Positions 1 to 64,000 of a stretch of DNA of 64,000 bases are shown piece after piece (position 1 is the first letter of the stretch; each line of letters begins with the position of its first letter). Source of the stretch: Pontibacter vulgaris. GTDB lineage: Bacteria > Bacteroidota > Bacteroidia > Cytophagales > Hymenobacteraceae. The notes below the pieces were generated by a model. That model was not told the origin of the DNA, did no database searches, and was given only the letters and a program-made list of their open reading frames with translations. Location of the stretch: contig NZ_JAJVDH010000002.1 of the NCBI RefSeq assembly GCF_022758145.1, forward strand, positions 62,001 through 126,000. Reading direction: 5' to 3'. The translations under genes were made by a program, and so were the position numbers.

Positions 1-1
1 A

Positions 2-1744
2 TCGTTTGAAGTATACCCCGGCGAGACAGTGGCTATAGTTGGGGAGTCTGGTTCAGGCAAATCGGTAACATCGCTTTCAGTAATGCGGCTTATCAATACA
101 CCGCCGGGCAGGATAGCAGGAGGAACGGCTATTTTCCAGTCAGAAAAGTTCGGGGAAGTAGACCTTTTCCAGTTGCCGGAAAAGCAGATGCAGCAGATCC
201 GAGGGAATGATATTTCGATGATATTTCAGGAGCCGATGTCGTCGCTGAACCCGGTTTATACTTGTGGAAAACAGGTAGCTGAGGTCTTGCTGCTCCATAC
301 TAATATTTCAGAAAAAGAAGCCAGAGAGCGAACTATAGCCCTTTTTGAGAAAGCAAAACTGCCACGGCCGGAGAAAATTTACAACGCTTATCCACATGAA
401 ATTTCGGGTGGGCAGAAGCAGCGCGTAATGATTGCCATGGCCATGGCCTGTGAACCAAGTATACTTATCGCCGATGAGCCAACTACTGCCCTGGACGTAA
501 CGGTACAGGCGCGAATGCTGCAATTAATAGATGAGCTACGTGTAAAAGAGAATACAGCTGTATTGTTCATCACCCACGATTTGGGTGTTGTGGCCGAGAT
601 TGCTGACCGCATATTGGTCATGTATAAAGGCAAACTTGTAGAGCAGGGTAAGGTGATGGATATCTTTACAAATCCGCAGCACCCCTATACCAAAGGGCTG
701 CTGGCCTGCCGACCGAAGCTATCAGCTAAAGCCCAGTCTATACTTCCTACTGTATCTGATTTTATGGTGGAAGACGAGTTTGGTGACATCATCGAAAGAA
801 AGCAGCAGGCATATGAGCCGTCGTTAGCCGATGTGGTGAACAGCTATGTAGGCACCGTTACCGATATAAAACACCAGCAGGAAAACCGCGAGAAGCCACC
901 GTTGCTTAAAGTAGAGAATTTGAAAGTATACTTCCCGATAAAAAAGGGTTTCTTTGGCCGTACTACTGATTATGTAAAGGCAGTAGATGGTGTAAGCTTT
1001 ACAGTTAATCCCGGCGAAACAATAGGTCTGGTTGGCGAATCGGGTTGTGGAAAAACTACATTGGGCCGTACCTTGCTTAGATTGGTAGAGCCAACAGAAG
1101 GAAGTATAATATTTAATGGCCGTGATATAGCCCAGCTTAGTTCAGAAGAGCTCCGCAAAAGCCGCCGCGATTTCCAAATGATCTTCCAGGATCCATATGC
1201 TTCGCTTAACCCGATGCATACTGTAGGCGAAGCTATCATGGAGCCGATGCGTGTGCATAACCTATATGCCAACGATAAAGAACGCAAAGCCAAAGCTATG
1301 GAACTGCTTGAGAAGGTGGGACTTCTGCCTGATCACTTCCAGCGTTATCCACATGAGTTTTCGGGCGGTCAGCGACAGCGTATATGTATTGCCAGGGCTT
1401 TAGCATTGCGACCAAAATGCATTATCTGCGATGAATCGGTATCGGCCTTAGATGTATCGGTGCAGGCGCAGGTACTTAATTTGCTGAACCAGCTGAAGCA
1501 AGAATTCCAGATAACCTATATCTTTATTACCCACGACCTGTCGGTTGCCAAGTATATGTCGGACCGTATTCTGGTAATGAGCAAAGGCCAGATCGTGGAG
1601 AGTGGTACTCCAGAGCAATTATACCTGAACCCAAAAGAGGAATACACCCGCACACTTATCAGCGCCATCCCGAAAGGCGAGCCAGAAGATATTATCAAAG
1701 CCCAACAGAAACGGGAGTTAATGAAAGCAGAAGCAGGAATTTAG
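2..1744 (+). CDS. Oligopeptide-type ABC importer, fused double ATP-binding protein (5' partial)
   Basis: Energises a dipeptide/oligopeptide-type ABC importer from the cytoplasmic face; two nucleotide-binding domains are fused in one chain, as in GsiA/YejF. The frame is open to the window edge, so the real start lies upstream. First domain: Walker A GESGSGKS at 41-64, signature SGGQKQR at 404-424, Walker B ILIADEPT at 461-484, then the oligopeptide-transporter tail (NPQHPYTKGLLACRP). Second domain: Walker A GESGCGKT at 1034-1057, signature SGGQRQR at 1361-1381, Walker B IICDES and tail NPKEEYTRTL. Both ATP sites look intact. No permease or binding protein gene is visible, so the substrate (peptide, nickel, glutathione or other) cannot be told. 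Confidence 0.93.
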   Translation, partial: SFEVYPGETVAIVGESGSGKSVTSLSVMRLINTPPGRIAGGTAIFQSEKFGEVDLFQLPEKQMQQIRGNDISMIFQEPMSSLNPVYTCGKQVAEVLLLHTNISEKEARERTIALFEKAKLPRPEKIYNAYPHEISGGQKQRVMIAMAMACEPSILIADEPTTALDVTVQARMLQLIDELRVKENTAVLFITHDLGVVAEIADRILVMYKGKLVEQGKVMDIFTNPQHPYTKGLLACRPKLSAKAQSILPTVSDFMVEDEFGDIIERKQQAYEPSLADVVNSYVGTVTDIKHQQENREKPPLLKVENLKVYFPIKKGFFGRTTDYVKAVDGVSFTVNPGETIGLVGESGCGKTTLGRTLLRLVEPTEGSIIFNGRDIAQLSSEELRKSRRDFQMIFQDPYASLNPMHTVGEAIMEPMRVHNLYANDKERKAKAMELLEKVGLLPDHFQRYPHEFSGGQRQRICIARALALRPKCIICDESVSALDVSVQAQVLNLLNQLKQEFQITYIFITHDLSVAKYMSDRILVMSKGQIVESGTPEQLYLNPKEEYTRTLISAIPKGEPEDIIKAQQKRELMKAEAGI

Positions 1745-1761
1745 TCCTAACCCAATAGAGT

Positions 1762-2037
1762 ATGGTAAATATTAATGGCATTGTAGCAGCAGTTTATTTG
1801 GCCATTTTTCTATTTACAATATGTATAGTAGTATTTCTGATTGTTGGCTACAAGGTTATTAAGCATAGAAACAAGGTAATTGCCTCTTTATACTTCTTGA
1901 TTTCTCCTGCTTTTATACTTATCGGGATAGCTTTAACTAAATGGCTTCATAATCCTGACTTCATATTAGCCACATTATTTCTTCTGCTATTTTTTAATTC
2001 CTTATTTCTGCCCTTATCTAAGCGATATATTGACTAG
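1762..2037 (+). CDS. Small integral membrane protein, unknown function
   Basis: 91 residues, not recognised. Three hydrophobic stretches are visible: residues about 8-30, 42-60 and 68-84, with a basic loop (KVIKHRNK) between the first two, so three transmembrane helices are likely. It starts 17 bp after the ABC ATPase stop and may be co-transcribed with it. It is more AT-rich than its neighbours. No signal peptide cleavage site, lipobox or catalytic motif is visible. It could be a real small membrane protein or a lineage-specific gene. Confidence 0.6.
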   Translation: MVNINGIVAAVYLAIFLFTICIVVFLIVGYKVIKHRNKVIASLYFLISPAFILIGIALTKWLHNPDFILATLFLLLFFNSLFLPLSKRYID

Positions 2038-2211
2038 TAAACGCAAACTCTTCCCACTTATATAGAAATTTCTCTATAAATTGACGTCAAATTGCTTAAT
2101 GCTTTAGCCTTGCCTTACCCAAAAGGCGTATAGTACCTAAATTATTCTAGCTAAAGTTTATAAATGGTTATGGTTGCAAAGGGCAGCCGGGCCATAGAGA
2201 TACCTACATAC

Positions 2212-4545
2212 ATGAGAAGTAAATTCAACAAAAGAAACGACAGAGCCGAAGACGGCGCCAGTGGAAAAAAAGCCGGAAGAGGTTCATCAGCGAGAGGCGA
2301 TAGAGAAGGAGCAGCAAGGGGAAGAGATTCGGAGAGAAGTGGTTCTTCTAAAAGAGGTTCGTCCAGAGGAGGCGGATCAGGGCGCGGAGGTTTCCAGTCA
2401 AGAGGAGGCGAGTCCGGAGGCAGAGGCAGTGGCCTTAAAGGCATGAAGGGCAAAGTATACGAAACGTTTGCCCAATCCCCGGATGTGGCTTTAAGCTATC
2501 GGCAGGTATTCCGCAGGCTGGGCGCTACCAGCAAAGCTGCCCGCCTTGAAATAGACGAATGTCTTAAATCATTGAAAAAAGATGGCAGGCTAATCGCGGT
2601 GGATGATGATAAATTCATGCTCAACCTGCGCGTAAATATTATAACGGGTAAAGTAGACCTGGCCAATAGCAAGTATGCATACATTGTATCGGAAGAAACC
2701 GATGACGATGTGCGTGTTTTCAGGGAACACCTGAAGTATGCCATGCATGGCGATATTGTAAAAGTAGAAGTGCTGCCAACAGTGCGCGGCGGCCGCCAGG
2801 AAGGTATAGTTGTAGAAATATTAGAACGCCAGCGCGAAGAACTGGTGGGTATTATGCAGCTTACCAAAAATTTTGGCTTTGTGGTGCCCGATTTCAAACG
2901 CTTATACTTTGATGTGTTTGTGGGCGAGAGTGGGCTGAACAATGCCCAGAATGGTGATAAGGTACTGGTAAAAATTATTGATTGGCCGGATAGCCCTGAT
3001 AAAAACCCAACCGGGGAAGTAATTCGTGTGTTTGGCCCGGCGGGTGAGAACGAAGCTGAGATTCACTCTATTATGGCTGAGTTCGGGTTGCCGTTCGAGT
3101 TTCCGGAAGCCATAGAGGCAGAGTCTGAAGAAATTTCAGATAAGATCACCACTGCAGAAATAAACAAACGCCGCGATTTCAGGGATGTAACCACATTTAC
3201 TATAGATCCGGCAGATGCGAAAGACTTTGATGATGCCCTTTCTATCCGGAAACTGGAAAATGGTAACTGGGAAATAGGCGTGCACATTGCCGATGTTACA
3301 CATTACGTACACCCGAAAACCCTGCTCGAAAAAGAAGCTTTCCATAGAGCTACCTCAGTTTACCTGGTAGACCGTACCATCCCGATGTTGCCCGAGCGCT
3401 TGTCTAACGGCTTATGCTCGCTTCGCCCTAACGAAGAAAAGCTAACCTTCTCAGTTGTTTTTGAGCTCGATGATAACGGCAAACTATACGATACCTGGTA
3501 TGGCCGCACGGTCATTTATTCTGATCGCCGGTTTGCTTACGAAGAGGCACAGGAACGCATCGAAACAGGCGAGGGAGACTTTGCTGAAGAGATAAACGTG
3601 CTGAACAACATCGCTAAAAAGCTAAAAGATAAACGCTTTAAGAATGGTGCCATCAGCTTCGAAACAACCGAGGTAAAGTTTAAGCTCGATGAAAAAGGCA
3701 AGCCACTTTATATCTATGTTAAAGAGCGCAAGGATGCCCACAAACTTATAGAGGAATTCATGTTGCTGGCCAACAGAAAGGTAGCTGAGTTTGTTTACAA
3801 CCTGGGCAAAGGCAAACGCCGCCCAACTATGGTTTACCGTACGCACGGCTCCCCGGATCCTGATAAGCTGAGCACTTTCTCTATATTTGCCCGCAAGTTT
3901 GGTTATAAAGTAGACCCGGATGGAGACATCTCAACTGAACTAAATACACTGGCAGAAGAAACAGAAGGCAAGCCGGAGCAAAGCGTGCTGCAGAACCTGG
4001 CTATCCGAACAATGGCGAAGGCAAAGTATAGCACTGAGCCGGAAGGTCACTTTGGTCTGGCATTCGATCATTATTCTCACTTTACTTCGCCCATACGCCG
4101 CTACCCGGATATGATGGCGCACCGCCTGTTGCAGCATTACCTGGATGGAGGCTCATCGGCAGAGAAAGAAGAGTTCGAAGAGCGCTGCCGCCATTCTTCT
4201 GACATGGAAAAACGCGCCGCCGATGCCGAGCGTGCCTCTATCAAGTATAAGCAGGTAGAGTTTATGAAAGATACTATCGGCAACGAGTACAAAGGTATAG
4301 TGTCTGGTGTTACAGAATGGGGTATATTTGTGGAGATCGAGGAGAATAAATGCGAAGGCATGGTGCGTCTGTCAGACCTGAACGACGATTACTATGAGCT
4401 GGATGCAAATAATTACCGCATCATAGGCCGCCAGAGCAAGCGCATTATTTCTTTTGGAGATGAGGTGCTGGTACGTGTAAAAAGTGCCAATCTTGCCGAG
4501 CGTACCATCGATCTGGAACTAATAAAAACCCTGAAACAACACTAA
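2212..4545 (+). CDS. rnr: Ribonuclease R
   Basis: A 3'-5' processive exoribonuclease of the RNB family, acting on structured RNA in the cytoplasm. Order of parts: a disordered N-terminal tail of about 75 residues very rich in Arg, Gly and Ser; a winged-helix-like region; cold-shock OB domains; the RNB catalytic domain with the acidic motif DPADAKDFDDALS near residues 332-345 of the 777-residue form; and a C-terminal S1 domain starting near GNEYKGIVSGVTEWG. An upstream in-frame ATG at 2164 would add 16 residues; ATG 2212 is preferred because the basic tail MRSKFNKRN starts there, but this is a judgement. The polyprenyl synthase gene follows after 7 bp, suggesting one transcript. Confidence 0.95.
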   Translation: MRSKFNKRNDRAEDGASGKKAGRGSSARGDREGAARGRDSERSGSSKRGSSRGGGSGRGGFQSRGGESGGRGSGLKGMKGKVYETFAQSPDVALSYRQVFRRLGATSKAARLEIDECLKSLKKDGRLIAVDDDKFMLNLRVNIITGKVDLANSKYAYIVSEETDDDVRVFREHLKYAMHGDIVKVEVLPTVRGGRQEGIVVEILERQREELVGIMQLTKNFGFVVPDFKRLYFDVFVGESGLNNAQNGDKVLVKIIDWPDSPDKNPTGEVIRVFGPAGENEAEIHSIMAEFGLPFEFPEAIEAESEEISDKITTAEINKRRDFRDVTTFTIDPADAKDFDDALSIRKLENGNWEIGVHIADVTHYVHPKTLLEKEAFHRATSVYLVDRTIPMLPERLSNGLCSLRPNEEKLTFSVVFELDDNGKLYDTWYGRTVIYSDRRFAYEEAQERIETGEGDFAEEINVLNNIAKKLKDKRFKNGAISFETTEVKFKLDEKGKPLYIYVKERKDAHKLIEEFMLLANRKVAEFVYNLGKGKRRPTMVYRTHGSPDPDKLSTFSIFARKFGYKVDPDGDISTELNTLAEETEGKPEQSVLQNLAIRTMAKAKYSTEPEGHFGLAFDHYSHFTSPIRRYPDMMAHRLLQHYLDGGSSAEKEEFEERCRHSSDMEKRAADAERASIKYKQVEFMKDTIGNEYKGIVSGVTEWGIFVEIEENKCEGMVRLSDLNDDYYELDANNYRIIGRQSKRIISFGDEVLVRVKSANLAERTIDLELIKTLKQH

Positions 4546-4552
4546 ACACCCA

Positions 4553-5527
4553 GTGGATATCTCACGCCTTTCAGACAAGATAAACCATACGCTTACTACC
4601 TTACATTACGGCGACAACCCGGCGGAGTTGTACGAGCCTATACGCTATATTATGGCGCTGGGCGGTAAAAGAATAAGGCCTCTTTTAGTGCTTCTGGCTG
4701 CAGAAATGTATGATGATAATGTGGAAAACGCTCTTTTGCCCGCTGCGGCAGTAGAGGTTTTCCACAACTTCACGCTCATGCACGACGACATCATGGACCG
4801 TGCTCCATTGCGCCGTGGTAAGCCAACCGTACACGAAAAATGGAATGCCAACATAGCCATACTTTCCGGCGATGTAATGCTGGTGCGTGCTTACCAGTTA
4901 CTGTTGCAGGTAGAGCAGAATAAGCTGGCAAAAGTGCTGGAGCTGTTCAGCAAAACTGCCGCCGAAGTATGCGAAGGCCAGCAGCACGACATGAATTTTG
5001 AGCAGCGCGAGCAGGTAAGCATTCAGGAATACATCCGGATGATTACGCTGAAAACAGCGGTCCTTCTTGGTTTCAGTTTAGAGTTGGGAGCTATACTTCA
5101 GGGCGCGCCTGATTCGGATGCCGAACACCTGAAGCTTTTTGGTAACAACATTGGCATTGCTTTTCAATTGCGCGATGATTTGCTGGATGTGTATGGCGAC
5201 AAAGACAAGTTTGGCAAACAGGTAGGCGGCGATATTCTCTCTGATAAAAAGACTTTCCTGATGCTGACAGCACTGGAAAAAGCGAACCAGGAGCAACTGC
5301 AAACAATAATTAGCTGGCGCAACAGAACAGGAGCCGACACTGCCGAAGAAAAAGTGAAAGCCATCACCAAAGTATACGATGAGCTTCAGATCCGGCAGCA
5401 AACCGAACAGCAGATTGATTTATACTTTAAAAATGCCATCCATCATCTGGATGCCGTGCAGGTAACAGAAGAGCGTAAAGCAACGCTACGCGGCCTGGCC
5501 CTGCAACTGATGGAGCGGGATAGTTAA
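4553..5527 (+). CDS. Polyprenyl (isoprenyl) diphosphate synthase
   Basis: Trans-prenyltransferase that extends allylic diphosphates with isopentenyl diphosphate, probably making the quinone side chain or farnesyl/geranylgeranyl diphosphate. 324 residues, with the two Mg-binding Asp motifs: DDIMD at residues 78-82 followed by RRGKPTVH, and DDLLDVYGD at 208-216. The conserved GGKRIRP is near residue 38. Start codon is GTG, 7 bp after the RNase R stop. Residues just before the first DDxxD (HNFTLMH) suggest a medium or long product, but chain length cannot be settled by eye. Confidence 0.9.
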   Translation: MDISRLSDKINHTLTTLHYGDNPAELYEPIRYIMALGGKRIRPLLVLLAAEMYDDNVENALLPAAAVEVFHNFTLMHDDIMDRAPLRRGKPTVHEKWNANIAILSGDVMLVRAYQLLLQVEQNKLAKVLELFSKTAAEVCEGQQHDMNFEQREQVSIQEYIRMITLKTAVLLGFSLELGAILQGAPDSDAEHLKLFGNNIGIAFQLRDDLLDVYGDKDKFGKQVGGDILSDKKTFLMLTALEKANQEQLQTIISWRNRTGADTAEEKVKAITKVYDELQIRQQTEQQIDLYFKNAIHHLDAVQVTEERKATLRGLALQLMERDS

Positions 5528-5620
5528 GATTTGGAAATTTGAAGATGGTAGAATTTGAAAATGTTTCTCATCTTACACCTGTATTCAAAATTCAGTTATT
5601 CATTCATTCAAAATTAACCA
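5528..5620. repeat. Degenerate intergenic inverted repeat of the 'TTTGAAAATTTGAAGATG' kind
   Basis: The 93 bp between the polyprenyl synthase and the rhomboid gene are an A/T-rich run of short words (ATTTGGAAATTTGAAGATG, GAATTTGAAAATG, then CATCTT and TTCAAAATT in opposite orientation). This resembles the degenerate simple intergenic repeats common in Bacteroidota. No gene or clear terminator is seen. Confidence 0.45.
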
Positions 5621-6244
5621 ATGAGCATCACCCTCATCCTGATTATACTTACTGTCGGAATTTCCTGGTACGCCTGGAAAAACCATGACCTGATGCATCG
5701 TTGGATTTTCCAGCCGTATGCCGTGCAGCGCGATAATTCCTGGCACCGTTTCCTTACATCAGGTTTCCTGCATGCCGATTTCTCGCACTTGTTCTTTAAC
5801 ATGTTCACGCTGTTCTTTTTCGGGAGAGCGGTAGAAATGACATTTATAGGCTTGTTCGGGCCTGTAACTGGCGTGCTTTTATACTTACTTATTTACCTTG
5901 GCGGCATTATTATATCAGATGTGCCAACTTACCTGAAACATCGCAACGACCCGGCTTACCGCGCGCTTGGAGCATCTGGCGGAGTTGCTTCTGTGGTATT
6001 TTCCAGCATCCTGTTTTACCCAACACAGGATATTTGCCTATATGCTATACTTTGCCTGCCTGGTTTTATACTTGGTGTAATTTACCTGATCTATTCTTAT
6101 TATTCGGGCAAGCGTATGGGCGATAACATTAACCACGATGCTCACTTTTATGGCGCTGTGTATGGTCTGTTACTAACATTAGTTTTGTTTCCGGCGGCAG
6201 GGCCAAATTTTGTGGAGCAGATCAGTAACTGGCGTATGTTCTAA
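5621..6244 (+). CDS. Rhomboid family intramembrane serine protease
   Basis: Membrane-embedded serine protease cutting transmembrane segments of other proteins. 207 residues with about six hydrophobic segments. The nucleophile motif GASG is seen with Ser near residue 119, followed by the hydrophobic helix GVASVVFSSIL; the catalytic His is near residue 175 in HDAHFYGAVYG. The L1-loop type sequence FLTSGFLHADFSHLFFNMFTL is near residue 44. The fold is therefore complete. Stand-alone gene, no operon partner is obvious. The substrate is unknown. Confidence 0.9.
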   Translation: MSITLILIILTVGISWYAWKNHDLMHRWIFQPYAVQRDNSWHRFLTSGFLHADFSHLFFNMFTLFFFGRAVEMTFIGLFGPVTGVLLYLLIYLGGIIISDVPTYLKHRNDPAYRALGASGGVASVVFSSILFYPTQDICLYAILCLPGFILGVIYLIYSYYSGKRMGDNINHDAHFYGAVYGLLLTLVLFPAAGPNFVEQISNWRMF

Positions 6245-6329
6245 TCATTAGTATTATTTGCATCACATTTCCTGTAAGCTTTAGCTATAAACTTTAGGAT
6301 CTCGTATAAATCGCTATAAATGAGCATTT

Positions 6330-6821
6330 ATGCGTATGAATATTGATCCTAAAAATATAACGATAAAATTTCTGGTAATAGGGCTGCTTCTGGTTGTAAT
6401 GCAACCAGTGCATGCTCTTAACGCCATCTGCGTGCAGCAACAGCAACCTGTTACGCTGCTCGAGCAGATCATGAAAGACAGGCCGGTATTGGTACAATTG
6501 CTAACTACTGCAGGTTATGCACCTCTGCTTACCGGCGATGCCCCTTATACTTTGCTTGCCCCACCTGAGCAGGATATAAAAGCTCTGAAAAATGAATCTC
6601 CGGAAAAAATCAGGGCTATAATGGCGGGCTATATTCTTAAAGGTAAACACATTGAAAAGAGCCTGAAAGATGGTACTAAAGTAGAAACACTGGCAGGTAC
6701 ATCTTTATCTATTTACCGCAAGGATGGCCATACTTTGATAAATGGGGTGCGTATTACCCATCCTGATAACGATTGTAAAAACGGTGTTATACATGGTTTG
6801 GCCGGCGCTCTGAACTCATAA
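6330..6821 (+). CDS. Fasciclin (FAS1) domain exported protein
   Basis: 163 residues: an N-terminal signal segment (FLVIGLLLVVMQPVHA, residues about 15-30) followed by one FAS1 domain. FAS1 hallmarks are YTLLAPPEQDIKAL (H1-type motif, about residues 71-84), YILKGKHI, and the C-terminal NGVRITHPDNDCKNGVIHGL. FAS1 domains act in adhesion or as extracellular ligand-binding modules; the exact role here is unknown. The glycerophosphodiesterase gene starts 6 bp after its stop, so the two are probably co-transcribed. Confidence 0.82.
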   Translation: MRMNIDPKNITIKFLVIGLLLVVMQPVHALNAICVQQQQPVTLLEQIMKDRPVLVQLLTTAGYAPLLTGDAPYTLLAPPEQDIKALKNESPEKIRAIMAGYILKGKHIEKSLKDGTKVETLAGTSLSIYRKDGHTLINGVRITHPDNDCKNGVIHGLAGALNS

Positions 6822-6827
6822 ACAAGT

Positions 6828-7688
6828 ATGGTAAATGGAGTTTGGCCGCAGGTGCATGGCCACCGTGGCTGCCGCGGGCTGATGCCTGAAAATACCATAG
6901 CTGCCTGCCTGAAAGCTGTAGACCTAGGCGTTGATGCCCTGGAGCTGGACGTGGTAATAACTTATGACCGGCAGGTGCTTGTATCGCACGAAGCATACTT
7001 TTCATCTGAGTTTTGCCTGCTGCCAGATGGAAGCCCTATTTCTCCTTTCCAGGAAAAAGATCATAATATTTTCCGGCTGCCTTACTCCCAGATCAAACTG
7101 TATGATAGTGGCAGCAAACTACACCCGCGTTTTCCGGCACAGGAAAAAATGCGCACCCATAAACCTTTGTTACAGGAAGTAATTGCAGCGGTAGAGCAAC
7201 ATGTGTTGGTACATAATCTTCGGCCTGTCGGGTATAATATCGAGCTGAAATCTTTTCCGGAAGGAGATCATATTTTTCATCTTCCGCCGGAGGAGTTTAC
7301 AGAGTTGGTAATGCAGGTTTTACAGGAGCAGCAGGTTACAGAACGCTGCATGATACAGTCTTTTGATAAAAGGCCTTTGCAGATATTGCACCGATTTTAT
7401 CCGGAGATAAAGCTTGGCCTGCTTGTAGAAGATGATCTGCCTACGGAATGGCACTTGCAGGCGCTTGGTTTTTACCCCTATGCTTATAACCCGCAGTATA
7501 AATTATTAACCCGCGACCTGGTAAATTTTATAAAAGCAAAAGGCATGCGAATCTGTACCTGGACAGTAAATGAACCTGAGCATGTTAAGGAGTTACTGGA
7601 GATGGGCGTTGATGCCATCATTACCGACTTTCCTGATTTTGCTGTTGGGTTGTGCCAATTATATAGGAATGGAGCTACAAATCCTTAG
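6828..7688 (+). CDS. Glycerophosphodiester phosphodiesterase family protein
   Basis: GDPD-family TIM-barrel enzyme that hydrolyses glycerophosphodiesters to glycerol-3-phosphate and an alcohol. Seen: HGHRGCRGLMPENT (residues about 10-23) with the catalytic His and metal-site Glu, ELDVVITYD (metal-binding Glu/Asp), the second catalytic His in VSHEAYF, an internal NIELKSFP, and the C-terminal CTWTVNEPEHVKELLEMGVD followed by DAIITDFPD. 286 residues. No signal peptide is visible, so it looks cytoplasmic unless the start lies elsewhere. It follows the FAS1 gene by 6 bp. Confidence 0.92.
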   Translation: MVNGVWPQVHGHRGCRGLMPENTIAACLKAVDLGVDALELDVVITYDRQVLVSHEAYFSSEFCLLPDGSPISPFQEKDHNIFRLPYSQIKLYDSGSKLHPRFPAQEKMRTHKPLLQEVIAAVEQHVLVHNLRPVGYNIELKSFPEGDHIFHLPPEEFTELVMQVLQEQQVTERCMIQSFDKRPLQILHRFYPEIKLGLLVEDDLPTEWHLQALGFYPYAYNPQYKLLTRDLVNFIKAKGMRICTWTVNEPEHVKELLEMGVDAIITDFPDFAVGLCQLYRNGATNP

Positions 7689-7734
7689 CTAAGTATAAAG
7701 CACCAACACAGAGCCTGCGTATACATCACGAGCC

Positions 7735-8175
7735 ATGTTAATCGCTAACCACAATACCGCCCCGGATGACGCACGAATAGAGGTTGCTAAAAACCTATGT
7801 TACGAGATATACTTTAGCATGGGTAAGAACAGGGCATACCTTACTTTAAAAGGTTTCTGGAAATCGAAGCAGGTTGTGGCTGGTTACCTCGAAGATCTGA
7901 AGAAATTACTGGTGCTGACTGAACCTGGGTTTACCATACTTACAGACCAGAGCCAGTTAGTTACGCATCCGCAGGAATTAAACGACCTGCATCTGGAAGC
8001 ACAACGCTTGATGGTAAAAGAAGGTGTGCAGCAAGTGGCCCACATTATGCCTTCAGATAAAATTGCAAGCCTGCAGGTAAATGCCATTGCAGACCAGACA
8101 GGGCTCCCCATTTCTAAATTCGCAACTATAGAAGAGGCTGAAACGTGGCTCGATAACACGGTTTCTTTTGAATAA
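7735..8175 (+). CDS. STAS/SpoIIAA-like small protein, function unknown
   Basis: 146 residues, soluble, no signal or membrane segment. The alternating pattern of the middle part (YLTLKGFWKSKQVVAGYLEDL, then FTILTDQSQL) and the C-terminal ATIEEAETWLD recall SpoIIAA/STAS-like proteins of Bacteroidota that are usually annotated hypothetical. No phosphorylatable Ser motif of anti-sigma antagonists can be pointed out with confidence. It lies between the GDPD gene and a convergent ABC exporter gene, about 100 bp away, with no clear terminator between. Confidence 0.6.
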   Translation: MLIANHNTAPDDARIEVAKNLCYEIYFSMGKNRAYLTLKGFWKSKQVVAGYLEDLKKLLVLTEPGFTILTDQSQLVTHPQELNDLHLEAQRLMVKEGVQQVAHIMPSDKIASLQVNAIADQTGLPISKFATIEEAETWLDNTVSFE

Positions 8176-8281
8176 TCGTTAATCTATACTTTAAGTTGGC
8201 TGCTGCACATGTTCCACGTGTGACGAATTTGTGTTGATCTCTAGTACGAGTATAACCTAAAACTGAATTCCTGGGCCAGTA

Positions 8282-10138
8282 CTATAGATAACCCTTTGCC
8301 TGCAAAGTAAACAGTTCGGCATACTTGCCATTTTGCGCCAGTAATTCTTCATGGGAGCCCAGCTCTTTCAATTGCCCCTGTTCCAGGAAAAGTATACGAT
8401 CAGCCATACGCACAGTAGAGAAGCGGTGGGAGATAAGTACAGCTGTTTTGCCCGCTATCAGCTCCGAGAAACGTATAAACACCTCATGTTCGGCGCGCGC
8501 ATCCAGGGCGGAGGTAGGCTCGTCAAGTATAAGCAGCTGCGCGTCGCGCATATAAGCACGTGCCAACGCTACTTTTTGCCACTCGCCACCCGATAGCTCC
8601 ACACCTTTGTTAAAGCGCTTACCGAGCACCTGGTCATAGCCTTCGGGCAACCGCTGTATAACCGGGTCTGCCAGGCTTTTGCGGGCCGAAGTATGAATGC
8701 GGTCTGTATCGTTAATGTTGCTGATTTGGCCAATGGCAATGTTATCGGAGGCTGTCATCTGAAAGCGAACATAATCCTGGAAAATAATACCGACCTGGTG
8801 GCGCAGGTCGTTCAGGTCATAGTCGCGCAGGTCAGCACCATCCAGCAAAATTCTACCTTCTGTAGGTTCATAAAGTCTTGCAAGCAGTTTTACCAGTGTA
8901 GTTTTACCGGCACCATTCTCGCCAACTAAAGCTAGTTTTTCGCCTGCCTGCAAATGAAAGGAAAGGTGGCGTACTGCCCAGCGCTCGCTGTTATGATATT
9001 TAAAACCTACGTTCTCGAATGTAAAGCCATGTTTAATGGGCCTTGGCACAGGTAATGGGTTAGCGGGCGGAGTTATCTGAGGTTTCAGCTCCAGGAAATC
9101 AAACAGGTCCTGCAAGTATAAAGCGCTTTCTGCTATCTGGGAAAAACGCGTCATGATGCCCTGCAGCAAGCTTCGCATATTGCTGAACGAGCCCGCCAGA
9201 AACGTAAGACTACCTACTGTAATAGCGCCCGCTACCGTCTGGAAAAGTATAAAGATGTAAGCACCATAGTAAGCCAGTGTACCGATAGCTGAAAGTATAC
9301 TTCCCCAAACGGCACGATTCACGATAAGGCCTTTATTCAGATCATAATACCTGTCGGATAGTTGTTTAAAACGGTGAGCCAGGAAACCGGAAAGGTTAAA
9401 GGTTTTGATTTCTTTGGCTGTTTCATCGCTGGCGCCAATGTAGCGCAGGTAATCCAGCTCGCGGCGCTCGGGAGTCCAGGAGCGGGATAGGGAGTAAGTG
9501 CGCTCGTTAAAATGCGTTTCGCCCAGGAAAGAAGGTATAACCGCAATCAGCAGTATAATTATAAGCCAGGGGTTAAAAGCTATCAGACCAACTGCTAGAA
9601 AAGCAATCGTAACCATATCCTGCAACTGAGAAAGTACCTGCGACATCAACACCACACGCGTTACTGTTTGCCGGCGTGCCCGCTCCAGTTTGTCATAAAA
9701 AGTGGCGTCTTCAAATTGTGCCAGGTCCAGGGTGGCAGCATGCTCTATCAGGGTTACCGAGGTTTTATTAGAAAAAAGATCGCCCAGTAAACTATCCAGA
9801 AGCGTGATGCCGCGATTTATAAGGTCGGATAGGAGGGCCAGCCCCAATTCAGAAGCCACCAATATCCAGAGATAGGACAGCTCGCGCTCTCCGGTAACGT
9901 CTATCAGCCTGATAACCTCATCAATGATCAGTTTACCTACATATAGCATAGCCAGCGGAAGCGCAGCTTTAACAAGGCGCAGCAGCATGTTGCCAACGGT
10001 CATACTTTTGCTGGTTTCCCAGATAAGGCGGAAGAACTTAGGCAGGTTTTTAAGCGCTCCCATCTGCTCGCGCAGGCTCTTCTTTTCTCCGTCGGGTTTT
10101 GCTGAGGCCGCCCTTGTTCCTTTTTTAATAAAATCCAT
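8282..10138 (-). CDS. ABC exporter, fused permease-ATPase (multidrug/lipid type)
   Basis: 618-residue half-transporter of the type I exporter fold, probably homodimeric in the inner membrane. N-terminal membrane domain with hydrophobic segments between residues about 50 and 330, then the ATPase: Walker A GENGAGKTT, Q-loop IIFQDYVRFQ, signature LSGGEWQK, Walker B LLILDEPTSALD, H-loop ISHR. The ATP site looks complete. A 25-residue basic N-tail (KKGTRAASAKPDGEKKS) precedes the first helix. It stands alone; the long leader region upstream holds a probable small RNA. Substrate unknown. Confidence 0.92.
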   Translation of the reverse strand: MDFIKKGTRAASAKPDGEKKSLREQMGALKNLPKFFRLIWETSKSMTVGNMLLRLVKAALPLAMLYVGKLIIDEVIRLIDVTGERELSYLWILVASELGLALLSDLINRGITLLDSLLGDLFSNKTSVTLIEHAATLDLAQFEDATFYDKLERARRQTVTRVVLMSQVLSQLQDMVTIAFLAVGLIAFNPWLIIILLIAVIPSFLGETHFNERTYSLSRSWTPERRELDYLRYIGASDETAKEIKTFNLSGFLAHRFKQLSDRYYDLNKGLIVNRAVWGSILSAIGTLAYYGAYIFILFQTVAGAITVGSLTFLAGSFSNMRSLLQGIMTRFSQIAESALYLQDLFDFLELKPQITPPANPLPVPRPIKHGFTFENVGFKYHNSERWAVRHLSFHLQAGEKLALVGENGAGKTTLVKLLARLYEPTEGRILLDGADLRDYDLNDLRHQVGIIFQDYVRFQMTASDNIAIGQISNINDTDRIHTSARKSLADPVIQRLPEGYDQVLGKRFNKGVELSGGEWQKVALARAYMRDAQLLILDEPTSALDARAEHEVFIRFSELIAGKTAVLISHRFSTVRMADRILFLEQGQLKELGSHEELLAQNGKYAELFTLQAKGYL

Positions 10139-10481
10139 ATACTGTTTACGTGCCTTTGTGTGGGGTAATGCCTATAACTATACCAATTGATGCGAGATAT
10201 GTTTAACAGGCTCTTACCGGAATGCCAGCTATGATTATCGGATAAATAAAAAGCGCAGCTTCAGATATTCATCTCCTTATAACAACTGAAGAAAAAGCAG
10301 CCGGCAAAAACGTTCTGCAAACTAAATTAACTTCAGCAATAGTGGTTAGGTGGGATATCGTGGCGTGAATACGTATCAGTTGGTATTTAGCAAAGGCCGT
10401 TGTTGGCTAGCCAGTTTGCTCTTTACACCCGAAATACCTTAGCAAAAGTTGTTAAAGCAGTATATGAAATAGTATAAAATG

Positions 10482-10724
10482 AGAAAAGCCCCACCAAAAT
10501 GGTCGGGGCCTTCTCTCACCTTAAACAAACTAAACTAATCTAAACTTTAACTAACCTTATCTTTGTTATTTTAACTTCTGTTTTGTTGAATATAGCATTA
10601 TCCAGTTTTAATTTTAGACAGAACTGCTATAATAGAAATAGAGAGACATTTTTTTTAAAAATTGTTTGCTTTACAAAAAAAATGTATTGATATTAGCTTA
10701 CCACAATAAGCGCCCTCTTAATTC
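10482..10724 (-). ncRNA. Candidate small RNA with promoter and intrinsic terminator
   Basis: On the minus strand a canonical -7 box TACTTTTG (10737-10730) is followed by about 240 nt without a usable ORF and then a GC-rich hairpin (10509-10488; arms GGCCCC-type and GGGGC with an ATTTT loop) directly followed by TTTTCTC, an intrinsic terminator. The only reading frame inside is an 11-codon peptide (MSLYFYYSSSV). The AT-rich block upstream of the -7 box resembles the block upstream of the tRNA-Phe promoter (both contain a GTTCCTC word next to a run of A/T), which argues for a stable-RNA gene. Class is not recognised; a leader attenuator for the exporter gene 350 bp downstream is the main alternative. 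Confidence 0.5.
10488..10509 (-). terminator. Intrinsic terminator of the candidate small RNA
   Basis: GC-rich stem (GCCCC against GGGGC plus an inner ACC/GGT pairing with one bulged base), loop AAAAT, followed on the minus strand by TTTTCTCATTTT. Flanking GAGAA and TTCTC can lengthen the stem. Confidence 0.7.
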
Positions 10725-10729
10725 GGGTG

Positions 10730-10737
10730 CAAAAGTA
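10730..10737 (-). promoter_or_regulatory. Bacteroidota -7 promoter box (TACTTTTG)
   Basis: Matches TAnnTTTG exactly and is followed by GCACCCG, the same context as at the tRNA-Phe promoter (TACTTTTGCATACC). No TTG is present 19 bp upstream, so the -33 element is weak or absent. Confidence 0.55.
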
Positions 10738-11225
10738 CGTTTTTGATTTCTTATAAAAAAGAAGTTCCTCAAAAGATTTTTTAAAATTTTTATATTTCCC
10801 CGTCTCCTGCTTCTAAACCTGGTTTTATAGGTTTTAATTTTACCTGTTCTTAATTAGCCTCTCTACATAAATTTATACTTAAGCTAAACTATACTTGAGT
10901 ATAATATGCTTCCTTATTAGGTTTTAATAATCCGTTGCAGGCCAAACGGGATGGTTCGTGCTGTTATATATCAGAATTGTTGCTAAACCATCTGCCAGTA
11001 AAACTGTTATTTGTATATTTTATGGCTAAACATCTAACCAGAGGAATAATTAAAATAAAGGCTGGGAAAACGTTTATTTGATAAATTTATTTACTTTGCT
11101 GTCTGTTATTAAGGGAGTTATAGTTGTAAACTTCCGAATTGCTCCTTTTTAAGGGTAGAGCATAACAAAAATATATCAAATAAAGTATAGCTATTAAAAA
11201 ATATAACTAATAGCAGAATAAGTAG

Positions 11226-11411
11226 ATGTCTAAACTTTACAAGCCTTTTTTACTTACAGTAGGTGTACTCGTTTTAGTACTGCTGATGTGCTTTGCCCGT
11301 CCTGGTGCATTTCATGCGGGCCATATGCTTACAGTTGGTCTGTTATACATTATAGGTATGGCGCTGGGTCTGATCAGCGATATGGCAGCTGAAACAGGTA
11401 ACCGTAGTTAA
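11226..11411 (+). CDS. Small two-helix membrane protein, unknown function
   Basis: 61 residues with two hydrophobic segments (about 7-24 and 34-51) separated by RPGAFHAGH, ending AAETGNRS. Not recognised. It sits alone between long AT-rich regions. Coding character is supported by a GC content typical of genes here, in contrast with the flanks. Confidence 0.55.
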   Translation: MSKLYKPFLLTVGVLVLVLLMCFARPGAFHAGHMLTVGLLYIIGMALGLISDMAAETGNRS

Positions 11412-11738
11412 TACTTTCTTTTTCTTAATTTTTGTTACCGGTAGCTACCCCGGCTACATGCTGTTGCCTTTCCTTTTTTAGCTTTCTGATAAGTCTGGCT
11501 TTCCAGGTTTAACTGCTTTTAGGTTCTGTAGCTCTTCATTAGGCTATAATATCTCGGCTATATAGTTAGCGCGTTCCACATGAAAAGTGGCGCTTGATTT
11601 CCCTTTCTGAATTTTTATAAGGTAAGCTTCTCATTATTTCTTCTTGTCTAAAAAAATAAATTCATACCTGAAGCAACCTTTGGGTTGAATGGGCATCTAT
11701 TAGGCAGAAGTAAAATCAGAAACCATAAAAATAAACCT
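11412..11738. other. Intergenic region, nothing recognised
   Basis: About 330 bp between two plus-strand genes. No ORF, tRNA, strong hairpin or promoter box matching TAnnTTTG was seen. Confidence 0.5.
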
Positions 11739-12461
11739 ATGAAGATTGTAAAGTTTTACGCCACCACGTTAGCTGTTTTTGTTTTAGCGCTGTTTATAGT
11801 GCAGATGCCGGCTTTTGCACAAAACCTGAAAGGCAATGGTAACCTGAAATCCGAAACCAGAAATGTATCCGGTTTTAAAGGTATTGATGTTGGCGGCGGC
11901 TTTACTGTGGAACTGGTGCAGGGCAAAGATGAAAACGTCCGTATAGAAGCAGACGAGAACCTGCTCTCCAATATTAAAACAGATGTAAAGAACGGTGTGC
12001 TACGTATTTACAACGATAAAAGCTTGAGCACGAGCAAAGGCTTGAAGGCCTACATTACCGTTAAGCAATTAAACAGCATCGAAATCAGCGGTGGCGTGAA
12101 GCTAATTGGAAAATCTACATTTAAAGCGGATGCCTTTAAACTTGATCTGAGCGGAGGCTCTAAAGTAAACCTGGCTATCGATACCAAAAACCTGACTGCT
12201 GATATGAGCGGGGCCAGCAAAGTGGAGCTAACCGGCAAAGCAGACGAACTGAGCATGAATATGTCGGGAGCATCAAATGTTAGTGCCCAGGAACTGGAAG
12301 CCAAGCGTGTGAAGATAGAAGCCAGCGGTGCCAGCAGAGTAAAAGTATATGCCCGCGAATCACTTGATATTACTGCCTCCGGTGCATCCGCAGTATACTA
12401 TAAAGGCAGCCCTAGAATCACTGCTGATACTTCGGCTGCAGCTAGAATCTCAAAGTTATAA
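11739..12461 (+). CDS. DUF2807 (head GIN domain) exported protein
   Basis: 240 residues from ATG 11739; an in-frame upstream ATG at 11685 would add 18 polar residues before the signal peptide and is unlikely. Signal peptide about residues 1-27 ending PAFAQ. The rest is a right-handed beta-helix-like DUF2807 domain with the repeated pattern of Gly/Ser turns (EISGGVKL, LDLSGGSKVNL, ADMSGASKVEL, MNMSGASNVSA, IEASGASRVKV, ITASGASAVYY). Such proteins are called putative auto-transporter adhesins; function is not established. A strong terminator follows. Confidence 0.88.
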   Translation: MKIVKFYATTLAVFVLALFIVQMPAFAQNLKGNGNLKSETRNVSGFKGIDVGGGFTVELVQGKDENVRIEADENLLSNIKTDVKNGVLRIYNDKSLSTSKGLKAYITVKQLNSIEISGGVKLIGKSTFKADAFKLDLSGGSKVNLAIDTKNLTADMSGASKVELTGKADELSMNMSGASNVSAQELEAKRVKIEASGASRVKVYARESLDITASGASAVYYKGSPRITADTSAAARISKL

Positions 12462-12485
12462 AAACACAAATTTAAAATCCTGGAA

Positions 12486-12515
12486 ACAGCAGCCTCTTTG
12501 GGGCTGCTGTTTTTA
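12486..12515 (+). terminator. Intrinsic terminator after the DUF2807 gene
   Basis: ACAGCAGCC pairs with GGCTGCTGT across a short TCTTTGG loop and is followed by TTTTTATTTA. It lies 25 bp after the stop codon. Confidence 0.85.
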
Positions 12516-12543
12516 TTTAGGAGGATCTTATTGAAACTATGGC

Positions 12544-12608
12544 AGCAAGTATAAAATCATACTTATAAAGCTTTAAACTGAAGTTCTCAGCGCCTTTTTA
12601 TACTTGCT
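12544..12608. repeat. Inverted pair of the AAGTATA word
   Basis: AGCAAGTATAAA (12544-12555) and its exact reverse complement TTTATACTTGCT (12597-12608) lie 41 bp apart between two convergent genes. It is one of several inverted pairs of the abundant AAGTATA word at gene ends. Confidence 0.65.
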
Positions 12609-12653
12609 ATTGTTACTTATGAGCCCTATAAGAAAAGGCCATACTGACTATAC

Positions 12654-14033
12654 TTAGCGAACAGGCACCGGGAAAACAGGAAGGCTTTCGTGGCCTTCGG
12701 CATCAACTGCCTGCACAGCAAAAAAGTAATTGTCTTTAGAATAAGGCAGGGTCACTTTTGTATCCTTTACATAGAACTTTTTCTCCCAGACAGGGCTGCT
12801 GGTGTCGCGCATCAGAACATAATAACCGGCTGGGCGCTCGCCTTTTTTAGGAGCTTCCCACTGCAGGTCTGTTTTGTTTGTCAGGTTTTTGATGGATACG
12901 CCAACATTAGCTGGCGCGTAAGGTGCCCAGGCCAGGTTAGCCAGCGATGCCAGGTTAAGGCCGGCATTTTTACGCATATACTGGTAATCAACAAACTCAG
13001 GAAGGTCGCCATACTGCACGCCATTCTCTACACGCACATTCTGGTGCTGATGGCGGTAATCTTCGTTCATTTCGCAAACACGGATAGCCGGGAAGCCATT
13101 CTGGCTAAACGGAGTATGGTCGCCGCCACGCAGGAAACGGTCGTTGCGGTACACCAGTTTTACTTCGAGCTGGTCTACATAACGTTCGCCGGTTTCTTTC
13201 ATGTAGCGGGCTAACTGGCGGCTTTCGCTGTCGTTTTCGCGGTTGGTAGAACGGCGCATTTTAGCTTGCTCCTCTGATTCTACAGCAGGTATGCCTTCGC
13301 TGAAAATACGCACTTGCACGTTGTTGCGCAGCTCTGTTTCGTCAGATGATGAATTTCCAATCATATCGTTGTTCAGCATCGCGATCAGGTTCCAGTTCTG
13401 GCTTTTCGCTTTTTCGGCCAGGTGGCGTGCACCCTGTAAGCCTTGCTCTTCGCCGGTTACGGCTACAAATATAATGGTAGCCGGAAACTGACGCGATGCC
13501 ATAACGCGGGCCAGTTCCATTACAGCAGCTACACCAGAGCCATCGTCGTTAGCTCCGGGCGCTTTGCCTTTCACATCCATAATATCCGTGTTGCGGGAGT
13601 CCATGTGGCCGCTGATGATCATGACACGGTCGTCGTTAGGGTCGGTGCCTTTCAGCGTTGCCATTACGTTTGCCAACTCCACATCCTGCGGAATACGCTG
13701 TCCGTTGGCCTTTACTATGTACTTGTCAAGCTCTACGGTCATGCGGCCGCCCGAGGCTTGTGCATATTTCTCGAACTCAGATTTTACCCACTCGCGGGCA
13801 GCGCCAACGCCTTTTTTCTTGTCTTTAAGGGAGCTCAGGGAGTGGCGGGTTTCAAATGATACCAGTTTACGAACCAACGTTTCCAGGTTAGCGGCAGATA
13901 TTTCGTCTACCATCTTCTTTATTTCGTCGTCGTGGCGCACAATGGTTTGCGCAAAAGTGGCAGGAATAATAGCCAGGTATAACCCAACTATAACCAGCAG
14001 GGCAAATAGGCGTGAGAAGAAGTTATTTTGCAT
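12654..14033 (-). CDS. M28 family zinc aminopeptidase, exported
   Basis: 459 residues with a signal peptide (LLVIVGLYLAIIPATFAQ, cleavage near residue 29). Two-zinc peptidase of clan MH: IISGHMDSRN (His and Asp), GANDDGSGVAAVMELARV (bridging Asp), VTGEEQGLQGARHLAE (catalytic Glu and Glu ligand), LNNDMIGN (Asp ligand) and GGDHTPFSQNGFPAIRV (His ligand). All metal ligands are present. The C-terminal 90 residues look like a fibronectin-type III domain (NLTNKTDLQWEAP onward). It probably degrades peptides in the periplasm or outside the cell. Stand-alone, convergent with the DUF2807 gene. Confidence 0.92.
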   Translation of the reverse strand: MQNNFFSRLFALLVIVGLYLAIIPATFAQTIVRHDDEIKKMVDEISAANLETLVRKLVSFETRHSLSSLKDKKKGVGAAREWVKSEFEKYAQASGGRMTVELDKYIVKANGQRIPQDVELANVMATLKGTDPNDDRVMIISGHMDSRNTDIMDVKGKAPGANDDGSGVAAVMELARVMASRQFPATIIFVAVTGEEQGLQGARHLAEKAKSQNWNLIAMLNNDMIGNSSSDETELRNNVQVRIFSEGIPAVESEEQAKMRRSTNRENDSESRQLARYMKETGERYVDQLEVKLVYRNDRFLRGGDHTPFSQNGFPAIRVCEMNEDYRHQHQNVRVENGVQYGDLPEFVDYQYMRKNAGLNLASLANLAWAPYAPANVGVSIKNLTNKTDLQWEAPKKGERPAGYYVLMRDTSSPVWEKKFYVKDTKVTLPYSKDNYFFAVQAVDAEGHESLPVFPVPVR

Positions 14034-14111
14034 TAGGTGTAAGTATAAAGTGCTTAAACCTTAAATATAGAGATGAATGCCCGGAATTACCAACAACTAA
14101 AGTATAAGGAT

Positions 14112-14669
14112 TTAAATATAGGCTAACTGGCAGCGCTCGTTCTGTAACAGGTGCAGTTCCTGTTCGATAGCAAGTATAGTTTTGGCTTCCTTAAATTCTG
14201 ATTGATAGCGTTGCGCCAGTTCGCGGCGTTTAATAGCTTCCAGAAAACGACGGGTATCGTCCGGAGATTCAAGTATAAGCCCGGGCACCTGTACAGGCTT
14301 ATCGTTATCGCCTTTGGCAACCATGGTAAAGTAAGAGGTGTTGGTGTGCTTTACTAAGCCGGTTTTTACGTTTTCGGCAATCACTTTTATACCTACCATC
14401 AGCGAGGTATTGCCCACATAGTTTACAGATGCCATCAGCGAAACCAGTTCCTGTACTTCCACGGGTTGCAGAAAATTTACGCCATCCACCGAAACGGTTA
14501 CGCAATAATTTCCGGCATGCTTGGCCGCGCAGGCATAGGCTACTTTATCCATCAGCGAGAGTAAAATACCTCCATGAATTTTACCGCCAAAGTTGGCGTA
14601 GCTCGGGATCATGAGCTCGGTTAGCGTAGTACGGGAGTAGGAGACAGGCCGGTAAGCTTCGTCGGTCAT
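14112..14669 (-). CDS. Acyl-CoA thioesterase (hotdog fold)
   Basis: 185 residues. Hydrolyses acyl-CoA to free acid and CoA. Hotdog-family features: NFGGKIHGGILLSLMDKVAYACAAKHAG (the hotdog helix with catalytic Asp, about residues 27-54), SVDGVNFLQPVEVQELVSL, and VGNTSLMVGIKVIAENV. This pattern is that of the YciA/ACOT group with CoA-binding positions intact. The 40 C-terminal residues are a charged helix. No partner gene on the same transcript is evident. Confidence 0.88.
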   Translation of the reverse strand: MTDEAYRPVSYSRTTLTELMIPSYANFGGKIHGGILLSLMDKVAYACAAKHAGNYCVTVSVDGVNFLQPVEVQELVSLMASVNYVGNTSLMVGIKVIAENVKTGLVKHTNTSYFTMVAKGDNDKPVQVPGLILESPDDTRRFLEAIKRRELAQRYQSEFKEAKTILAIEQELHLLQNERCQLAYI

Positions 14670-14775
14670 AGTTTATACTTTGGGCAAGTATACGAAAGCT
14701 TTGTTGCTTTTGTCTGAATCAGAATTTTCAGGATTAAAGGATAGACAGGATGCTATAGACCTAGCAGTGTGCGAA

Positions 14776-14850
14776 GCTCCTGCTAGCGTCTATGCAGGAG
14801 CGGCAGGTACTACTTAGCAAGACGCTCCGAGGTTTTGCAAACCCTCGGAG
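14776..14850. repeat. Two adjacent intergenic inverted repeats
   Basis: GCTCCTGC (14776-14783) pairs with GCAGGAGC (14794-14801); next, CTCCGAGG (from 14824) pairs with CCTCGGAG (ending 14850) around a TTTTGCAAAC core. No T-run follows on either strand, so these look like short palindromic repeats rather than terminators. Confidence 0.6.
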
Positions 14851-14857
14851 GTCAGTG

Positions 14858-15181
14858 CTATAAAAACACTACTTCCTTCACTACCTCGTGGCCGGCAGCG
14901 CGATTTAGGAGCTCCACCACCTTGCTCTTACTCATGTTGAGTTCGTGTTTGAGCGGGGCAGATGTTAAGCGTACAAATAGTTTGCTGTCCCGGAAGTATA
15001 ATTCCTGTGTTTTCAGGGCGATGGGTTTGCCCATGATTTCTTCCCAGCGTTGCACCAGGTTTACTTCGTTTAATTTGCCATCGAGGCGGTAAGCTTGCAA
15101 CAGCGCTTTTATACTTTCACCGATAGGTTGCATATCGGATTTGCGCTTGTCAATCGCCTCTTTTTTCTTGTAGTAGCGCAC
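14858..15181 (-). CDS. DUF721 / DciA-like protein
   Basis: 107 residues, matching the small DUF721 (DciA-like) family: basic start MRYYKKKEAIDKRK, helix IGESIKALLQAYRLDGKLNEV, the conserved LVQRWEEIMGKPIA and the beta part LYFRDSKLFVRLTSAPLKHEL. DciA family members act with the replicative helicase at initiation in bacteria without DnaC; that role is inferred for this protein. The family commonly neighbours recF; here an extra gene (15255-15980) lies between. Confidence 0.85.
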   Translation of the reverse strand: MRYYKKKEAIDKRKSDMQPIGESIKALLQAYRLDGKLNEVNLVQRWEEIMGKPIALKTQELYFRDSKLFVRLTSAPLKHELNMSKSKVVELLNRAAGHEVVKEVVFL

Positions 15182-15254
15182 GGTTGGTTTTGAATGAGTG
15201 GGTGAGGGAATTAAGAATAAAATAGAAAGAATTTAAAGCTGGGGAAATCAACTT

Positions 15255-15980
15255 TTATTTGAGTTCAATCAACTGGTCTGATAAGTAACGGATAATAAAT
15301 ACCTTATCAAACTGACTCACAAACTCATTTTGCTCAAAAGTTTCTACGTCATCGAACCAAGAATTGGGAATAAGGCCTTCAGCTATCACAAGTATAGCTT
15401 TATCTACTTTGTCCATGTACCCGCTCATCTTCCTTTCCTTTAATCTGTGAATATTTAATATTTCTCTTTTTGTCAGGTTAGGTACTAATCTTCCTTTGGC
15501 TGAATACCAGCTAACACCTTTTACATTTGGAAAGTAGTAGCCACTAACACGAAGCAGTTCTTGCGGTAGATTATATCTTAAATGAAATGAGAAATGTTCT
15601 TCAAGTTGCCTCCCGTACGTCTCATTTTCAACTAATTCACAAATCTGCCGAGATAAAACCTGTCTTTGTTTTTCATTTAAAAGAATGTTGTTGGCAAAGG
15701 TAAAGCTCATATGTAAAGGAATGTTATTCCTTTGGGAAAATAGTGCTTGCGCAGTTTCTAAAATAGAGTTTTCTGTGGCATGCTTCTGTGCTGGAGGAAA
15801 CTTCTCATTAGGTCCTTTTTCATTATGGATTTGGGTTATTTCAACAGCTATTGTTTCTGTACCTGTATCGATCAAAAAATCAGGTGGTTCAGGTTTACTT
15901 AACCTACCCTTAGGAAGCGAAGGAAAGAGCTCTGTTAACTTTTTGAAAAAGTATTCCTCTATCTCATGTTTATTCTGCAT
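15255..15980 (-). CDS. Unrecognised protein with a possible PD-(D/E)XK-like core
   Basis: 241 residues from ATG 15980, which is preceded by AGGGGA at good distance; a TTG start at 16022 would overlap recF and is less likely. Not recognised. Near residue 30 the sequence PPDFLIDTGTETIAVEITQIHN has the D...(hydrophobic)ExT layout of restriction-like nuclease cores, but the usual Lys is Thr. Later parts are helical and charged (ILNIHRLKERKMSGYMDKVDKAILVIAEG). Base composition is clearly more AT-rich than recF and DUF721 on its two sides, suggesting insertion by transfer into a conserved pair. A role in defence or DNA processing would be a guess. Confidence 0.6.
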   Translation of the reverse strand: MQNKHEIEEYFFKKLTELFPSLPKGRLSKPEPPDFLIDTGTETIAVEITQIHNEKGPNEKFPPAQKHATENSILETAQALFSQRNNIPLHMSFTFANNILLNEKQRQVLSRQICELVENETYGRQLEEHFSFHLRYNLPQELLRVSGYYFPNVKGVSWYSAKGRLVPNLTKREILNIHRLKERKMSGYMDKVDKAILVIAEGLIPNSWFDDVETFEQNEFVSQFDKVFIIRYLSDQLIELK

Positions 15981-16014
15981 ACTTCCCCTTAGATAAAGAA
16001 AATGTTGTTCATAA

Positions 16015-17121
16015 TTACCCAATTAAACTCACTTTTCCTTCCTTCACTTCAAATCTACGGATACTTTCTGAGAGGCCGGAGAGAATTTTGTCGGTGCGGT
16101 CGAGGTGGGTGTCTGTCAGGAAGATCTGGCCGAAAGTATGGGCGGCTACCATTTGCATGAGCTTAGTGATGCGCTTCTCGTCGAGGCGGTCAAAAATATC
16201 ATCGAGTAAAAGTAAAGGCTTGTGGTGTTGGCGCTCGGCCATTACTTCAAAGTGGGCCAGTTTCAGGGCAATAACATAGCTTTTCTGCTGGCCTTGCGAG
16301 CCAAAGTTTTTCACCGGGTTGCCATCCATCAGAAACACAAAATCATCTTTGTGCGGGCCAACCGTAGTGCGTTGCAGGGCCAGGTCTTTGCGTTCGGCCT
16401 GCAGTAGCTGCTGCTCAAAACTGGTACCTAACAACTGGCTTTTATAGGTTAAGGTTACCGTTTCGGAGCTGTCGGAAATGTGGCGGTAATGTTTCTGAAA
16501 AACAGGTACAAAGGTTTCCAGAAAAGCGGCCCGTTCCTGGGCCAGTTGCTGGCCAAAAGGTACCAGTTGCTCGTTAAGTATGTGCAGGTAATCTTTATCG
16601 AAATAGTGGCGCTCGGCAAATTGTTTCAGCAGCGAATTGCGTTGCTTAAGTATATAATTATACTGTATAAGCTGCTCGAGGTAAGTATGGTTAAGCTGCG
16701 ATATCAGGCTGTCGAAATACTTGCGGCGCTCTTCGCTGCCTTCCCGTATCAGGTCGGTATCGTAAGGCGAAATAAGCACTACCGGAAAACGACCAATATG
16801 CTCGCTCATTTTCTCATAAAGCACTTTATTGTGCGTTACCGTTTTCTTTTGCCCTTGTTTTAAGCTGCACAGCACGGTATGTTTTTCGCCTTCTACTACA
16901 AAGCGGCCTTTCACCATAAAATATTCTTCGCCCTGTTTTATATTCTGGGCATCCGAGCTGTTAAAAGCACTTTTAGTTAGCGAGAGGTAATGTATGGCAT
17001 CCAGCAGGTTGGTTTTGCCACTTCCGTTATCGCCAATAAAGCAATTTATGTGAGGAGAGAAACTAAGGCTAGCTTCGTCATAGTTCTTGAAAAACAGCAA
17101 ACTGAGATTTTCGAGGAGCAT
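16015..17121 (-). CDS. recF: DNA replication and repair protein RecF
   Basis: 368 residues. SMC-like ATPase that helps load RecA at single-strand gaps. Walker A GDNGSGKT at residues 30-37, family motif VVLISPYDTDLIREGSEERRKYFDSLISQ, signature region FGSQGQQKSYVIALKLA and Walker B PLLLLDDIFDRLD, all intact and of normal length. Minus strand, divergent from pdhA across a 131-bp region, and followed by the unrecognised gene at 15255-15980. Confidence 0.96.
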   Translation of the reverse strand: MLLENLSLLFFKNYDEASLSFSPHINCFIGDNGSGKTNLLDAIHYLSLTKSAFNSSDAQNIKQGEEYFMVKGRFVVEGEKHTVLCSLKQGQKKTVTHNKVLYEKMSEHIGRFPVVLISPYDTDLIREGSEERRKYFDSLISQLNHTYLEQLIQYNYILKQRNSLLKQFAERHYFDKDYLHILNEQLVPFGQQLAQERAAFLETFVPVFQKHYRHISDSSETVTLTYKSQLLGTSFEQQLLQAERKDLALQRTTVGPHKDDFVFLMDGNPVKNFGSQGQQKSYVIALKLAHFEVMAERQHHKPLLLLDDIFDRLDEKRITKLMQMVAAHTFGQIFLTDTHLDRTDKILSGLSESIRRFEVKEGKVSLIG

Positions 17122-17252
17122 TAGTTTCTACTTTGATTTCTTTTTCCTTAATTTCGCATGCTAAATCCGTTGGCGGCCATTTAGTCGCTGTTTCTGAAGT
17201 ATAAATTGCTGAGAACAAACAACGGACAACAAAAACGAATAGACATTTACCC

Positions 17253-18299
17253 ATGGCTGATACGAAAGAAAAGGCAAAAGCGAAGTCGGCGAAAGCAAAG
17301 GTACAGGCTGAACCCACATTTTCAAAAGAGACTTACATGTGGTGGTTTGAGACAATGAAACTCATCCGCCGTTTCGAGGAAAAAACAGGTCAGTTGTATG
17401 GCCAGCAGAAAATCAAAGGTTTCTGCCACCTTTATATTGGCCAGGAGGCTTGTGTAGCGGGTGCTGTTACTGCTCTTGAAAAAGGCGATAAGTGGATTAC
17501 CGCTTACCGCGACCATGCTCACCCGATTGCATTAGGCACTAGCCCAAATGCTGTAATGGCAGAAATGTTTGCAAAATCTACCGGTTGCTCTAAAGGCAAA
17601 GGTGGCTCTATGCACATATTTGATAAAGAAGTAAATTTTGTAGGTGGCCACGGTATTGTGGGCGGCCAGGTGCCACTGGGCGCTGGTCTTGCATTTGCCG
17701 AGAAGTATAACAAAACCGGCAAGCTGTGCATTTGCTACATGGGTGATGGCGCCATCCGTCAGGGTGCCTTCCATGAGGCGCTTAACATGGCCATGACCTG
17801 GAAGCTTCCTGTGATCTTCGTGATCGAGAACAACGGTTATGCAATGGGTACTTCGGTAACGCGTACTTCTAACGTAACTGAGCTTTACAAACTGGGCCAC
17901 GCTTTCGAAATGCCATCTGAGCCTGTAGAGGCCATGAGCGTTGAGAACGTACACAATGCTGTAGCAAGAGCTGCCGAGCGTGCCCGTGCCGGCGAAGGCC
18001 CTACACTTTTAGAGTTCAGAACTTACCGTTACAAAGGCCACTCTATGTCTGACCCGGCTAAGTACAGAACCAAGGAAGAGCTGGAAGACTACAAAGGCCG
18101 CGACTCAATAGAATCTGTTAAGGCAACTATACTTAAAAACGGTTGGGCTACAGAAGAAGAGCTGGAGCAGATTGATGAGAAAGTGAAGCAGAAAGTAGCT
18201 GAATCTGTGAAATTTGCCGAAGAATCTCCTTATCCGGATCCGAAAGAACTGTACACAGACATCTACGTGGAGGAGAACTATCCATACCTGATGGACTAA
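17253..18299 (+). CDS. pdhA: Pyruvate dehydrogenase E1 component alpha subunit
   Basis: 348 residues. Thiamine-diphosphate-dependent decarboxylase half of the E1 heterotetramer of the pyruvate dehydrogenase complex. The ThDP motif GDGAIRQGAFHEALNMA...IENNGYAMGTS lies about residues 163-200; RDHAHPIALG and KGKGGSMH are the active-site loops; YRYKGHSMSDPAKYR is the regulatory-loop region. A Lys/Ala-rich N-tail of about 20 residues precedes the fold. The beta subunit is not next to it in this window. Confidence 0.93.
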   Translation: MADTKEKAKAKSAKAKVQAEPTFSKETYMWWFETMKLIRRFEEKTGQLYGQQKIKGFCHLYIGQEACVAGAVTALEKGDKWITAYRDHAHPIALGTSPNAVMAEMFAKSTGCSKGKGGSMHIFDKEVNFVGGHGIVGGQVPLGAGLAFAEKYNKTGKLCICYMGDGAIRQGAFHEALNMAMTWKLPVIFVIENNGYAMGTSVTRTSNVTELYKLGHAFEMPSEPVEAMSVENVHNAVARAAERARAGEGPTLLEFRTYRYKGHSMSDPAKYRTKEELEDYKGRDSIESVKATILKNGWATEEELEQIDEKVKQKVAESVKFAEESPYPDPKELYTDIYVEENYPYLMD

Positions 18300-18388
18300 A
18301 TTTTATAAACTATTAAGGATTAGGAATTAAAAATTATAAATTTGTTGTTCTGCTCCTGTGGGCAAAGCAAAAATTCATTTTTAATACC

Positions 18389-18396
18389 TACTTTTG
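18389..18396 (+). promoter_or_regulatory. -7 promoter box (TACTTTTG) for the YfgM-like gene
   Basis: Exact TAnnTTTG match 22 bp upstream of the ATG at 18419; no -33 TTG at 19 bp. Confidence 0.45.
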
Positions 18397-18418
18397 AAAG
18401 TATAATTCAACAAAGCTA

Positions 18419-19132
18419 ATGGCAAAAGAAACAGTAAAGAAACACAGCGAGTTTGAAGAGCTGATTGAGAATCCGGATGTGTTGGCAGATCGCCTGGCGC
18501 AGTCAGAGGATTTTGTTGCAAAAAACAAATCGAAGCTACTTGGTGTGTTTGCCGTAATTGCCGCACTTGTAGTTGGTGCTTTCGTGTTCTATAACTACCG
18601 CAGCAGCCAGAACAAAGAAGCGCAGGAAGCTATGTTCCAGTCTGTACATTATTTCGAAGCCGATTCGCTGAACAAAGCCCTTAACGGCGACGGACAGTAC
18701 GACGGTTTTCTGAAAATAGCAGACGAGTATAGCGGAACAGATGCCGGTAACTTAGCTCATTTCTATGCTGGTGTAGCTTTGCTGAAAGAAGGTAAATTTG
18801 CCGATGCGCAGAGCCATCTTGAAGATTTCAAATCTGATGATTACCTGTTGCAGGCCCGTGCTTACAGCTTAATTGGCGATGCCCTGTCAGAGCAAGGTAA
18901 AAACAAAGAAGCTGCCGATATGTACAAAAAAGCAGCTGACCATAACGCTAACCAGTATTTCTCGCCACAATACCTGATGAAAGCAGGTATAGCTTACGAA
19001 GCTGGGAACGACTTTAAAGCCGCTGCCGAAGCGTACGATAAGATCGTGAAAGACTACGTAGCATCTGCTGAAGTAGCAGACGCGAAGAAGTATAAAGCTC
19101 GTGCTGAGGCGCTGGCCGGAGGCAATAACTAA
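18419..19132 (+). CDS. Tetratricopeptide repeat membrane protein (YfgM-like)
   Basis: 237 residues: a cytoplasmic N-part (about 1-38), one transmembrane helix (LLGVFAVIAALVVGAFVFY, about 40-58), then TPR helices to the end (LAHFYAGVALLKEGKFADAQ, LQARAYSLIGDALSEQGKNKEAADMY, LMKAGIAYEAGNDFKAAAEAY). This is the layout of YfgM-type proteins, which bind partners at the Sec translocon; that role is inferred. Terminator follows at 19161. Confidence 0.85.
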   Translation: MAKETVKKHSEFEELIENPDVLADRLAQSEDFVAKNKSKLLGVFAVIAALVVGAFVFYNYRSSQNKEAQEAMFQSVHYFEADSLNKALNGDGQYDGFLKIADEYSGTDAGNLAHFYAGVALLKEGKFADAQSHLEDFKSDDYLLQARAYSLIGDALSEQGKNKEAADMYKKAADHNANQYFSPQYLMKAGIAYEAGNDFKAAAEAYDKIVKDYVASAEVADAKKYKARAEALAGGNN

Positions 19133-19160
19133 GTATAAACACAGGCTTGCCTGAAGTATA

Positions 19161-19207
19161 AAAGCGCTTTTGTCTTGATCATCGAGGCAAAAGCGCTTCT
19201 TTTTTTA
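19161..19207 (+). terminator. Intrinsic terminator after the YfgM-like gene
   Basis: AAGCGCTTTTG pairs with CAAAAGCGCTT across about 18 nt, followed by TTTTTTT. Confidence 0.85.
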
Positions 19208-19277
19208 TCTGCACTTAAAGCCTTGTAAAAGGTGAGTTATCCAACTTAGAACTATTAACGCTTAACTATAAAAATAA

Positions 19278-19754
19278 ATGGCTACAGCATTAAAGAACCT
19301 GAACGAATACAGCAAAAACAGCTTTGCGGACATGTCAGAAAAAAGATTTGGTATAGTAGTAGCCGAGTGGCACACTGAGATAACAAACGCGCTTAGCAAC
19401 GGAGCCATCGAAACACTGCTGAAACACGGCGTGCAAAGAGAGAACATATACTTAAACACCGTGCCGGGAAGTTTTGAGCTTACGCTGGGTGCGCAGCTTA
19501 TAGCGCAGAGCGAGGAAATAGATGCCGTAATTTGTTTGGGTGTTGTTATTAAAGGCGATACCAAGCACGATGATTACATTAACCACGCAGTGGCGCAGGG
19601 CCTTACTACGGTATCACTTAAGTATAACAAGCCGGTGTCTTTTGGCCTGGTAACCACCAACGATTTGCAGCAGGCTTTAGACAGAGCGGGTGGCAAGCAT
19701 GGCAACAAAGGTACAGAAGCTGCCGCTGCTGCCATACACATGCTCAGCTTCTAA
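19278..19754 (+). CDS. ribH: 6,7-dimethyl-8-ribityllumazine synthase
   Basis: 158 residues. Penultimate step of riboflavin synthesis: condenses the ribityl-diaminouracil with dihydroxybutanone phosphate. Seen: VVAEWHTEITNALSNGA (substrate-binding), VPGSFELTLGAQLIA, CLGVVIKGDTKHDDYINHAVAQGL (phosphate site and catalytic His) and SFGLVTTNDLQQALDRAGG. No FMN riboswitch consensus is visible upstream. It stands alone between two terminators. Confidence 0.95.
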   Translation: MATALKNLNEYSKNSFADMSEKRFGIVVAEWHTEITNALSNGAIETLLKHGVQRENIYLNTVPGSFELTLGAQLIAQSEEIDAVICLGVVIKGDTKHDDYINHAVAQGLTTVSLKYNKPVSFGLVTTNDLQQALDRAGGKHGNKGTEAAAAAIHMLSF

Positions 19755-19770
19755 AAGCAAAGTATAAATC

Positions 19771-19813
19771 AACTATAAAAGCCTGCGTATTGCACAGGCT
19801 TTTATAGTTTTAC
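19771..19813 (+). terminator. Intrinsic terminator after ribH
   Basis: A perfect 15-bp stem: AACTATAAAAGCCTG pairs with CAGGCTTTTATAGTT across a 9-nt loop, followed by TT. Confidence 0.85.
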
Positions 19814-20226
19814 AATGCGCTAAAAACAGCAATTTGTATACTTTAAGCCAGACAGTATTTACCGTATGACCTTACTTAATGCCGGAATTCTGAAATATTA
19901 TGAGTAGTTGGTTAATCCATTCAGCTCGATAGAAGTCAAATTAAGTATAGAGCGGGCTTGTCTGGTTTTTTGTAGGATTAAACAGAAAAAAAATTAAATA
20001 AAAGACGACAGGTAGCAAAGTATAAATATAACTGCTATTTTTGCACCAATTTTAGCTAAAATGCTAATATAGAGAACAGAAGCACGAAGTATTTCTGGTA
20101 TTACTATTGCAGAATAAACTAAAAGATAACTGTTGCTGTTATGCCGCCAAAGAACCTGGTGGCTGGGCAAAAGTTACTTAATCATTGGTTAAGGATATTA
20201 GCAGACATACAGTTCAAACAAATAAA
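19814..20226. other. Intergenic region upstream of the DksA-like gene
   Basis: About 410 bp without a gene. It contains several AAGTATA words and a promoter-like box at 20036-20043, which would give a long leader of about 180 nt for the DksA-like gene. No recognised riboswitch or hairpin. Confidence 0.5.
20036..20043 (+). promoter_or_regulatory. -7 promoter box (TATTTTTG)
   Basis: Exact TAnnTTTG match followed by CACC, the common context of this phylum. It would serve the DksA-like gene through a long leader. Confidence 0.4.
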
Positions 20227-20616
20227 ATGAACACAAACGAAGAAAGACAGCGTTATTCGAAAGAGGAATTAGCAGAGTTTGAGAACATCATTCTTGAGAA
20301 GCTGAATAACGCCCGCAAGGAAGTGACTTTTATTAAGGAGACACTTAGCCGCCGTAACGATTCAGGTACTGAAAACACAGCATCAACTGCTAAAGTGCTT
20401 GAAGATGGAGCCGACACTGCTGAGAAAGAAAGCTTAAACCAGTTGGCATCGCGCCAGATGAAGTTTATCCAGCAGTTGGAGAATGCCCTTATCCGCATAA
20501 AAAACGGAACTTACGGTGTTTGCATAGTTACAGGCAAGCTTATACCTAAAGAAAGATTGCGCGCCGTGCCGCATACTCAGCATTCTATTGAAGCTAAATT
20601 ACAGCGAAACGACTAG
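20227..20616 (+). CDS. TraR/DksA-family protein lacking the four-Cys zinc site
   Basis: 129 residues from ATG 20227; the frame is open upstream but the conserved start is MNTNEERQRYSKEELAEF. A coiled-coil pair (about residues 10-95) is followed by the DksA tail RIKNGTYGVCIVTGKLIPKERLRAVP. Only one Cys remains where DksA has CxxC...CxxC, so no zinc is bound; this form is usual in Bacteroidota. The coil tip has EDGADTAEKES, with acidic residues as in DksA. Binding to RNA polymerase is inferred from the family. scpB follows after 12 bp. Confidence 0.82.
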   Translation: MNTNEERQRYSKEELAEFENIILEKLNNARKEVTFIKETLSRRNDSGTENTASTAKVLEDGADTAEKESLNQLASRQMKFIQQLENALIRIKNGTYGVCIVTGKLIPKERLRAVPHTQHSIEAKLQRND

Positions 20617-20628
20617 CATTTTTACTCC

Positions 20629-21189
20629 TTGAATATACTGCAAAACCATATTCAGGCACTTGTTTTTTGTGCCCAATCACCGATAACGATCGAAGAACTG
20701 CAACGCTGCTTAACTGAAGCGCTTGGGCTGGAAGTATTGGTGAGCGATGTGCTGGAAAGTATAGAAGAAATAAATGAGCGACTGACAGAAACCGGTTTTG
20801 CCTTTCAGATCTATGCGATCGGGGGCGGTTACCAGTTCCTGACAAAGCCAGAGTACCAGGATACCGTTGGCGTATACCTGAAACAAAAGTCAAAGAAAAA
20901 ATTGTCGGCGTCTTCACTGGAGACGCTGGCAATTATTGCCTACAAGCAGCCTATTACCCGCACGGCAGTAGAGCAGATTCGTGGCGTTGGGTGCGATTAC
21001 GCCATCCACAAACTATTAGAAAAAGAGCTGATTGAAATAAAAGGCAAAGCCGATACCATAGGCAGACCCGTACTTTACGGCACTTCGCAGAAGTTTATGG
21101 ACTACTTCGGTATTAACCATATCAAAGACCTTCCACAGCTAAAAGACTTCGCCTCAGAAGAAAACATGATCGGCGAAGTAGCCGATTAG
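20629..21189 (+). CDS. scpB: Segregation and condensation protein B
   Basis: 186 residues; start codon TTG at 20629 (MNILQNHIQALVFCAQ is the typical opening). Non-SMC subunit of the SMC-ScpAB condensin that compacts and segregates chromosomes. Family motifs: FAFQIYAIGGGYQFLTKPEY, the winged-helix part LSASSLETLAIIAYKQPITR, and VEQIRGVGCDYAIHKLLEKELI with GRPVLYGTSQKFMDYFG. scpA is not in the window. Confidence 0.93.
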   Translation: MNILQNHIQALVFCAQSPITIEELQRCLTEALGLEVLVSDVLESIEEINERLTETGFAFQIYAIGGGYQFLTKPEYQDTVGVYLKQKSKKKLSASSLETLAIIAYKQPITRTAVEQIRGVGCDYAIHKLLEKELIEIKGKADTIGRPVLYGTSQKFMDYFGINHIKDLPQLKDFASEENMIGEVAD

Positions 21190-21272
21190 CAGCCCACCTG
21201 GCTTATCAAGTATAAATTTTATTACTGCACATAAAGATACAGTAGCGATACTGCATCATTAATTTATTTACA

Positions 21273-23006
21273 ATGGCAAGAGATTACGACAGACCTGCAC
21301 GCGATAACAGCGACGAGGCAGGAAACAGAGGTTCCGAAAGAAGATCTTTCGGCAAACCATCAAACGACCGCGGAGAAAAGAAAATATTTAACAGAAGAGA
21401 TAAAGGAGATAGCAGACCTGAGAGAAGAGAAGGCGGAGAGCGCCGCTCTTTTGGTTCTGATAGAAAGGATGACCGCCGTGGCGATGACCGTGGCGAAAGA
21501 CGTTCTTTCGGTGGCGACAAACGCGAAGGTGGCGAAAGAAAATCATTTGGCGCTGGTAACCGTGAAGATAGACGCTCATTCGGAAACGACCGCCGAGAAG
21601 GTGGAGAGCGCCGTAGCTTCGGTGATAAGCGCGAAGGCGGCGAAAGAAAAGCTTACGGCGACCGACCAGAGCGTTCTGGAAACAGAGAAGGAGGCGAGCG
21701 CAGATCATTTGGCTCTGACCGTCGTGAAGGTAGTGATAGAAGAGAAGGCGGAGAACGCCGCTCGTTTGCACCGCGTCGCGAAGAAGGCGAAAGAAAATCA
21801 TTTGGCGAAGGCAGAAGAGAGGGTGGCGAACGTCGTTCTTTTGGAGCCGGTAACCGTGAAGGTGGTGAAAAACGTTCTTTCGGTGGCGACAGACGCGAAG
21901 GCGGAGAGCGCCGCTCTTATAATAGCGACAGACCAAACCGTTACGAAAATAAAGGCGAAGGTGAAAAGCGTTCGTTCGGCTCTGACAGGAGAGAAGGTGG
22001 TGAAAGAAAATCTTTCGGTGCTGACCGCAGAGATGACAGACGTTCTGACCGTGATGACCGCAGCTCAAAACCATCATTTGGTGGTGAAAAGCGTAGCTTC
22101 GGAGGTGAGAAGAAATCTTTCAACAATGATCGCAACGACCGTTACAGCAAAGGCTCATCTGACAGAAATGACAGAAACAACAAAGGCCGCGGCCGCTCCG
22201 ATGACTCTGAGCGCGACCCGCAGAGCCCGAACTATAACCTGAGCCGCTACAAGAATAACCCGCGCATCAAGAAGACCAACATCAAAGAAGAGGATGACGG
22301 TACCATCCGTCTGAACCGTTATATTGCCAATGCCGGAGTTTGCTCACGCCGCGAAGCCGATACACTCATCGAGTCTGGTGAAATAAAAGTAAACGGTGAA
22401 GTAGTAACCGAAATGGGTTATAAAGTCCAGCCAAGCGATACCGTAGTTTATGGCAAAAAAGTACTGAGCCGCGAGAAAATGGTTTATGTGCTGCTTAACA
22501 AGCCAAAAGACTTTATCACTACAACTGATGATCCGGAAGGACGCAAAACGGTGATGAGCTTGGTAGAAAAAGCTTCGAAAGAGCGTATTTTCCCGGTTGG
22601 CCGCTTAGACCGCAACACGACAGGTTTGCTGCTTTTCACGAATGATGGTGAACTGGCGCATAAACTAACGCACCCGTCTAACGACATTAAAAAGATTTAC
22701 CAGGTTGAACTGGATAAGCCGATCACGAAAGATGATTTCCAGAAAGTAGTGGAAGGTGTTGAGTTGGAAGACGGCAAAGCAATGGTAGACGATGTGGCGG
22801 AGCTAGGAGATACAGGCAAGTTTTTAGGCCTGGAAATCCATATTGGCCGTAACCGCATTGTGCGCCGTATTTTCGAACACCTTGGCTACGAAGTAGTAAC
22901 CCTTGACCGTGTACAGTATGCAGGCCTGACTAAAAAAGACCTGCCTCGTGGCGAGTGGCGCTACCTGAGCGAAAAAGAAGTTATTCGTCTGAAGTTTTTT
23001 GTGTAA
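21273..23006 (+). CDS. 23S rRNA pseudouridine synthase (RluB/RsuA family) with giant Arg/Gly-rich extension
   Basis: 577 residues. The last 235 are a complete RsuA/RluB-type enzyme: S4 RNA-binding domain (RLNRYIANAGVCSRREAD) and the catalytic domain with GRLDRNTTGLLLFTNDGEL, where the second Asp is the nucleophile, then GRNRIVRRIFEHLGYEV. It isomerises a uridine in rRNA. Residues 1 to about 330 are low complexity, built from many imperfect copies of a GGERRSFG(S/G)DRRE unit. Short S/R/G tails are known in this family in Bacteroidota; this one is very long. coaX follows after 6 bp. Confidence 0.92.
   Translation: MARDYDRPARDNSDEAGNRGSERRSFGKPSNDRGEKKIFNRRDKGDSRPERREGGERRSFGSDRKDDRRGDDRGERRSFGGDKREGGERKSFGAGNREDRRSFGNDRREGGERRSFGDKREGGERKAYGDRPERSGNREGGERRSFGSDRREGSDRREGGERRSFAPRREEGERKSFGEGRREGGERRSFGAGNREGGEKRSFGGDRREGGERRSYNSDRPNRYENKGEGEKRSFGSDRREGGERKSFGADRRDDRRSDRDDRSSKPSFGGEKRSFGGEKKSFNNDRNDRYSKGSSDRNDRNNKGRGRSDDSERDPQSPNYNLSRYKNNPRIKKTNIKEEDDGTIRLNRYIANAGVCSRREADTLIESGEIKVNGEVVTEMGYKVQPSDTVVYGKKVLSREKMVYVLLNKPKDFITTTDDPEGRKTVMSLVEKASKERIFPVGRLDRNTTGLLLFTNDGELAHKLTHPSNDIKKIYQVELDKPITKDDFQKVVEGVELEDGKAMVDDVAELGDTGKFLGLEIHIGRNRIVRRIFEHLGYEVVTLDRVQYAGLTKKDLPRGEWRYLSEKEVIRLKFFV
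21400..22190 (+). repeat. Tandem coding repeats inside the pseudouridine synthase gene
   Basis: Imperfect repeats of 24-48 bp coding for GGERRSFG-type units (GERRSFG, GERKSFG, GEKRSFG, DRREGGERRS). The repeats are conserved at both DNA and protein level, so they look like recent copy-number change. They also keep long ORFs open in other frames. Confidence 0.8.
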
Positions 23007-23012
23007 GTATAC

Positions 23013-23729
23013 ATGCCGGACCTCGCCATTGATATAGGAAACACAGGCACAAAGTATGGCATCTTTGAAAACGATGTCTTAATAAAGCAAGGCTATTTTA
23101 AAGAGGGTGATTTGCCTCAGGACCTGCTTGCTTATACTTTTGATAATGCCATAGTTGCCTCAGTGGCAGGCAAACCGCAAACTATAAAGGCAAGGCTGGC
23201 TGTGTCAGGAAGCTTCGTGGAGCTTTCGGCGCAGACAGCCTTGCCTGTTATAAACAAGTATAAAACCCCACAAACGCTGGGCGCTGACCGTATTGCCGGG
23301 GCAGCGGGAGCGCATTATTTCTTTCCGAACAGAAATTGCCTGGTAATTGATGCGGGCACCTGTATTACCTACGATTTTACCGATAATCAGGCACAGTACC
23401 ATGGCGGAGCCATAGCACCAGGCTTACGCATGAAATTCAAGGCACTGCATACTTTTACACAGCGGCTGCCGTTAGTAGAGCAAACTTCTGAAAATTTAAT
23501 TCTTACCGGCCAAACCACGCAGGAGAGCATTGAAAGCGGTGTTTTGACCGGAACTGTAGCCGAATTGCAGGGAATAATCAATGCCTATACCGAAAGATCT
23601 CCCGATCTGGTGGTTATACTTTGCGGAGGCGATGCAGGATTTTTTGAAAGTAAGTTAAAAGGACGCATCTTTGTAATTCCTGAACTGGTCCTGATCGGGC
23701 TTCACAGAATATTGACACATAATGTATAA
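23013..23729 (+). CDS. coaX: Type III pantothenate kinase
   Basis: 238 residues. Phosphorylates pantothenate in the first step of CoA synthesis. ASKHA-fold motifs: IDIGNTGTKYG (phosphate-1, residues 6-16), TLGADRIAGAAGA, VIDAGTCITYDF (phosphate-2), GGAIAPGLRMKF, and ILCGGDAGFF (adenosine motif). With panC and panD at 46.7-48.0 kb, three pantothenate/CoA genes are in the window. Its stop overlaps the start of the next gene by 8 bp. Confidence 0.94.
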   Translation: MPDLAIDIGNTGTKYGIFENDVLIKQGYFKEGDLPQDLLAYTFDNAIVASVAGKPQTIKARLAVSGSFVELSAQTALPVINKYKTPQTLGADRIAGAAGAHYFFPNRNCLVIDAGTCITYDFTDNQAQYHGGAIAPGLRMKFKALHTFTQRLPLVEQTSENLILTGQTTQESIESGVLTGTVAELQGIINAYTERSPDLVVILCGGDAGFFESKLKGRIFVIPELVLIGLHRILTHNV

Positions 23730-25014
23730 GACACTCCGAGTATTGATTTGCGTTGCCGTGCTGAGCTTAACGCACGCTGTGCAGGCGCAAAATATAGGCA
23801 ATACCCCGTACTCACGCTATGGCCTTGGCGAACTTAATAATAACCTGGGCAGCCTGCGTACAGCAGGTATGGGTGGCGTTGGCGTTAGTGCCGGTAACAG
23901 TTACCAGTCTAACACTGCAAACCCAGCACTGCTATACTATAACAGCACCACCGTTTTTGACCTGGGCGTAAATGGCCAGCTTAAGAAGCTCAAAAACAGC
24001 AATGAGTCGCAGGTAGATGGTAATGGCAATATTGCTTACTTAACCCTGGGTGTTCCGATTTCTAAAAGATGGAGTTCTGCTGTAAGTTTAAGGCCTTATA
24101 GCGTAGTAGATTACCAGATAAATGCTACAAGCGCATTGCCTAGTAACCCGCAGGCAAGCATAAAAAGCCAGTACCGTGGCGAAGGCGGTATAACAGAAGT
24201 ATACTTTGGGCATGGGGTACGTATTACAGACGGACTTACCGTAGGAGCTAGTGCTTCTTATCTTTTCGGAACGATCACAAAAGAGTCATCGTCGCTGATA
24301 GAAGATACAACGTTGGTGGGCCTTAACCTGGAGCGTGTAATTTACAGTGAGCGTACCCGCTACAAAGATTTCTTATTCAGAGCGGGCGCCAACTATAGAA
24401 AAGAATTAAAAGAGAAACTATATTTAAGTGCAGGCGCGCTTTATAGTTTGAAAACAGACCTGAGTGCAAACCGCAAAACTTCTTATGAGCGCCGCACAAT
24501 TTATGAAGTAGTTCAGGACGAGAACATTCTGCCAGACAGCGTAAAAGGCAGCGTATCACTTCCTTCGAGTCTGCGTGCCGGTATCAGCGTAGACAATGGC
24601 TCTAACCTGACCATAGGTGCAGAGTTTTATACTCAGAACTGGTCAGAGTTTCGCAACTTTAACGGGCAGCAGGAACTGGCAAATAGCTACCGTATAGGCC
24701 TTGGCGGTGAGTATACACCAGATGCCACGTCTGTGGGTAATTACTTTGAGCGTATCACGTACCGCGCTGGCGTTAACTATGGCAACACACCCTACAAGAT
24801 CAATGGCGAGCAGATAAAAGACAAGGCTGTAACTTTAGGTATGACATTGCCTATCGGCCGTTCTACTATTTATGATATGTACCAGTTTAATACTGCATTC
24901 GCATTAGGGCAGCGCGGCACTACCGATAATAACCTGATTCAGGAAAATTACTTCCAGTTCAGCTTTGGCGTAACTGTTAACAGCCGTTGGTTTATTAAGC
25001 GCCGTTTAGACTAA
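23722..25014 (+). CDS. Outer-membrane beta-barrel protein, unknown role
   Basis: 430 residues with a signal peptide ending HAVQAQ (about residue 23). The N-terminal NIGNTPYSRYGLGELNNN and the Ala/Asn-rich LRTAGMGGVGVSAGNSYQSN are the opening of a FadL/OmpP1-like barrel protein family found beside coaX in Bacteroidota; many alternating-hydrophobic strands follow and the chain ends in aromatic-rich YFQFSFGVTVNSRWF. It overlaps coaX by 8 bp and precedes lptC, so a role in the outer membrane is likely. Exact function unknown. Confidence 0.82.
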   Translation: MYKTLRVLICVAVLSLTHAVQAQNIGNTPYSRYGLGELNNNLGSLRTAGMGGVGVSAGNSYQSNTANPALLYYNSTTVFDLGVNGQLKKLKNSNESQVDGNGNIAYLTLGVPISKRWSSAVSLRPYSVVDYQINATSALPSNPQASIKSQYRGEGGITEVYFGHGVRITDGLTVGASASYLFGTITKESSSLIEDTTLVGLNLERVIYSERTRYKDFLFRAGANYRKELKEKLYLSAGALYSLKTDLSANRKTSYERRTIYEVVQDENILPDSVKGSVSLPSSLRAGISVDNGSNLTIGAEFYTQNWSEFRNFNGQQELANSYRIGLGGEYTPDATSVGNYFERITYRAGVNYGNTPYKINGEQIKDKAVTLGMTLPIGRSTIYDMYQFNTAFALGQRGTTDNNLIQENYFQFSFGVTVNSRWFIKRRLD

Positions 25015-25040
25015 ACTTTTAAGCAACAGAAAACATTATA

Positions 25041-25072
25041 TAGAAAGGCCGTTCTTGGAGCGGCTTTTTTTA
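25041..25072 (+). terminator. Probable intrinsic terminator before lptC
   Basis: GGCCGTTC pairs with GAGCGGC with one bulge and one G-T pair, and is followed by TTTTTTTAT. Confidence 0.6.
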
Positions 25073-25157
25073 TGGCTGTAACGCAATAGCCAGGCAGTAA
25101 TAAAAAGGAATGGTAAAATTTACTAACTTCACCACTAAACTAGTTTCAAAATACCTG

Positions 25158-25694
25158 ATGCAGAAAGCATGGATACTGGGGCTGTTAGCTATGGTAGCTA
25201 TACTTGGCGCCAGTTGCAAAGAAGAGCTAAAAGACCCTGATAAGGAAGTAAAGTATACAGGTCCGTTGATCGAGAACAAAGATGTGCTCACACTTTACAG
25301 CGATTCGGCAAAACTGCTTATAAAAATGCAGGCTCCTGTGCAGCAGGAGTTTGAAAATGGCGATGGCGTTTTCCCGAAAGGCATCTATGTAGAATTTTAC
25401 GAGAAGCCAGGACAGATGTCATCTACTATTAAGGCCAACTATGGCAAGCAGGACCGCAACAAAGAGATATACCTGGTGCGCGGCAACGTGGTAGTAAATA
25501 ATATCCTGAAAGGCGAGAAGCTGGAAACAGAAGAGCTTTACTGGGATAAAAGGAAGGCCGAGATCTATACCGATAAGTTTGTGAAGATAACCACCCCGGA
25601 CGAAGTGCTGATGGGGCAGGGCCTGCGCGCTAACCAGGATTTCTCGAAGTATAAAATATTAAAACCAACAGGTATAATTAACCTGAAAGAATAA
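25158..25694 (+). CDS. lptC: LPS export protein LptC, lipoprotein form
   Basis: 178 residues from ATG 25158; an in-frame ATG at 25110 would add 16 polar residues before the signal and is an alternative. Signal MQKAWILGLLAMVAILGASC carries a lipobox (LGASC), so it appears lipid-anchored, unlike the transmembrane E. coli LptC. The rest is beta-rich OstA/LptC-like: KGIYVEFYEKPGQ, IYLVRGNVVVNNILKGEKLETEELYWDKRKAEIYT and VLMGQGLRANQDFSKY. It bridges LptB2FG and LptA in LPS transport; lptB lies at 34.4 kb. Confidence 0.88.
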   Translation: MQKAWILGLLAMVAILGASCKEELKDPDKEVKYTGPLIENKDVLTLYSDSAKLLIKMQAPVQQEFENGDGVFPKGIYVEFYEKPGQMSSTIKANYGKQDRNKEIYLVRGNVVVNNILKGEKLETEELYWDKRKAEIYTDKFVKITTPDEVLMGQGLRANQDFSKYKILKPTGIINLKE

Positions 25695-25696
25695 GA

Positions 25697-25870
25697 ATGA
25701 ACCAAAACTTGCTGAATACCATTTTGTTATCGTTGGCTTTTGTAGCCATCGTTATTGGTATACACCGAAGTATAGAAGAATCAGATGTGGCAGGCAATTA
25801 CTGGATTTTTATGATTGCCACTGTACTGTTTATGGTATACCGCCACCGCAAAAAGAAAAACAGCGCTTAA
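25697..25870 (+). CDS. 57-residue membrane protein between lptC and the CNNM gene
   Basis: Starts 2 bp after the lptC stop with ATG 25697 and ends TAA 25868-25870. Two hydrophobic segments (ILLSLAFVAIVIGI, about 9-22, and YWIFMIATVLFMVY, about 35-48) and a basic end RHRKKKNSA. Not recognised. Tight packing between two plus-strand genes, an RBS-like AAGA and a membrane-protein pattern support it. Its role is unknown. Confidence 0.7.
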   Translation: MNQNLLNTILLSLAFVAIVIGIHRSIEESDVAGNYWIFMIATVLFMVYRHRKKKNSA

Positions 25871-25887
25871 GTACGCCGTAATTCTAC

Positions 25888-27189
25888 ATGATAGAACCTA
25901 GCCAGATACTTTTACTCCTCCTTGCATTGTTATTCTCAGCCTTTTTTTCAGGTATTGAGATGGCTTTTATGTCGGCTAACAGGCTGCAAATAGAGCTAAG
26001 CGAAAAGAACGGTGCCTTGTCAGGCCGTATACTTTGGTTTTTGCTGCAACGCCCCGCACGGCTGATGGGTACTGCCCTTATTGGTAATATTCTGGCGCTG
26101 GTGTTATATGGCTTTGTCATAGCCCAGGTACTCCATAATTTGCTGGCATTTTACCTGCCGGCACCACTTCATTTCAGCCCGTTGGTGCTGGTGCTACAGA
26201 TTATTATAGCCTCTTTGGTGGTGTTGCTTACGGCTGAGTTCCTGCCCCGCAGCCTGTTTGTCATCAACCCGAACCGCATGTTGCAGGTGCTGGCCATCCC
26301 GATCATACTTTGTTTTTATCTGCTATATCCGGTAGTATATCTGATTGTGTCGCTTAGCAAATGGGTTGCTGAAAAAGGGTTCAAGATCGAGTTCTCGGAA
26401 GACAAACCGGTTTTCGGAAACATCGACCTGAACGCCTATATCAAAAGCAGGCTCTATCAATCTAAACCTACCGACACGCCCGAAGTAGACCCTGAGATAT
26501 TTCATAATGCGCTTGATTTTAAAACCGTGAAAGTGCGGGAGTGCATGGTGCCACGCACTGAGATAAAAGCTGTAGAGGTAAGCGATACGGTAGAAACACT
26601 GCGGCAGGCTTTTGTAACTACAGGCCACTCCAAAATACTGGTTTACAACGATACCATAGATAACATTATAGGGTATTGCCACCAGCTGGCCATGTTTAAA
26701 CAGCCTGAAAACATAGCAGAAATTTTATCGCCGGTGAGTCTGGTACCGGAAGGAATGCTGGCCAGCGAGCTGTTTGTGCGCTTTGTAACAGAACACCGCT
26801 CTGTGGCTGTGGTAGTAGATGAATTTGGCGGTACTTCAGGTATAGTTACCGTGGAGGACGTGATAGAAGAGATTTTCGGGGAGATACAGGACGAGCACGA
26901 CGTAGAAGACTCGCTGCTGGAGCAGGCGTTCCCGGAGCAGGGCATGTACCTGTTCAACGCCCGCCACGAAATAGATTACCTCAACAACAAGTATAACCTG
27001 GAACTGCCCGAGGGAGATTACGAAACACTGGGCGGATTTATCTTTTCGGAACTCGGCGAAATACCTGTTCCGGGCGAGGTGGTGGAAGTTGCGCCTTTCA
27101 CAATTACGGTCCTTTCCATGGACGAGAATAGAATCAACGTTGTAAAGCTTGTAAAAGCATCAGACTTTCAGGTAGATAACGAATCTTAA
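25888..27189 (+). CDS. CNNM/CBS-pair membrane protein (hemolysin/GldE type)
   Basis: 433 residues: CNNM transmembrane domain with four hydrophobic segments and the opening LFSAFFSGIEMAFMSANRLQ, a CBS pair (VRECMVPRTEIKAVEV... and ...VVVDEFGGTSGIVTVEDVIEEIFGEI), and a C-terminal CorC/HlyC domain (YETLGGFIFSELGEIPVPGE). Members are linked to Mg/Co export; the close homologue GldE in this phylum is linked to gliding. Neither role can be assigned here. It lies between the 57-residue gene and ppiD, a conserved order. Confidence 0.9.
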   Translation: MIEPSQILLLLLALLFSAFFSGIEMAFMSANRLQIELSEKNGALSGRILWFLLQRPARLMGTALIGNILALVLYGFVIAQVLHNLLAFYLPAPLHFSPLVLVLQIIIASLVVLLTAEFLPRSLFVINPNRMLQVLAIPIILCFYLLYPVVYLIVSLSKWVAEKGFKIEFSEDKPVFGNIDLNAYIKSRLYQSKPTDTPEVDPEIFHNALDFKTVKVRECMVPRTEIKAVEVSDTVETLRQAFVTTGHSKILVYNDTIDNIIGYCHQLAMFKQPENIAEILSPVSLVPEGMLASELFVRFVTEHRSVAVVVDEFGGTSGIVTVEDVIEEIFGEIQDEHDVEDSLLEQAFPEQGMYLFNARHEIDYLNNKYNLELPEGDYETLGGFIFSELGEIPVPGEVVEVAPFTITVLSMDENRINVVKLVKASDFQVDNES

Positions 27190-27206
27190 ACAGAAATTCA
27201 CAAAAT

Positions 27207-27237
27207 TTTGAATTTTAGCGCGATTAACCTTATTTTG
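27207..27237 (+). promoter_or_regulatory. Promoter of the ppiD-like gene (TTTG-N19-TTATTTTG)
   Basis: TTTG at 27207-27210, exactly 19 bp, then TTATTTTG at 27230-27237: one mismatch to TAnnTTTG, with the phylum-typical GCAC after it. It is 27 bp before the ATG. Confidence 0.65.
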
Positions 27238-27263
27238 CACATCCTTTTTAAGTTGTATAACAA

Positions 27264-29375
27264 ATGGCATTAATTAACAAGATTAGAGAAAAGTCGGGTT
27301 GGGCTATCGGCGCCATTGCCCTTGGGCTTGGTGTGTTTGTAGTAGGCGGCGACCTACTTGGGCCAAACTCAAAACTTATGGGTAACGATGCAACCGTTGT
27401 AGGCGAAATTGCCGGCGAGAAAGTAGAGTACCAGGAGTTTGATGAAGTGTTCCAGCAAATAAAGACAAACTTCGAAAATCAGTCTGGCCGTACTGCTGCC
27501 GAAGGCGAGCTGGCTATGATTCGTGAGCAGGCCTGGAACCAGCTAATCATTAAGATTGCCTTACAGAAAGAATACGAGCGCCTTGGTATAGAAGTAACCG
27601 AGGAAGAGCTGGCAGACATGGTACAGGGTAATAATATTCATCCTTCTGTACAGCAAGCCTTCACAAACCCACAAACAGGTCAGTTCGATCGTAATCAGGT
27701 AATACAATACCTGCAGAACCTGGACCAAATGGGGCCAAACGCCCGCCCAATGTGGACAAACTTTGAGCAGAGCATCCTGCAGGACCGCATCCAGACAAAA
27801 TTTGCTAACCTGCTGGCCAAGTCAGTATACGTTACTACTGCCGAGGCTAAGGATTACTATAATGCACAAAACACAACTGCTAACATTAAAGCATTGTTCG
27901 TGCCTTATTTCTCTATTTCAGACTCAAGTGTTAAAGTTACAGATGCCCAGCTTCAGGATTATCTGGACCGTAACAAAGACATGTATAAAGTAGAGGATGG
28001 CCGTTCTATTGAGTTCGTTACCATTCCGGTTGCGGCTTCTAAAGAGGACATCGCCTACTATAACCAGGAAACTGCAACGCTTACCAAGCAATTTTCCGCT
28101 TCTACAAACGACTCAGCTTTTGTAAATACAAACTCTGATGTTCCTTACAACGGTGCTTATGTAAACGTTGGCGAGCTTCCTGAGCAGCTACGTGCCAGCC
28201 TGCCTTTACAGGAAGGTAAAGTATACGGCCCTTACACCAGCGGAAATGCAATGACGATGTTCAAAGTAGTGGATGCGAAAGAAGGTACTTCTAATGCCGT
28301 AAGAGCAAGCCACATTTTGATAAAGCCTGAAAACGATACGCCTGAAGCAAAAGCTGCTGCTCTGGCAAAAGCAAAAGATGTACTTGCCCAGATTAAAGGC
28401 GGTGCTGATTTTGCTAAAATGGCTGCACAGTATGGTACAGACGGAACTGCTTCTGTAGGTGGTGACCTGGGTTACTTCACTGAAGGCCGTATGGTGCCAG
28501 CTTTCGAAAAAGCAGTATTTGGTGCATCTTCAGTTGGTTTGCTGCCAGCTCCTGTAGAAACTGAGTATGGTTACCACATCATCAAGATCACTGCTCCTAA
28601 AACAAAGCAGACTTACAAGATTGCTGCTGTTCAGCGTAGCATAGAGCCAAGCGAAACTACACGTGATGCTACTTACAGCATTGCAGATGAGATTTCAGGA
28701 ACCAGCGCTAACTCTGAAGAATTCAGAAAGAATGTTGCTAAAAATAAGGGTCTTGTAAAGGAAGAAGCTGCTAACATTGGCAAAAACAATATCCTGGTAA
28801 ATAACCTGAGCAACGCTCGTGAGCTGGTACGTTGGGCTTATAGCAAAGACACTAAAGTTGGTGATGTATCGCCTGTGTTCGAGATTAACGATCAGTATGT
28901 GGTAGCAACTTTAACCGGCGAGCGTGAAAAAGGCTATGCAAAAGTAGCAGACGTTAAAGAAGAACTGACAGCTGCTGTTCGCAACGAGTTAAAAGCTAAG
29001 CAGATCATCGCTAAATTAGATGGCACAAAAGGTACTTTAGATCAGATTGCGGCTAAGTATGGCCCTGATGCCATGATCAGAGATGCTCAGAATGTAACAT
29101 TTGCTTCTGGTGCTTTACCTGGTTTAGGTGTTGAGCCGGCTGCTGTTGGTAAAGCGTTTGGCCTGAAGCCAGGTACGCACACTGCTGCTTTCGAAGGACA
29201 GGGCGGTGTTCTGATGGTAGAACTGACGCAGCTTAACAAGGCTCCTGAAACAAAAGATCTGGCAGCTGTTAAGAAAGAGCTTATTACTACGCGTAGCGCC
29301 AGAACAGAGGCTAATGCTTTTGAGGCAATCAAAGAGAAAGCTGATATCAAAGATAACCGCGTGAAATTCTTCTAA
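27264..29375 (+). CDS. Periplasmic peptidyl-prolyl isomerase, PpiD/SurA type
   Basis: 703 residues. Single N-terminal membrane anchor (WAIGAIALGLGVFVVGGDLL, about 12-31), a SurA-type N-terminal chaperone domain (QIKTNFENQSGR...EYQEFDEV), a parvulin rotamase domain about residues 340-450 (ASHILIKPENDTPEAKAAALAKAKDVLAQIKGGADFAKMAAQYGTD in outline; then GGDLGYFTEGRMVPAFEKAVF), and a second divergent region. It assists folding of outer-membrane and secreted proteins. Terminator at 29397. Confidence 0.92.
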   Translation: MALINKIREKSGWAIGAIALGLGVFVVGGDLLGPNSKLMGNDATVVGEIAGEKVEYQEFDEVFQQIKTNFENQSGRTAAEGELAMIREQAWNQLIIKIALQKEYERLGIEVTEEELADMVQGNNIHPSVQQAFTNPQTGQFDRNQVIQYLQNLDQMGPNARPMWTNFEQSILQDRIQTKFANLLAKSVYVTTAEAKDYYNAQNTTANIKALFVPYFSISDSSVKVTDAQLQDYLDRNKDMYKVEDGRSIEFVTIPVAASKEDIAYYNQETATLTKQFSASTNDSAFVNTNSDVPYNGAYVNVGELPEQLRASLPLQEGKVYGPYTSGNAMTMFKVVDAKEGTSNAVRASHILIKPENDTPEAKAAALAKAKDVLAQIKGGADFAKMAAQYGTDGTASVGGDLGYFTEGRMVPAFEKAVFGASSVGLLPAPVETEYGYHIIKITAPKTKQTYKIAAVQRSIEPSETTRDATYSIADEISGTSANSEEFRKNVAKNKGLVKEEAANIGKNNILVNNLSNARELVRWAYSKDTKVGDVSPVFEINDQYVVATLTGEREKGYAKVADVKEELTAAVRNELKAKQIIAKLDGTKGTLDQIAAKYGPDAMIRDAQNVTFASGALPGLGVEPAAVGKAFGLKPGTHTAAFEGQGGVLMVELTQLNKAPETKDLAAVKKELITTRSARTEANAFEAIKEKADIKDNRVKFF

Positions 29376-29396
29376 TCTCACAAAGTATAAAATATG

Positions 29397-29428
29397 AAAA
29401 AGCCACTCAGTAATGGGTGGCTTTTTTG
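29397..29428 (+). terminator. Intrinsic terminator after the ppiD-like gene
   Basis: AAAAAGCCACTC pairs with GGGTGGCTTTTT across AGTAAT, and a T-run ends the hairpin. Confidence 0.9.
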
Positions 29429-29504
29429 TTTTACTAATGCGTAAGTATAAATTCAAGTGATAATAATATCAAGTTGTGGCAGATAATCGTTTTATACTGT
29501 ACTT

Positions 29505-31319
29505 ATGCCTGTAAAACCGATCTATAGTTTTTTTCTCACCCTCTTGCTGCTCTTAGTGGCCCCGGCTGCCATGGCGCAATCGCAGGACCTTGAACTGGCA
29601 CGCGCATACTTCCAGAAAGGCGACTATGACAAGGCTGCTGCCATTTACAACAAGCTGCTTGATGACAGGCAACTCTATAACCAGGTATACCCCGATTACC
29701 TGAAAACTCTGCTGGCTCAGCGCAATTACAAAGAAGCAGAAAAGCTGGTAAAGAAAACCATAAAGCGCTATCCCGGCATTCCAAGTTATGCTGTAGACCT
29801 GGGGGTAGTTTACCAGGCAGCTGGCGATAAAGAAGCAGCCGAAAAACATTTCGATAAGTTGCTGGCCCAGATGAAGCCCGACCAGGCTATTGTACTGGCC
29901 AATGAGTTTATACAACAGGAGCTCTTTGATTATGCAGAGAAAGCATATTTGCGTGGCCGTGAACTAACTAAAAACCCATCAGAGAATAACCGTGCGCTTA
30001 TAGCGCTTTATACTTACAGGCAAAAGAACGAGCCGCTGATAGGAGAAGTGCTGAGTTTGCTGCAGGAAAGCGAGGATGAACTGCCTTATGTACAGAACAT
30101 GCTGCAAAATAGTCTCCGCGATGAGAAAGCCTTCGACACGCTGGAGAAAGAACTTATACTTCGCGTGCAGCAAAACCCTGATAAATTAAGTTATAACGAA
30201 CTGTTGATCTGGCTATACATCCAACGAAAGGATTTTTACAGCGCCTTGCTGCAGGCCCGTTCCGTAGATAAACGCACCCGTAGCGGCGGCACGCGCGTTA
30301 TGGAACTGGGAGCCATCAGTGCAAAGAACAAAGACTATAAAGGTGCCATAGAAGCCTACGAATACATTACAAAAGAATACCCCGATGGCCCTTACTACCT
30401 TATTGCAAAACAACGCCTGATAAATGCCCGCGAAGAACAGGTACAAAATACTTTTCCGATAGATGTGGTGAAGATAAGAGCATTGGTAGCCGATTATGAA
30501 GCGCTGTTAGCAGAGGCCGGAAGAAATGCACAAACAGTAGAGGCGCTGCAGCACATGGCAAACCTGTATGCTTTTTTCCTGGATGATAAGGACAAAGCCA
30601 TCGCGCTGTTGCAGGAAGCTATCAGCATGCCAAGGGCAAGCACTAATCTGGTAGCAGACAGCAAACTAACGCTGGGCGATATATACCTGCTGAAAGGCGA
30701 GCCATGGGAATCTACATTATTATACTCGCAGGTGGAGAAATCGCATAAAGATACGCCTATTGGGCACGAAGCAAAACTGCGCAACGCCCGCCTGAGCTAC
30801 TATAAAGGCGATTTTGAGCTGGCGCAGGCACACCTGGATATACTTAAACTGGCCACCAGCCGCGAAATTGCCAACGACGCCATGGACCTGAGCCTGCTGA
30901 TAACTGATAACACCGGCCTGGATACATCTGCCACTGCCATGCGCGAGTTTGCTGCTATCGACCTGTTGATCTTCCAGAACAAATTACAGGAAGCGCAGGC
31001 TAAACTGGATGGTATGCTTAAAAAGTACCCAGGGCATAGTTTAACCGATGAAATATACTTTCAGAAAGCTACTATTTATGAGCGCATTGGCAGCTTTAAC
31101 GAGGCAGTTGCAAACCTGGAAAAGGTAGTAAGCAGCCCTACAGATATTTTAAGCGACGATGCCTTGTATAAGATGGCAGTTATTTACGAAGAGAACCTTA
31201 AAGATACACCCAAAGCACTGCAGCTATACAATGATTTTCTGGTGAAGCACCAGGGGAGTATTTATGTAACTGATGTGCGCAAGCGTTTCAGGAAACTGCG
31301 CGGCGATACGCCTAATTAG
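29505..31319 (+). CDS. Exported tetratricopeptide repeat protein
   Basis: 604 residues. Signal peptide ends APAAMAQ (about residue 24), then about twelve TPR-like helix pairs along the chain (for example ARAYFQKGDYDKAAAIYNKLL near residue 33 and SFNEAVANLEKVV near 528). No enzyme domain. TPR proteins of this kind act as scaffolds in periplasm or outer membrane; the partner is unknown. Stand-alone. Confidence 0.85.
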   Translation: MPVKPIYSFFLTLLLLLVAPAAMAQSQDLELARAYFQKGDYDKAAAIYNKLLDDRQLYNQVYPDYLKTLLAQRNYKEAEKLVKKTIKRYPGIPSYAVDLGVVYQAAGDKEAAEKHFDKLLAQMKPDQAIVLANEFIQQELFDYAEKAYLRGRELTKNPSENNRALIALYTYRQKNEPLIGEVLSLLQESEDELPYVQNMLQNSLRDEKAFDTLEKELILRVQQNPDKLSYNELLIWLYIQRKDFYSALLQARSVDKRTRSGGTRVMELGAISAKNKDYKGAIEAYEYITKEYPDGPYYLIAKQRLINAREEQVQNTFPIDVVKIRALVADYEALLAEAGRNAQTVEALQHMANLYAFFLDDKDKAIALLQEAISMPRASTNLVADSKLTLGDIYLLKGEPWESTLLYSQVEKSHKDTPIGHEAKLRNARLSYYKGDFELAQAHLDILKLATSREIANDAMDLSLLITDNTGLDTSATAMREFAAIDLLIFQNKLQEAQAKLDGMLKKYPGHSLTDEIYFQKATIYERIGSFNEAVANLEKVVSSPTDILSDDALYKMAVIYEENLKDTPKALQLYNDFLVKHQGSIYVTDVRKRFRKLRGDTPN

Positions 31320-31325
31320 GATGCT

Positions 31326-31439
31326 TTAATCTCCGAAGAAGATAAAGAGAATCAGCAGGAAAATGATGAAGAAACCATACATCACTAAATCCAGCGAGTA
31401 GTTTTTATACTTTTCGTAAAATTCTCTGAATCGTTTCAT
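31326..31439 (-). CDS. 37-residue single-helix membrane protein
   Basis: ATG at 31439 down to TAA at 31328-31326. Sequence starts MKRFREFYEKYKNYSLDL and continues with a strongly hydrophobic helix (VMYGFFIIFLLILFIFFG). A -7 box TATCTTTG lies 22 bp before the ATG on the same strand (31462-31469), so it has its own promoter. The amphipathic, basic N-part followed by a helix of about 18 residues is typical of small regulatory membrane peptides. Not recognised; too small for routine annotation. Confidence 0.6.
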   Translation of the reverse strand: MKRFREFYEKYKNYSLDLVMYGFFIIFLLILFIFFGD

Positions 31440-31461
31440 GTTCAAACCTGTTGTACTGGCA

Positions 31462-31469
31462 CAAAGATA
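31462..31469 (-). promoter_or_regulatory. -7 promoter box (TATCTTTG) of the 37-residue protein gene
   Basis: Exact TAnnTTTG on the minus strand, 22 bp upstream of the ATG at 31439. Confidence 0.5.
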
Positions 31470-31534
31470 CAGACAATTAAAGGAAGCAGCCTAGTAGCAG
31501 CATAGGCATGGCCTCAAAATCCTGTTAATTTAGC

Positions 31535-31542
31535 TACCTTTG
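31535..31542 (+). promoter_or_regulatory. -7 promoter box (TACCTTTG) of recJ
   Basis: Exact TAnnTTTG, 22 bp upstream of the recJ ATG at 31565. Confidence 0.5.
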
Positions 31543-31564
31543 TATACAAGATAGCAGAAGCAAT

Positions 31565-33271
31565 ATGGAGAAACGGTGGGAGTATAACAAAGAGGCAGAG
31601 CCAGAGGTAGTAAGCAGTTTAGCTGATAGCCTGAAGATAAGCCCTACGCTTGCCGGTATACTTTGCCAGCGGGGCATCTGCACTTTTGAAGAAGCCAAGG
31701 CCTTTTTTCGTCCTGCCTTAACCGACCTCCACGATCCATTTCTGATGAAGGACATGGACAGGGCTGTTGATCGCTTAAATGAGGCGCTGCATCAATCCGA
31801 AAAAATACTGGTTTATGGCGACTATGATGTGGATGGCACTACTTCGGTAGCCCTTATGTATAGTTTCCTGCGCCAATACACGCACCAGATAGAATTTTAT
31901 ATTCCCGATAGGTATAAAGAAGGCTACGGCGTTTCTACACAAGGTATAGAGTATGCAGCCGAGAATGGCTTTAAACTCATCATCTCCCTCGATTGTGGTA
32001 TTAAGTCTGCTGATAAAGTAGCTTACGCCACTGAGCTTGGTATTGACTTTATTATCTGCGACCACCACTTACCTGACGACGATGTGCCACAGGCTGTTGC
32101 CGTGCTCGACCCAAAGCGCGTAGATTGCCTTTACCCTTACAAAGAGCTTTCGGGTTGCGGAGTTGGCTTTAAACTGATCCAGGCTTTCTGTATCCAGAAT
32201 GATATTGACTTGGAGGCGGCTTACCAATTACTGGACCTGCTGGTAGTAAGTATCGCTGCAGATATTGTTCCTATAACCGGAGAGAACCGTGTGCTGGCAT
32301 ACTATGGTTTGCGCTTGATAAATGGCCCACAACCCATGCGCCCCGGACTTGAAGCCCTGAAAGAGCTGGCAGGTATTACCGGCGATATGGATATTACCAG
32401 CATCGTGTTTGGTTTTGCTCCGCGCATTAACGCCGCTGGCCGTATGGGCGATGCCAAGCGCTCGGTAAGTATGCTGCTGGCCCAAACCAAAGAGCAGGCT
32501 TTCCAGATGGCCGATATCATTAACGAAACGAATAAGGAAAGACGCAGCAAAGACTCTAACATTACAAAAGAGGCATTGCAAATGATAGAGGAGGATGATT
32601 TTCTGCGAAATGCCAGCTCTACTGTGCTTTACAAAGAGAACTGGCACAAAGGAGTTATAGGTATAGTTGCCTCGCGCTGCATCGAAAAATATTACCGCCC
32701 CACTATCATACTTACCCACTCAAACGGTAAAGCGTCCGGCTCGGCCCGCTCCGTGCATGGCTTTAACGTGCACAGTGCCATCGAGAGCTGCGCTGATTTG
32801 CTGGAGCAATATGGAGGCCACATGTATGCCGCCGGTTTAACATTGCCAGTTGAGAATATTCCGGCCTTCAGAGAGCGGTTCGAACAGTTTGTAGTTAATA
32901 CCATTACGGATGACCAACGTGTGCCTCAGATTGAGATAGACGGCAAAATTACATTGAACCAGATAACGCGTAATTTTTACAACATTGTAAAGCAGATGGA
33001 GCCTTTTGGCCCCGGCAACATGAGCCCTGTTTTTGTTTCGGAATGTGTTTACGATGCCGGCTCTGTGAGAGTAGTTGGCGACTCGCACCTGAAGCTGCGC
33101 CTTACGCAGGATGGCAATAATTATATTGATGCTATTGGCTTTGGATTGAGTGATTTCTACAAACCAATTTCCAAAGGCATTCCTTTTGATGTGTGTTATA
33201 CAGTAGAAGAGAATGTATACAGAGGCATTATAACCCTGCAGTTGCGTATTAAAGATATCAGGCTTAATTAG
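31565..33271 (+). CDS. recJ: Single-stranded-DNA-specific exonuclease RecJ
   Basis: 568 residues. 5'-3' ssDNA exonuclease used in mismatch, base-excision and RecF-pathway repair. DHH-family motifs: GDYDVDGTTS at residues 85-94, SLDCGIKS, CDHHLPDDDVPQAVAVLDPK, SGCGVGFK; the DHHA1 part has GKASGSARSVHGFNVHSAIE and GGHMYAAGLTL; a C-terminal OB-fold follows. All metal ligands are present. It and recF are both in this window. Confidence 0.96.
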   Translation: MEKRWEYNKEAEPEVVSSLADSLKISPTLAGILCQRGICTFEEAKAFFRPALTDLHDPFLMKDMDRAVDRLNEALHQSEKILVYGDYDVDGTTSVALMYSFLRQYTHQIEFYIPDRYKEGYGVSTQGIEYAAENGFKLIISLDCGIKSADKVAYATELGIDFIICDHHLPDDDVPQAVAVLDPKRVDCLYPYKELSGCGVGFKLIQAFCIQNDIDLEAAYQLLDLLVVSIAADIVPITGENRVLAYYGLRLINGPQPMRPGLEALKELAGITGDMDITSIVFGFAPRINAAGRMGDAKRSVSMLLAQTKEQAFQMADIINETNKERRSKDSNITKEALQMIEEDDFLRNASSTVLYKENWHKGVIGIVASRCIEKYYRPTIILTHSNGKASGSARSVHGFNVHSAIESCADLLEQYGGHMYAAGLTLPVENIPAFRERFEQFVVNTITDDQRVPQIEIDGKITLNQITRNFYNIVKQMEPFGPGNMSPVFVSECVYDAGSVRVVGDSHLKLRLTQDGNNYIDAIGFGLSDFYKPISKGIPFDVCYTVEENVYRGIITLQLRIKDIRLN

Positions 33272-33291
33272 CACAAAGTATAGCTGCCTAC

Positions 33292-33337
33292 AAAAAAGGC
33301 CGGGCTGTGATTTTAAACTCACGGCCCGGCCTTTTTA
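33292..33337. terminator. Bidirectional terminator between recJ and the lysozyme gene
   Basis: AAAAAGGCCGGGC pairs with GCCCGGCCTTTTT around a TGTGA...TCAC inner stem; A-run on one side, T-run on the other, so it can stop transcription from both convergent genes. Confidence 0.9.
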
Positions 33338-33359
33338 AGTATAGGTTATGTTATGAAAG

Positions 33360-34181
33360 CTATTTTATCGGTTGCAGGTTGCGCAGCTCGTCGAGTATCA
33401 TAGCCTCTGACGAAGCCAGGGTAGAAACATCCGGGAGGCACATGGCATGCAGGGTATCCCAATCACCGGCAAAGAAGTTCATGTCAACGTGTGCATTTAT
33501 GCCCGGAATGGCGCCTCGGTCGGTGTATTGCCAGAACATCCATTTATCGGTATGGTGAATATCCGGCTCAGCAGGACTGTAACGTGCTATCCAGAAATGA
33601 TAGTCCTGGAAATAGCCTTGCAGCCAGCGGCGGTAGTAATTCTGGTTAGTATAAATAATTGGTTTAACCCCGTAATGTTGTGTTATAGCCTCCAGCCATG
33701 CTTTAATATCCTGGCGCATTTGCTCTCCGCTCACCTTGCTGTCCATAACTTCTATATCCAGTACAGGAGGCAGGTCGCCGGCTTCTAACTTTACCGTATT
33801 TTTAAAAATCTCGATTTGTCCCTGAACAGGAGCGCCCGGTATATAAAAATGATAAGCCCCACGCTTAATGCCTACACGTTTGGTTTCGTCCCAGTTACGC
33901 GAAAAGTATGGATCCAGGCGATAATCAGCCTGCGTGGCCTTTACAAAAGCAAAAGTAATGTCAGCGCCTTTTACCTGCATCCAGTCCACGTCCTTTTGCC
34001 ATTTAGATACATCAATGCCCTTCAGGCTGGATGGTGTAGCAGCTTTGGCAGTTACCGTTGTAGGATTATTGTTTTTTGTGTTTTCCGAATGATCCGTAAA
34101 TGCACCTGCAAACCCAACGTATAGTAACAGGGCAGCAGAAAGCATTTTCTGGCTGGCAGAGTAAAGTAAGGTTAGAATCAT
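33360..34181 (-). CDS. GH25 family lysozyme (muramidase), exported
   Basis: 273 residues. Signal segment (LSAALLLYVGFAGAFT, about residues 14-29), low-complexity linker, then a GH25 barrel: GIDVSKWQKDVDW near residue 55 with the catalytic Asp, FAFVKATQADYRLDPYF, GAYHFYIPG, LPPVLDIEVMDSK with the acidic pair, PIIYTNQNYYRRW and the end WQYTDRGAIPGINAHVDMNFF. It cuts peptidoglycan between MurNAc and GlcNAc. Minus strand, convergent with recJ. Confidence 0.93.
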   Translation of the reverse strand: MILTLLYSASQKMLSAALLLYVGFAGAFTDHSENTKNNNPTTVTAKAATPSSLKGIDVSKWQKDVDWMQVKGADITFAFVKATQADYRLDPYFSRNWDETKRVGIKRGAYHFYIPGAPVQGQIEIFKNTVKLEAGDLPPVLDIEVMDSKVSGEQMRQDIKAWLEAITQHYGVKPIIYTNQNYYRRWLQGYFQDYHFWIARYSPAEPDIHHTDKWMFWQYTDRGAIPGINAHVDMNFFAGDWDTLHAMCLPDVSTLASSEAMILDELRNLQPIK

Positions 34182-34376
34182 ACAATTGGCTAAAATTGAA
34201 TTGAGTTACAAACTAAAAATATATTACATCAAAAACAACATGTTACAGAAACATTTATACTTATAGTTATAAAATTAAAATAGGAATTTACTAATATATC
34301 CGTGATTAAAAAGTATAGAAATTGCTGCTTTTTTGCCTGCATTGCAGGGTGTGCCGATATTGTGTAACTTTAAGCG

Positions 34377-35108
34377 ATGATACTGCGAGCAGAACACTTA
34401 TTTAAGAAATATAAATCCCGCACCGTTGTAAATGATGTGAGCGTGGAGGTAAATCAAGGTGAGATTGTAGGGTTACTGGGGCCTAACGGTGCCGGTAAAA
34501 CAACATCTTTCTACATGATTGTGGGCCTGGTAAAGCCTAACAGCGGCAAGATTTTTCTGGATACAGAAGATATAACAAACCTGCCAATGTACCAGCGTGC
34601 CAAACGTGGCGTTGGATACCTGGCACAGGAGGCTTCTGTTTTCAGGCAACTGACCGTGGAGGAAAATATTATGGCAGTGCTGGAAATGACCGACAGGCCA
34701 AAAAAAGAACAGCAAGAAAAAGTAGAGGAACTACTGGAAGAATTCTCGCTGACACATGTGCGTAAAAACAAAGGCATTGTGTTGTCTGGTGGCGAGCGTC
34801 GTCGTACCGAGATTGCCCGTGCTCTTGCCGTAGATCCTAAATTTGTGCTGCTGGATGAGCCTTTTGCCGGTGTAGACCCAATAGCTGTTGAAGAGATCCA
34901 GGGTATTGTAGCTAAACTTAAAAGTAAAAATATCGGCATCCTCATCACCGACCACAACGTAAACGAAACCCTTTCTATAACTGACCGTGCTTACCTGCTG
35001 TTTGAGGGCAAGATCCTGAAATCAGGAAGTGCCGAAGAACTGGCTGCCGACGAACAGGTACGCCGTGTATACTTAGGTAAGCATTTCGAGCTGAAGCGGA
35101 AGATTTAA
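34377..35108 (+). CDS. lptB: LPS export system ATP-binding protein LptB
   Basis: 243 residues. Cytoplasmic ATPase of the LptB2FG complex that pulls lipopolysaccharide from the inner membrane. Walker [10 protein letters not shown] at residues 35-43, [17 protein letters not shown] after the Q-loop, signature [15 protein letters not shown], Walker [16 protein letters not shown] and H-loop ITDHNV. These match LptB better than other ABC ATPases. LptC is at 25.2 kb; lptF, lptG and lptA are not here. Confidence 0.95.
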
Positions 35109-35121
35109 TTGCTGATTGCTA

Positions 35122-35557
35122 ATTGTTGATTGTTATTCTCGTATGCTGATTTTATGCAAGAGAAGAAACATCTTCAGTTAAATGATCTGGAAGCTTATAA
35201 AGAAGCTTTCACATTAAGTAATTTCGTTTAGTCTGTAGTTGAAAAATGGAGTCATTTTCCAAAATCGACAGTAGGCATCCAATTTGTTACGGCAATTGAT
35301 AGTGTTTCTGCTAACATTGCCGAAGGCTTTGGACGTCATGGTAAAAAGGATAAAATTAACTTCTACAGGTATGCAAGAGGGTCCGTATATGAATGTTTGA
35401 ATTGGAATGAGAAAAGCAAAGTTAGAAAGCTCCTGTCGCAGGAAGAGTACGAATATATTTTCTCTATTTTGCAAAAGCTGCCGAAACTGATCAATATTCT
35501 GATCAAAATTACGAATGATAATTTACAGGCTTAGCTCGTTGAAAAGCAATCAACAAT
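35122..35557. repeat. Short inverted repeat flanking the S23 pseudogene
   Basis: ATTGTTGATT (35122-35131) and its exact reverse complement AATCAACAAT (35548-35557) bracket the interrupted gene. The same 10-mer occurs again at 58307-58316. It could be a chance product of the local AT-rich simple sequence or the ends of a small cassette. Confidence 0.45.
35154..35534 (+). pseudogene. S23/IVP-type four-helix-bundle protein gene with an in-frame amber codon
   Basis: An ATG at 35154 opens MQEKKHLQLNDLEAYKEAF...SNFV, then TAG at 35229-35231, then the same frame continues without any other stop for 100 codons to TAG at 35532. The continuing part is a complete S23 (23S rRNA intervening-sequence) four-helix protein: DSVSANIAEGFGRHGKKDK, FYRYARGSVYEC, LLSQEEYEYIFSILQKL. 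Family members usually have Trp at the interrupted site, so TGG to TAG is a single change. No start codon follows closely, so it is probably a recent pseudogene. Confidence 0.82.
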
Positions 35558-35578
35558 AAACAATCATCAATTACGAAC

Positions 35579-37096
35579 TTGGAAATAATAAACTCAATAG
35601 TATCGTGGGTAATGAAGAAGCGGATTCATGACATTGATCTGTTCCGGAAATACCCGCACGAAGTACAGGAAGAGCTTTTTCTGAACCTGATAGATACTGC
35701 AAAAGGTACAGATTGGGGCAAAACGTACGGTTATAAAGATATTTCTTCGGTGCGCGAGTTTCAGGAGCGTGTACCCGTTTCTACCTACGAAGACCTGTTT
35801 CCGCAAATAGAACGTGTGCTGAAAGGCGAGCAGAATGTATTGTGGCCGAGCAAAATCGAGTGGTTTGCCAAATCGTCGGGTACCACCAATGCACGAAGCA
35901 AGTATATTCCGGTTAGCCCGGAGTCTTTGGAGGATTGCCATTATAAAGGTGGCAAGGACATGCTCTCGATTTATGTAAATAATTACCCGGAGTCGAAGCT
36001 GTTTACCGGTAAAGCTCTATCTATTGGCGGCAGCCACCGACCAAGCGAGTATAATGCTAAAATTTCCTGTGGCGACGTTTCGGCCGTGATCATGCAGAAT
36101 TTGCCAATTTGGGCAGAAGCTATGCGCACGCCTCCTCTAAAAGTAGCTTTAATGGATAAGTGGGAAGACAAGATCGAGAAGATGCTTGAAACCACTATAC
36201 CGGAAAATGTAACCAGCCTGAGCGGCGTACCTACCTGGACCTACATACTTTTGAAGCGCATTTTAGAAGTTACCGGTAAAAAGGATATCACAGAAGTATG
36301 GCCAAACCTGGAGTTGTTTACGCATGGGGCAGTAGCATTTGGCCCATACCGCCAGCTATTCAGGGAAATCATTCCTACAGATAAGATGAACTACCTGGAA
36401 GTATACAATGCTTCGGAAGGTTTCTTTGGCATACAGGACCAGGTAGGCACAGAAGACGAAATGCTGCTAATGCTGGATTATGGTGTATACTATGAGTTTA
36501 TACCTATGGACCAGGTAGAGGAGGAGAACCCTAAAACACTGACGCTGGACCAGGTGGAACTGGGTAAAAATTACGCTCTTGTGATATCAACTAACGCTGG
36601 CTTGTGGCGCTACAAAATTGGCGATACAATCCGGTTTACCAGCCTTAGCCCTTACCGCATTAAAATTTCCGGGCGTACCAAGCACTTTATTAATGCTTTT
36701 GGCGAAGAGGTGATCGTAGAAAATGCAGAAGTTGCCATTACGAATGCCTGCAATGCCACAGGAGCTATTATCACCAACTTTACGGCCGCACCACTATACA
36801 TGGAAAGCGGAAAGCGTGGCGGGCACGAGTGGCTGATCGAGTTTGAGAAAGAGCCTAATAATTTATCGCAGTTTACACAGGTGCTCGATAGAAGCCTGCG
36901 GGAAATAAACTCGGATTATGACGCCAAGCGCGAAAAAGATATAGCCCTGCAGGAGCCTATTGTGCATGCTGCCCCACGTAATACGTTTACAAACTGGCTG
37001 AGCCATAAAGGTAAGCTGGGAGGCCAGAACAAAGTGCCACGATTGTCTAATTCCCGTGAGTACCTGGAAGAGATCATGCAGGTGAACGGGCTGTAA
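35579..37096 (+). CDS. GH3 auxin-responsive promoter family protein
   Basis: 505 residues. ANL/GH3-type adenylating enzyme fold: KSSGTTNARSKYIPVS near residues 100-115 (ATP-binding loop), YNASEGFFGIQDQ, DYGVYYEFIP, WRYKIGDTIRFT and the C-terminal GRTKHFINAFGEEV. Plant GH3 enzymes conjugate amino acids to acyl acids; the substrate of bacterial members is not known. Start is TTG 35579, giving MEIINSIVSWVMKKR; an ATG 33 bp later would lose this opening helix. The gene follows the S23 pseudogene by 44 bp. Confidence 0.88.
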   Translation: MEIINSIVSWVMKKRIHDIDLFRKYPHEVQEELFLNLIDTAKGTDWGKTYGYKDISSVREFQERVPVSTYEDLFPQIERVLKGEQNVLWPSKIEWFAKSSGTTNARSKYIPVSPESLEDCHYKGGKDMLSIYVNNYPESKLFTGKALSIGGSHRPSEYNAKISCGDVSAVIMQNLPIWAEAMRTPPLKVALMDKWEDKIEKMLETTIPENVTSLSGVPTWTYILLKRILEVTGKKDITEVWPNLELFTHGAVAFGPYRQLFREIIPTDKMNYLEVYNASEGFFGIQDQVGTEDEMLLMLDYGVYYEFIPMDQVEEENPKTLTLDQVELGKNYALVISTNAGLWRYKIGDTIRFTSLSPYRIKISGRTKHFINAFGEEVIVENAEVAITNACNATGAIITNFTAAPLYMESGKRGGHEWLIEFEKEPNNLSQFTQVLDRSLREINSDYDAKREKDIALQEPIVHAAPRNTFTNWLSHKGKLGGQNKVPRLSNSREYLEEIMQVNGL

Positions 37097-37143
37097 TGAG
37101 TTCTGAGTGCTAAGTCACGAATTGATAGAAAGAACATAAAAGG

Positions 37144-37181
37144 AAATCCCCGGCAAGTTTATACCTGCCGGGGATTTTTGT
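37144..37181. terminator. Strong terminator after the GH3 gene
   Basis: AAATCCCCGGCA pairs perfectly with TGCCGGGGATTT across 10 nt, followed by TTGTTT; shared with the convergent AIM24-family gene. Confidence 0.9.
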
Positions 37182-37233
37182 TTGAGTTATAATTGTAAGT
37201 ATAACCTATTCCTAATTAGGGCGCAGCGTCCTT

Positions 37234-38001
37234 TTATTCCAGGAAGTTGCTGAGAATGCTGCCTTCTTTGCGGGCATTCTCGCCGTGCGGCATCAGTGCC
37301 TGAATCAGTTTTTTAACCGGCATAGATTGCAGCCAGACGCGGCCTGTACCACGTAGCGTAGCCAGGAATAAACCTTCGCCGCCAAATATCATCGATTTTA
37401 AACCACCTGCCTGCTGCACACTAAAATCTATACCATCTTCAAAAGCCACTACACAGCCAGTATCTAAGCGCAGCGTTTCGTTGTTGAGTTGTTTCTCTAC
37501 AATGGTACCACCGGCATGTATAAAGGCCATACCATCGCCCTGCATGCGCTGAAGTATAAATCCCTCGCCACCAAAAAAACCTGCTCCTAAGCGCTGGTTA
37601 AAATGTATGCTGAGTTTAGTGCCTAACGCTGCCGCCAGAAAAGCATCGCGCTGTGCAATAAGCGTATTGTTACGAACAGTGCGCAGATCTACAGGAAGTA
37701 TAGTACCCGGGTATGGCGCAGAAAAAGCTACGCGGCTTTTGCCGTGGCCCTGGTGGGTAAAGTGCGTCATAAACAAAGATTCGCCGGTAATAAGGCGCGA
37801 GCCTACAGATACCAGCTTACCTAAAAAGCCTTGCGAGGGGTTAGAGCCATCGCCCATTTTAGTCTGGAAATCAATGCCTTCTTCCATGTAAACCATAGCG
37901 CCGGCTTCGGCAATAACGGTTTCTCTTGGGTCAAGTTCTATCTCCAGCACCTGAATGTCGTTGCCAAAGATTTTGTAGTCAATTTCGTGTGAGTTTCTCA
38001 T
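37234..38001 (-). CDS. TIGR00266/AIM24 family protein
   Basis: 255 residues. AIM24-like double-psi beta sandwich: [20 protein letters not shown]-type opening ([15 protein letters not shown], about residues 32-46), the glycine-rich repeats [24 protein letters not shown] and [23 protein letters not shown]. No signal peptide or membrane helix. Distribution is broad and the molecular function is not known. Confidence 0.88.
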
Positions 38002-38045
38002 AGTTTATAGTTCTACAGTAGTTTCAATGGCAATATAAGCTTTTG

Positions 38046-38390
38046 TTAAAGCTCTTCTTCTTCGTCAGCGTCTTTTTTAACGCGTGGTGGCAGTTCGTCT
38101 TCATCCGAAACAGTATTGGTATTGCGCACAAAATCCTCATCTGTTTCTTCTGTTTCCTCACTTTCCTGTACATGGTATTCCTCTTCTTCCTCACGTTTTG
38201 CCTTTTCGGCGGCATCACGTTTCACAAGCTTTTTATCTTCCACGTTTTTGTTCAGGAATTCGTTTATCTGGTCGATATTATAGTTGGAGGTAATTTCGCC
38301 CTGTGGGTTTACTTTGATTTCGAAGCCTTCTAAATCTTTATGAACCCGAGCCTTTTTCTTGCCTTTATCTTCTTTTTTATTCTTAGCCAT
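38046..38390 (-). CDS. Highly charged conserved hypothetical protein
   Basis: 114 residues, not recognised. A Lys-rich start (AKNKKEDKGKKKARVHKD), a short ordered part (FEIKVNPQGEITSNYNIDQINEFLNKN) and an acidic, probably disordered tail (KREEEEEYHVQESEETEETDED). No membrane segment or metal motif. It sits between the gltX terminator and the AIM24 gene on the same strand. Confidence 0.7.
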   Translation of the reverse strand: MAKNKKEDKGKKKARVHKDLEGFEIKVNPQGEITSNYNIDQINEFLNKNVEDKKLVKRDAAEKAKREEEEEYHVQESEETEETDEDFVRNTNTVSDEDELPPRVKKDADEEEEL

Positions 38391-38465
38391 ACTTTTATTC
38401 TTTTATACTTATGATGTATAAGAGAAGAGGCTGCAATAAGTTACACAACGCCAGGTATAGCCAAC

Positions 38466-38498
38466 AAAAAAAGGCCAACCAATTAAGGTTAGCCTTTT
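38466..38498 (-). terminator. Intrinsic terminator of gltX
   Basis: On the minus strand AAAAGGCTAACC pairs with GGTTGGCCTTTT across TTAATT, followed by TTTTGTTGG. Confidence 0.85.
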
Positions 38499-38520
38499 AT
38501 ACTTTGCAATGGGGTTATAC

Positions 38521-40062
38521 TTAAGCCGAAGCGTAGCTGCTTAATTTTGCGATAGCTGTTTCTATTCTGCTAACAGTTTCTTCTTTACCGATAACCTCGA
38601 TGATGTGCATTAGATCCGGGCCGGCTTCGGCACCTGTTACAGCCAGGCGCAACGCCTGCATAACCTGACCTATTTTCATGCCCTGGCGCTCCAGTACACT
38701 ATTCAGCAGCTCTTTTACGGTATCAGCATTGAAGTTTTGAAGCGATGGAAGCTCGTTCTTGAATTCCTCGAAAACGGCTACTGCCTGGCTATTCCATTTT
38801 TTAGAAGCCACTTTCTCGCTATACTCTGTTGGAGCAACAAAAAAGTAAGCCGCCTCGCGCCAGAACTCCTGCGGAAAGCTTACGCGCTCCTTCATCAGGC
38901 CGGCAATCTTTTCAGCTTTCTCGTGGGAGCAGTCAATATTATGCTCTTTCAGAGCATCCAGCAGGTAGTCAGCTAATTCAGCATCTGGTTTGGCACGCAG
39001 GTACTGCTCGTTAAACCAACGGGCTTTCTGAATATCAAAACGGGTACCTGATTTACCGATTCTTTCTATTGAGAACTCATTAGCCAGTTCATCCATTGAG
39101 AAGATTTCCTGCTGCGTGCCCGGGTTCCAGCCTAGGAATGCCAGGAAGTTCACAAAGGCCTCCGGTAAATAGCCGCTCTCGCGGTAACCTGAAGAAATTT
39201 CGCCTGAGAATGGGTCCTGCCAGCGTAGCGGGAATACCGGGAAGCCCAGTTTATCGCCATCACGCTTGCTAAGTTTACCGTTTCCGTCTGGCTTCAGTAA
39301 CAGTGGTAAGTGCGCAAATTCAGGCATCGTATCTTCCCAGCCCAGGTAACGGTATAGCAACACGTGCAACGGCGCCGATGGTAACCATTCCTCCCCACGA
39401 ATCACGTGAGAGATCTTCATCAGGTGGTCATCTACAATGTTAGCCAGGTGGTAGGTAGGCATACCATCCGACTTCATCAGTACTTTATCATCAATGGCAG
39501 AAGAGTGAACCATAACCCAACCACGGATCAGGTCTTTTAAACGAATCTCTTCTTTGCGCGGTACTTTTAAACGGATAACATAAGGAGCGCCAGAATCTAA
39601 AAGCTTTTTAACTTCATCTTCGGGCATAGTAAGCGAATTACGCATGGTAGCGCGGGTAATAGCGTTATACTGTGGCGTAGCCACCTTAGCAGCTTTTAAA
39701 CGCTCACGCATTGCTTCCAGCTCTTCGGCAGTATCAAAAGCATAGTAGGCATGGCCGCTTTCAATCAGCTGCATGGCATACTGCATGTACATTGGCTTGC
39801 GCTCCGACTGACGGTAAGGCGCATACGGGCCGCCATCCCATGGGCTTTCGTCCAGCTTAATGCCACACCACTCCAGCGACTCGCGGATATAATCTTCGGC
39901 GCCCGGCACAAAACGGTTCTGATCGGTATCTTCGATGCGAAGGATCATAGTGCCGCCGGTTTTTTTAGCCAGCAGGTAGTTGTATAAGGCTGTGCGCACG
40001 CCGCCAATATGGAGAGGCCCGGTAGGGCTTGGGGCAAAGCGTACTCTTACTTCTCTTTCCAT
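38521..40062 (-). CDS. gltX: Glutamyl-tRNA synthetase
   Basis: 513 residues. Charges tRNA-Glu. Class I motifs: PSPTGPLHIGG at the N-terminus (HIGG residues 18-21) and KLSKRDGDKLGFPV, the KMSKS equivalent, near residue 262. The tRNA-binding C-terminal part is of normal length. A -7 box lies 38 bp before the start and a terminator follows. Confidence 0.96.
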   Translation of the reverse strand: MEREVRVRFAPSPTGPLHIGGVRTALYNYLLAKKTGGTMILRIEDTDQNRFVPGAEDYIRESLEWCGIKLDESPWDGGPYAPYRQSERKPMYMQYAMQLIESGHAYYAFDTAEELEAMRERLKAAKVATPQYNAITRATMRNSLTMPEDEVKKLLDSGAPYVIRLKVPRKEEIRLKDLIRGWVMVHSSAIDDKVLMKSDGMPTYHLANIVDDHLMKISHVIRGEEWLPSAPLHVLLYRYLGWEDTMPEFAHLPLLLKPDGNGKLSKRDGDKLGFPVFPLRWQDPFSGEISSGYRESGYLPEAFVNFLAFLGWNPGTQQEIFSMDELANEFSIERIGKSGTRFDIQKARWFNEQYLRAKPDAELADYLLDALKEHNIDCSHEKAEKIAGLMKERVSFPQEFWREAAYFFVAPTEYSEKVASKKWNSQAVAVFEEFKNELPSLQNFNADTVKELLNSVLERQGMKIGQVMQALRLAVTGAEAGPDLMHIIEVIGKEETVSRIETAIAKLSSYASA

Positions 40063-40100
40063 GTATCTTTTATTCTATTCTGTGCATTTCTAAAACTGAG

Positions 40101-40108
40101 CAAAGGTA
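40101..40108 (-). promoter_or_regulatory. -7 promoter box (TACCTTTG) of gltX
   Basis: Exact TAnnTTTG on the minus strand (CAAAGGTA on the plus strand), 38 bp before the gltX ATG. Confidence 0.45.
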
Positions 40109-40213
40109 CAAAATAAAGTATCGTTTCGATAATAGTTATACCCGGGTTTGCAGGGCGCCGGCTCAGAAACACCATAATCAGCAGATTCCGTATCTGTTTA
40201 AGGTAGATTTATA

Positions 40214-41236
40214 GTGTACTACATGGTGCGAAAGCGGTTACATATGACCTGGGGCCTGCTCAAGGAAACTTATCTTGAGTTTATAGATAACAATGCCTTT
40301 CAGAAAGGGGCTGCGCTGGCGTATTACACTATTTTTGCTTTGCCGCCCATGCTCATCATTATCATTAGTGCCGCCGGTTTTTTCTTTGGCAGGCAGGCCG
40401 TGTCCGGCGAAATTTATTACCAGATAAAAGACATGATCGGCTCTGAAGGCGCTTATCAGGTGCAGCAGATGGTAGAGAATGTTAACCGGTTCACCAATCT
40501 CAGTTTTGCTACAGTGTTAGGCGTTGTCACCCTTTTTCTGGCTGCTACAGGGGTGTTTATCTCGCTGCAGGATTCCCTGAACGAAGTATGGCAGGTGCGG
40601 CCTAAGCCCAAGTATGGCTACCTGAAACTGTTCCTGGACCGGTTATTATCTTTCGGGCTCATACTTTTTATTGCTGTACTTCTGTTGCTGTCGCTCTTAT
40701 CCAATTCTGTTCTGGTAGCCATCAGCGCTTTCCTGGAAGCCCGCATGCCTGATTGGGTATTGTTTATACTTCACTTAAGCGATTTTGCCACATCGTTTGT
40801 GATAATGGCGGTTATGTTTGCCTGTATTTACAAGTTTTTGCCCGATGCCAAAATAAGATGGCGCGATGTATGGGTTGGGGCTTTGGTAACGGCTGTGCTT
40901 TTTTCGGTAGCCAAAAGCCTGATCGGGTTATACCTGGGCACTAGTAATCTGTCGTCTATTTATGGGGCGGCCGGCTCTGTGGTAGTCATACTTACCTGGG
41001 TGTTCTTTACCTCCCAGATCATTTTTTTCGGGGCAGTTTTTACGTTTGTGTATTCGCGTAAGTATGGCTTTAATATTTATCCTGCAGATTATGCCGTGCG
41101 TGTGATTAAGGAAGAAATGGAAGTAGGCAAATCGGCTGTAAATGCAGAACCGGGTAAGCACGAAAAAGAAGCATACGGCGAAGAGGAAGAAGAAATAAGT
41201 GAAGAAGAGAACCTGGCCGCAGGCGAGAACATTTAA
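40214..41236 (+). CDS. YihY/virulence factor BrkB family membrane protein
   Basis: 340 residues with six hydrophobic segments. Family pattern: KGAALAYYTIFALPPMLIIII (about residues 32-52), FLAATGVFISLQDSLNEVW, YKFLPDAKIRWRDVWVGALVTA, and YGAAGSVVVILTWVFFTSQIIFFGAVFT. An acidic C-tail (EEEEEISEEEN) follows. The start is GTG 40214; ATG 40223 is the alternative. The family was once mis-called ribonuclease BN; function is uncertain. Confidence 0.9.
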   Translation: MYYMVRKRLHMTWGLLKETYLEFIDNNAFQKGAALAYYTIFALPPMLIIIISAAGFFFGRQAVSGEIYYQIKDMIGSEGAYQVQQMVENVNRFTNLSFATVLGVVTLFLAATGVFISLQDSLNEVWQVRPKPKYGYLKLFLDRLLSFGLILFIAVLLLLSLLSNSVLVAISAFLEARMPDWVLFILHLSDFATSFVIMAVMFACIYKFLPDAKIRWRDVWVGALVTAVLFSVAKSLIGLYLGTSNLSSIYGAAGSVVVILTWVFFTSQIIFFGAVFTFVYSRKYGFNIYPADYAVRVIKEEMEVGKSAVNAEPGKHEKEAYGEEEEEISEEENLAAGENI

Positions 41237-41256
41237 AGCAATAGCTTAACCTCAAT

Positions 41257-41300
41257 AAAGTATAAAGCCTGCTTGTAGTAGCGAGCAGGCTTTATACTTT
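41257..41300. terminator. Terminator with an inverted AAGTATA pair in its stem
   Basis: AAAGTATAAAGCCTGCT pairs perfectly with AGCAGGCTTTATACTTT (17 bp) across a 10-nt loop, between the convergent yihY-type and ridA genes. Confidence 0.85.
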
Positions 41301-41303
41301 GGG

Positions 41304-41684
41304 TTACTTAACTGCGATGCAGGAAATTTCTACATTCACATCTTTTGGCAGGCGGCTAACCTCTACAGTTTCGCGGGCAGGTGGGTTGCTGGTGAAATAG
41401 CTGCCGTACGTTTCGTTTATCTTACCAAAGTTGTTCAGGTCTTTTACGAAGATAGAGCACTTTACTACGTTGCTGAAATCCATGCCGGCCTCAGTAAGTA
41501 TAAACTGCAGGTTTTTCATTACCATGTGTGTTTCTTCTTCTATGTTGCCCGTTACCAGTTCGCCGGTCTGCTGGTTTAGCGGTATCTGGCCTGAAACATA
41601 AAGTACGCCGTTGGCCATAGTTGCCTGGCTGTAAGGGCCGATAGGAGCCGGCGCGTTCTGTGAGTTAACAATGGTATGTGCCAT
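41304..41684 (-). CDS. ridA: RidA family deaminase
   Basis: 126 residues, whole RidA/YjgF fold. Hydrolyses reactive imine/enamine intermediates from serine/threonine dehydratase. Conserved: APIGPYSQATMANGVLYVSGQIPLN, VMKNLQFILTEAGMDFSNVVKCSIFVKDLNNF, and NPPARETVEVSRLPKD with the active-site Arg near residue 105. Confidence 0.95.
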   Translation of the reverse strand: MAHTIVNSQNAPAPIGPYSQATMANGVLYVSGQIPLNQQTGELVTGNIEEETHMVMKNLQFILTEAGMDFSNVVKCSIFVKDLNNFGKINETYGSYFTSNPPARETVEVSRLPKDVNVEISCIAVK

Positions 41685-41716
41685 TCTGAATAAGTTTAAA
41701 TGTTTATCTTTACCAT

Positions 41717-41724
41717 CAAAAGTA
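41717..41724 (-). promoter_or_regulatory. -7 promoter box (TACTTTTG) of ridA
   Basis: Exact TAnnTTTG on the minus strand, about 32 bp before the ridA ATG; it overlaps the leader of the divergent 3HCDH gene. Confidence 0.45.
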
Positions 41725-41731
41725 CAGAAAT

Positions 41732-42418
41732 ATGCACATAGTTGTTTTGGCTGGGCCTGAAATGGCCGCTGAGTTTAAACTGAAATTTCCTGAAAGTGGC
41801 AGTAGCCACCGGTTTTCGTTTTTGCATAGCCACAGCCTGATAGATGAGCAGCTGGAGCCTACTGATATTGTATTTGATTTTCTGATATACCAATACCCGG
41901 AGCGGCTAAGCTATTATGCACCGGAGCAGGTGGTATTTTGTAATACCGCTACAGCCCAACTTGCCGCAATGGTTAAGCAGGCCGGATTGGCTGGGCATCC
42001 GTGCACACTTTTTGGCTTTAACGGTCTGCCCTCTTTGTTTAACAGGCCGGTTTTAGAAGTTAGCCTGATCAACTCAGATGATGAAGAAAGATTAAAAGCA
42101 ATCTGCGAAGAACTAGGTACAGATTATTTGCTGGTAGAAGACCGTGTGGGCATGGTTACGCCACGTATGCTGTGCATGATCATTAACGAAGCGTGCTATA
42201 CTTTGCAGGAGCGCACAGCAGGTATAAATGATATTGATTTAGGTATGAAACTTGGCACAAATTACCCGAAAGGGCCATTTGAGTGGGCTAACCAGATCGG
42301 GGTAGCCAATGTATACCATGTGCTGGAAGCTATGTACAACGATACAAAAGAAGAACGCTACAAAGTATGCCCGTTGCTGAAAACCAAATACCTTACAGGC
42401 CAAAAGTTTGAAGTATAG
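41732..42418 (+). CDS. 3-hydroxyacyl-CoA dehydrogenase C-terminal-domain protein
   Basis: 228 residues. The C-terminal half is the 3HCDH helical domain: DRVGMVTPRMLCMIINEACY, DIDLGMKLGTNYPKGPFEWANQIG (about 129-185). The N-terminal half is short and lacks the GxGxxG NAD loop, so activity as a dehydrogenase on its own is doubtful. It may work with a partner or bind the CoA substrate. Divergent from ridA across 47 bp. Confidence 0.75.
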   Translation: MHIVVLAGPEMAAEFKLKFPESGSSHRFSFLHSHSLIDEQLEPTDIVFDFLIYQYPERLSYYAPEQVVFCNTATAQLAAMVKQAGLAGHPCTLFGFNGLPSLFNRPVLEVSLINSDDEERLKAICEELGTDYLLVEDRVGMVTPRMLCMIINEACYTLQERTAGINDIDLGMKLGTNYPKGPFEWANQIGVANVYHVLEAMYNDTKEERYKVCPLLKTKYLTGQKFEV

Positions 42419-42442
42419 CCGTAACTATAAAGTATAAGTATA

Positions 42443-42473
42443 AAAAAAGGAGACCTGTTCTGGGTCTCCTTTT
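42443..42473. terminator. Terminator between the 3HCDH gene and glmS
   Basis: AAAAGGAGACC pairs with GGTCTCCTTTT across TGTTCTG; convergent genes share it. Confidence 0.9.
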
Positions 42474-42494
42474 GTGTTTTATAGTAAATATAGA

Positions 42495-44330
42495 TTACTC
42501 TACTGTTACTGATTTTGCCAGGTTACGAGGCTGGTCTACATTACAGCCACGCATTACAGCAATGTGGTAAGAAAGTAACTGCAACGGAATTACCGATAGC
42601 AATGGCACCAGGTGCTCGCTTGTTTCCGGTACTTCAATCACATAGTCAGCCATGGCAGGTATCACATTATCGCCTTCTGTTACGATGGCAATAACACGGC
42701 CTTTGCGCGCACGCACTTCCTGAATGTTAGAAACGATCTTCTCATATGAGCTATCCTTAGTAGCAATAACTACAACCGGCATCTGCGCATCAATTAAAGC
42801 AATCGGGCCGTGTTTCATTTCGGCAGCCGGATAACCCTCTGCATGTATGTAAGAAATCTCTTTTAGCTTAAGGGCACCTTCCAGCGCAACCGGGAAGTTG
42901 TAACCACGACCTAAGTATAAGAAGTTTGTTGCATCTTTAAACATCGCCGATATTTCCTGAATCTGCTCATCAAGTTGCAGGGCTTTTTCAACCTTATCAG
43001 GTATGTTTTCAAGCTCAACCATCAGCTCATGTAGTTTGGTAGTTTCCAGCGTGCCACGCTTGCTGCCAATAATCATGGCCACCAGCGTAAGTACTGTTAC
43101 CTGTGCTGTAAAGGCTTTTGTACTTGCCACACCAATTTCAGGGCCGGCGTGTGTGTAAGCACCTGCATCTGTAGCGCGTGCAATAGAAGAACCTACCACG
43201 TTACAGATACCGAAAATAGTAGCTCCTTTCGATTTTGCCAGCTCAATGGCTGCCAGCGTATCTGCCGTTTCACCCGATTGTGAAATAGCAATTACAATAT
43301 CCTTTTCGCTGATAATTGGGTTGCGGTAACGGAATTCAGAAGCATATTCTACTTCTACAGGTATGCGGGCCAGGTCTTCGATCAGGTATTCGGCTACCAG
43401 GCCGGCATGCCACGAAGTACCACAGGCAACAATAATGATACGCTCGGCATTCACGAATTTATTTTCGAATTCGCGTATACCCCCCATCATCATGTGGTTG
43501 CTTTCCGCTATCATGCGGCCGCGCATGCTGTCAAGTATAGAGCGTGGCTGCTCAAAAATTTCTTTCAGCATAAAATGCTCGTAGCCACCTTTTTCTATCG
43601 ACTCTAACGCCATTTCAAGGCGCTGTACATAAGGCGTTTGCTTAACATCTTCTTTAGAGCGGATATCCAGTTCGCCATTTTTGATCACAGCAATTTCATG
43701 ATCATTCAGGTAAATTACATCGCTGGTATACTCTATAATCGGAGTTGCATCAGAAGCCAGGAAATATTCGCCTTGCCCAACACCAACTACCAACGGGCTA
43801 CCTTTTCGGGCTGCTACCAATTGGTCTGGGTCATCTTTAGAAAGCACTACGATGGCATAAGCACCTACTACTTCATGCAATGCCAGGCGTACTGCTTCTT
43901 CCAAAGAGCAGTGGTTATTTGTTCTGATGTCTTCGATCAGGTTGATGAAAACTTCCGAATCGGTTTCGCTCTGGAAAGTATGGCCTTTCTCTAAAAGAAG
44001 AGTTTTAAGAGCAGCGTAATTTTCTATTATACCATTATGTATAATGGCAATGCTTTTAGAGCTAGAAAAGTGAGGGTGCGCGTTTACATCATTTGGCTCA
44101 CCGTGAGTTGCCCAACGCGTGTGGCCCATACCAATATGACCATGCACATCCTTCTCAGCAATAAATGCCTCCAGTTCGCTTACTTTGCCCTTCTTTTTGT
44201 AAACATTCAATGATTCATTCATCAAAGCGATGCCTGCGCTATCATACCCTCTGTATTCTAATCGCTTCAGACCCTTGATAATAATCGGGCATGCTTCTCT
44301 ATGCCCTACATATGCTACAATTCCACACAT
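42495..44330 (-). CDS. glmS: Glutamine-fructose-6-phosphate aminotransferase (isomerizing)
   Basis: 611 residues. Makes glucosamine-6-phosphate for peptidoglycan and LPS. Glutaminase domain opens MCGIVAYVGHREACP with the Cys nucleophile at position 2, plus GHTRWATHGEPN and EYFLASDATP; two SIS domains follow (ACGTSWHAGL, ISQSGETADTLAAIE, GRGYNFPVALEGALKLKEISY), ending LAKSVTVE. No glmS ribozyme core is visible upstream. Confidence 0.97.
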   Translation of the reverse strand: MCGIVAYVGHREACPIIIKGLKRLEYRGYDSAGIALMNESLNVYKKKGKVSELEAFIAEKDVHGHIGMGHTRWATHGEPNDVNAHPHFSSSKSIAIIHNGIIENYAALKTLLLEKGHTFQSETDSEVFINLIEDIRTNNHCSLEEAVRLALHEVVGAYAIVVLSKDDPDQLVAARKGSPLVVGVGQGEYFLASDATPIIEYTSDVIYLNDHEIAVIKNGELDIRSKEDVKQTPYVQRLEMALESIEKGGYEHFMLKEIFEQPRSILDSMRGRMIAESNHMMMGGIREFENKFVNAERIIIVACGTSWHAGLVAEYLIEDLARIPVEVEYASEFRYRNPIISEKDIVIAISQSGETADTLAAIELAKSKGATIFGICNVVGSSIARATDAGAYTHAGPEIGVASTKAFTAQVTVLTLVAMIIGSKRGTLETTKLHELMVELENIPDKVEKALQLDEQIQEISAMFKDATNFLYLGRGYNFPVALEGALKLKEISYIHAEGYPAAEMKHGPIALIDAQMPVVVIATKDSSYEKIVSNIQEVRARKGRVIAIVTEGDNVIPAMADYVIEVPETSEHLVPLLSVIPLQLLSYHIAVMRGCNVDQPRNLAKSVTVE

Positions 44331-44351
44331 ATAATTTTATCTATAAAATAT

Positions 44352-44377
44352 AATAGGTACCCGTAAAGGTACCTATT
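44352..44377. terminator. Hairpin between the DUF4270 gene and glmS
   Basis: AATAGGTAC (44352-44360) pairs with GTACCTATT (44369-44377) across 8 nt. It lies downstream of the minus-strand DUF4270 gene and upstream of glmS; no long T-run, so it may be a weak terminator or an operator-like palindrome. Confidence 0.5.
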
Positions 44378-44400
44378 TCTCAAATATGAATATAAATTTT

Positions 44401-45777
44401 TTAGTTAAGCTTTGAATAATAAAGGAGAAGCTTAGCTTTATCGGTGCCGGTATTGCTGATAATGGCACGGTATGGGCGCGACTCTGTCTGAATCTGGCTT
44501 TGGCCAAGGTTTCCTGTTGCTACTACATTAGCTGGCGCAAGTAGTATGCCGTTATTTTGCTTATTGCCTAAAAGTATAGCCTGTATATAAGGCGTAACAT
44601 TAACAGTATAATATTCCTTAGATGCAGGTATAGTAAGCACCGCCGGGTATGCGGTTCCATTAAGTCCGCTTGATCTACTTAACTGTACAGAAGTTGGCGT
44701 ACCGGCAGCATTCCTGATAATCTCATTTTTGCTGTTTGTTTCATACATAACAAGCTGCGGAGGTGCGGTCAGCGTGCTTGCAGATGATTTTTTGATTGGT
44801 ACAATAAGCTCAGCTCTATTGATGATGATATTACCTTTTGCTTCTTTAAATTCCTTCAGGTAAGGTATAGTGAGTTTAGTAAGCAGCTGCGTATTGGTTT
44901 GGATGTAACTTTCGCCTCCTGTTTCTGAAGCTGCTTTAAAGTCGCCTTTGTTTTGCAGAGACTCTACCGAGGTGCCCGTTCTGTTGCCTGTTACGCGGTT
45001 AAAGCTTCTTACAATATCTCTGTTAAAAGTAAAAGAATGCTTCTTTTGCTCAGTGCCGTTTTTATAGTACAGGATAAAAGAAGTGTTGGCCGAGGTCATA
45101 TTAAAACCTACTATGCTGCCTGCATTGTCGGCTGCTACTAGGGCTATACCTTTAAGGAAGTTGTTGAAATTGGCCTGCGTTTTAAGTGGGTCTTTATCTG
45201 ATTCTGCAACAATTTTCTGCAGGAAGGCCTGGTCAAATTTTATCTTTACAAGTACAGCAGAGTCTACTTCAACATTGTTCTTCTTGATTTTGATAAGCTG
45301 CGGCACAAAGGTTTTAGAACCTATGGGGCTGCTTTCGTAAGCAAGATTGGAGTTGGTAAAATATGTAGCTTTCTCCTGAAAGCCCTCTGTTAGCTGGTAC
45401 ACATTAAGTGTAAGGGGCGCTGTTTTGTTGCCATAAATAAGGTTATAATCCAGCGTCAATACTAACGAGTCTGCTACCGGGTTATCGCCGAACTTTAGGT
45501 TAGATGTTCCAAGGCCCAGTTCTGTAAAATTATTGGCACTAACACTGCCCAACACCGGGTCGTTATACTTGCCCACCAACGCAGGCGATGCCTTAAACGA
45601 CAGAATAGAGTCGTTCAGGAGCACAGTGCCAGTGTTTATAGTTAGTGTATCAGTATAATCTGTGCCTATTTGGTTTTCGTCCTGCAGTTCAATACCAATA
45701 TCTTTGGCATCTTCGCAGGCAGTAAGGGCAGCAATGGAAAAGAAGAACAGGAGGAATCTTCTAACGGCTAAGTTCAT
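44401..45777 (-). CDS. DUF4270 family lipoprotein
   Basis: 458 residues, with lipobox LTACED after a hydrophobic signal (FLLFFFSIAALTAC, about residues 8-21). Recognised by EDAKDIGIELQDENQIGTDYTDTLTINTGTVLL, DPVLGSVSANNF, and the C-terminal ILAPANVVATGNLGQSQIQ. Beta-rich exported protein conserved across Bacteroidota; molecular function unknown. Its start overlaps the glycogen synthase gene by 17 bp, so the two are translated from one message. Confidence 0.88.
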   Translation of the reverse strand: MNLAVRRFLLFFFSIAALTACEDAKDIGIELQDENQIGTDYTDTLTINTGTVLLNDSILSFKASPALVGKYNDPVLGSVSANNFTELGLGTSNLKFGDNPVADSLVLTLDYNLIYGNKTAPLTLNVYQLTEGFQEKATYFTNSNLAYESSPIGSKTFVPQLIKIKKNNVEVDSAVLVKIKFDQAFLQKIVAESDKDPLKTQANFNNFLKGIALVAADNAGSIVGFNMTSANTSFILYYKNGTEQKKHSFTFNRDIVRSFNRVTGNRTGTSVESLQNKGDFKAASETGGESYIQTNTQLLTKLTIPYLKEFKEAKGNIIINRAELIVPIKKSSASTLTAPPQLVMYETNSKNEIIRNAAGTPTSVQLSRSSGLNGTAYPAVLTIPASKEYYTVNVTPYIQAILLGNKQNNGILLAPANVVATGNLGQSQIQTESRPYRAIISNTGTDKAKLLLYYSKLN

Positions 45778-46573
45778 TATATAGGTTGTAGTAAGAATCT
45801 AACAGGTTGTCGTCGGCGCTGATGGTATTGATGTTCTTGGTTTTCACGAACTCATTAAACAGCGCATCTATATTTTCACTGAAATTCTCATTTGTTTTGA
45901 TCACGGAGTCGGCATACTGCATACCAATCTTCATGAAGCTGTCCACGTCAGCAGACTGCAGGTGCGTTAACATGCTGTCATCAATGTCAAGCATTTTAAC
46001 TTTGCCTTTCAGGTCGCCCTCAAACTTCTGTGTGCAATCGTGGTTATACACCGTGAACATCGATTTTGCATCCTTAAAGATCGGGTCTTTTTTGTAAGTC
46101 GTCTTCAGATACATTGGTATTAGGCCTGTCATCCAGTCGTTGCAATGTACAATATCTGGTTGCCAGCCTAGTTTTTTAACCGTTTCAAGTACACCTTTGC
46201 AAAAGAAGATGGCGCGCTCGTCGTTGTCCTGGTGGAAATTATTGTTCTTGTCAACGAAAACGGATTTTCTGTGGAAATAGTCTTCGTTGTCGATAAAATA
46301 TACCTGCAGCTTGGCATTAGGTATAGAAGCTACTTTAATTACAAGTGGTTTCTCATCATCGCCAACTGCTATGTTGATGCCCGAAAGGCGTACAACTTCA
46401 TGTAAACGATTTTTGCGCTCGTTTATTAGCCCGAACCTTGGAACGAAGATGCGGATCTCCATTCCTCGCTCTTGCATCCCCTGTGGTAGTGTATTCAGAA
46501 ACTCTGCTACTTTCGTGGTTTGTAAGAAAGGATTGATCTCGGTGGCAGCGTATAGGATTCGCAATTTGGACAT
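45761..46573 (-). CDS. Glycogen/starch synthase, catalytic-domain-only form
   Basis: 270 residues, matching the N-terminal GT5 domain: ILYAATEINPFLQTTKVAEFLNTLPQ (residues about 5-30), FVPRFGLINERKNRLHEV, QVYFIDNEDYFHRKSVF, DNDERAIFFCKGVLETVKKLGWQPDIVHCNDWMTGL, and ENIDALFNE. The second Rossmann domain, which carries the nucleotide-sugar site, is missing, so the protein is about half the usual length of GlgA (about 480). Short forms are common in this phylum and may be regulators or partners; activity is unproven. Panthothenate gene panC starts 135 bp away on the other strand. Confidence 0.82.
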   Translation of the reverse strand: MSKLRILYAATEINPFLQTTKVAEFLNTLPQGMQERGMEIRIFVPRFGLINERKNRLHEVVRLSGINIAVGDDEKPLVIKVASIPNAKLQVYFIDNEDYFHRKSVFVDKNNNFHQDNDERAIFFCKGVLETVKKLGWQPDIVHCNDWMTGLIPMYLKTTYKKDPIFKDAKSMFTVYNHDCTQKFEGDLKGKVKMLDIDDSMLTHLQSADVDSFMKIGMQYADSVIKTNENFSENIDALFNEFVKTKNINTISADDNLLDSYYNLYNELSR

Positions 46574-46615
46574 GATATGGAGTTAAAAATTAATAAGCAA
46601 CAGTATTGGGACGTG

Positions 46616-46646
46616 CAAAATTAGTAATTTTTATTCTAATTTTCAA
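46616..46646 (-). promoter_or_regulatory. Promoter of the glycogen synthase gene (TTG-N20-TAATTTTG)
   Basis: On the minus strand TTG (46646-46644), 20 bp, then TAATTTTG (46623-46616), an exact TAnnTTTG; 42 bp before the ATG. Confidence 0.55.
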
Positions 46647-46708
46647 TTTTCTGTACTATAACTTACTTTTACCGGCTTTAACCAGACGAGCTAAGTAAAC
46701 CAGCCATA

Positions 46709-47563
46709 ATGGAAGTTATAGAACAGGTTGGCACCATCCGACAAACGGTGCAGGCACTCAGGTGCAGTGGTAAAACCATCGGCTTTGTGCCAACTATGGG
46801 CGCCCTGCACGAGGGGCACCTACAGCTCCTGCGCGCTTCTGCCCAGGAAAACGACATTACCATCTGCAGCATTTTTGTAAATCCTACCCAGTTTAATAAC
46901 CCGGACGATTACAAACTATACCCCCGCACCATGGAAGAGGACATTGCGTTACTGAAAACAGTAGGCTGCAATTATCTGTTTGCACCAAATGCCGGAGAAG
47001 TATATAGAGAACAGACACTGCTGCAGTTTAGTTTCGGAGTGCTGGAGACCGTAATGGAAGGGGAGCACCGCCCCGGGCATTTTAATGGAGTTGCCACTAT
47101 AGTTGGCAAACTGTTTAACCTGGTGCAGCCACATAAGGCTTATTTTGGGCAGAAGGATTTGCAACAGGTAGCTATAGTGCGGCAATTGGTAAATGGCTTA
47201 AGCTTTAACCTGGAACTGGTTTGTTACCCTACGGTGCGCGAAACAGATGGGCTGGCGATGTCTTCGCGTAACAAGCGCTTAAATGAGGAGCAGCGGCAAA
47301 TTGCAACACATTTATATAAAGCATTGCAGCAGGCAAAAGCAGAGCTTAAGCAAAAGCCGGTAGCAAGTATAAAACAAAGTATAGCAGAGTATCTGCAAAG
47401 TATAAACCAGGTTGCGTTAGAGTATTTTGAAATAGCAGATCCTGATACGTTGCAGCCCGTGGAAGATGTAAGTAAGTATAAGCAGGTGGCTTTGTGTATA
47501 GCAGCTTTTGTAGGCGAAGTGCGCCTGATAGATAATATCATTGTGAATTTAAATGAAGTATAG
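46709..47563 (+). CDS. panC: Pantothenate synthetase
   Basis: 284 residues. Joins pantoate and beta-alanine with ATP. Motifs PTMGALHEGH at residues 28-37, SIFVNPTQFNNPDDYKLYPRT, MEGEHRPGHFNGVATIV, FGQKDLQQ and the KMSKS-like AMSSRN, all in order. panD follows by 95 bp. Confidence 0.96.
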   Translation: MEVIEQVGTIRQTVQALRCSGKTIGFVPTMGALHEGHLQLLRASAQENDITICSIFVNPTQFNNPDDYKLYPRTMEEDIALLKTVGCNYLFAPNAGEVYREQTLLQFSFGVLETVMEGEHRPGHFNGVATIVGKLFNLVQPHKAYFGQKDLQQVAIVRQLVNGLSFNLELVCYPTVRETDGLAMSSRNKRLNEEQRQIATHLYKALQQAKAELKQKPVASIKQSIAEYLQSINQVALEYFEIADPDTLQPVEDVSKYKQVALCIAAFVGEVRLIDNIIVNLNEV

Positions 47564-47628
47564 ATTGTTTTGCCTGCATGCTGTGGGCAGATAGCTATAC
47601 TTTGGTAGTTAATCTGATGCTTATTGTC

Positions 47629-47636
47629 TAACTTTG
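47629..47636 (+). promoter_or_regulatory. -7 promoter box (TAACTTTG) of panD
   Basis: Exact TAnnTTTG, 22 bp upstream of the panD ATG, so panD may also be transcribed separately from panC. Confidence 0.45.
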
Positions 47637-47658
47637 CGCTTTATTTCAATACCAAACC

Positions 47659-48006
47659 ATGCAGATTGAGGTTTTAAAATCTAAGATCCACCGTTGTAAG
47701 GTCACGCAGGCCGAGTTGCATTATGTAGGTAGCATCACAATTGATGAAGACCTGATGGATGCCGCCAATATGGTGGAGAATGAGAAAGTGACTATCGTTA
47801 ATATAAACAACGGCGAGCGCTTCGAAACCTATGTAATTAAAGGCGAGCGCGCTACCGGAACCGTTTGCCTGAACGGGCCAGCTGCCCGCAAAGTACAGGT
47901 AGGCGACATTGTGATCGTTATATCCTATTGCACCGTTAATTTTGAAAACGCGCGCAGCCATAAACCTACGCTTGTTTTCCCTGACCAGCATAACCGCCTG
48001 GTATAA
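47659..48006 (+). CDS. panD: Aspartate 1-decarboxylase
   Basis: 115 residues. Makes beta-alanine for pantothenate. The self-cleavage site is HYVGSITID, with Gly24-Ser25 giving the pyruvoyl group; [28 protein letters not shown] is the substrate loop and [20 protein letters not shown] the C-terminal part. Placed right after panC. Confidence 0.96.
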
Positions 48007-48014
48007 TTCTGTTC

Positions 48015-49061
48015 ATGAAAAAGCTGCTCTCATTTCTAAAGTATGTTTTGCTTTTAGCGGTTTCCGCATTTCTGATGTGGTACGCTCTAAAGGAACTGGA
48101 CTTTATGAAAATGTGGGACGAGCTTAAAAATGCAAGCTATTCCTGGATCATACTTTCGTTGGTGATGGGGGTGATAAGTTACATGAGCAGGGCCTACCGC
48201 TGGCGCATGCAGTTTAACTCTACCGGTTATCAGCCCTCGCTTGGGAATACCTATAATGCCATGATGTTTGGCTATGTGGCTAACCTGGTATTGCCGCGTA
48301 TGGGAGAGGTGGCCCGCTGTACCATGCTGCGCCGCACTGAGGGAATACCGGTAAATACCGGATTTGGCACTGTAATAGCCGAGCGTTTTGTGGATATGCT
48401 GATGCTGTTATTGGTTATAGGCATTACTTTTCTGGTAGAGCTTGACCGGCTGCAGGATTTGCTACTGGGTCTTTTTGCTGACAAGTATAATAACCTTGAA
48501 AAAAGCCTGGATTCCTTATACTTAATAGGAGGTATTACAGTAGCAGTGATTGCCATTGCATTGGTGCTTATACTTGTGTTTTTAAACCAGTTGCGGCAAA
48601 ACAAATATTTCCTGAAAGTTACCGGTTTTTTAAAAGGCATGCTGGATGGTATCTTTAGCCTTTCGAAGTTAGAAAACCCGGTTGCTTACTGGCTGCATAC
48701 TTTTTTTGTGTGGGGTATGTATTATGGTATGAGCCTGGTTGTTTTTTACGCTTTGCCCGCTACCGCCCATTTATCGTTTGGGGCGGCACTATCTGTGCTT
48801 GTTATTGGTAGTTTAGGCATGGCAGCACCTGTGCAGGGTGGTATCGGCGTATACCATATTCTGGTGCAAACTACATTGCTCTTATATGGCGTGCCCAAAG
48901 AAGGCGGCATGGCCTATGCGTTGCTCGCACATACTTCACAAACACTTTTGGTCGTTCTAATGGGAGTGCTTAGTTTTATGGCAGGTATGCTGCGGCGCAA
49001 TAAGCCCGTAGCTGAAACCATACAGGCAGAAGTAACTACTCATCATGAAATCAACCGATAA
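48015..49061 (+). CDS. Lysylphosphatidylglycerol synthase-type flippase (UPF0104)
   Basis: 348 residues, about eight hydrophobic segments, no soluble synthetase domain. Typical motifs: YMSRAYRWRMQFNSTGYQPS, NLVLPRMGEVARCTMLRRTEGIPVNTGFGTVIAERFVD and IGSLGMAAPVQGGIGVYHIL. Members are related to the MprF flippase domain and AglD. The substrate lipid is not known. Start 8 bp after the panD stop; it overlaps the next gene by 17 bp. Confidence 0.88.
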   Translation: MKKLLSFLKYVLLLAVSAFLMWYALKELDFMKMWDELKNASYSWIILSLVMGVISYMSRAYRWRMQFNSTGYQPSLGNTYNAMMFGYVANLVLPRMGEVARCTMLRRTEGIPVNTGFGTVIAERFVDMLMLLLVIGITFLVELDRLQDLLLGLFADKYNNLEKSLDSLYLIGGITVAVIAIALVLILVFLNQLRQNKYFLKVTGFLKGMLDGIFSLSKLENPVAYWLHTFFVWGMYYGMSLVVFYALPATAHLSFGAALSVLVIGSLGMAAPVQGGIGVYHILVQTTLLLYGVPKEGGMAYALLAHTSQTLLVVLMGVLSFMAGMLRRNKPVAETIQAEVTTHHEINR

Positions 49062-49542
49062 AATCCTTTCCGTTTCCCAATTACAGGAACAAGTAAATAC
49101 CTGGCAAAACCAAGGCCAGAAAATAGTTTTCACCAACGGCTGCTTTGATCTTCTGCACCTGGGGCATGTTGATTATCTTGAAAAAGCACGACAACTTGGC
49201 GATAAATTAGTACTTGGGTTAAATACAGATGCTTCAATCAGCAGAATTAAAGGCCCGAATCGCCCGCTTCAGGACGAAATGTCACGTGCAAGGGTAATGG
49301 CATCGCTTTTGTTCGTAGATGCAGTAGTGCTCTTCGATGAAGATACTCCGTTGCAACTGATACAAGCCATTCAGCCGGATATACTGGTTAAAGGCGACGA
49401 TTACAGCATAGAAACTATAGTAGGGCACGAGGTAGTTATGGCTAAAGGTGGAGAAGTAAAAACTGTACCACTGGTTAAAGGCTATTCTACTACCAACATC
49501 GTAAACAAAATAGAAAATCAACTCAACCCTAAAACAAAGTAA
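49045..49542 (+). CDS. rfaE2: D-glycero-beta-D-manno-heptose 1-phosphate adenylyltransferase
   Basis: 165 residues, only the adenylyltransferase half of HldE. Nucleotidyltransferase motif FTNGCFDLLHLGHVDYLEKAR with HLGH, then LVLGLNTDASISRIKGPNRPL and KGDDYSIETIVG, ending GYSTTNIVNKI. Gives ADP-heptose for LPS core. The kinase half is not in the window. Overlaps the flippase gene by 17 bp. Confidence 0.94.
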   Translation: MKSTDKILSVSQLQEQVNTWQNQGQKIVFTNGCFDLLHLGHVDYLEKARQLGDKLVLGLNTDASISRIKGPNRPLQDEMSRARVMASLLFVDAVVLFDEDTPLQLIQAIQPDILVKGDDYSIETIVGHEVVMAKGGEVKTVPLVKGYSTTNIVNKIENQLNPKTK

Positions 49543-49551
49543 AGTATAGCT

Positions 49552-50232
49552 ATGGCTGGTATATATTTAATAGGTATAATTTTTATGCTGATAAGCTGGC
49601 TTGTAAGCTGGCGCCTTAAAAGCAAATTTCAGAAATACTCTCAGATTCCGATTAGCTCTGGCCTGAGTGGCCGCGAGATTGCGCAGATGATGTTAGCCGA
49701 TAACGGTATACACGATGTGAAAGTAATTTCGGTAGCCGGCCGTCTTACAGACCATTATAACCCGGCAGATAAAACAGTAAACCTGAGCGAGTATGTATAT
49801 GAAGCGCGTTCTGCCGCCGCCGCCGCTGTTGCCGCGCACGAATGTGGCCACGCTGTACAACATGCCAAAGCCTATAGTTTCCTGAAGTTCCGTTCGGCTA
49901 TGGTGCCTGCCTTAAGTATAGCTTCGCGTTACATGCAGTGGATTATACTTATCGGTATCTTCATGCTGCAGACAACTCCAATTCCGTTAACAATTGGTGT
50001 AACACTTTTTGCACTTACAACTATCTTTAGTTTTGTTACGCTACCCGTAGAATTTGACGCGAGCAAGCGGGCACTTGCCTGGATCGAATCGAATAATGTT
50101 GTAACAAAGCAAGAGTATGCCATGTCTAAAGATGCGCTTAAGTGGGCTGCTTTAACTTACGTGGTTGCTGCGCTGGGCTCGTTAGCAACATTGTTATACT
50201 ATGTATCATTACTAATGGGGCGCCGCGACTAA
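49552..50232 (+). CDS. Membrane zinc metallopeptidase, YugP type
   Basis: 226 residues. Hydrophobic N-terminus (YLIGIIFMLISWLVSW), zinc motif AAVAAHECGHAVQHAKAY with HExxH-like HECGH, RSAMVPALSIASRYMQW, and the third ligand region VTLPVEFDASKRAL. Several transmembrane helices follow. Peptidase in the membrane; substrate unknown. It follows rfaE2 by 9 bp and ends in a terminator. Confidence 0.9.
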   Translation: MAGIYLIGIIFMLISWLVSWRLKSKFQKYSQIPISSGLSGREIAQMMLADNGIHDVKVISVAGRLTDHYNPADKTVNLSEYVYEARSAAAAAVAAHECGHAVQHAKAYSFLKFRSAMVPALSIASRYMQWIILIGIFMLQTTPIPLTIGVTLFALTTIFSFVTLPVEFDASKRALAWIESNNVVTKQEYAMSKDALKWAALTYVVAALGSLATLLYYVSLLMGRRD

Positions 50233-50274
50233 CTGAAGATGTGTTCGTTGTATAGGTCTGATTATTAATAAATT

Positions 50275-50309
50275 AACGTCATTTGTTTTAGTAGCAAATG
50301 GCGTTTTTT
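50275..50309 (+). terminator. Intrinsic terminator after the metallopeptidase gene
   Basis: AACGTCATTTG pairs with CAAATGGCGTT (one G-T pair) across TTTTAGTAG, followed by TTTT. Confidence 0.85.
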
Positions 50310-50420
50310 GTTTGTTAAATCCTATTTTGTCACTAATGCGTTTAATATAATAAATTGGAGGTTTGTGGCGGGTTAAACAAATATTACTATAACGGGTTGT
50401 TTTAATACCTCTGAATTTCA

Positions 50421-50428
50421 TAGTTTTG
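50421..50428 (+). promoter_or_regulatory. -7 promoter box (TAGTTTTG) of the acyl-CoA dehydrogenase gene
   Basis: Exact TAnnTTTG followed by CGCCC, with a TTG at 50397-50399 (21 bp upstream). It is 43 bp before the ATG. Confidence 0.5.
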
Positions 50429-50471
50429 CGCCCGATAAAACTAAATAGATTGCACTTAAATTTATATAAGC

Positions 50472-51611
50472 ATGAATTTCCAATTAACAGAAGAACATTT
50501 GGCGGTACAAGCTGCTGCCCGTGAGTTTGCACAGACCGAACTGCTGCCAGGCGTAATAGAGCGCGATGAGCACCAGAAGTTCCCGGCTGAGCAAATCAAG
50601 AAGATGGGTGAGCTTGGATTTTTGGGTATGATGGTAGACCCTAAGTACAATGGCGGCGGTATGGATACAATATCTTATGTACTGGCCATGGAGGAAATCT
50701 CTAAAGTAGATGCCTCTGCTTCTGTTGTAATGTCGGTTAATAACTCGCTTGTTTGCTGGGGTATTGAGAAGTATGGTAACGAAGAGCAAAAGCAGAAATA
50801 CCTGACCAAACTTGCTACTGGCGAGATCATCGGTGCTTTCTGTTTATCTGAGCCGGAGGCTGGTTCTGATGCTACTTCGCAGCGCACCACTGCCGAGGAT
50901 AAAGGCGATTACTACCTGCTGAACGGTACAAAGAACTGGATCACAAACGGTAGTTCAGCTTCTGTATACATTGTAATTGCGCAGACAGATGTAGCAAAAG
51001 GCCACCGTGGCATCAATGCACTTATTGTAGAGCGTGGTATGGAAGGTTTTGAGATCGGACCTAAAGAAAATAAGCTGGGTATACGTGGCTCTGACACCCA
51101 CTCACTGATGTTTACTGACGTGAAGGTGCCGAAAGAGAACCGTATCGGTGAAGATGGCTTCGGCTTTAAGTTCGCTATGTCTACGTTGGCTGGTGGCCGT
51201 ATCGGTATTGCTTCGCAGGCATTAGGTATAGCTTCAGGCGCTTACGAGCTGGCGGTTAAGTATTCTAAAGAGCGTAAGGCATTTGGCGTAGAAATCTCGA
51301 AGCACCAGGCTATCCAGTTTAAGCTGGCTGATATGGCTACAAACATTGAGGCTGCCCGCCTTCTTTGCCTGCAGGCTGCTTATGATAAAGATACACACGC
51401 CGATTATGGTAAGTCGGGTGCTATGGCTAAGCTTTTTGCATCAAAAGTTGCAATGGATACTACCATCGAAGCCGTACAAGTACATGGGGGATATGGTTTC
51501 GTGAAAGAATACCATGTAGAGCGTTTAATGCGCGATGCAAAAATTACGCAGATATATGAAGGTACTTCTGAGATACAGAAAATAGTAATTTCAAGAGAAT
51601 TGCTTAAGTAA
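50472..51611 (+). CDS. Acyl-CoA dehydrogenase (short-chain type)
   Basis: 379 residues. FAD-dependent first step of fatty-acid or amino-acid beta-oxidation. Motifs: AFCLSEPEAGSDATSQRTTAE, GTKNWITNGSSASVYIV, DTHSLMFTDVKVPKEN, FGVEISKHQAIQFKLADMATNIEAARLL, QVHGGYGFVKEYHVERLMRDAKITQIYEGTSEIQ. This last block contains the catalytic Glu region. Of the butyryl-CoA/short-chain subgroup by appearance, but the exact chain length is not settled. Confidence 0.94.
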   Translation: MNFQLTEEHLAVQAAAREFAQTELLPGVIERDEHQKFPAEQIKKMGELGFLGMMVDPKYNGGGMDTISYVLAMEEISKVDASASVVMSVNNSLVCWGIEKYGNEEQKQKYLTKLATGEIIGAFCLSEPEAGSDATSQRTTAEDKGDYYLLNGTKNWITNGSSASVYIVIAQTDVAKGHRGINALIVERGMEGFEIGPKENKLGIRGSDTHSLMFTDVKVPKENRIGEDGFGFKFAMSTLAGGRIGIASQALGIASGAYELAVKYSKERKAFGVEISKHQAIQFKLADMATNIEAARLLCLQAAYDKDTHADYGKSGAMAKLFASKVAMDTTIEAVQVHGGYGFVKEYHVERLMRDAKITQIYEGTSEIQKIVISRELLK

Positions 51612-51771
51612 ATCAAGTCTTAAATATCTGTTAATCTGTAGTTTATGCTAAGAATAGGATTTGTTGAATTAAAATTTATTTTTTAAAATTAATTTGAATT
51701 TTATAAAGATTAGTCTTAGCTTTAGGCCTTGAATTAAGGGTTTATAGTATAAAAGTTAGTTGGTAACACAC

Positions 51772-52695
51772 ATGGAAGATTACAATAAAATTATTGAATC
51801 GCTTGGGGTGCGGTTCATTAAGGCTAAAAATCTGGTGTTGCAGCAGCCGTTTACGGTGCGCAACTACTATGATGTAGGCAACAATCTGATCCTGCTCCAC
51901 AGGGGTAGTATCTTTTTCGGCGACGAGGAGCAAATGGTAGAAGAAGGGGAGCTTCTGTTTATTCCGGGTGGCCGTAGCACAAAAGTGACATACGGTTCCA
52001 GCGATGGCAGAACTATCTCTAACGATGACCTGATCACAAACAGAGAGAAGTTTTTCAAAAGCAACAACGAGCTTGATCTGATCGGTGATGCTGAGGAAAG
52101 CCATAGCTATGTTAGCTTCGAAGCAAAAGTATTTGACTCGGTTAACTTCTTCGCCTCACTAGATCTGCCGGCGTTCCTGATTTCAGGTAACAACAAACTG
52201 GCTAACCTGGTGATAAAGGTTGTAGAGGAAAGCATGCAGGACCTGCCAGGTAAAGAGCGACTGATCAGCATCTACACTGAAAACATTGTAGTAGAGATCG
52301 TGCGCCACATTCTGCGTAACAAAATGTTCGTGGAGCAGCTGGCAACAAACAGCACCTATTTCAAAGATCCTCGCCTTATCGACCTGTTCAACTATATCAA
52401 GGAGAACCTGGGCGGCGACCTTTCAAACAAAGTGCTTTCTAACGTAGCAAACGTATCTGAGGATTATGTAGGCCAGTATTTCAAAATGCTGACTGGTATT
52501 AACCCACAGGATTACATCGAGTACCAGCGCATGGAGCGTGCCGTATTCCTGCTACGTACTACCAAGAAGAGCATCCGTGAGATTGGTAAAGACGTGGGCT
52601 ACAAAGACACTGCGTACTTCTGCCGTCGCTTCAAGATGATGTTTGGTATACCAGCTGGTAAGATGCGTCGCAGAGAATCAGCGATGAATATCTAA
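51772..52695 (+). CDS. AraC family transcriptional regulator
   Basis: 307 residues from ATG 51772. N-terminal cupin-like sensor region (NYYDVGNNLILLHRGSIFFGDEEQMVEEGELLFIPGG), then two helix-turn-helix units: ANVSEDYVGQYFKMLTGINPQDYIEYQRMERAVFLL and IREIGKDVGYKDTAYFCRRFKMMFGIPAGK. Inducer unknown. The last 18 bp overlap the convergent GGGP synthase gene. An upstream TTG at 51760 would add four residues. Confidence 0.92.
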   Translation: MEDYNKIIESLGVRFIKAKNLVLQQPFTVRNYYDVGNNLILLHRGSIFFGDEEQMVEEGELLFIPGGRSTKVTYGSSDGRTISNDDLITNREKFFKSNNELDLIGDAEESHSYVSFEAKVFDSVNFFASLDLPAFLISGNNKLANLVIKVVEESMQDLPGKERLISIYTENIVVEIVRHILRNKMFVEQLATNSTYFKDPRLIDLFNYIKENLGGDLSNKVLSNVANVSEDYVGQYFKMLTGINPQDYIEYQRMERAVFLLRTTKKSIREIGKDVGYKDTAYFCRRFKMMFGIPAGKMRRRESAMNI

Positions 52696-53442
52696 GGCAA
52701 CATTATAAGAAGAAACAATTTGAGAAACCTCGGCCAGAAAGCCGGGGTTTTTTTCTATGTGGTTACCTACCACAATCACATCGGCACCAGCATCAAGGGC
52801 AGCCTTAGCTTTTTGTTTAGTATTAATGCCTCCGCCAACTATAACCGGGATATCCACCGCTTTGCGTACCGCCGAAATCATAGCCGCACTAATAGGATTC
52901 TGGGCACCGCTGCCACCATCCATGTAAATGTAACGCAGGCCAAGCATCTCGCCGGCCATAGCCGTGCAGGCAGCAATCTCAGGCTTATCGTAAGGTATAG
53001 GTGTAGTGCCGCTCATATATGAAGCCGTGGTTTGGCGGCCGGTATCAATAAGCATATAGCCGGTAGGATAAACGTGCAGCTGGCTGGCCTTAAGTATAGG
53101 AGCCGAAAGTATGTGCTGGCCTATCAGGAACTCCGGGTTACGGCCTGATATAAGCGAAAGCAGTAAAATGCCATCGGCTTGTTTATCAATGTGCAGGCTG
53201 TTGCTCGGGAAAAGTATAACCGGGATATCAGAGTTGGATTTAAGCAGACGTATAAGCCCGCCCTGGTTATTAGTAGTGATGAGGCTGCCACCTACAAAGA
53301 AAAAATCTATAGGGTGAAGTTCGCTCAGCGCAAGCAGTTGCAGGCAGGTAGCCTCATCAAGGTTGTCTGGGTCTAGCAGTACCGCAAAGTGCTTCCTGCC
53401 TGTTTGTTGCTGCTGTTGCTGGCGAAGGTTTTTAAATGGCAT
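52678..53442 (-). CDS. Geranylgeranylglyceryl/heptaprenylglyceryl phosphate synthase
   Basis: 254 residues. Transfers a polyprenyl group from its diphosphate to glycerol-1-phosphate (TIM barrel, PcrB/GGGPS family). Seen: HFAVLLDPDNLDEAT (active-site Asp), DFFFVGGSLIT, VILFPSNSLHIDKQADGIL, YMDGGSGAQNPISAAMI, VIVGGGINTKQKAKAALDAGADVIVVGNHIEKN. A poly-Gln patch (QQQQQQ) lies near residue 8. Bacterial members occur in Bacteroidota; the resulting lipid here is unknown. Its start overlaps the gene upstream by 11 bp. Confidence 0.92.
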   Translation of the reverse strand: MPFKNLRQQQQQQTGRKHFAVLLDPDNLDEATCLQLLALSELHPIDFFFVGGSLITTNNQGGLIRLLKSNSDIPVILFPSNSLHIDKQADGILLLSLISGRNPEFLIGQHILSAPILKASQLHVYPTGYMLIDTGRQTTASYMSGTTPIPYDKPEIAACTAMAGEMLGLRYIYMDGGSGAQNPISAAMISAVRKAVDIPVIVGGGINTKQKAKAALDAGADVIVVGNHIEKNPGFLAEVSQIVSSYNVALDIHR

Positions 53443-54004
53443 CCTCTTCCGGATAATTATACTCAGTAGTTTGTATCTCAGTCGCCTCTACAGGCTTAGC
53501 TGCAATATCGGGATTTTCAGATACACTCTGTAAGTATTCTTCTACCTTTTTCGTGATGTAAACCATTAAAAGGGCTGTAAGCTGGCTGGTGATCAGCTTG
53601 GTGAAGCCGGAATCCATAAAACTTTTGGCGGCACTTTTATTTTTGTGCTCGGGCTGTTCTGCATGCGGCATACGTTCTGATGATAAAGTATAATCATCTT
53701 CCTGCTCATGCAGCATAGAATCGTAGTCTACTACGCTGGTCTCTGCAGCGGCATTGTGGCTTACATGAAGCGGCTCTTTTGCTTTCTTTACTTTTTTAGC
53801 TTTTTTTTTACCGCCGCTAAACATACTGCTTAATAAATAACCTGCCAGCAATACACCGCCGGCAATGGCTACTTTTTTGCCAATCTGCTGCGACTGTGTC
53901 TTAATCTGGTCAACATCGCCCATTAAAGCATTTCTGTATTCTTCTTTCTGACGCTCCAATAACTCTCGCTCATTCTCGAACAAGGGGTTGCTTAGCTCAC
54001 TCAT
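53432..54004 (-). CDS. Charged single-helix protein, unknown function
   Basis: 190 residues, not recognised. A helical N-part (ENERELLERQKEEYRNALMGDVDQIKTQ), a hydrophobic stretch with GG (VAIAGGVLLAGYLLSSMFSGG, about residues 49-69), a basic run KKKAKKVKKAKE, a disordered acidic middle and a hydrophobic helix near residues 135-150 (LITSQLTALLMVYITKKVEEYL). It overlaps the holin-family gene by 4 bp and GGGP synthase by 11 bp, so the three form one operon. Confidence 0.68.
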   Translation of the reverse strand: MSELSNPLFENERELLERQKEEYRNALMGDVDQIKTQSQQIGKKVAIAGGVLLAGYLLSSMFSGGKKKAKKVKKAKEPLHVSHNAAAETSVVDYDSMLHEQEDDYTLSSERMPHAEQPEHKNKSAAKSFMDSGFTKLITSQLTALLMVYITKKVEEYLQSVSENPDIAAKPVEATEIQTTEYNYPEEDAI

Positions 54005-54381
54005 AGTGTTTTATCTCGTTTGTCGGTTTTATAGATTGTATTGTCAAAGGTTTTATCGGCCACATTCTGAAATACTTTTTTATCCAGGCCAATAATCAGC
54101 ACAACCAGCACTGCTACATAAAACAAAGCCACAATGCCAAAGCCCCAGAACGAGCTATCCAGCAAGTGATTGAGCAACAGGGCAATAAAGAGGTTGATAA
54201 AAATAAAGCTCATAATCCCAACAAAACCTAGCAGGAGCACGTGCAGTAAACTAACGAAGGAAGTTTTTAGTTTATCCTGTATCTCCAGTCTGATTATATC
54301 GATGCGGGTATCGATGTACCCCATCAGGTTTTCGATGATATTGGTGCTTTTCTCGCGTGTGCCGTTGTCGTTGTTGGCCAT
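54001..54381 (-). CDS. Phage holin superfamily III-type membrane protein (PF07332-like)
   Basis: 126 residues. A polar, charged N-part with an amphipathic helix (IIENLMGYIDTRIDIIRLEIQDKLK), then two close transmembrane helices (LLHVLLLGFVGIMSFIFINLFIALLL and FWGFGIVALFYVAVLVVLIIGL). This layout is that of the chromosomal holin_3_6 family, which is not necessarily from phage. First gene of the operon with the charged protein and GGGP synthase; role unknown. Confidence 0.78.
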   Translation of the reverse strand: MANNDNGTREKSTNIIENLMGYIDTRIDIIRLEIQDKLKTSFVSLLHVLLLGFVGIMSFIFINLFIALLLNHLLDSSFWGFGIVALFYVAVLVVLIIGLDKKVFQNVADKTFDNTIYKTDKRDKTL

Positions 54382-54532
54382 AGTGCTAAGCTTTTTTAGT
54401 GCCTGTTTTGTATACGATTAAAGAATGAAAAATTACTCAATGTATAACCGGATAAAATGTACTACGGAAATTTCAGATCAGTTGTATAAAATTACAAAAG
54501 ATAAACGTTAACCTTTTTGTACTTTCGCCTGC

Positions 54533-55627
54533 TTGGATCAGAATTATTACATAGTTTTAGGAGTAAGCCGCACTGCCACCACGCAGGAAATTAAGCTGGC
54601 TTACAAACGGCTTGCGCTGCAATACCACCCCGACAGGAACCCCGGTAATGCGCGTGCCGAAGAGCAATTTAAGCTGGTGAACACCGCCTACCAGACACTT
54701 TCTAACCCAAGCAAGCGTGCCCGATACGACCTTAAACTACAATATGTAAGCGAGCAGCGCCGTGTAGTGCAACCGCAATCTTATTACGATCCCCGTTATA
54801 ACCATACCCGCGAGCCTGCATCGGTATCGGAGCGTTATTACCACAAACGTCCGGTTATGCAGGAGCAGCGTTTCTCGCGACGCGATGCATACATTACCGC
54901 TGCATTTGTTGCCTGCCTGTTGCTGTTTAGCCTGCTGCTTAAAGTGGTAATGGATTACGTGGCCGGAGAAGATAAGTATAAAACAGCCTTATCATACATG
55001 GCAGACGGTAAGTATAGCAGTGCCCACAGCCTTTTAACAGATGCCATATATTTCAGGCCCAAGCATGCCGATGCATACCTGACCCGCGCAAGTATAGAAC
55101 TGAATGTGTTTGAGGATTACCAGGATGCCCTGCAGGATCTGAACCAGGCAATAGCGCTACAGGATAATGTGCCCGCCGAAACCTATTATATGCGCGGCAA
55201 ATGTTACCAGAAGCTATCGCAGTTTAAACTGGCAGAACAAGACTTTAGCCGGACACTGCACCTGGATAGTACTTTGTATGCCGCGCACCTGGAGCGAGGT
55301 GAGGTGCGCCTTTTTTACCTGCAAAACTATAAGCTAGCCATTGCAGATTTTACAGCTTTTTTAAAACGCTCGCATAGCGGTGAGTCTTGGTCTAAGGCGC
55401 TTACTTTTAGGGGTTTTGGATATTATAAATTAGGTGATTATACTTTGTCGGAGGCTGACTACCGCCGGGTGTTGGATGTGGATAACAGTAATGGCCGTGT
55501 GTATTATTTATTAGGCAGAACAGAGCTGGAGCAGCAGTTTGCTGATTCGGCCTGCGTGCATTTTAAGAATGCCTACAGGTTAGGTTATACAGCAGCAATG
55601 TTAGAGCTGAGTGCAAATTGCCAGTAA
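54533..55627 (+). CDS. J-domain protein with a membrane helix and TPR tail
   Basis: 364 residues, start TTG 54533. J domain residues 1-70 ([34 protein letters not shown], with HPD, and [15 protein letters not shown]), a polar linker, a single transmembrane helix ([25 protein letters not shown], about 117-141), then TPRs ([70 protein letters not shown]). With a single helix the J domain should be cytoplasmic and the TPRs periplasmic. No zinc-finger or substrate domain, so it is not DnaJ itself. Confidence 0.88.
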
Positions 55628-55731
55628 GTATAAGATTGGTGCGCTAAGTTTAACAGGGCTTTTATTGCGGGCTCGGCAAGTATGGGCAGCGCAAACAATG
55701 TAAAGTTTCGGGAGTTAGATAAAGTATAAAA

Positions 55732-55764
55732 ACAAAAAACCCTCTTCGGTTAAGAAGAGGGTTT
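55732..55764 (-). terminator. Intrinsic terminator of tRNA-Phe
   Basis: On the minus strand AAACCCTCTTC pairs with GAAGAGGGTTT across TTAACC and is followed by TTTGTTTTT. Confidence 0.9.
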
Positions 55765-55768
55765 AAGC

Positions 55769-55844
55769 TGGTGGTGATGATTGGAATCGAACCAACGACA
55801 CAAGGATTTTCAGTCCTTTGCTCTACCAACTGAGCTACATCACC
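55769..55844 (-). tRNA. tRNA-Phe (GAA anticodon)
   Basis: 76 nt read on the minus strand. Acceptor stem GGTGATG pairs with CATCACC; D-arm GCTCAGTTGGTAGAGC; anticodon stem AAGGA/TCCTT with loop CTGAAAA, anticodon GAA; T-arm GTTGG/CCAAT with TTCGATT loop. The 3' CCA is encoded. Promoter and terminator flank it, so it is a single-gene unit. Confidence 0.97.
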
Positions 55845-55879
55845 AGCTCTTGTTGTGCCCCTTGTTTCTAAAGGGTATG

Positions 55880-55910
55880 CAAAAGTAGCAACTAAGATTG
55901 AACGTGCAAA
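55880..55910 (-). promoter_or_regulatory. Promoter of tRNA-Phe (TTTG-N19-TACTTTTG)
   Basis: On the minus strand a TTTG (55910-55907), exactly 19 bp, then TACTTTTG (55887-55880). This is the full Bacteroidota sigma-A consensus, about 36 bp upstream of the tRNA. An A/T-rich block with a GTTCCTC word lies further upstream. Confidence 0.85.
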
Positions 55911-56012
55911 CATTCAGCTCAAAAAATTTTAAAAAAAGTTCCTCATGCACGTTTATTCTTCGTATTCTGCTATCTTTAGGTATAAATTGGTATGTATAAC
56001 GAATAGTTTATC

Positions 56013-57386
56013 GTGATAGGATTAGAGAACATTATCTTCCTGATTGTTGCTGCACTGGGCATAGGCTTATTTGTGTGGCAGATACGCAAGATCCGAAAGA
56101 ATATACTTATTGGCCGCGACGTAGAGCTGGCTGATAACCCATCGGAGCGCATTAATAAAATGTTGTTAGTTGCCTTTGGCCAGCAGAAAATGTTTAAGCG
56201 CCCGTTGCCGGCAGTACTTCACCTGTTTGTATATGTAGGCTTTCTGGTAATTAACATCGAAGTACTGGAGATCATGATCGATGGTATTTTCGGAACACAT
56301 CGCGTGCTGGGTTTTATGGGGCCACTCTACAGTGCCCTCATGTTTGTAAATGAGATATTGGCTGCCTTGGTAATTGTGGCCTGCGCTATTTTCCTGTGGA
56401 GAAGAAATGTATCAAAGGTGCCACGCCTGGCAACTGGTGTGGAAATGCGTGCCTGGCCTAAAATGGACGCCAATGTTATCCTAATCACCGAGATCGTGCT
56501 GATGTTTGCGCTATTCGCTTTTAATATCTCCGATATTAAACTGGCAGAGCTGGAAAACCGCCACATGGCCGGCAGCTTCCCGGTGAGCCAACTGTTTGTA
56601 AATGCTTTTGGGTCTGATGCTGGTACTTTGCATGCCATTGCTACCGTAGGTTGGTGGATTCACATCTTGGGCATACTGGCGTTTATGAACTACCTGCCAA
56701 GCTCCAAGCACTTCCACATTATCATGGCTTTCCCGAACGTATATTACTCTAAGCTGTTCCCGAAAGGCAAATTCTCTACAAACCCAAGTATAACGCACGA
56801 AATAAAGGCCATGCTGGACCCAAGCTACCAGCCGCCCGCTCCTGAAGTAGATGCCGAGGGCAACCCGATTGTACAGCGCTTTGGAGCCAAAGACGTGGAA
56901 GACCTGAGCTGGAAGCAGCTGATGGATTCTTATACTTGTACCGAGTGCGGCCGCTGTACTTCTGTTTGCCCGGCCAACATAACAGGTAAGCTGCTTTCGC
57001 CACGAAAGATTGTGATGGATACCCGTGACCGTATGGAGGAGAAAGGCGAACATCCGGCTATCTTCAAGCCAAACCATTATAAAGAAATGGGTGTGGAGCG
57101 TGTAGAAACTACCGATGAAAAAACATTGCTGAGAGGTTACATCACGCCAGAAGAGCTATGGGCTTGTACAACCTGTAATGCCTGCGTAGAGTCCTGCCCG
57201 GTTAACATCGATCAGCTTTCTACTATCATGGACTTGCGCCGCTATTTGGTACTGGAAGAATCTGCTGCGCCGGCTTCGCTTAATGCTATGTTCACTAACA
57301 TCGAGAACAACGGTGCGCCGTGGGCGTTCCCGGCGTCTGACCGCTTTAACTGGGCCGACGAATTATACTTACCTTCGAAGAACTAG
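56013..57386 (+). CDS. Fe-S dicluster membrane protein (HdrC/E-like oxidoreductase subunit)
   Basis: 457 residues. N-terminal membrane part with about six hydrophobic segments, similar to the cytochrome b-like gamma subunits of nitrate reductases (NIIFLIVAALGIGLFVWQI, HLFVYVGFLVINIEVLEIMI, IATVGWWIHILGILAFMNYLPSSKH). The C-terminal part holds two 4Fe-4S binding motifs: CTECGRCTSVCPANITG and CTTCNACVESCPVNID. Start is GTG 56013. It is paired with the CCG-domain protein downstream, as in HdrC-HdrB. The electron partners are unknown. Confidence 0.9.
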   Translation: MIGLENIIFLIVAALGIGLFVWQIRKIRKNILIGRDVELADNPSERINKMLLVAFGQQKMFKRPLPAVLHLFVYVGFLVINIEVLEIMIDGIFGTHRVLGFMGPLYSALMFVNEILAALVIVACAIFLWRRNVSKVPRLATGVEMRAWPKMDANVILITEIVLMFALFAFNISDIKLAELENRHMAGSFPVSQLFVNAFGSDAGTLHAIATVGWWIHILGILAFMNYLPSSKHFHIIMAFPNVYYSKLFPKGKFSTNPSITHEIKAMLDPSYQPPAPEVDAEGNPIVQRFGAKDVEDLSWKQLMDSYTCTECGRCTSVCPANITGKLLSPRKIVMDTRDRMEEKGEHPAIFKPNHYKEMGVERVETTDEKTLLRGYITPEELWACTTCNACVESCPVNIDQLSTIMDLRRYLVLEESAAPASLNAMFTNIENNGAPWAFPASDRFNWADELYLPSKN

Positions 57387-57491
57387 ACAAAAGAATTTTC
57401 AGACAAAGAACATAAGTCATTGGATGTAGGAGTTGATTATTGATTCCTTTGTCTTTTGTCAAATTGTCCTTCGTCCTTTACAAATACACTG

Positions 57492-58307
57492 ATGGAAGAA
57501 AATAAAAGATTAGTGAAAGTGCCAACGATGGCCCAGATGGCTGCCAACGGCGAAGAACCTGAGATCCTGTTCTGGGTTGGTTGTGCCGGCGCTTTCGACG
57601 ACCGTTATAAAAGAGTAACCCGCGCTTTCGTTCAGATTCTGGAGCATGTGGGTGTAAAATATGCCGTATTAGGTACCGAAGAAAGCTGTACCGGCGACCC
57701 AGCCAAACGTGCCGGTAATGAGTTCCTGTTCCAGATGCAGGCCATCACTAACATCGAAGTGATGAATGCTTATAATGTGAAGAAGATCGTAACGGCTTGC
57801 CCGCACTGCTTCAACACGATTAAAAATGAATACCCTGACTTGGGCGGCAACTATGAAGTAATTCACCACTCCACGTTCCTGCAGCAACTTATAAACGAAG
57901 GCAAAGTGCATGTGCAGGGCGGTGAGGCGTTTAAAGGCAAGCGCATTACCTACCACGATTCCTGTTACCTGGGCCGCGCCAACGATATTTACGAAGCTCC
58001 ACGCGATGTACTGGCTGCCCTGGATGCCGACCTGGTTGAAATGAAGCGTAGTCGTGCCAATGGTTTATGCTGCGGTGCCGGTGGTGCCCAGATGTTTAAA
58101 GAAGCTGAGCCGGGTAAAAAAGAGATTAACATCGAAAGAACGGAAGAAGCACTGGCTACTTTAGGAACAGAAGGCGTAATTGCAACAGCCTGTCCGTTCT
58201 GTATGGTAATGATGAATGACGGCGTAAAGAACAAGGAGCAGGAACAAAACGTAAAAGTTTTTGATATTGCCGAGCTTATCGCACAAGCCGAAGGACTTAC
58301 AAAGTAA
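57492..58307 (+). CDS. CCG-domain Fe-S protein (HdrB/LutA-like)
   Basis: 271 residues from ATG 57492; the frame is open upstream but no good start signal is there. Two cysteine-rich CCG domains: ILFWVGCAGAFDDRY, EESCTGDPAKRAGNEFLF, KKIVTACPHCFNTIKNEYPD, then ITYHDSCYLGRANDIYEAPR, GLCCGAGGAQMF, IATACPFCMVMMND. They would hold a non-cubane or 4Fe-4S cluster as in heterodisulfide reductase B. Translated directly after the membrane subunit, so the two probably form a complex at the inner face of the membrane. Confidence 0.9.
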   Translation: MEENKRLVKVPTMAQMAANGEEPEILFWVGCAGAFDDRYKRVTRAFVQILEHVGVKYAVLGTEESCTGDPAKRAGNEFLFQMQAITNIEVMNAYNVKKIVTACPHCFNTIKNEYPDLGGNYEVIHHSTFLQQLINEGKVHVQGGEAFKGKRITYHDSCYLGRANDIYEAPRDVLAALDADLVEMKRSRANGLCCGAGGAQMFKEAEPGKKEINIERTEEALATLGTEGVIATACPFCMVMMNDGVKNKEQEQNVKVFDIAELIAQAEGLTK

Positions 58308-58381
58308 TTGTTGATTGGTAGTTGCTAATTGTTTTAAACGATTAAGAACCAACGATCAATAATAAACAACTAACAATAAAT
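58308..58381. repeat. Intergenic element with the ATTGTTGATT word
   Basis: An AT-rich block with ATTGTTGATT (58307-58316), TTGCTAATTGTTTT and, in the other orientation, AACAACTAACAAT. It resembles the flanks of the S23 pseudogene at 35.1 and 35.5 kb. No gene. Confidence 0.4.
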
Positions 58382-58864
58382 ATGTATATTCCGTTTGACG
58401 AGTTGCCGCCGCATGCCCGGCTGTGGATCTACCAGGCAAACAGGCCTTTAACCGAGGTCGAGCAAACCGAGATAAAACCACTGCTGCAGGCTTTTGCAAC
58501 TGAATGGAGCAGCCACGGAACAGGTTTGCAGGCATCGGCTAAATTACTGCACGGGCAGTTTCTGGTGCTGGCTAACAACGAAAGCGCAACTGCTGCCAGT
58601 GGTTGCTCCATCGATAAGTCGGTAAATTTTGTAAGGGAGCTGGAACAACGCTTTGAAGTTTCTTTTTTCGATCGTACACAGCTTGCCTTTTTAAACAAAG
58701 GGCAGGTACAACTGGTAAGTATAAGCGAACTAAAAAACAAAGTAGCTACCGGCGATATAAAAGAAGATACGTTATACTTTGATACGCTTGTAAACAATTA
58801 CGAAGACCTGCAAACGGAGTGGCCTCGGCCAGCCCGTGCCAGCTGGCTTTCGCGGTATTTCTGA
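58382..58864 (+). CDS. Conserved hypothetical protein upstream of the OmpA gene
   Basis: 160 residues, soluble. Opening YIPFDELPPHARLWIYQANRPLTEVEQTEI, ASAKLLHGQFLVLANNESATAASGCSIDKSVNF and the end DTLYFDTLVNNYEDLQTEWPRPARASWLSRYF. In this phylum relatives are sometimes labelled ABC transporter ATPase, but there is no Walker motif here, so that name is wrong for this sequence. Function unknown. It lies between the Hdr-like pair and the OmpA lipoprotein gene. Confidence 0.72.
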   Translation: MYIPFDELPPHARLWIYQANRPLTEVEQTEIKPLLQAFATEWSSHGTGLQASAKLLHGQFLVLANNESATAASGCSIDKSVNFVRELEQRFEVSFFDRTQLAFLNKGQVQLVSISELKNKVATGDIKEDTLYFDTLVNNYEDLQTEWPRPARASWLSRYF

Positions 58865-58893
58865 TTCTGGCTAACCATAACTTTACACTGTTC

Positions 58894-60843
58894 ATGCGCC
58901 AAACGCTACAACCAAAGCTTATTGCTTTTTACCTGATACGGTCGGGTATGTTTATACTATTTGTGCTGTTGCTCGCAGCCTGCGGTTCTGGTAAACACAT
59001 CAGCAAAGGCGATAAAAAGTTTGGGGAGGAAGAGTATGAGCGCGCCATTGAATACTACAAGCAGGGCCTGACCAAAGCAAAAAATCCGGGAGAAATAAAC
59101 TATAGAATAGCAGAAGCTTACCGCATGTCTAACAGGCTTGCGCAGGCAGAACCATTCTATAAAGCTGCCCTGGATGCGAATTTCCGTAGAGAAGATGCTT
59201 ACTTTTATTATGGTATGGCGCTCAAAGCTAATGGCAAATACGAGGAGGCCCTGAACCAGCTACAGGATTATGTGCGTGTAGGCAGCAACCCACGGTTAAA
59301 AGGCCTGGCAGTACGCGAAGTAGAGAACTATAATGCACTAAGCGATATTTTACGCCGTGCACAAAAATTTGAAGTACAGAACCTGGAAGCCCTGAACACG
59401 GATGCTTCTGAGTTTGCGCCATACATACTTAATAACGAGCTCATTTTTTCATCTACCCGTGGTGCCGGTAAAAAGTACTGGGGTAATGGAGAGGGCTTTA
59501 TCGATATTTATGCCACAACACTTACCGATTCGGCTGCAGCTATGGGCGGTGCTGTGCGCAAATTTGATGGTATAAATGTAGAAGGCTTACACGATGCGCT
59601 GGCTACTTTTACTGATGAAGGCAGAAGTATGGTGTTTGCCCGTGGCAACGAAGGCACAAAGAAAGGCCGCCAGAACGTAGACCTGTACATTTCTTTCTTC
59701 CGCTCTAATGCCTGGTCTGAGCCTAAGATTTTAAGTATAAACGATGCCCGTGCCTGGGATTCTTCGCCGGCATTCTCGCCAGATGGTAAAACGTTATACT
59801 TTGCTTCTGACCGGAAAGGCGGCCTGGGCGGTAACGATATTTACAAAACCACCATAGACGATAACGGCCGTTTCTCTACGCCGGAAAATCTAGGGCCGGA
59901 TGTGAACACACAGGGCAACGAAAGCTTTGTTTATGTAGCACCGGATGGCACTTTATACATTGCTTCTGATGGTTTACCCGGCTTAGGCAACTTAGATCTG
60001 TTCCGTATAGAAAATGGTAAACCTGTAAATCTGGGCGCACCCGTAAATTCCCCGGGCGATGATTTCAGCATTTACTTTAAAGATGGCTTAACTGGTTATT
60101 TCTCGTCTAACCGCGAAGGCGGAAAAGGTGGCGACGACCTGTATAGCTTTGCAAAATTGCAGCGCAAGCTTGTTAACTTCTTTGTAGACGGTACCGTTTT
60201 CCAGCGCCGTGAAGGAGCAAAGCAGCAAACTATAGTTCCGAACCAACTGGTAGTGCTGCAGGACGATAAGGGCAAAAAACTGCGCGAAGTTAACGCCGAT
60301 GCCGAAGGTAAATTCTCCTTTAGTTTAGATACAGCAGCAACTTACTCATTAGTATCTGAAAAGCCTGGTTTCTTCACAGCCCGCCAGCGCATAACTACAG
60401 TAGGTAAAATTCCACCGCAGGAGCAGTTAAAAGACGAAGTAACCGACATCAGGTTAACCGCTACGTTGGTGATGAATGAAATTGTGAAAGAGAAGGCAAT
60501 TGTGCTGGAAAACATTTTTTACGATTTCGATAAAGCCAATATTCGCCCGGATGCTGCCATAGAACTGGATAAACTGGTGGAAGTACTAAACGACAATCCT
60601 AAAATCTCTATCGAGCTGAGTTCGCACACCGACTCCCGTGGTGTAGATATTTATAACGAGGATCTATCGCAGCGACGTGCCGAATCTGCGGTGAAGTATA
60701 TTATCTCGAAAGGGATAGATAAATCCCGTATTACCGCAAAAGGCTATGGCGAAAAGCGACCAGTTGTGAAGAATGCCAAAACAGAAGCCGAGCACCAGCG
60801 CAACCGCCGCACAGAGTTTAAAGTGGTTCGCATTCAGGAATAG
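58894..60843 (+). CDS. TPR-PD40-OmpA lipoprotein
   Basis: 649 residues from ATG 58894; ATG 58948, just before the hydrophobic part MFILFVLLLAACGSG, is an alternative. Lipobox LAAC. Then TPRs (KFGEEEYERAIEYYKQGLTKAKN, YRIAEAYRMSNRLAQAEPFYKAAL), WD40-like PD40 blades (NELIFSSTRG, DSSPAFSPDGKTLYFASDRKGG, SIYFKDGLTGYFSSNREGG), a carboxypeptidase-regulatory-like domain and a C-terminal OmpA domain (IFYDFDKANIRPDAAIELDKL, SHTDSRGVDIYNEDLSQRRAESA, RNRRTEFKVV). Anchors the outer membrane to peptidoglycan. This layout is shared with PorE of the type IX secretion apparatus; such a role is possible but not shown. Confidence 0.9.
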   Translation: MRQTLQPKLIAFYLIRSGMFILFVLLLAACGSGKHISKGDKKFGEEEYERAIEYYKQGLTKAKNPGEINYRIAEAYRMSNRLAQAEPFYKAALDANFRREDAYFYYGMALKANGKYEEALNQLQDYVRVGSNPRLKGLAVREVENYNALSDILRRAQKFEVQNLEALNTDASEFAPYILNNELIFSSTRGAGKKYWGNGEGFIDIYATTLTDSAAAMGGAVRKFDGINVEGLHDALATFTDEGRSMVFARGNEGTKKGRQNVDLYISFFRSNAWSEPKILSINDARAWDSSPAFSPDGKTLYFASDRKGGLGGNDIYKTTIDDNGRFSTPENLGPDVNTQGNESFVYVAPDGTLYIASDGLPGLGNLDLFRIENGKPVNLGAPVNSPGDDFSIYFKDGLTGYFSSNREGGKGGDDLYSFAKLQRKLVNFFVDGTVFQRREGAKQQTIVPNQLVVLQDDKGKKLREVNADAEGKFSFSLDTAATYSLVSEKPGFFTARQRITTVGKIPPQEQLKDEVTDIRLTATLVMNEIVKEKAIVLENIFYDFDKANIRPDAAIELDKLVEVLNDNPKISIELSSHTDSRGVDIYNEDLSQRRAESAVKYIISKGIDKSRITAKGYGEKRPVVKNAKTEAEHQRNRRTEFKVVRIQE

Positions 60844-60874
60844 CTTTAGAGTGAGGAGTGCTGAGTCAGGAACT

Positions 60875-60937
60875 GTAACTTAAAGTATAAAAAAGGCCTG
60901 CAGATAAACTGCAGGCCTTTTTTATACTTTAAGTTAC
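60875..60937 (+). terminator. 29-bp perfect terminator hairpin with inverted AAGTATA words
   Basis: Arms 60875-60903 and 60909-60937 are exact reverse complements over 29 bp with a five-base loop (ATAAA). The core is GGCCTGCAG/CTGCAGGCC with flanking A/T and T/A runs, and each arm holds the AAGTATA/TATACTT word. The extraordinary length makes it a terminator for the OmpA gene. Confidence 0.85.
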
Positions 60938-61179
60938 TAAACGCAAGTTGCTTGATGCTTTACCCTGCTGATAACTTACCCACCCCTAACCCCTCCTTGG
61001 AGGGGAACTACAGGTACGTGTACAAATTCCCCTCCAAGGAGGGGTTAGGGGTGGGTTTACTATAACGGATGATACATAATAGCTTTATCGCCCAGCTTGA
61101 GATAATCGTTAGAATCTCAACAAAGCCACGTTTGATCAAATTATCAGATCTGTATTAGAAAGCAGATCTCATTATCCCG
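60938..61179. other. Intergenic region with a long inverted repeat
   Basis: Contains the 30-bp inverted repeat at 60978-61056 and no gene. The remainder, 61057-61179, is ordinary intergenic DNA with no seen features. Confidence 0.6.
60978..61056. repeat. Long inverted repeat with CCCCTCCTTGGAGGGG core
   Basis: Arms 60978-61007 and 61027-61056, 30 bp each and exact reverse complements, separated by 19 bp. Each arm is itself palindromic around CCCCTCCTTGGAGGGG. Such C-rich elements with ACCCACCCCTAACCCCTCC recur in many Bacteroidota genomes. A T-run does not follow. Confidence 0.8.
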
Positions 61180-61731
61180 CTACTTCAGCAAAAACTTAAC
61201 GCCTACACCAATAGTTCTGGCTTGCTCTAGCGGCATGCGAGGCTGATAAGGACTATTATCGAATCGCATGAACGGAGCCCGGTAATCAAGAGAGAGGGAG
61301 ATAGGCGCTTTTTTGAAAGTATACTCCATGCCAAAACTTGCCACAGTTACCAGGTTAGTTGTTATATCTGGCTCTTCGGGGTAATAAGTATAATTATGGC
61401 TGCGCATAACCCCAAGCCCTAAACCAGCATAAGGCCTGAAGCGCGAAGAGGTTAGCAGTTGTGGCTGCCAGATGTAACTGAGCGAGGCCAGAAAAATGCG
61501 CGAGTCCTTTATTATACTTGACTGTGCTTCCAGCGCCGACTCTTTACCTATAAAGTACTTGGCCGATATGCTGATATCTGCCCCGGTCGGGCCACCATAA
61601 GATAAACGTGCCCCGATGGCTGCTTTATAAGGAGCCGTGGCTTGTGGTTTTACACGCAGCGAGTCTTGCGCCTGCAAGGTGTTAAGCGAACTCAGCAAAC
61701 AGAGGCAAAGCAGCATGATCTTGTTTTTCAT
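61180..61731 (-). CDS. Outer-membrane beta-barrel protein
   Basis: 183 residues, signal peptide ends SLNTLQAQ (about residue 22). Strand pattern of an eight-stranded barrel (AAIGARLSYGGPTGADISISAKYF, IFLASLSYIWQPQ, YAGLGLGVMRSH, ASFGMEYTF, SLSLDYRAPF) with Phe-Leu-Leu-Lys at the end. Function unknown; porin-like proteins of this size are common in the phylum. Confidence 0.82.
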   Translation of the reverse strand: MKNKIMLLCLCLLSSLNTLQAQDSLRVKPQATAPYKAAIGARLSYGGPTGADISISAKYFIGKESALEAQSSIIKDSRIFLASLSYIWQPQLLTSSRFRPYAGLGLGVMRSHNYTYYPEEPDITTNLVTVASFGMEYTFKKAPISLSLDYRAPFMRFDNSPYQPRMPLEQARTIGVGVKFLLK

Positions 61732-61922
61732 AGTTTATTTTTTAGGTTTATATATAGTATGATGCCTATAAATAGGCAAACGTTGCATGTTATTAAGTAT
61801 AAAATTGTAGTATACTAAGTATAGATTTGCACGCGTTATACTAAGTTTGTATGTGTTAGCCCAGCTTGGATTACCAAATTCATCTTTTTGCTTTTTAACC
61901 TCGCTAATACCACGGCCTTTCT

Positions 61923-61930
61923 TAAATTTG
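61923..61930 (+). promoter_or_regulatory. -7 promoter box (TAAATTTG) of the PurM-like gene
   Basis: Exact TAnnTTTG, 21 bp upstream of the ATG at 61952. Confidence 0.45.
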
Positions 61931-61951
61931 TAGACAAACCATTCTCCAGCT

Positions 61952-63121
61952 ATGGAAAACAGATATCTGCGACGAGGCGTGTCTGCGTCGAAGGAAGACG
62001 TACACAACGCCATCAAGAACATCGACAAAGGCTTATTCCCGAAAGCATTCTGCAAGATCATCCCCGACATTTTAACCGGCGACCCGGACTACTGCGCTAT
62101 TATGCACGCAGACGGAGCCGGCACCAAATCGGCATTGGCCTACATGTACTGGAAAGAAACCGGCGACCTGAGCGTGTGGAAGGGCATTGCCCAGGATGCT
62201 GTGGTAATGAACACCGATGATTTGCTTTGTGTGGGTGCTACCGATAACATCCTGCTATCATCAACTATAGGCCGCAACAAAAATCTGGTGCCGGGTGAGG
62301 TAATTGCCGCCATTATTAACGGTACTGAAGAAGTGCTGCAAATGCTGCGCGACAATGGTATGGGTATTTACAGCACCGGCGGCGAAACAGCTGATGTAGG
62401 CGACCTGGTGCGCACAATTATTGTAGATAGCACGGTAACAGCCCGCATGCGCCGCGACGAGGTTATCTCGAACCATACTATACAGCCTGGCGATGTAATT
62501 GTAGGCTTCTCGTCTTCGGGGCAGGCAACCTATGAAACAGAGTATAACGGTGGCATGGGCAGCAACGGGCTAACCTCAGCACGCCACGATGTGTTCCATA
62601 AATATTTGGCCGCATCTTACCCGGAGAGTTTTGACCCGGAGCTGCCAAAAGACCTGGTATACACCGGCAATTACAGGCTGACAGATGTAGAGGAAGAAAC
62701 AGGCATGGAGGTTGGCAAGCTGGTACTTTCGCCAACGCGTACCTATGCACCCATTGTAAAAGCAATATTGCAAGAGTACCGCCAGCACCTGCACGGCATA
62801 GTGCATTGCAGTGGAGGGGCGCAAACCAAAGTGCTTCATTTTACCGACAAGGTACACATCATAAAAGATAACCTGTTTTCGGTGCCGCCGCTGTTCCGCA
62901 TAATTCAGGAGCAAAGCCTCACCGACTGGAAGGAGATGTACAAAGTGTTTAACATGGGCCACCGGTTGGAGATCTACTTACCAGAACAATATGCGCAAGA
63001 CTTAATTAATATCTCGAAGTCGTTTGGGGTAGATGCACAGGTTATAGGCCGTGTTGAGGCCAGCAATAAAAATGAGCTAACTATTACCAGCGATAAAGGT
63101 GAATTTTACTACGAAGGGTAA
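61952..63121 (+). CDS. AIR synthase-type (PurM-like) protein
   Basis: 389 residues. PurM-fold ATP-binding protein: ADGAGTKSALAYMYWKETGDLS (about residues 51-73), DAVVMNTDDLLCVGATDNILLSSTIGRNK, GIYSTGGETADVGDLVRTIIVD, PGDVIVGFSSSGQATYETEYNGGMGSNGLT, CSGGAQTKVLHF, and VFNMGHRLEIYLPEQYAQ. It resembles phosphoribosylformylglycinamidine cyclo-ligase, with about 40 residues more than E. coli PurM (345). AIR synthase in purine synthesis is the likely role; other PurM-fold enzymes cannot be excluded. Confidence 0.88.
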   Translation: MENRYLRRGVSASKEDVHNAIKNIDKGLFPKAFCKIIPDILTGDPDYCAIMHADGAGTKSALAYMYWKETGDLSVWKGIAQDAVVMNTDDLLCVGATDNILLSSTIGRNKNLVPGEVIAAIINGTEEVLQMLRDNGMGIYSTGGETADVGDLVRTIIVDSTVTARMRRDEVISNHTIQPGDVIVGFSSSGQATYETEYNGGMGSNGLTSARHDVFHKYLAASYPESFDPELPKDLVYTGNYRLTDVEEETGMEVGKLVLSPTRTYAPIVKAILQEYRQHLHGIVHCSGGAQTKVLHFTDKVHIIKDNLFSVPPLFRIIQEQSLTDWKEMYKVFNMGHRLEIYLPEQYAQDLINISKSFGVDAQVIGRVEASNKNELTITSDKGEFYYEG

Positions 63122-63535
63122 GCAGTAGCTATACTTATACTTTAAAGGCCAGAGGTTTTATACTTGTGGCCTTTAATTTTTTTCCGGCTTTGATGTTACA
63201 ATCAAGTATAAAAATGCCTGAGCATTTGGTTCACAATTAAGCCCTGGCAGGCAATTATTACCGCAAAATCATACTAAGAAAGCATAAATAAGCTGTTACA
63301 AACGCTGTGTAAATGGCTTTTCAGGTTACAGGAATAGTCCGTAACTAGCTTGTGCAAACATGAAGCGCTGTTAATATATAGCAGCAACTAGTTAGGCTGT
63401 GGCGCAAGCCCGGCCTGATTTACTACATCATGAACTCCGGCAGGCTGGTGCTTCAGCAAACGCAAGGGCATTCTTTCACAAAACTTGGCACAATAATTGG
63501 CTTCGCTCAAAGTATAGAAATAAACCTATACTACT
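63122..63535. other. Intergenic region before the DUF4476-type gene
   Basis: About 410 bp with a terminator at its start. No gene is supported on either strand; a short frame at 63430-63648 overlaps the real gene and is a shadow. No promoter box matching TAnnTTTG. Confidence 0.5.
63142..63183 (+). terminator. Intrinsic terminator after the PurM-like gene
   Basis: TTAAAGGCCA pairs with TGGCCTTTAA across 15 nt (the loop holds a TATACTT word), followed by TTTTTTT. Confidence 0.85.
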
Positions 63536-64000
63536 ATGAGAAAGCTTCTACTTCCGCTCCTGCTTGTACTGCTGGCATTGCCGGCCTGGGCACAAGCTTC
63601 TTTAACTTTCACTACGCACAAAGGCGATCCGTTTTTGGTAAAGATTGATGGCAGAACTGTAAGCCGCGTTGCTTCTAACTTTGTGCGGGTAGCCAACCTG
63701 AGGCCTGGAAAACACTTTGTAGAGTTTAAGATAATGGGCCGGTATGGCGTGCATAGCATGGGCTCTAAAATATATGTAACCGATGGCTACGAAGCTAATT
63801 ATGCGCTGCATACTGCAGGCCGAAGCGGTAAAGCCATACTACGATTGATAGACGAAGTGCCGCTTAGGCCAAGAATTCCGGTACCACCAGCACCGCGTTA
63901 CCCGGACCGTTACGAGCCTCGCCACCCTGATTACCCTCGCCACGACGATGATTACCGGTACGAAAAATGCCGCAACCTCCTTAGCAACTATGAACTGGAT
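63536..64000 (+). CDS. Exported DUF4476-type protein (3' partial)
   Basis: 155 codons visible from ATG 63536 to the window edge without a stop. Signal peptide MRKLLLPLLLVLLALPAWAQ. Then a PEGA-like beta region (FLVKIDGRTVSRVASNFVRVANLRPGKHFVEF) and a proline/arginine/aspartate-rich linker (RPRIPVPPAPRYPDRYEP). The last visible residues CRNLLSNYELD suit the start of a C-terminal DUF4476 domain, as in many Bacteroidota proteins, but the domain lies mostly outside the window. Function unknown. Confidence 0.78.
   Translation, partial: MRKLLLPLLLVLLALPAWAQASLTFTTHKGDPFLVKIDGRTVSRVASNFVRVANLRPGKHFVEFKIMGRYGVHSMGSKIYVTDGYEANYALHTAGRSGKAILRLIDEVPLRPRIPVPPAPRYPDRYEPRHPDYPRHDDDYRYEKCRNLLSNYELD

Follow-up and report, generated by a model that had tools for sequence, protein, structure and literature searches.

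Features of the locus

The window, which is the whole 64,000-nucleotide stretch of Pontibacter vulgaris DNA analyzed here, contains an apparent small RNA gene in the gap between an ABC exporter gene and a 61-codon ORF at position 11226. Pontibacter species are soil and marine bacteria. Read on the minus strand from 10737 to 10477, the locus comprises a -7 box of the sigma-ABfr type, about 250 nt in which no ORF is conserved, and a GC-rich hairpin resembling a terminator (Table 1). The width of the gap is explained in part by the decayed remnant of another gene. This remnant is on the opposite strand and has stops, so the RNA was kept while the adjoining gene decayed.

Table 1. Features of the RNA locus (window positions) and of the sites with copies of the dispersed motif
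Feature	Position or sites	Strand	Basis or remark
RNA gene as aligned, 253 nt	10477..10729	-	alignment of 46 homologues; exact 5' end presumed
-7 box TACTTTTGC	10729-10737	-	TANTTTTGC in 46/46 homologues
Conserved region upstream of the -7 box, with A-rich block, -33 element of CTTT type and A-rich element in the spacer	10738..10789	-	column consensus, 46 loci
Conserved 5' domain CACCCGAATTAAGAGGGCGCTTATTGTGGTAAGCTAATAT	10690..10729	-	8/40 columns invariant; able to pair with 3' core
Variable AT-rich middle	10565..10689	-	1/171 alignment columns invariant
Near-invariant C-free 3' domain with UUAG repeats AAAGATAAGGTTAGTTAAAGTTTAGATTAGTTTAGTTTGTTTAA	10521..10564	-	35/57 columns invariant (columns 212-268)
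Core GTTTGTTTAAGGTGAGAG, complement of dispersed motif CTCTCACCTTAAACAAAC	10513..10530	-	motif searches, duplex prediction
Intrinsic-terminator-like hairpin and tail	10477..10520	-	ten hairpin pairs formed in 99.8% of cells (46 species)
Decayed C-terminal gene remnant	10335-10469	+	tblastn E 8e-15, 60% identity, with stops; family intact beside RNA in congeners
ABC exporter gene	10138-8282	-	ABC_tran domain
Motif before short ORF	L105, L107, L120, L133, L140, L197, L201, L203, L208, L219, L221-L227, L230, L232, L236		20 sites
Sense motif in leader of barrel gene	L188, L190, L194, L196, L198, L199, L204, L205, L218, L228, L229, L235		
Sense copy TTTGTTTAAGGTGAG between stop codon and terminator-like hairpin, HlyD-type genes of many species	L109, L143, L189, L195, L210, L211, L212, L213, L231, L233		

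The RNA is conserved in the genus

We found homologues of the RNA in 46 of 50 Pontibacter genomes by BLAST, with best E-values of 2.1e-20 or lower. Because of this conservation we regard the locus as a gene rather than a chance arrangement of signals, and it is very probably an independent small RNA gene of Pontibacter, about 250 nt long. Its sequence has what is found in independent intergenic sRNA genes: a promoter of its own, an intrinsic terminator and no conserved ORF. The original prediction of a probable new small RNA gene is thus well supported at the level of sequence by the promoter box, the hairpin, the conservation across the genus and the lack of any Rfam family at gathering score. 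The family appears real, conserved and of an ordinary kind, and it is apparently new. A family that is kept so widely in the genus and has no Rfam family at threshold merits annotation even if the mechanism proposed below fails.

To the left of the RNA, the most common neighbor (31 of 46 loci) is an ATP-grasp gene that resembles glutathione synthetase and shares the strand of the RNA (Pfam assignment of one member). The four congeners in which no RNA was found (G008, G030, G034 and G036) have the ATP-grasp gene with no RNA after it. In a single-gene tree of the neighboring ATP-grasp protein, the RNA-less species required two changes, a result that is not decisive.

We also searched with a model built on the 3' 91 columns of the alignment. 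The search covered the 50 Pontibacter genomes and 150 genomes from five other genera of the family; it recovered the 46 homologues and gave nothing convincing among the 150. A pattern made from the 3' core was run against 84,980 species, each represented by one genome; it matched 35 records, all of them Pontibacter. There was no match to the 3'-core pattern in viral contigs, and no BLAST match to the RNA in a plasmid collection.

Five additional matches to the model (L075-L079; E 3e-4 to 0.01) were rejected as homologues. By eye, these look like gene ends or coding sequence before hairpins, and they are without the TANTTTTGC box; L079 has TATTTTTG 235 nt upstream. Separately, G022 contains a partial duplicate of the 3' end of the RNA with its hairpin (L080), approximately 4.2 kb from the RNA gene of that genome.

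Promoter, domains and fold of the RNA

The perfect -7 box that had been predicted on the minus strand is present, and TANTTTTGC precedes the conserved 5' end at a like place in every homologue, 170-217 nt upstream of the 3' motif. On its own, the box in the window means little, because TANNTTTGC occurs there 27 times versus 20.5 expected, and 9 of 100 shuffles had a count as high. The consensus of the upstream region over the 46 loci is aAAAa..tTt......ttt.cTTt....ta..aAA.caaA....TAaTTTTG. No dyad was supported in this upstream region (10738-10789); 228 of 1000 shuffles were as good. The flanking AT block had been likened to the one upstream of the tRNA-Phe promoter. This likeness is loose: GAGGAACTT followed by T-rich sequence occurs in both, but the distances from the -7 box differ. 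We also observed that an A-rich element, aAA.caaA, is conserved in the spacer of the RNA promoter, between -33 and -7.

Alignment of the gap in relatives, proposed as a check on the prediction, revealed conservation reaching beyond the terminator. In all 46 homologues the promoter could be aligned, together with 40 nt at the start and 90 nt at the end of the RNA, and the middle varies (the coordinates of one homologue, L039, were trimmed by hand before alignment). Homologues are 231-279 nt long. The predicted ORF-free stretch of about 240 nt also held up among relatives: an ATG ORF of at least 15 codons is present in just 19 of the 46, and none is conserved.

Upstream of the hairpin the RNA has almost no C and contains UUAG repeats, and species differ there by 5-nt indels. 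All 46 homologues share three invariant TTAG units; a fourth is present or absent according to an indel. The hairpin itself, GAGAGAAGGCCCCGACCATTTTGGTGGGGCTTTTCTC, is at 10517-10481 on the minus strand, and 12 of the 35 columns in the hairpin part of the alignment are invariant. The predicted GC-rich hairpin is there and is conserved in 46 species; its tail, CTTTTCTCATTTT, has no clean T run. The U tract is imperfect, and the hairpin was absent from the list produced by a simple terminator scan of the window.

The 253-nt strand folds better than shuffled sequences (z = -2.67; 3 of 200 were as good). The 5' end, CACC..UUGAGAGAGAC, is able to pair with GUUUGUUUUAAGGUG, with 96.9-99.5% of cells paired, and sliding by 1-3 columns drops whole-structure pairing to 38-63%. 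At least four pairs between the 5' end and the 3' core formed in 31 of 46 single-sequence folds. Among the 46 homologues there were no compensatory changes in the helices between the 5' and 3' ends, and shuffles pair equally well. It is possible, based on these predicted folds, that there is a helix between the 5' end and the 3' core. Part of the core lies inside the terminator stem and might pair with the 5' end of the RNA, which counts against the mechanism proposed below.

Exporter leader and known RNA classes

The exporter gene is on the same strand as the RNA and about 340 nt downstream of it in the window, and the RNA had been suggested to be a leader controlling this gene. The neighborhood in other species argues strongly against such a role. 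The exporter directly follows at only 3 of the 46 loci. At 38 of them, the first gene encountered is on the opposite strand (ORFs as listed; the other eight include two spurious listed ORFs), and in the window the decayed opposite-strand gene lies between the RNA and the exporter. Given the opposite-strand neighbors, we conclude that the RNA is not the leader of the exporter, and a role as its 5' leader or attenuator is extremely improbable. In an Rfam scan of the window, tRNA alone reached gathering score, and at the locus and at seven homologous loci there were sub-threshold matches only. A covariance search for known classes had been proposed as a check; it gave no Rfam family over threshold at the locus and no 6S family even at E 10. 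We rejected rli61 and BTnc049, both of which were below threshold at the locus. BTnc049 (RF04179, a Bacteroides sRNA) was the best Bacteroidota family in a permissive scan, with a match of 23.6 bits across the hairpin and the 3' part that is rich in UUAG. This is far under the gathering score of 81.9, and the E-value of 0.2 is at chance level.

It is quite unlikely that the RNA is a diverged housekeeping 6S RNA of Pontibacter, with paired ends and bound by RNA polymerase. The RNA does share with 6S (RF00013) and 6S-Flavo (RF01685) a single full-length copy per genome and possible pairing of the ends, here between the 5' end and the 3' core. In addition, searches with these two models found none of seven Pontibacter genomes over the cut-off, so the 6S RNA of the genus is unaccounted for by them. 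Among 14 named control genomes, 6S was over the cut-off in four and 6S-Flavo in none; thus, the 6S-Flavo search has no positive control. (A sub-threshold 6S-Flavo match of 23.7 bits lies elsewhere in G013.) However, neither 6S model nor any other Rfam 6S family matches the locus, the pairing of the ends is without compensatory change, and the most conserved part of the RNA is a C-free strand, unlike a long rod with a bubble. The RNA is also restricted to one genus as far as searched, being undetected in the 150 genomes of sister genera and missing in 4 of 50 congeners.

A dispersed motif is complementary to the core of the RNA

We found that a 16-nt stretch beside the terminator is complementary, with at most one mismatch, to a motif that is dispersed in Pontibacter genomes. 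BLAST searches of the genus with the RNA gave, apart from its own gene, many short matches to the 3' domain, and most of the 40 such places that we inspected (20 + 20) were at gene edges. A 60-mer from the 3' domain had 43 non-self matches (E≤10) in G000 (the genome of the window), G024 and G027. As classified by script, the complement was on the coding strand no more than 60 nt upstream of the start of an ORF of at least 60 codons in 16 of the 43, and a sense copy was so placed in one. At E≤0.01 there were 10 non-self matches versus approximately 0.03 expected for three genomes.

Start regions are rich in A and C, which raises a worry about composition. We therefore searched for the exact 15-mer CTCACCTTAAACAAA with its reversal as a control. 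There were 67 matches in the 50 genomes, 65 of them outside the RNA gene, and none to the reversed control. The 15-mer was present in 30 of the 46 RNA-bearing genomes (absent from 16) and in none of the four RNA-less genomes. With up to one mismatch, the 16-mer was found 168 times in the 46 RNA-bearing genomes; four of these are the RNA gene itself and 164 are non-self, and 39 of the 46 genomes have a non-self copy. There was one copy in the four RNA-less congeners and there were 13 in the 150 genomes of other genera; the reversed control gave 7 in 200. Seven of the 13 copies in other genera are at one conserved coding site, which by its appearance we take to be recF, three are inside other long ORFs, and three are intergenic, one of them just before a likely start. 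The co-occurrence of the motif with the RNA is not independent evidence, because the RNA-bearing species share ancestry.

The fit between the motif and the RNA is not exact. The core has four U (UUUGUUUUAAGG) in 42 of 46 species and three U in G000 and G022, and the dispersed motif fits three. Among the non-self copies, the four-A form was found 4 times versus 65 for the three-A form. Pairing with the four-U core thus requires a one-base bulge, so the motif is not adapted to the RNA; selection for pairing with the RNA should have yielded the four-A form. The bulged duplex is predicted to keep at least 12 contiguous pairs.

Contexts of the motif copies

We inspected 61 of the 65 non-self exact 15-mer sites (one of the 61 was merged with an identical context for classification by script). 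The numbers of susC leaders (20), barrel leaders (12) and gene ends (16) given here were counted by eye. The script classes mislabel some sites; for example, L193, L207 and L212 are sense copies after a stop, and at L115, L119, L202 and L206 the ORF named is short and spurious.

At 20 of the 61 sites the motif immediately precedes a short ORF (15-31 codons), whose ATG comes 21-23 nt after the motif begins. The distance from the motif to the start of a susC-like gene is 324-893 nt at these sites (here susC-like means that the N-terminus resembles that of L158, which has CarbopepD_reg_2 and Plug domains). Cysteine is encoded in 17 of the 20 short ORFs, often as HC or CC. It is possible, judging from their sequence and placement, that these ORFs encode leader peptides, perhaps as part of an attenuator. 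Two other complement sites precede peptidase genes, one for a subtilase (L187) and one for an M28 peptidase (L216). A 13-base core of the motif in G000 directly abuts the start of a susC-like gene (L158, a Plug-domain receptor), and one is likewise at the start of a gene for a Vps10/BNR protein (L161).

Sense copies are found in two other settings. At twelve of the 61 sites the sense copy is in the 5' leader of an outer-membrane-barrel gene, whose listed start follows 67-157 nt later (one such gene, L198, was checked with Pfam). Sixteen are sense copies between a stop codon and a hairpin. Ten of these are at HlyD-type genes (one checked, L189), and the other six are at genes of a family without a Pfam match (one checked, L113). 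The remaining 11 sites are in mixed contexts. By eye, several of the copies in barrel leaders have a -7-like box just upstream.

Among the places found by BLAST, orthologous genes in several species have a complement ahead of their start; by sequence appearance, we take these genes to be TldD-like and SNF-symporter-like. Complements before hairpins recur after two types of gene, presumably NhaC-like and TetR-like on the same grounds. At five places in several species (L095, L097, L098, L099 and L101), long gapped complements of the 3' domain are found after stops and beside hairpins. These are possible sponges, as far as can be told from their placement.

A possible role in repression of surface-protein translation

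The sequences show the anatomy of the gene, its conservation, the complementarity to the motif, the position of complements at starts and the concentration of the motif in RNA-bearing genomes. We propose that the RNA would be transcribed leftwards from the sigma-ABfr-type promoter, end at the intrinsic terminator, and act in trans by base-pairing. The pairing part would be its 3' domain, chiefly the stretch UUUGUUU(U)AAGGUGAGAG next to the terminator, and the partner would be the 5' UTR immediately before the start codon in mRNAs for surface and secreted proteins; this pairing would block initiation of translation. The main candidate targets are the short leader ORFs before the genes for susC-like TonB-dependent receptors, and then a susC-like gene itself and the peptidase genes. 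We infer that the gene is transcribed, that pairing takes place in the cell and that its effect is repression; a partner protein, if there is one, is likewise inferred. As the best joint explanation, an RNA gene together with a trans-acting base-pairing mechanism has slightly less than an even chance of being right. The specific proposal of a trans-acting sRNA that represses surface-protein translation is moderately supported, and we hold it tentatively, at somewhat short of even.

Predicted duplexes between the RNA and 23 motif-bearing start regions of its own species had energies of -22 to -29 kcal/mol versus means of -13 to -18 for shuffled RNAs; these 23 sites were picked by the motif, and at 7 of them an equally low score was reached by one or more of 100 shuffled RNAs. 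Complementary 9-10-mers were not enriched in the start regions of a 464-kb sample. Complementary 12-mers in the same sample were weakly enriched (3 versus 0.36; 30 of 1000 shuffles reached this count). For 352 start regions, duplex energies were within the spread of the shuffled sequences. We also compared 30 susC-like loci. The complements in their start regions were 5-11 nt in 13 loci from RNA-less congeners and 6-11 nt in 17 from RNA-bearing species, and were thus generally no longer where the RNA is present. A susC search in the four RNA-less and five RNA-bearing species gave no clear orthologue.

The sense copies of the motif cannot be targets, because the RNA cannot bind a sequence of the same sense. 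Together with the unmatched U count, they lead to two other readings: either the RNA belongs to a network of RNAs that share a seed, or the motif is independent of the RNA. According to the first, the RNA would be the free-standing hub of a Pontibacter network in which the 16-nt sequence is present in sense in the sRNA, in the 5' leaders of barrel mRNAs and in the 3' UTRs of HlyD-type genes, and as its complement at the starts of the leader ORFs of susC-like genes. Export genes, porins and nutrient receptors would then tune each other by mutual base-pairing, a parallel to the FopS sRNAs of independent origin. This is conceivable, and we consider it unlikely. A little less likely is the second reading, that the 16-mer is an element in its own right (a protein-binding RNA site or UTR module) that has spread in both orientations, the RNA carrying one diverged copy next to its terminator and acting in some other way. 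The existence of both sense and complement copies fits such an element, as do the three-U form elsewhere versus the four-U form in 42 of 46 RNAs and the sense copies at HlyD-type genes, which like the copy in the RNA stand just before a hairpin. Against it, the 16-mer is concentrated in RNA-bearing genomes, and near the starts of ORFs of at least 60 codons complement outnumbers sense by 16 to 1.

It is also possible, with a lower probability again, that the RNA works through a protein: the single-stranded UUAG array would bind an RRM-1 protein of the RbpA/RbpB type and titrate it or form a complex with it. The three invariant TTAG units are consistent with such binding. However, no RbpB motif in letters was seen in PMC11697453, and 'UUAG' does not occur in its main text. 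We return to trans-acting repression as the preferred reading. If its pairing is confirmed, then sRNA control of susC-type receptors near the start codon would be recurrent in the phylum, beyond Bacteroides. The RNA comes with concrete candidate targets and a short core that can be tested.

Comparison with sRNAs of other Bacteroidota

The FopS family and GibS of Bacteroides thetaiotaomicron are described as sRNAs with a Rho-independent terminator, FopS having sigma-ABfr promoters (PMC11697453, PMC7366714). In the description of FopS, a shared single-stranded seed at the 5' end pairs near the start codon of susC mRNA; there are 14 paralogous genes, and one FopS is derived from a 3' UTR (PMC11697453). 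Like these RNAs as described, the Pontibacter RNA is a Bacteroidota RNA with a sigma-ABfr-type promoter, a terminator and candidate pairing near the starts of susC-related genes. Unlike FopS, it is a single gene, and its candidate seed is beside the terminator in the 3' domain. Compared by description, the traits of FopS (single-stranded 5' seed, R1 sequence and family of paralogues) were not found in it, and no Rfam match links it to FopS or GibS.

Rfp18 of Flavobacterium psychrophilum is described as a genus-conserved sRNA with peptidases among its predicted targets, a strong predicted fold, and predicted pairing through a stem-loop (PMC9723704). By that description, the Pontibacter RNA differs from Rfp18 in having a C-free 3' strand. 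It resembles Rfp18 in being a genus-conserved Bacteroidota RNA with peptidase genes among its candidate targets. The Bacteroidota sRNAs described in PMC11697453, PMC7366714 and PMC9723704 are from gut Bacteroides and flavobacteria, and the Pontibacter RNA adds another genus to these. A further similarity to the described FopS RNAs is in the 3' UTRs: one FopS is derived from such a region, and sense copies of the Pontibacter motif are also in 3' UTRs.
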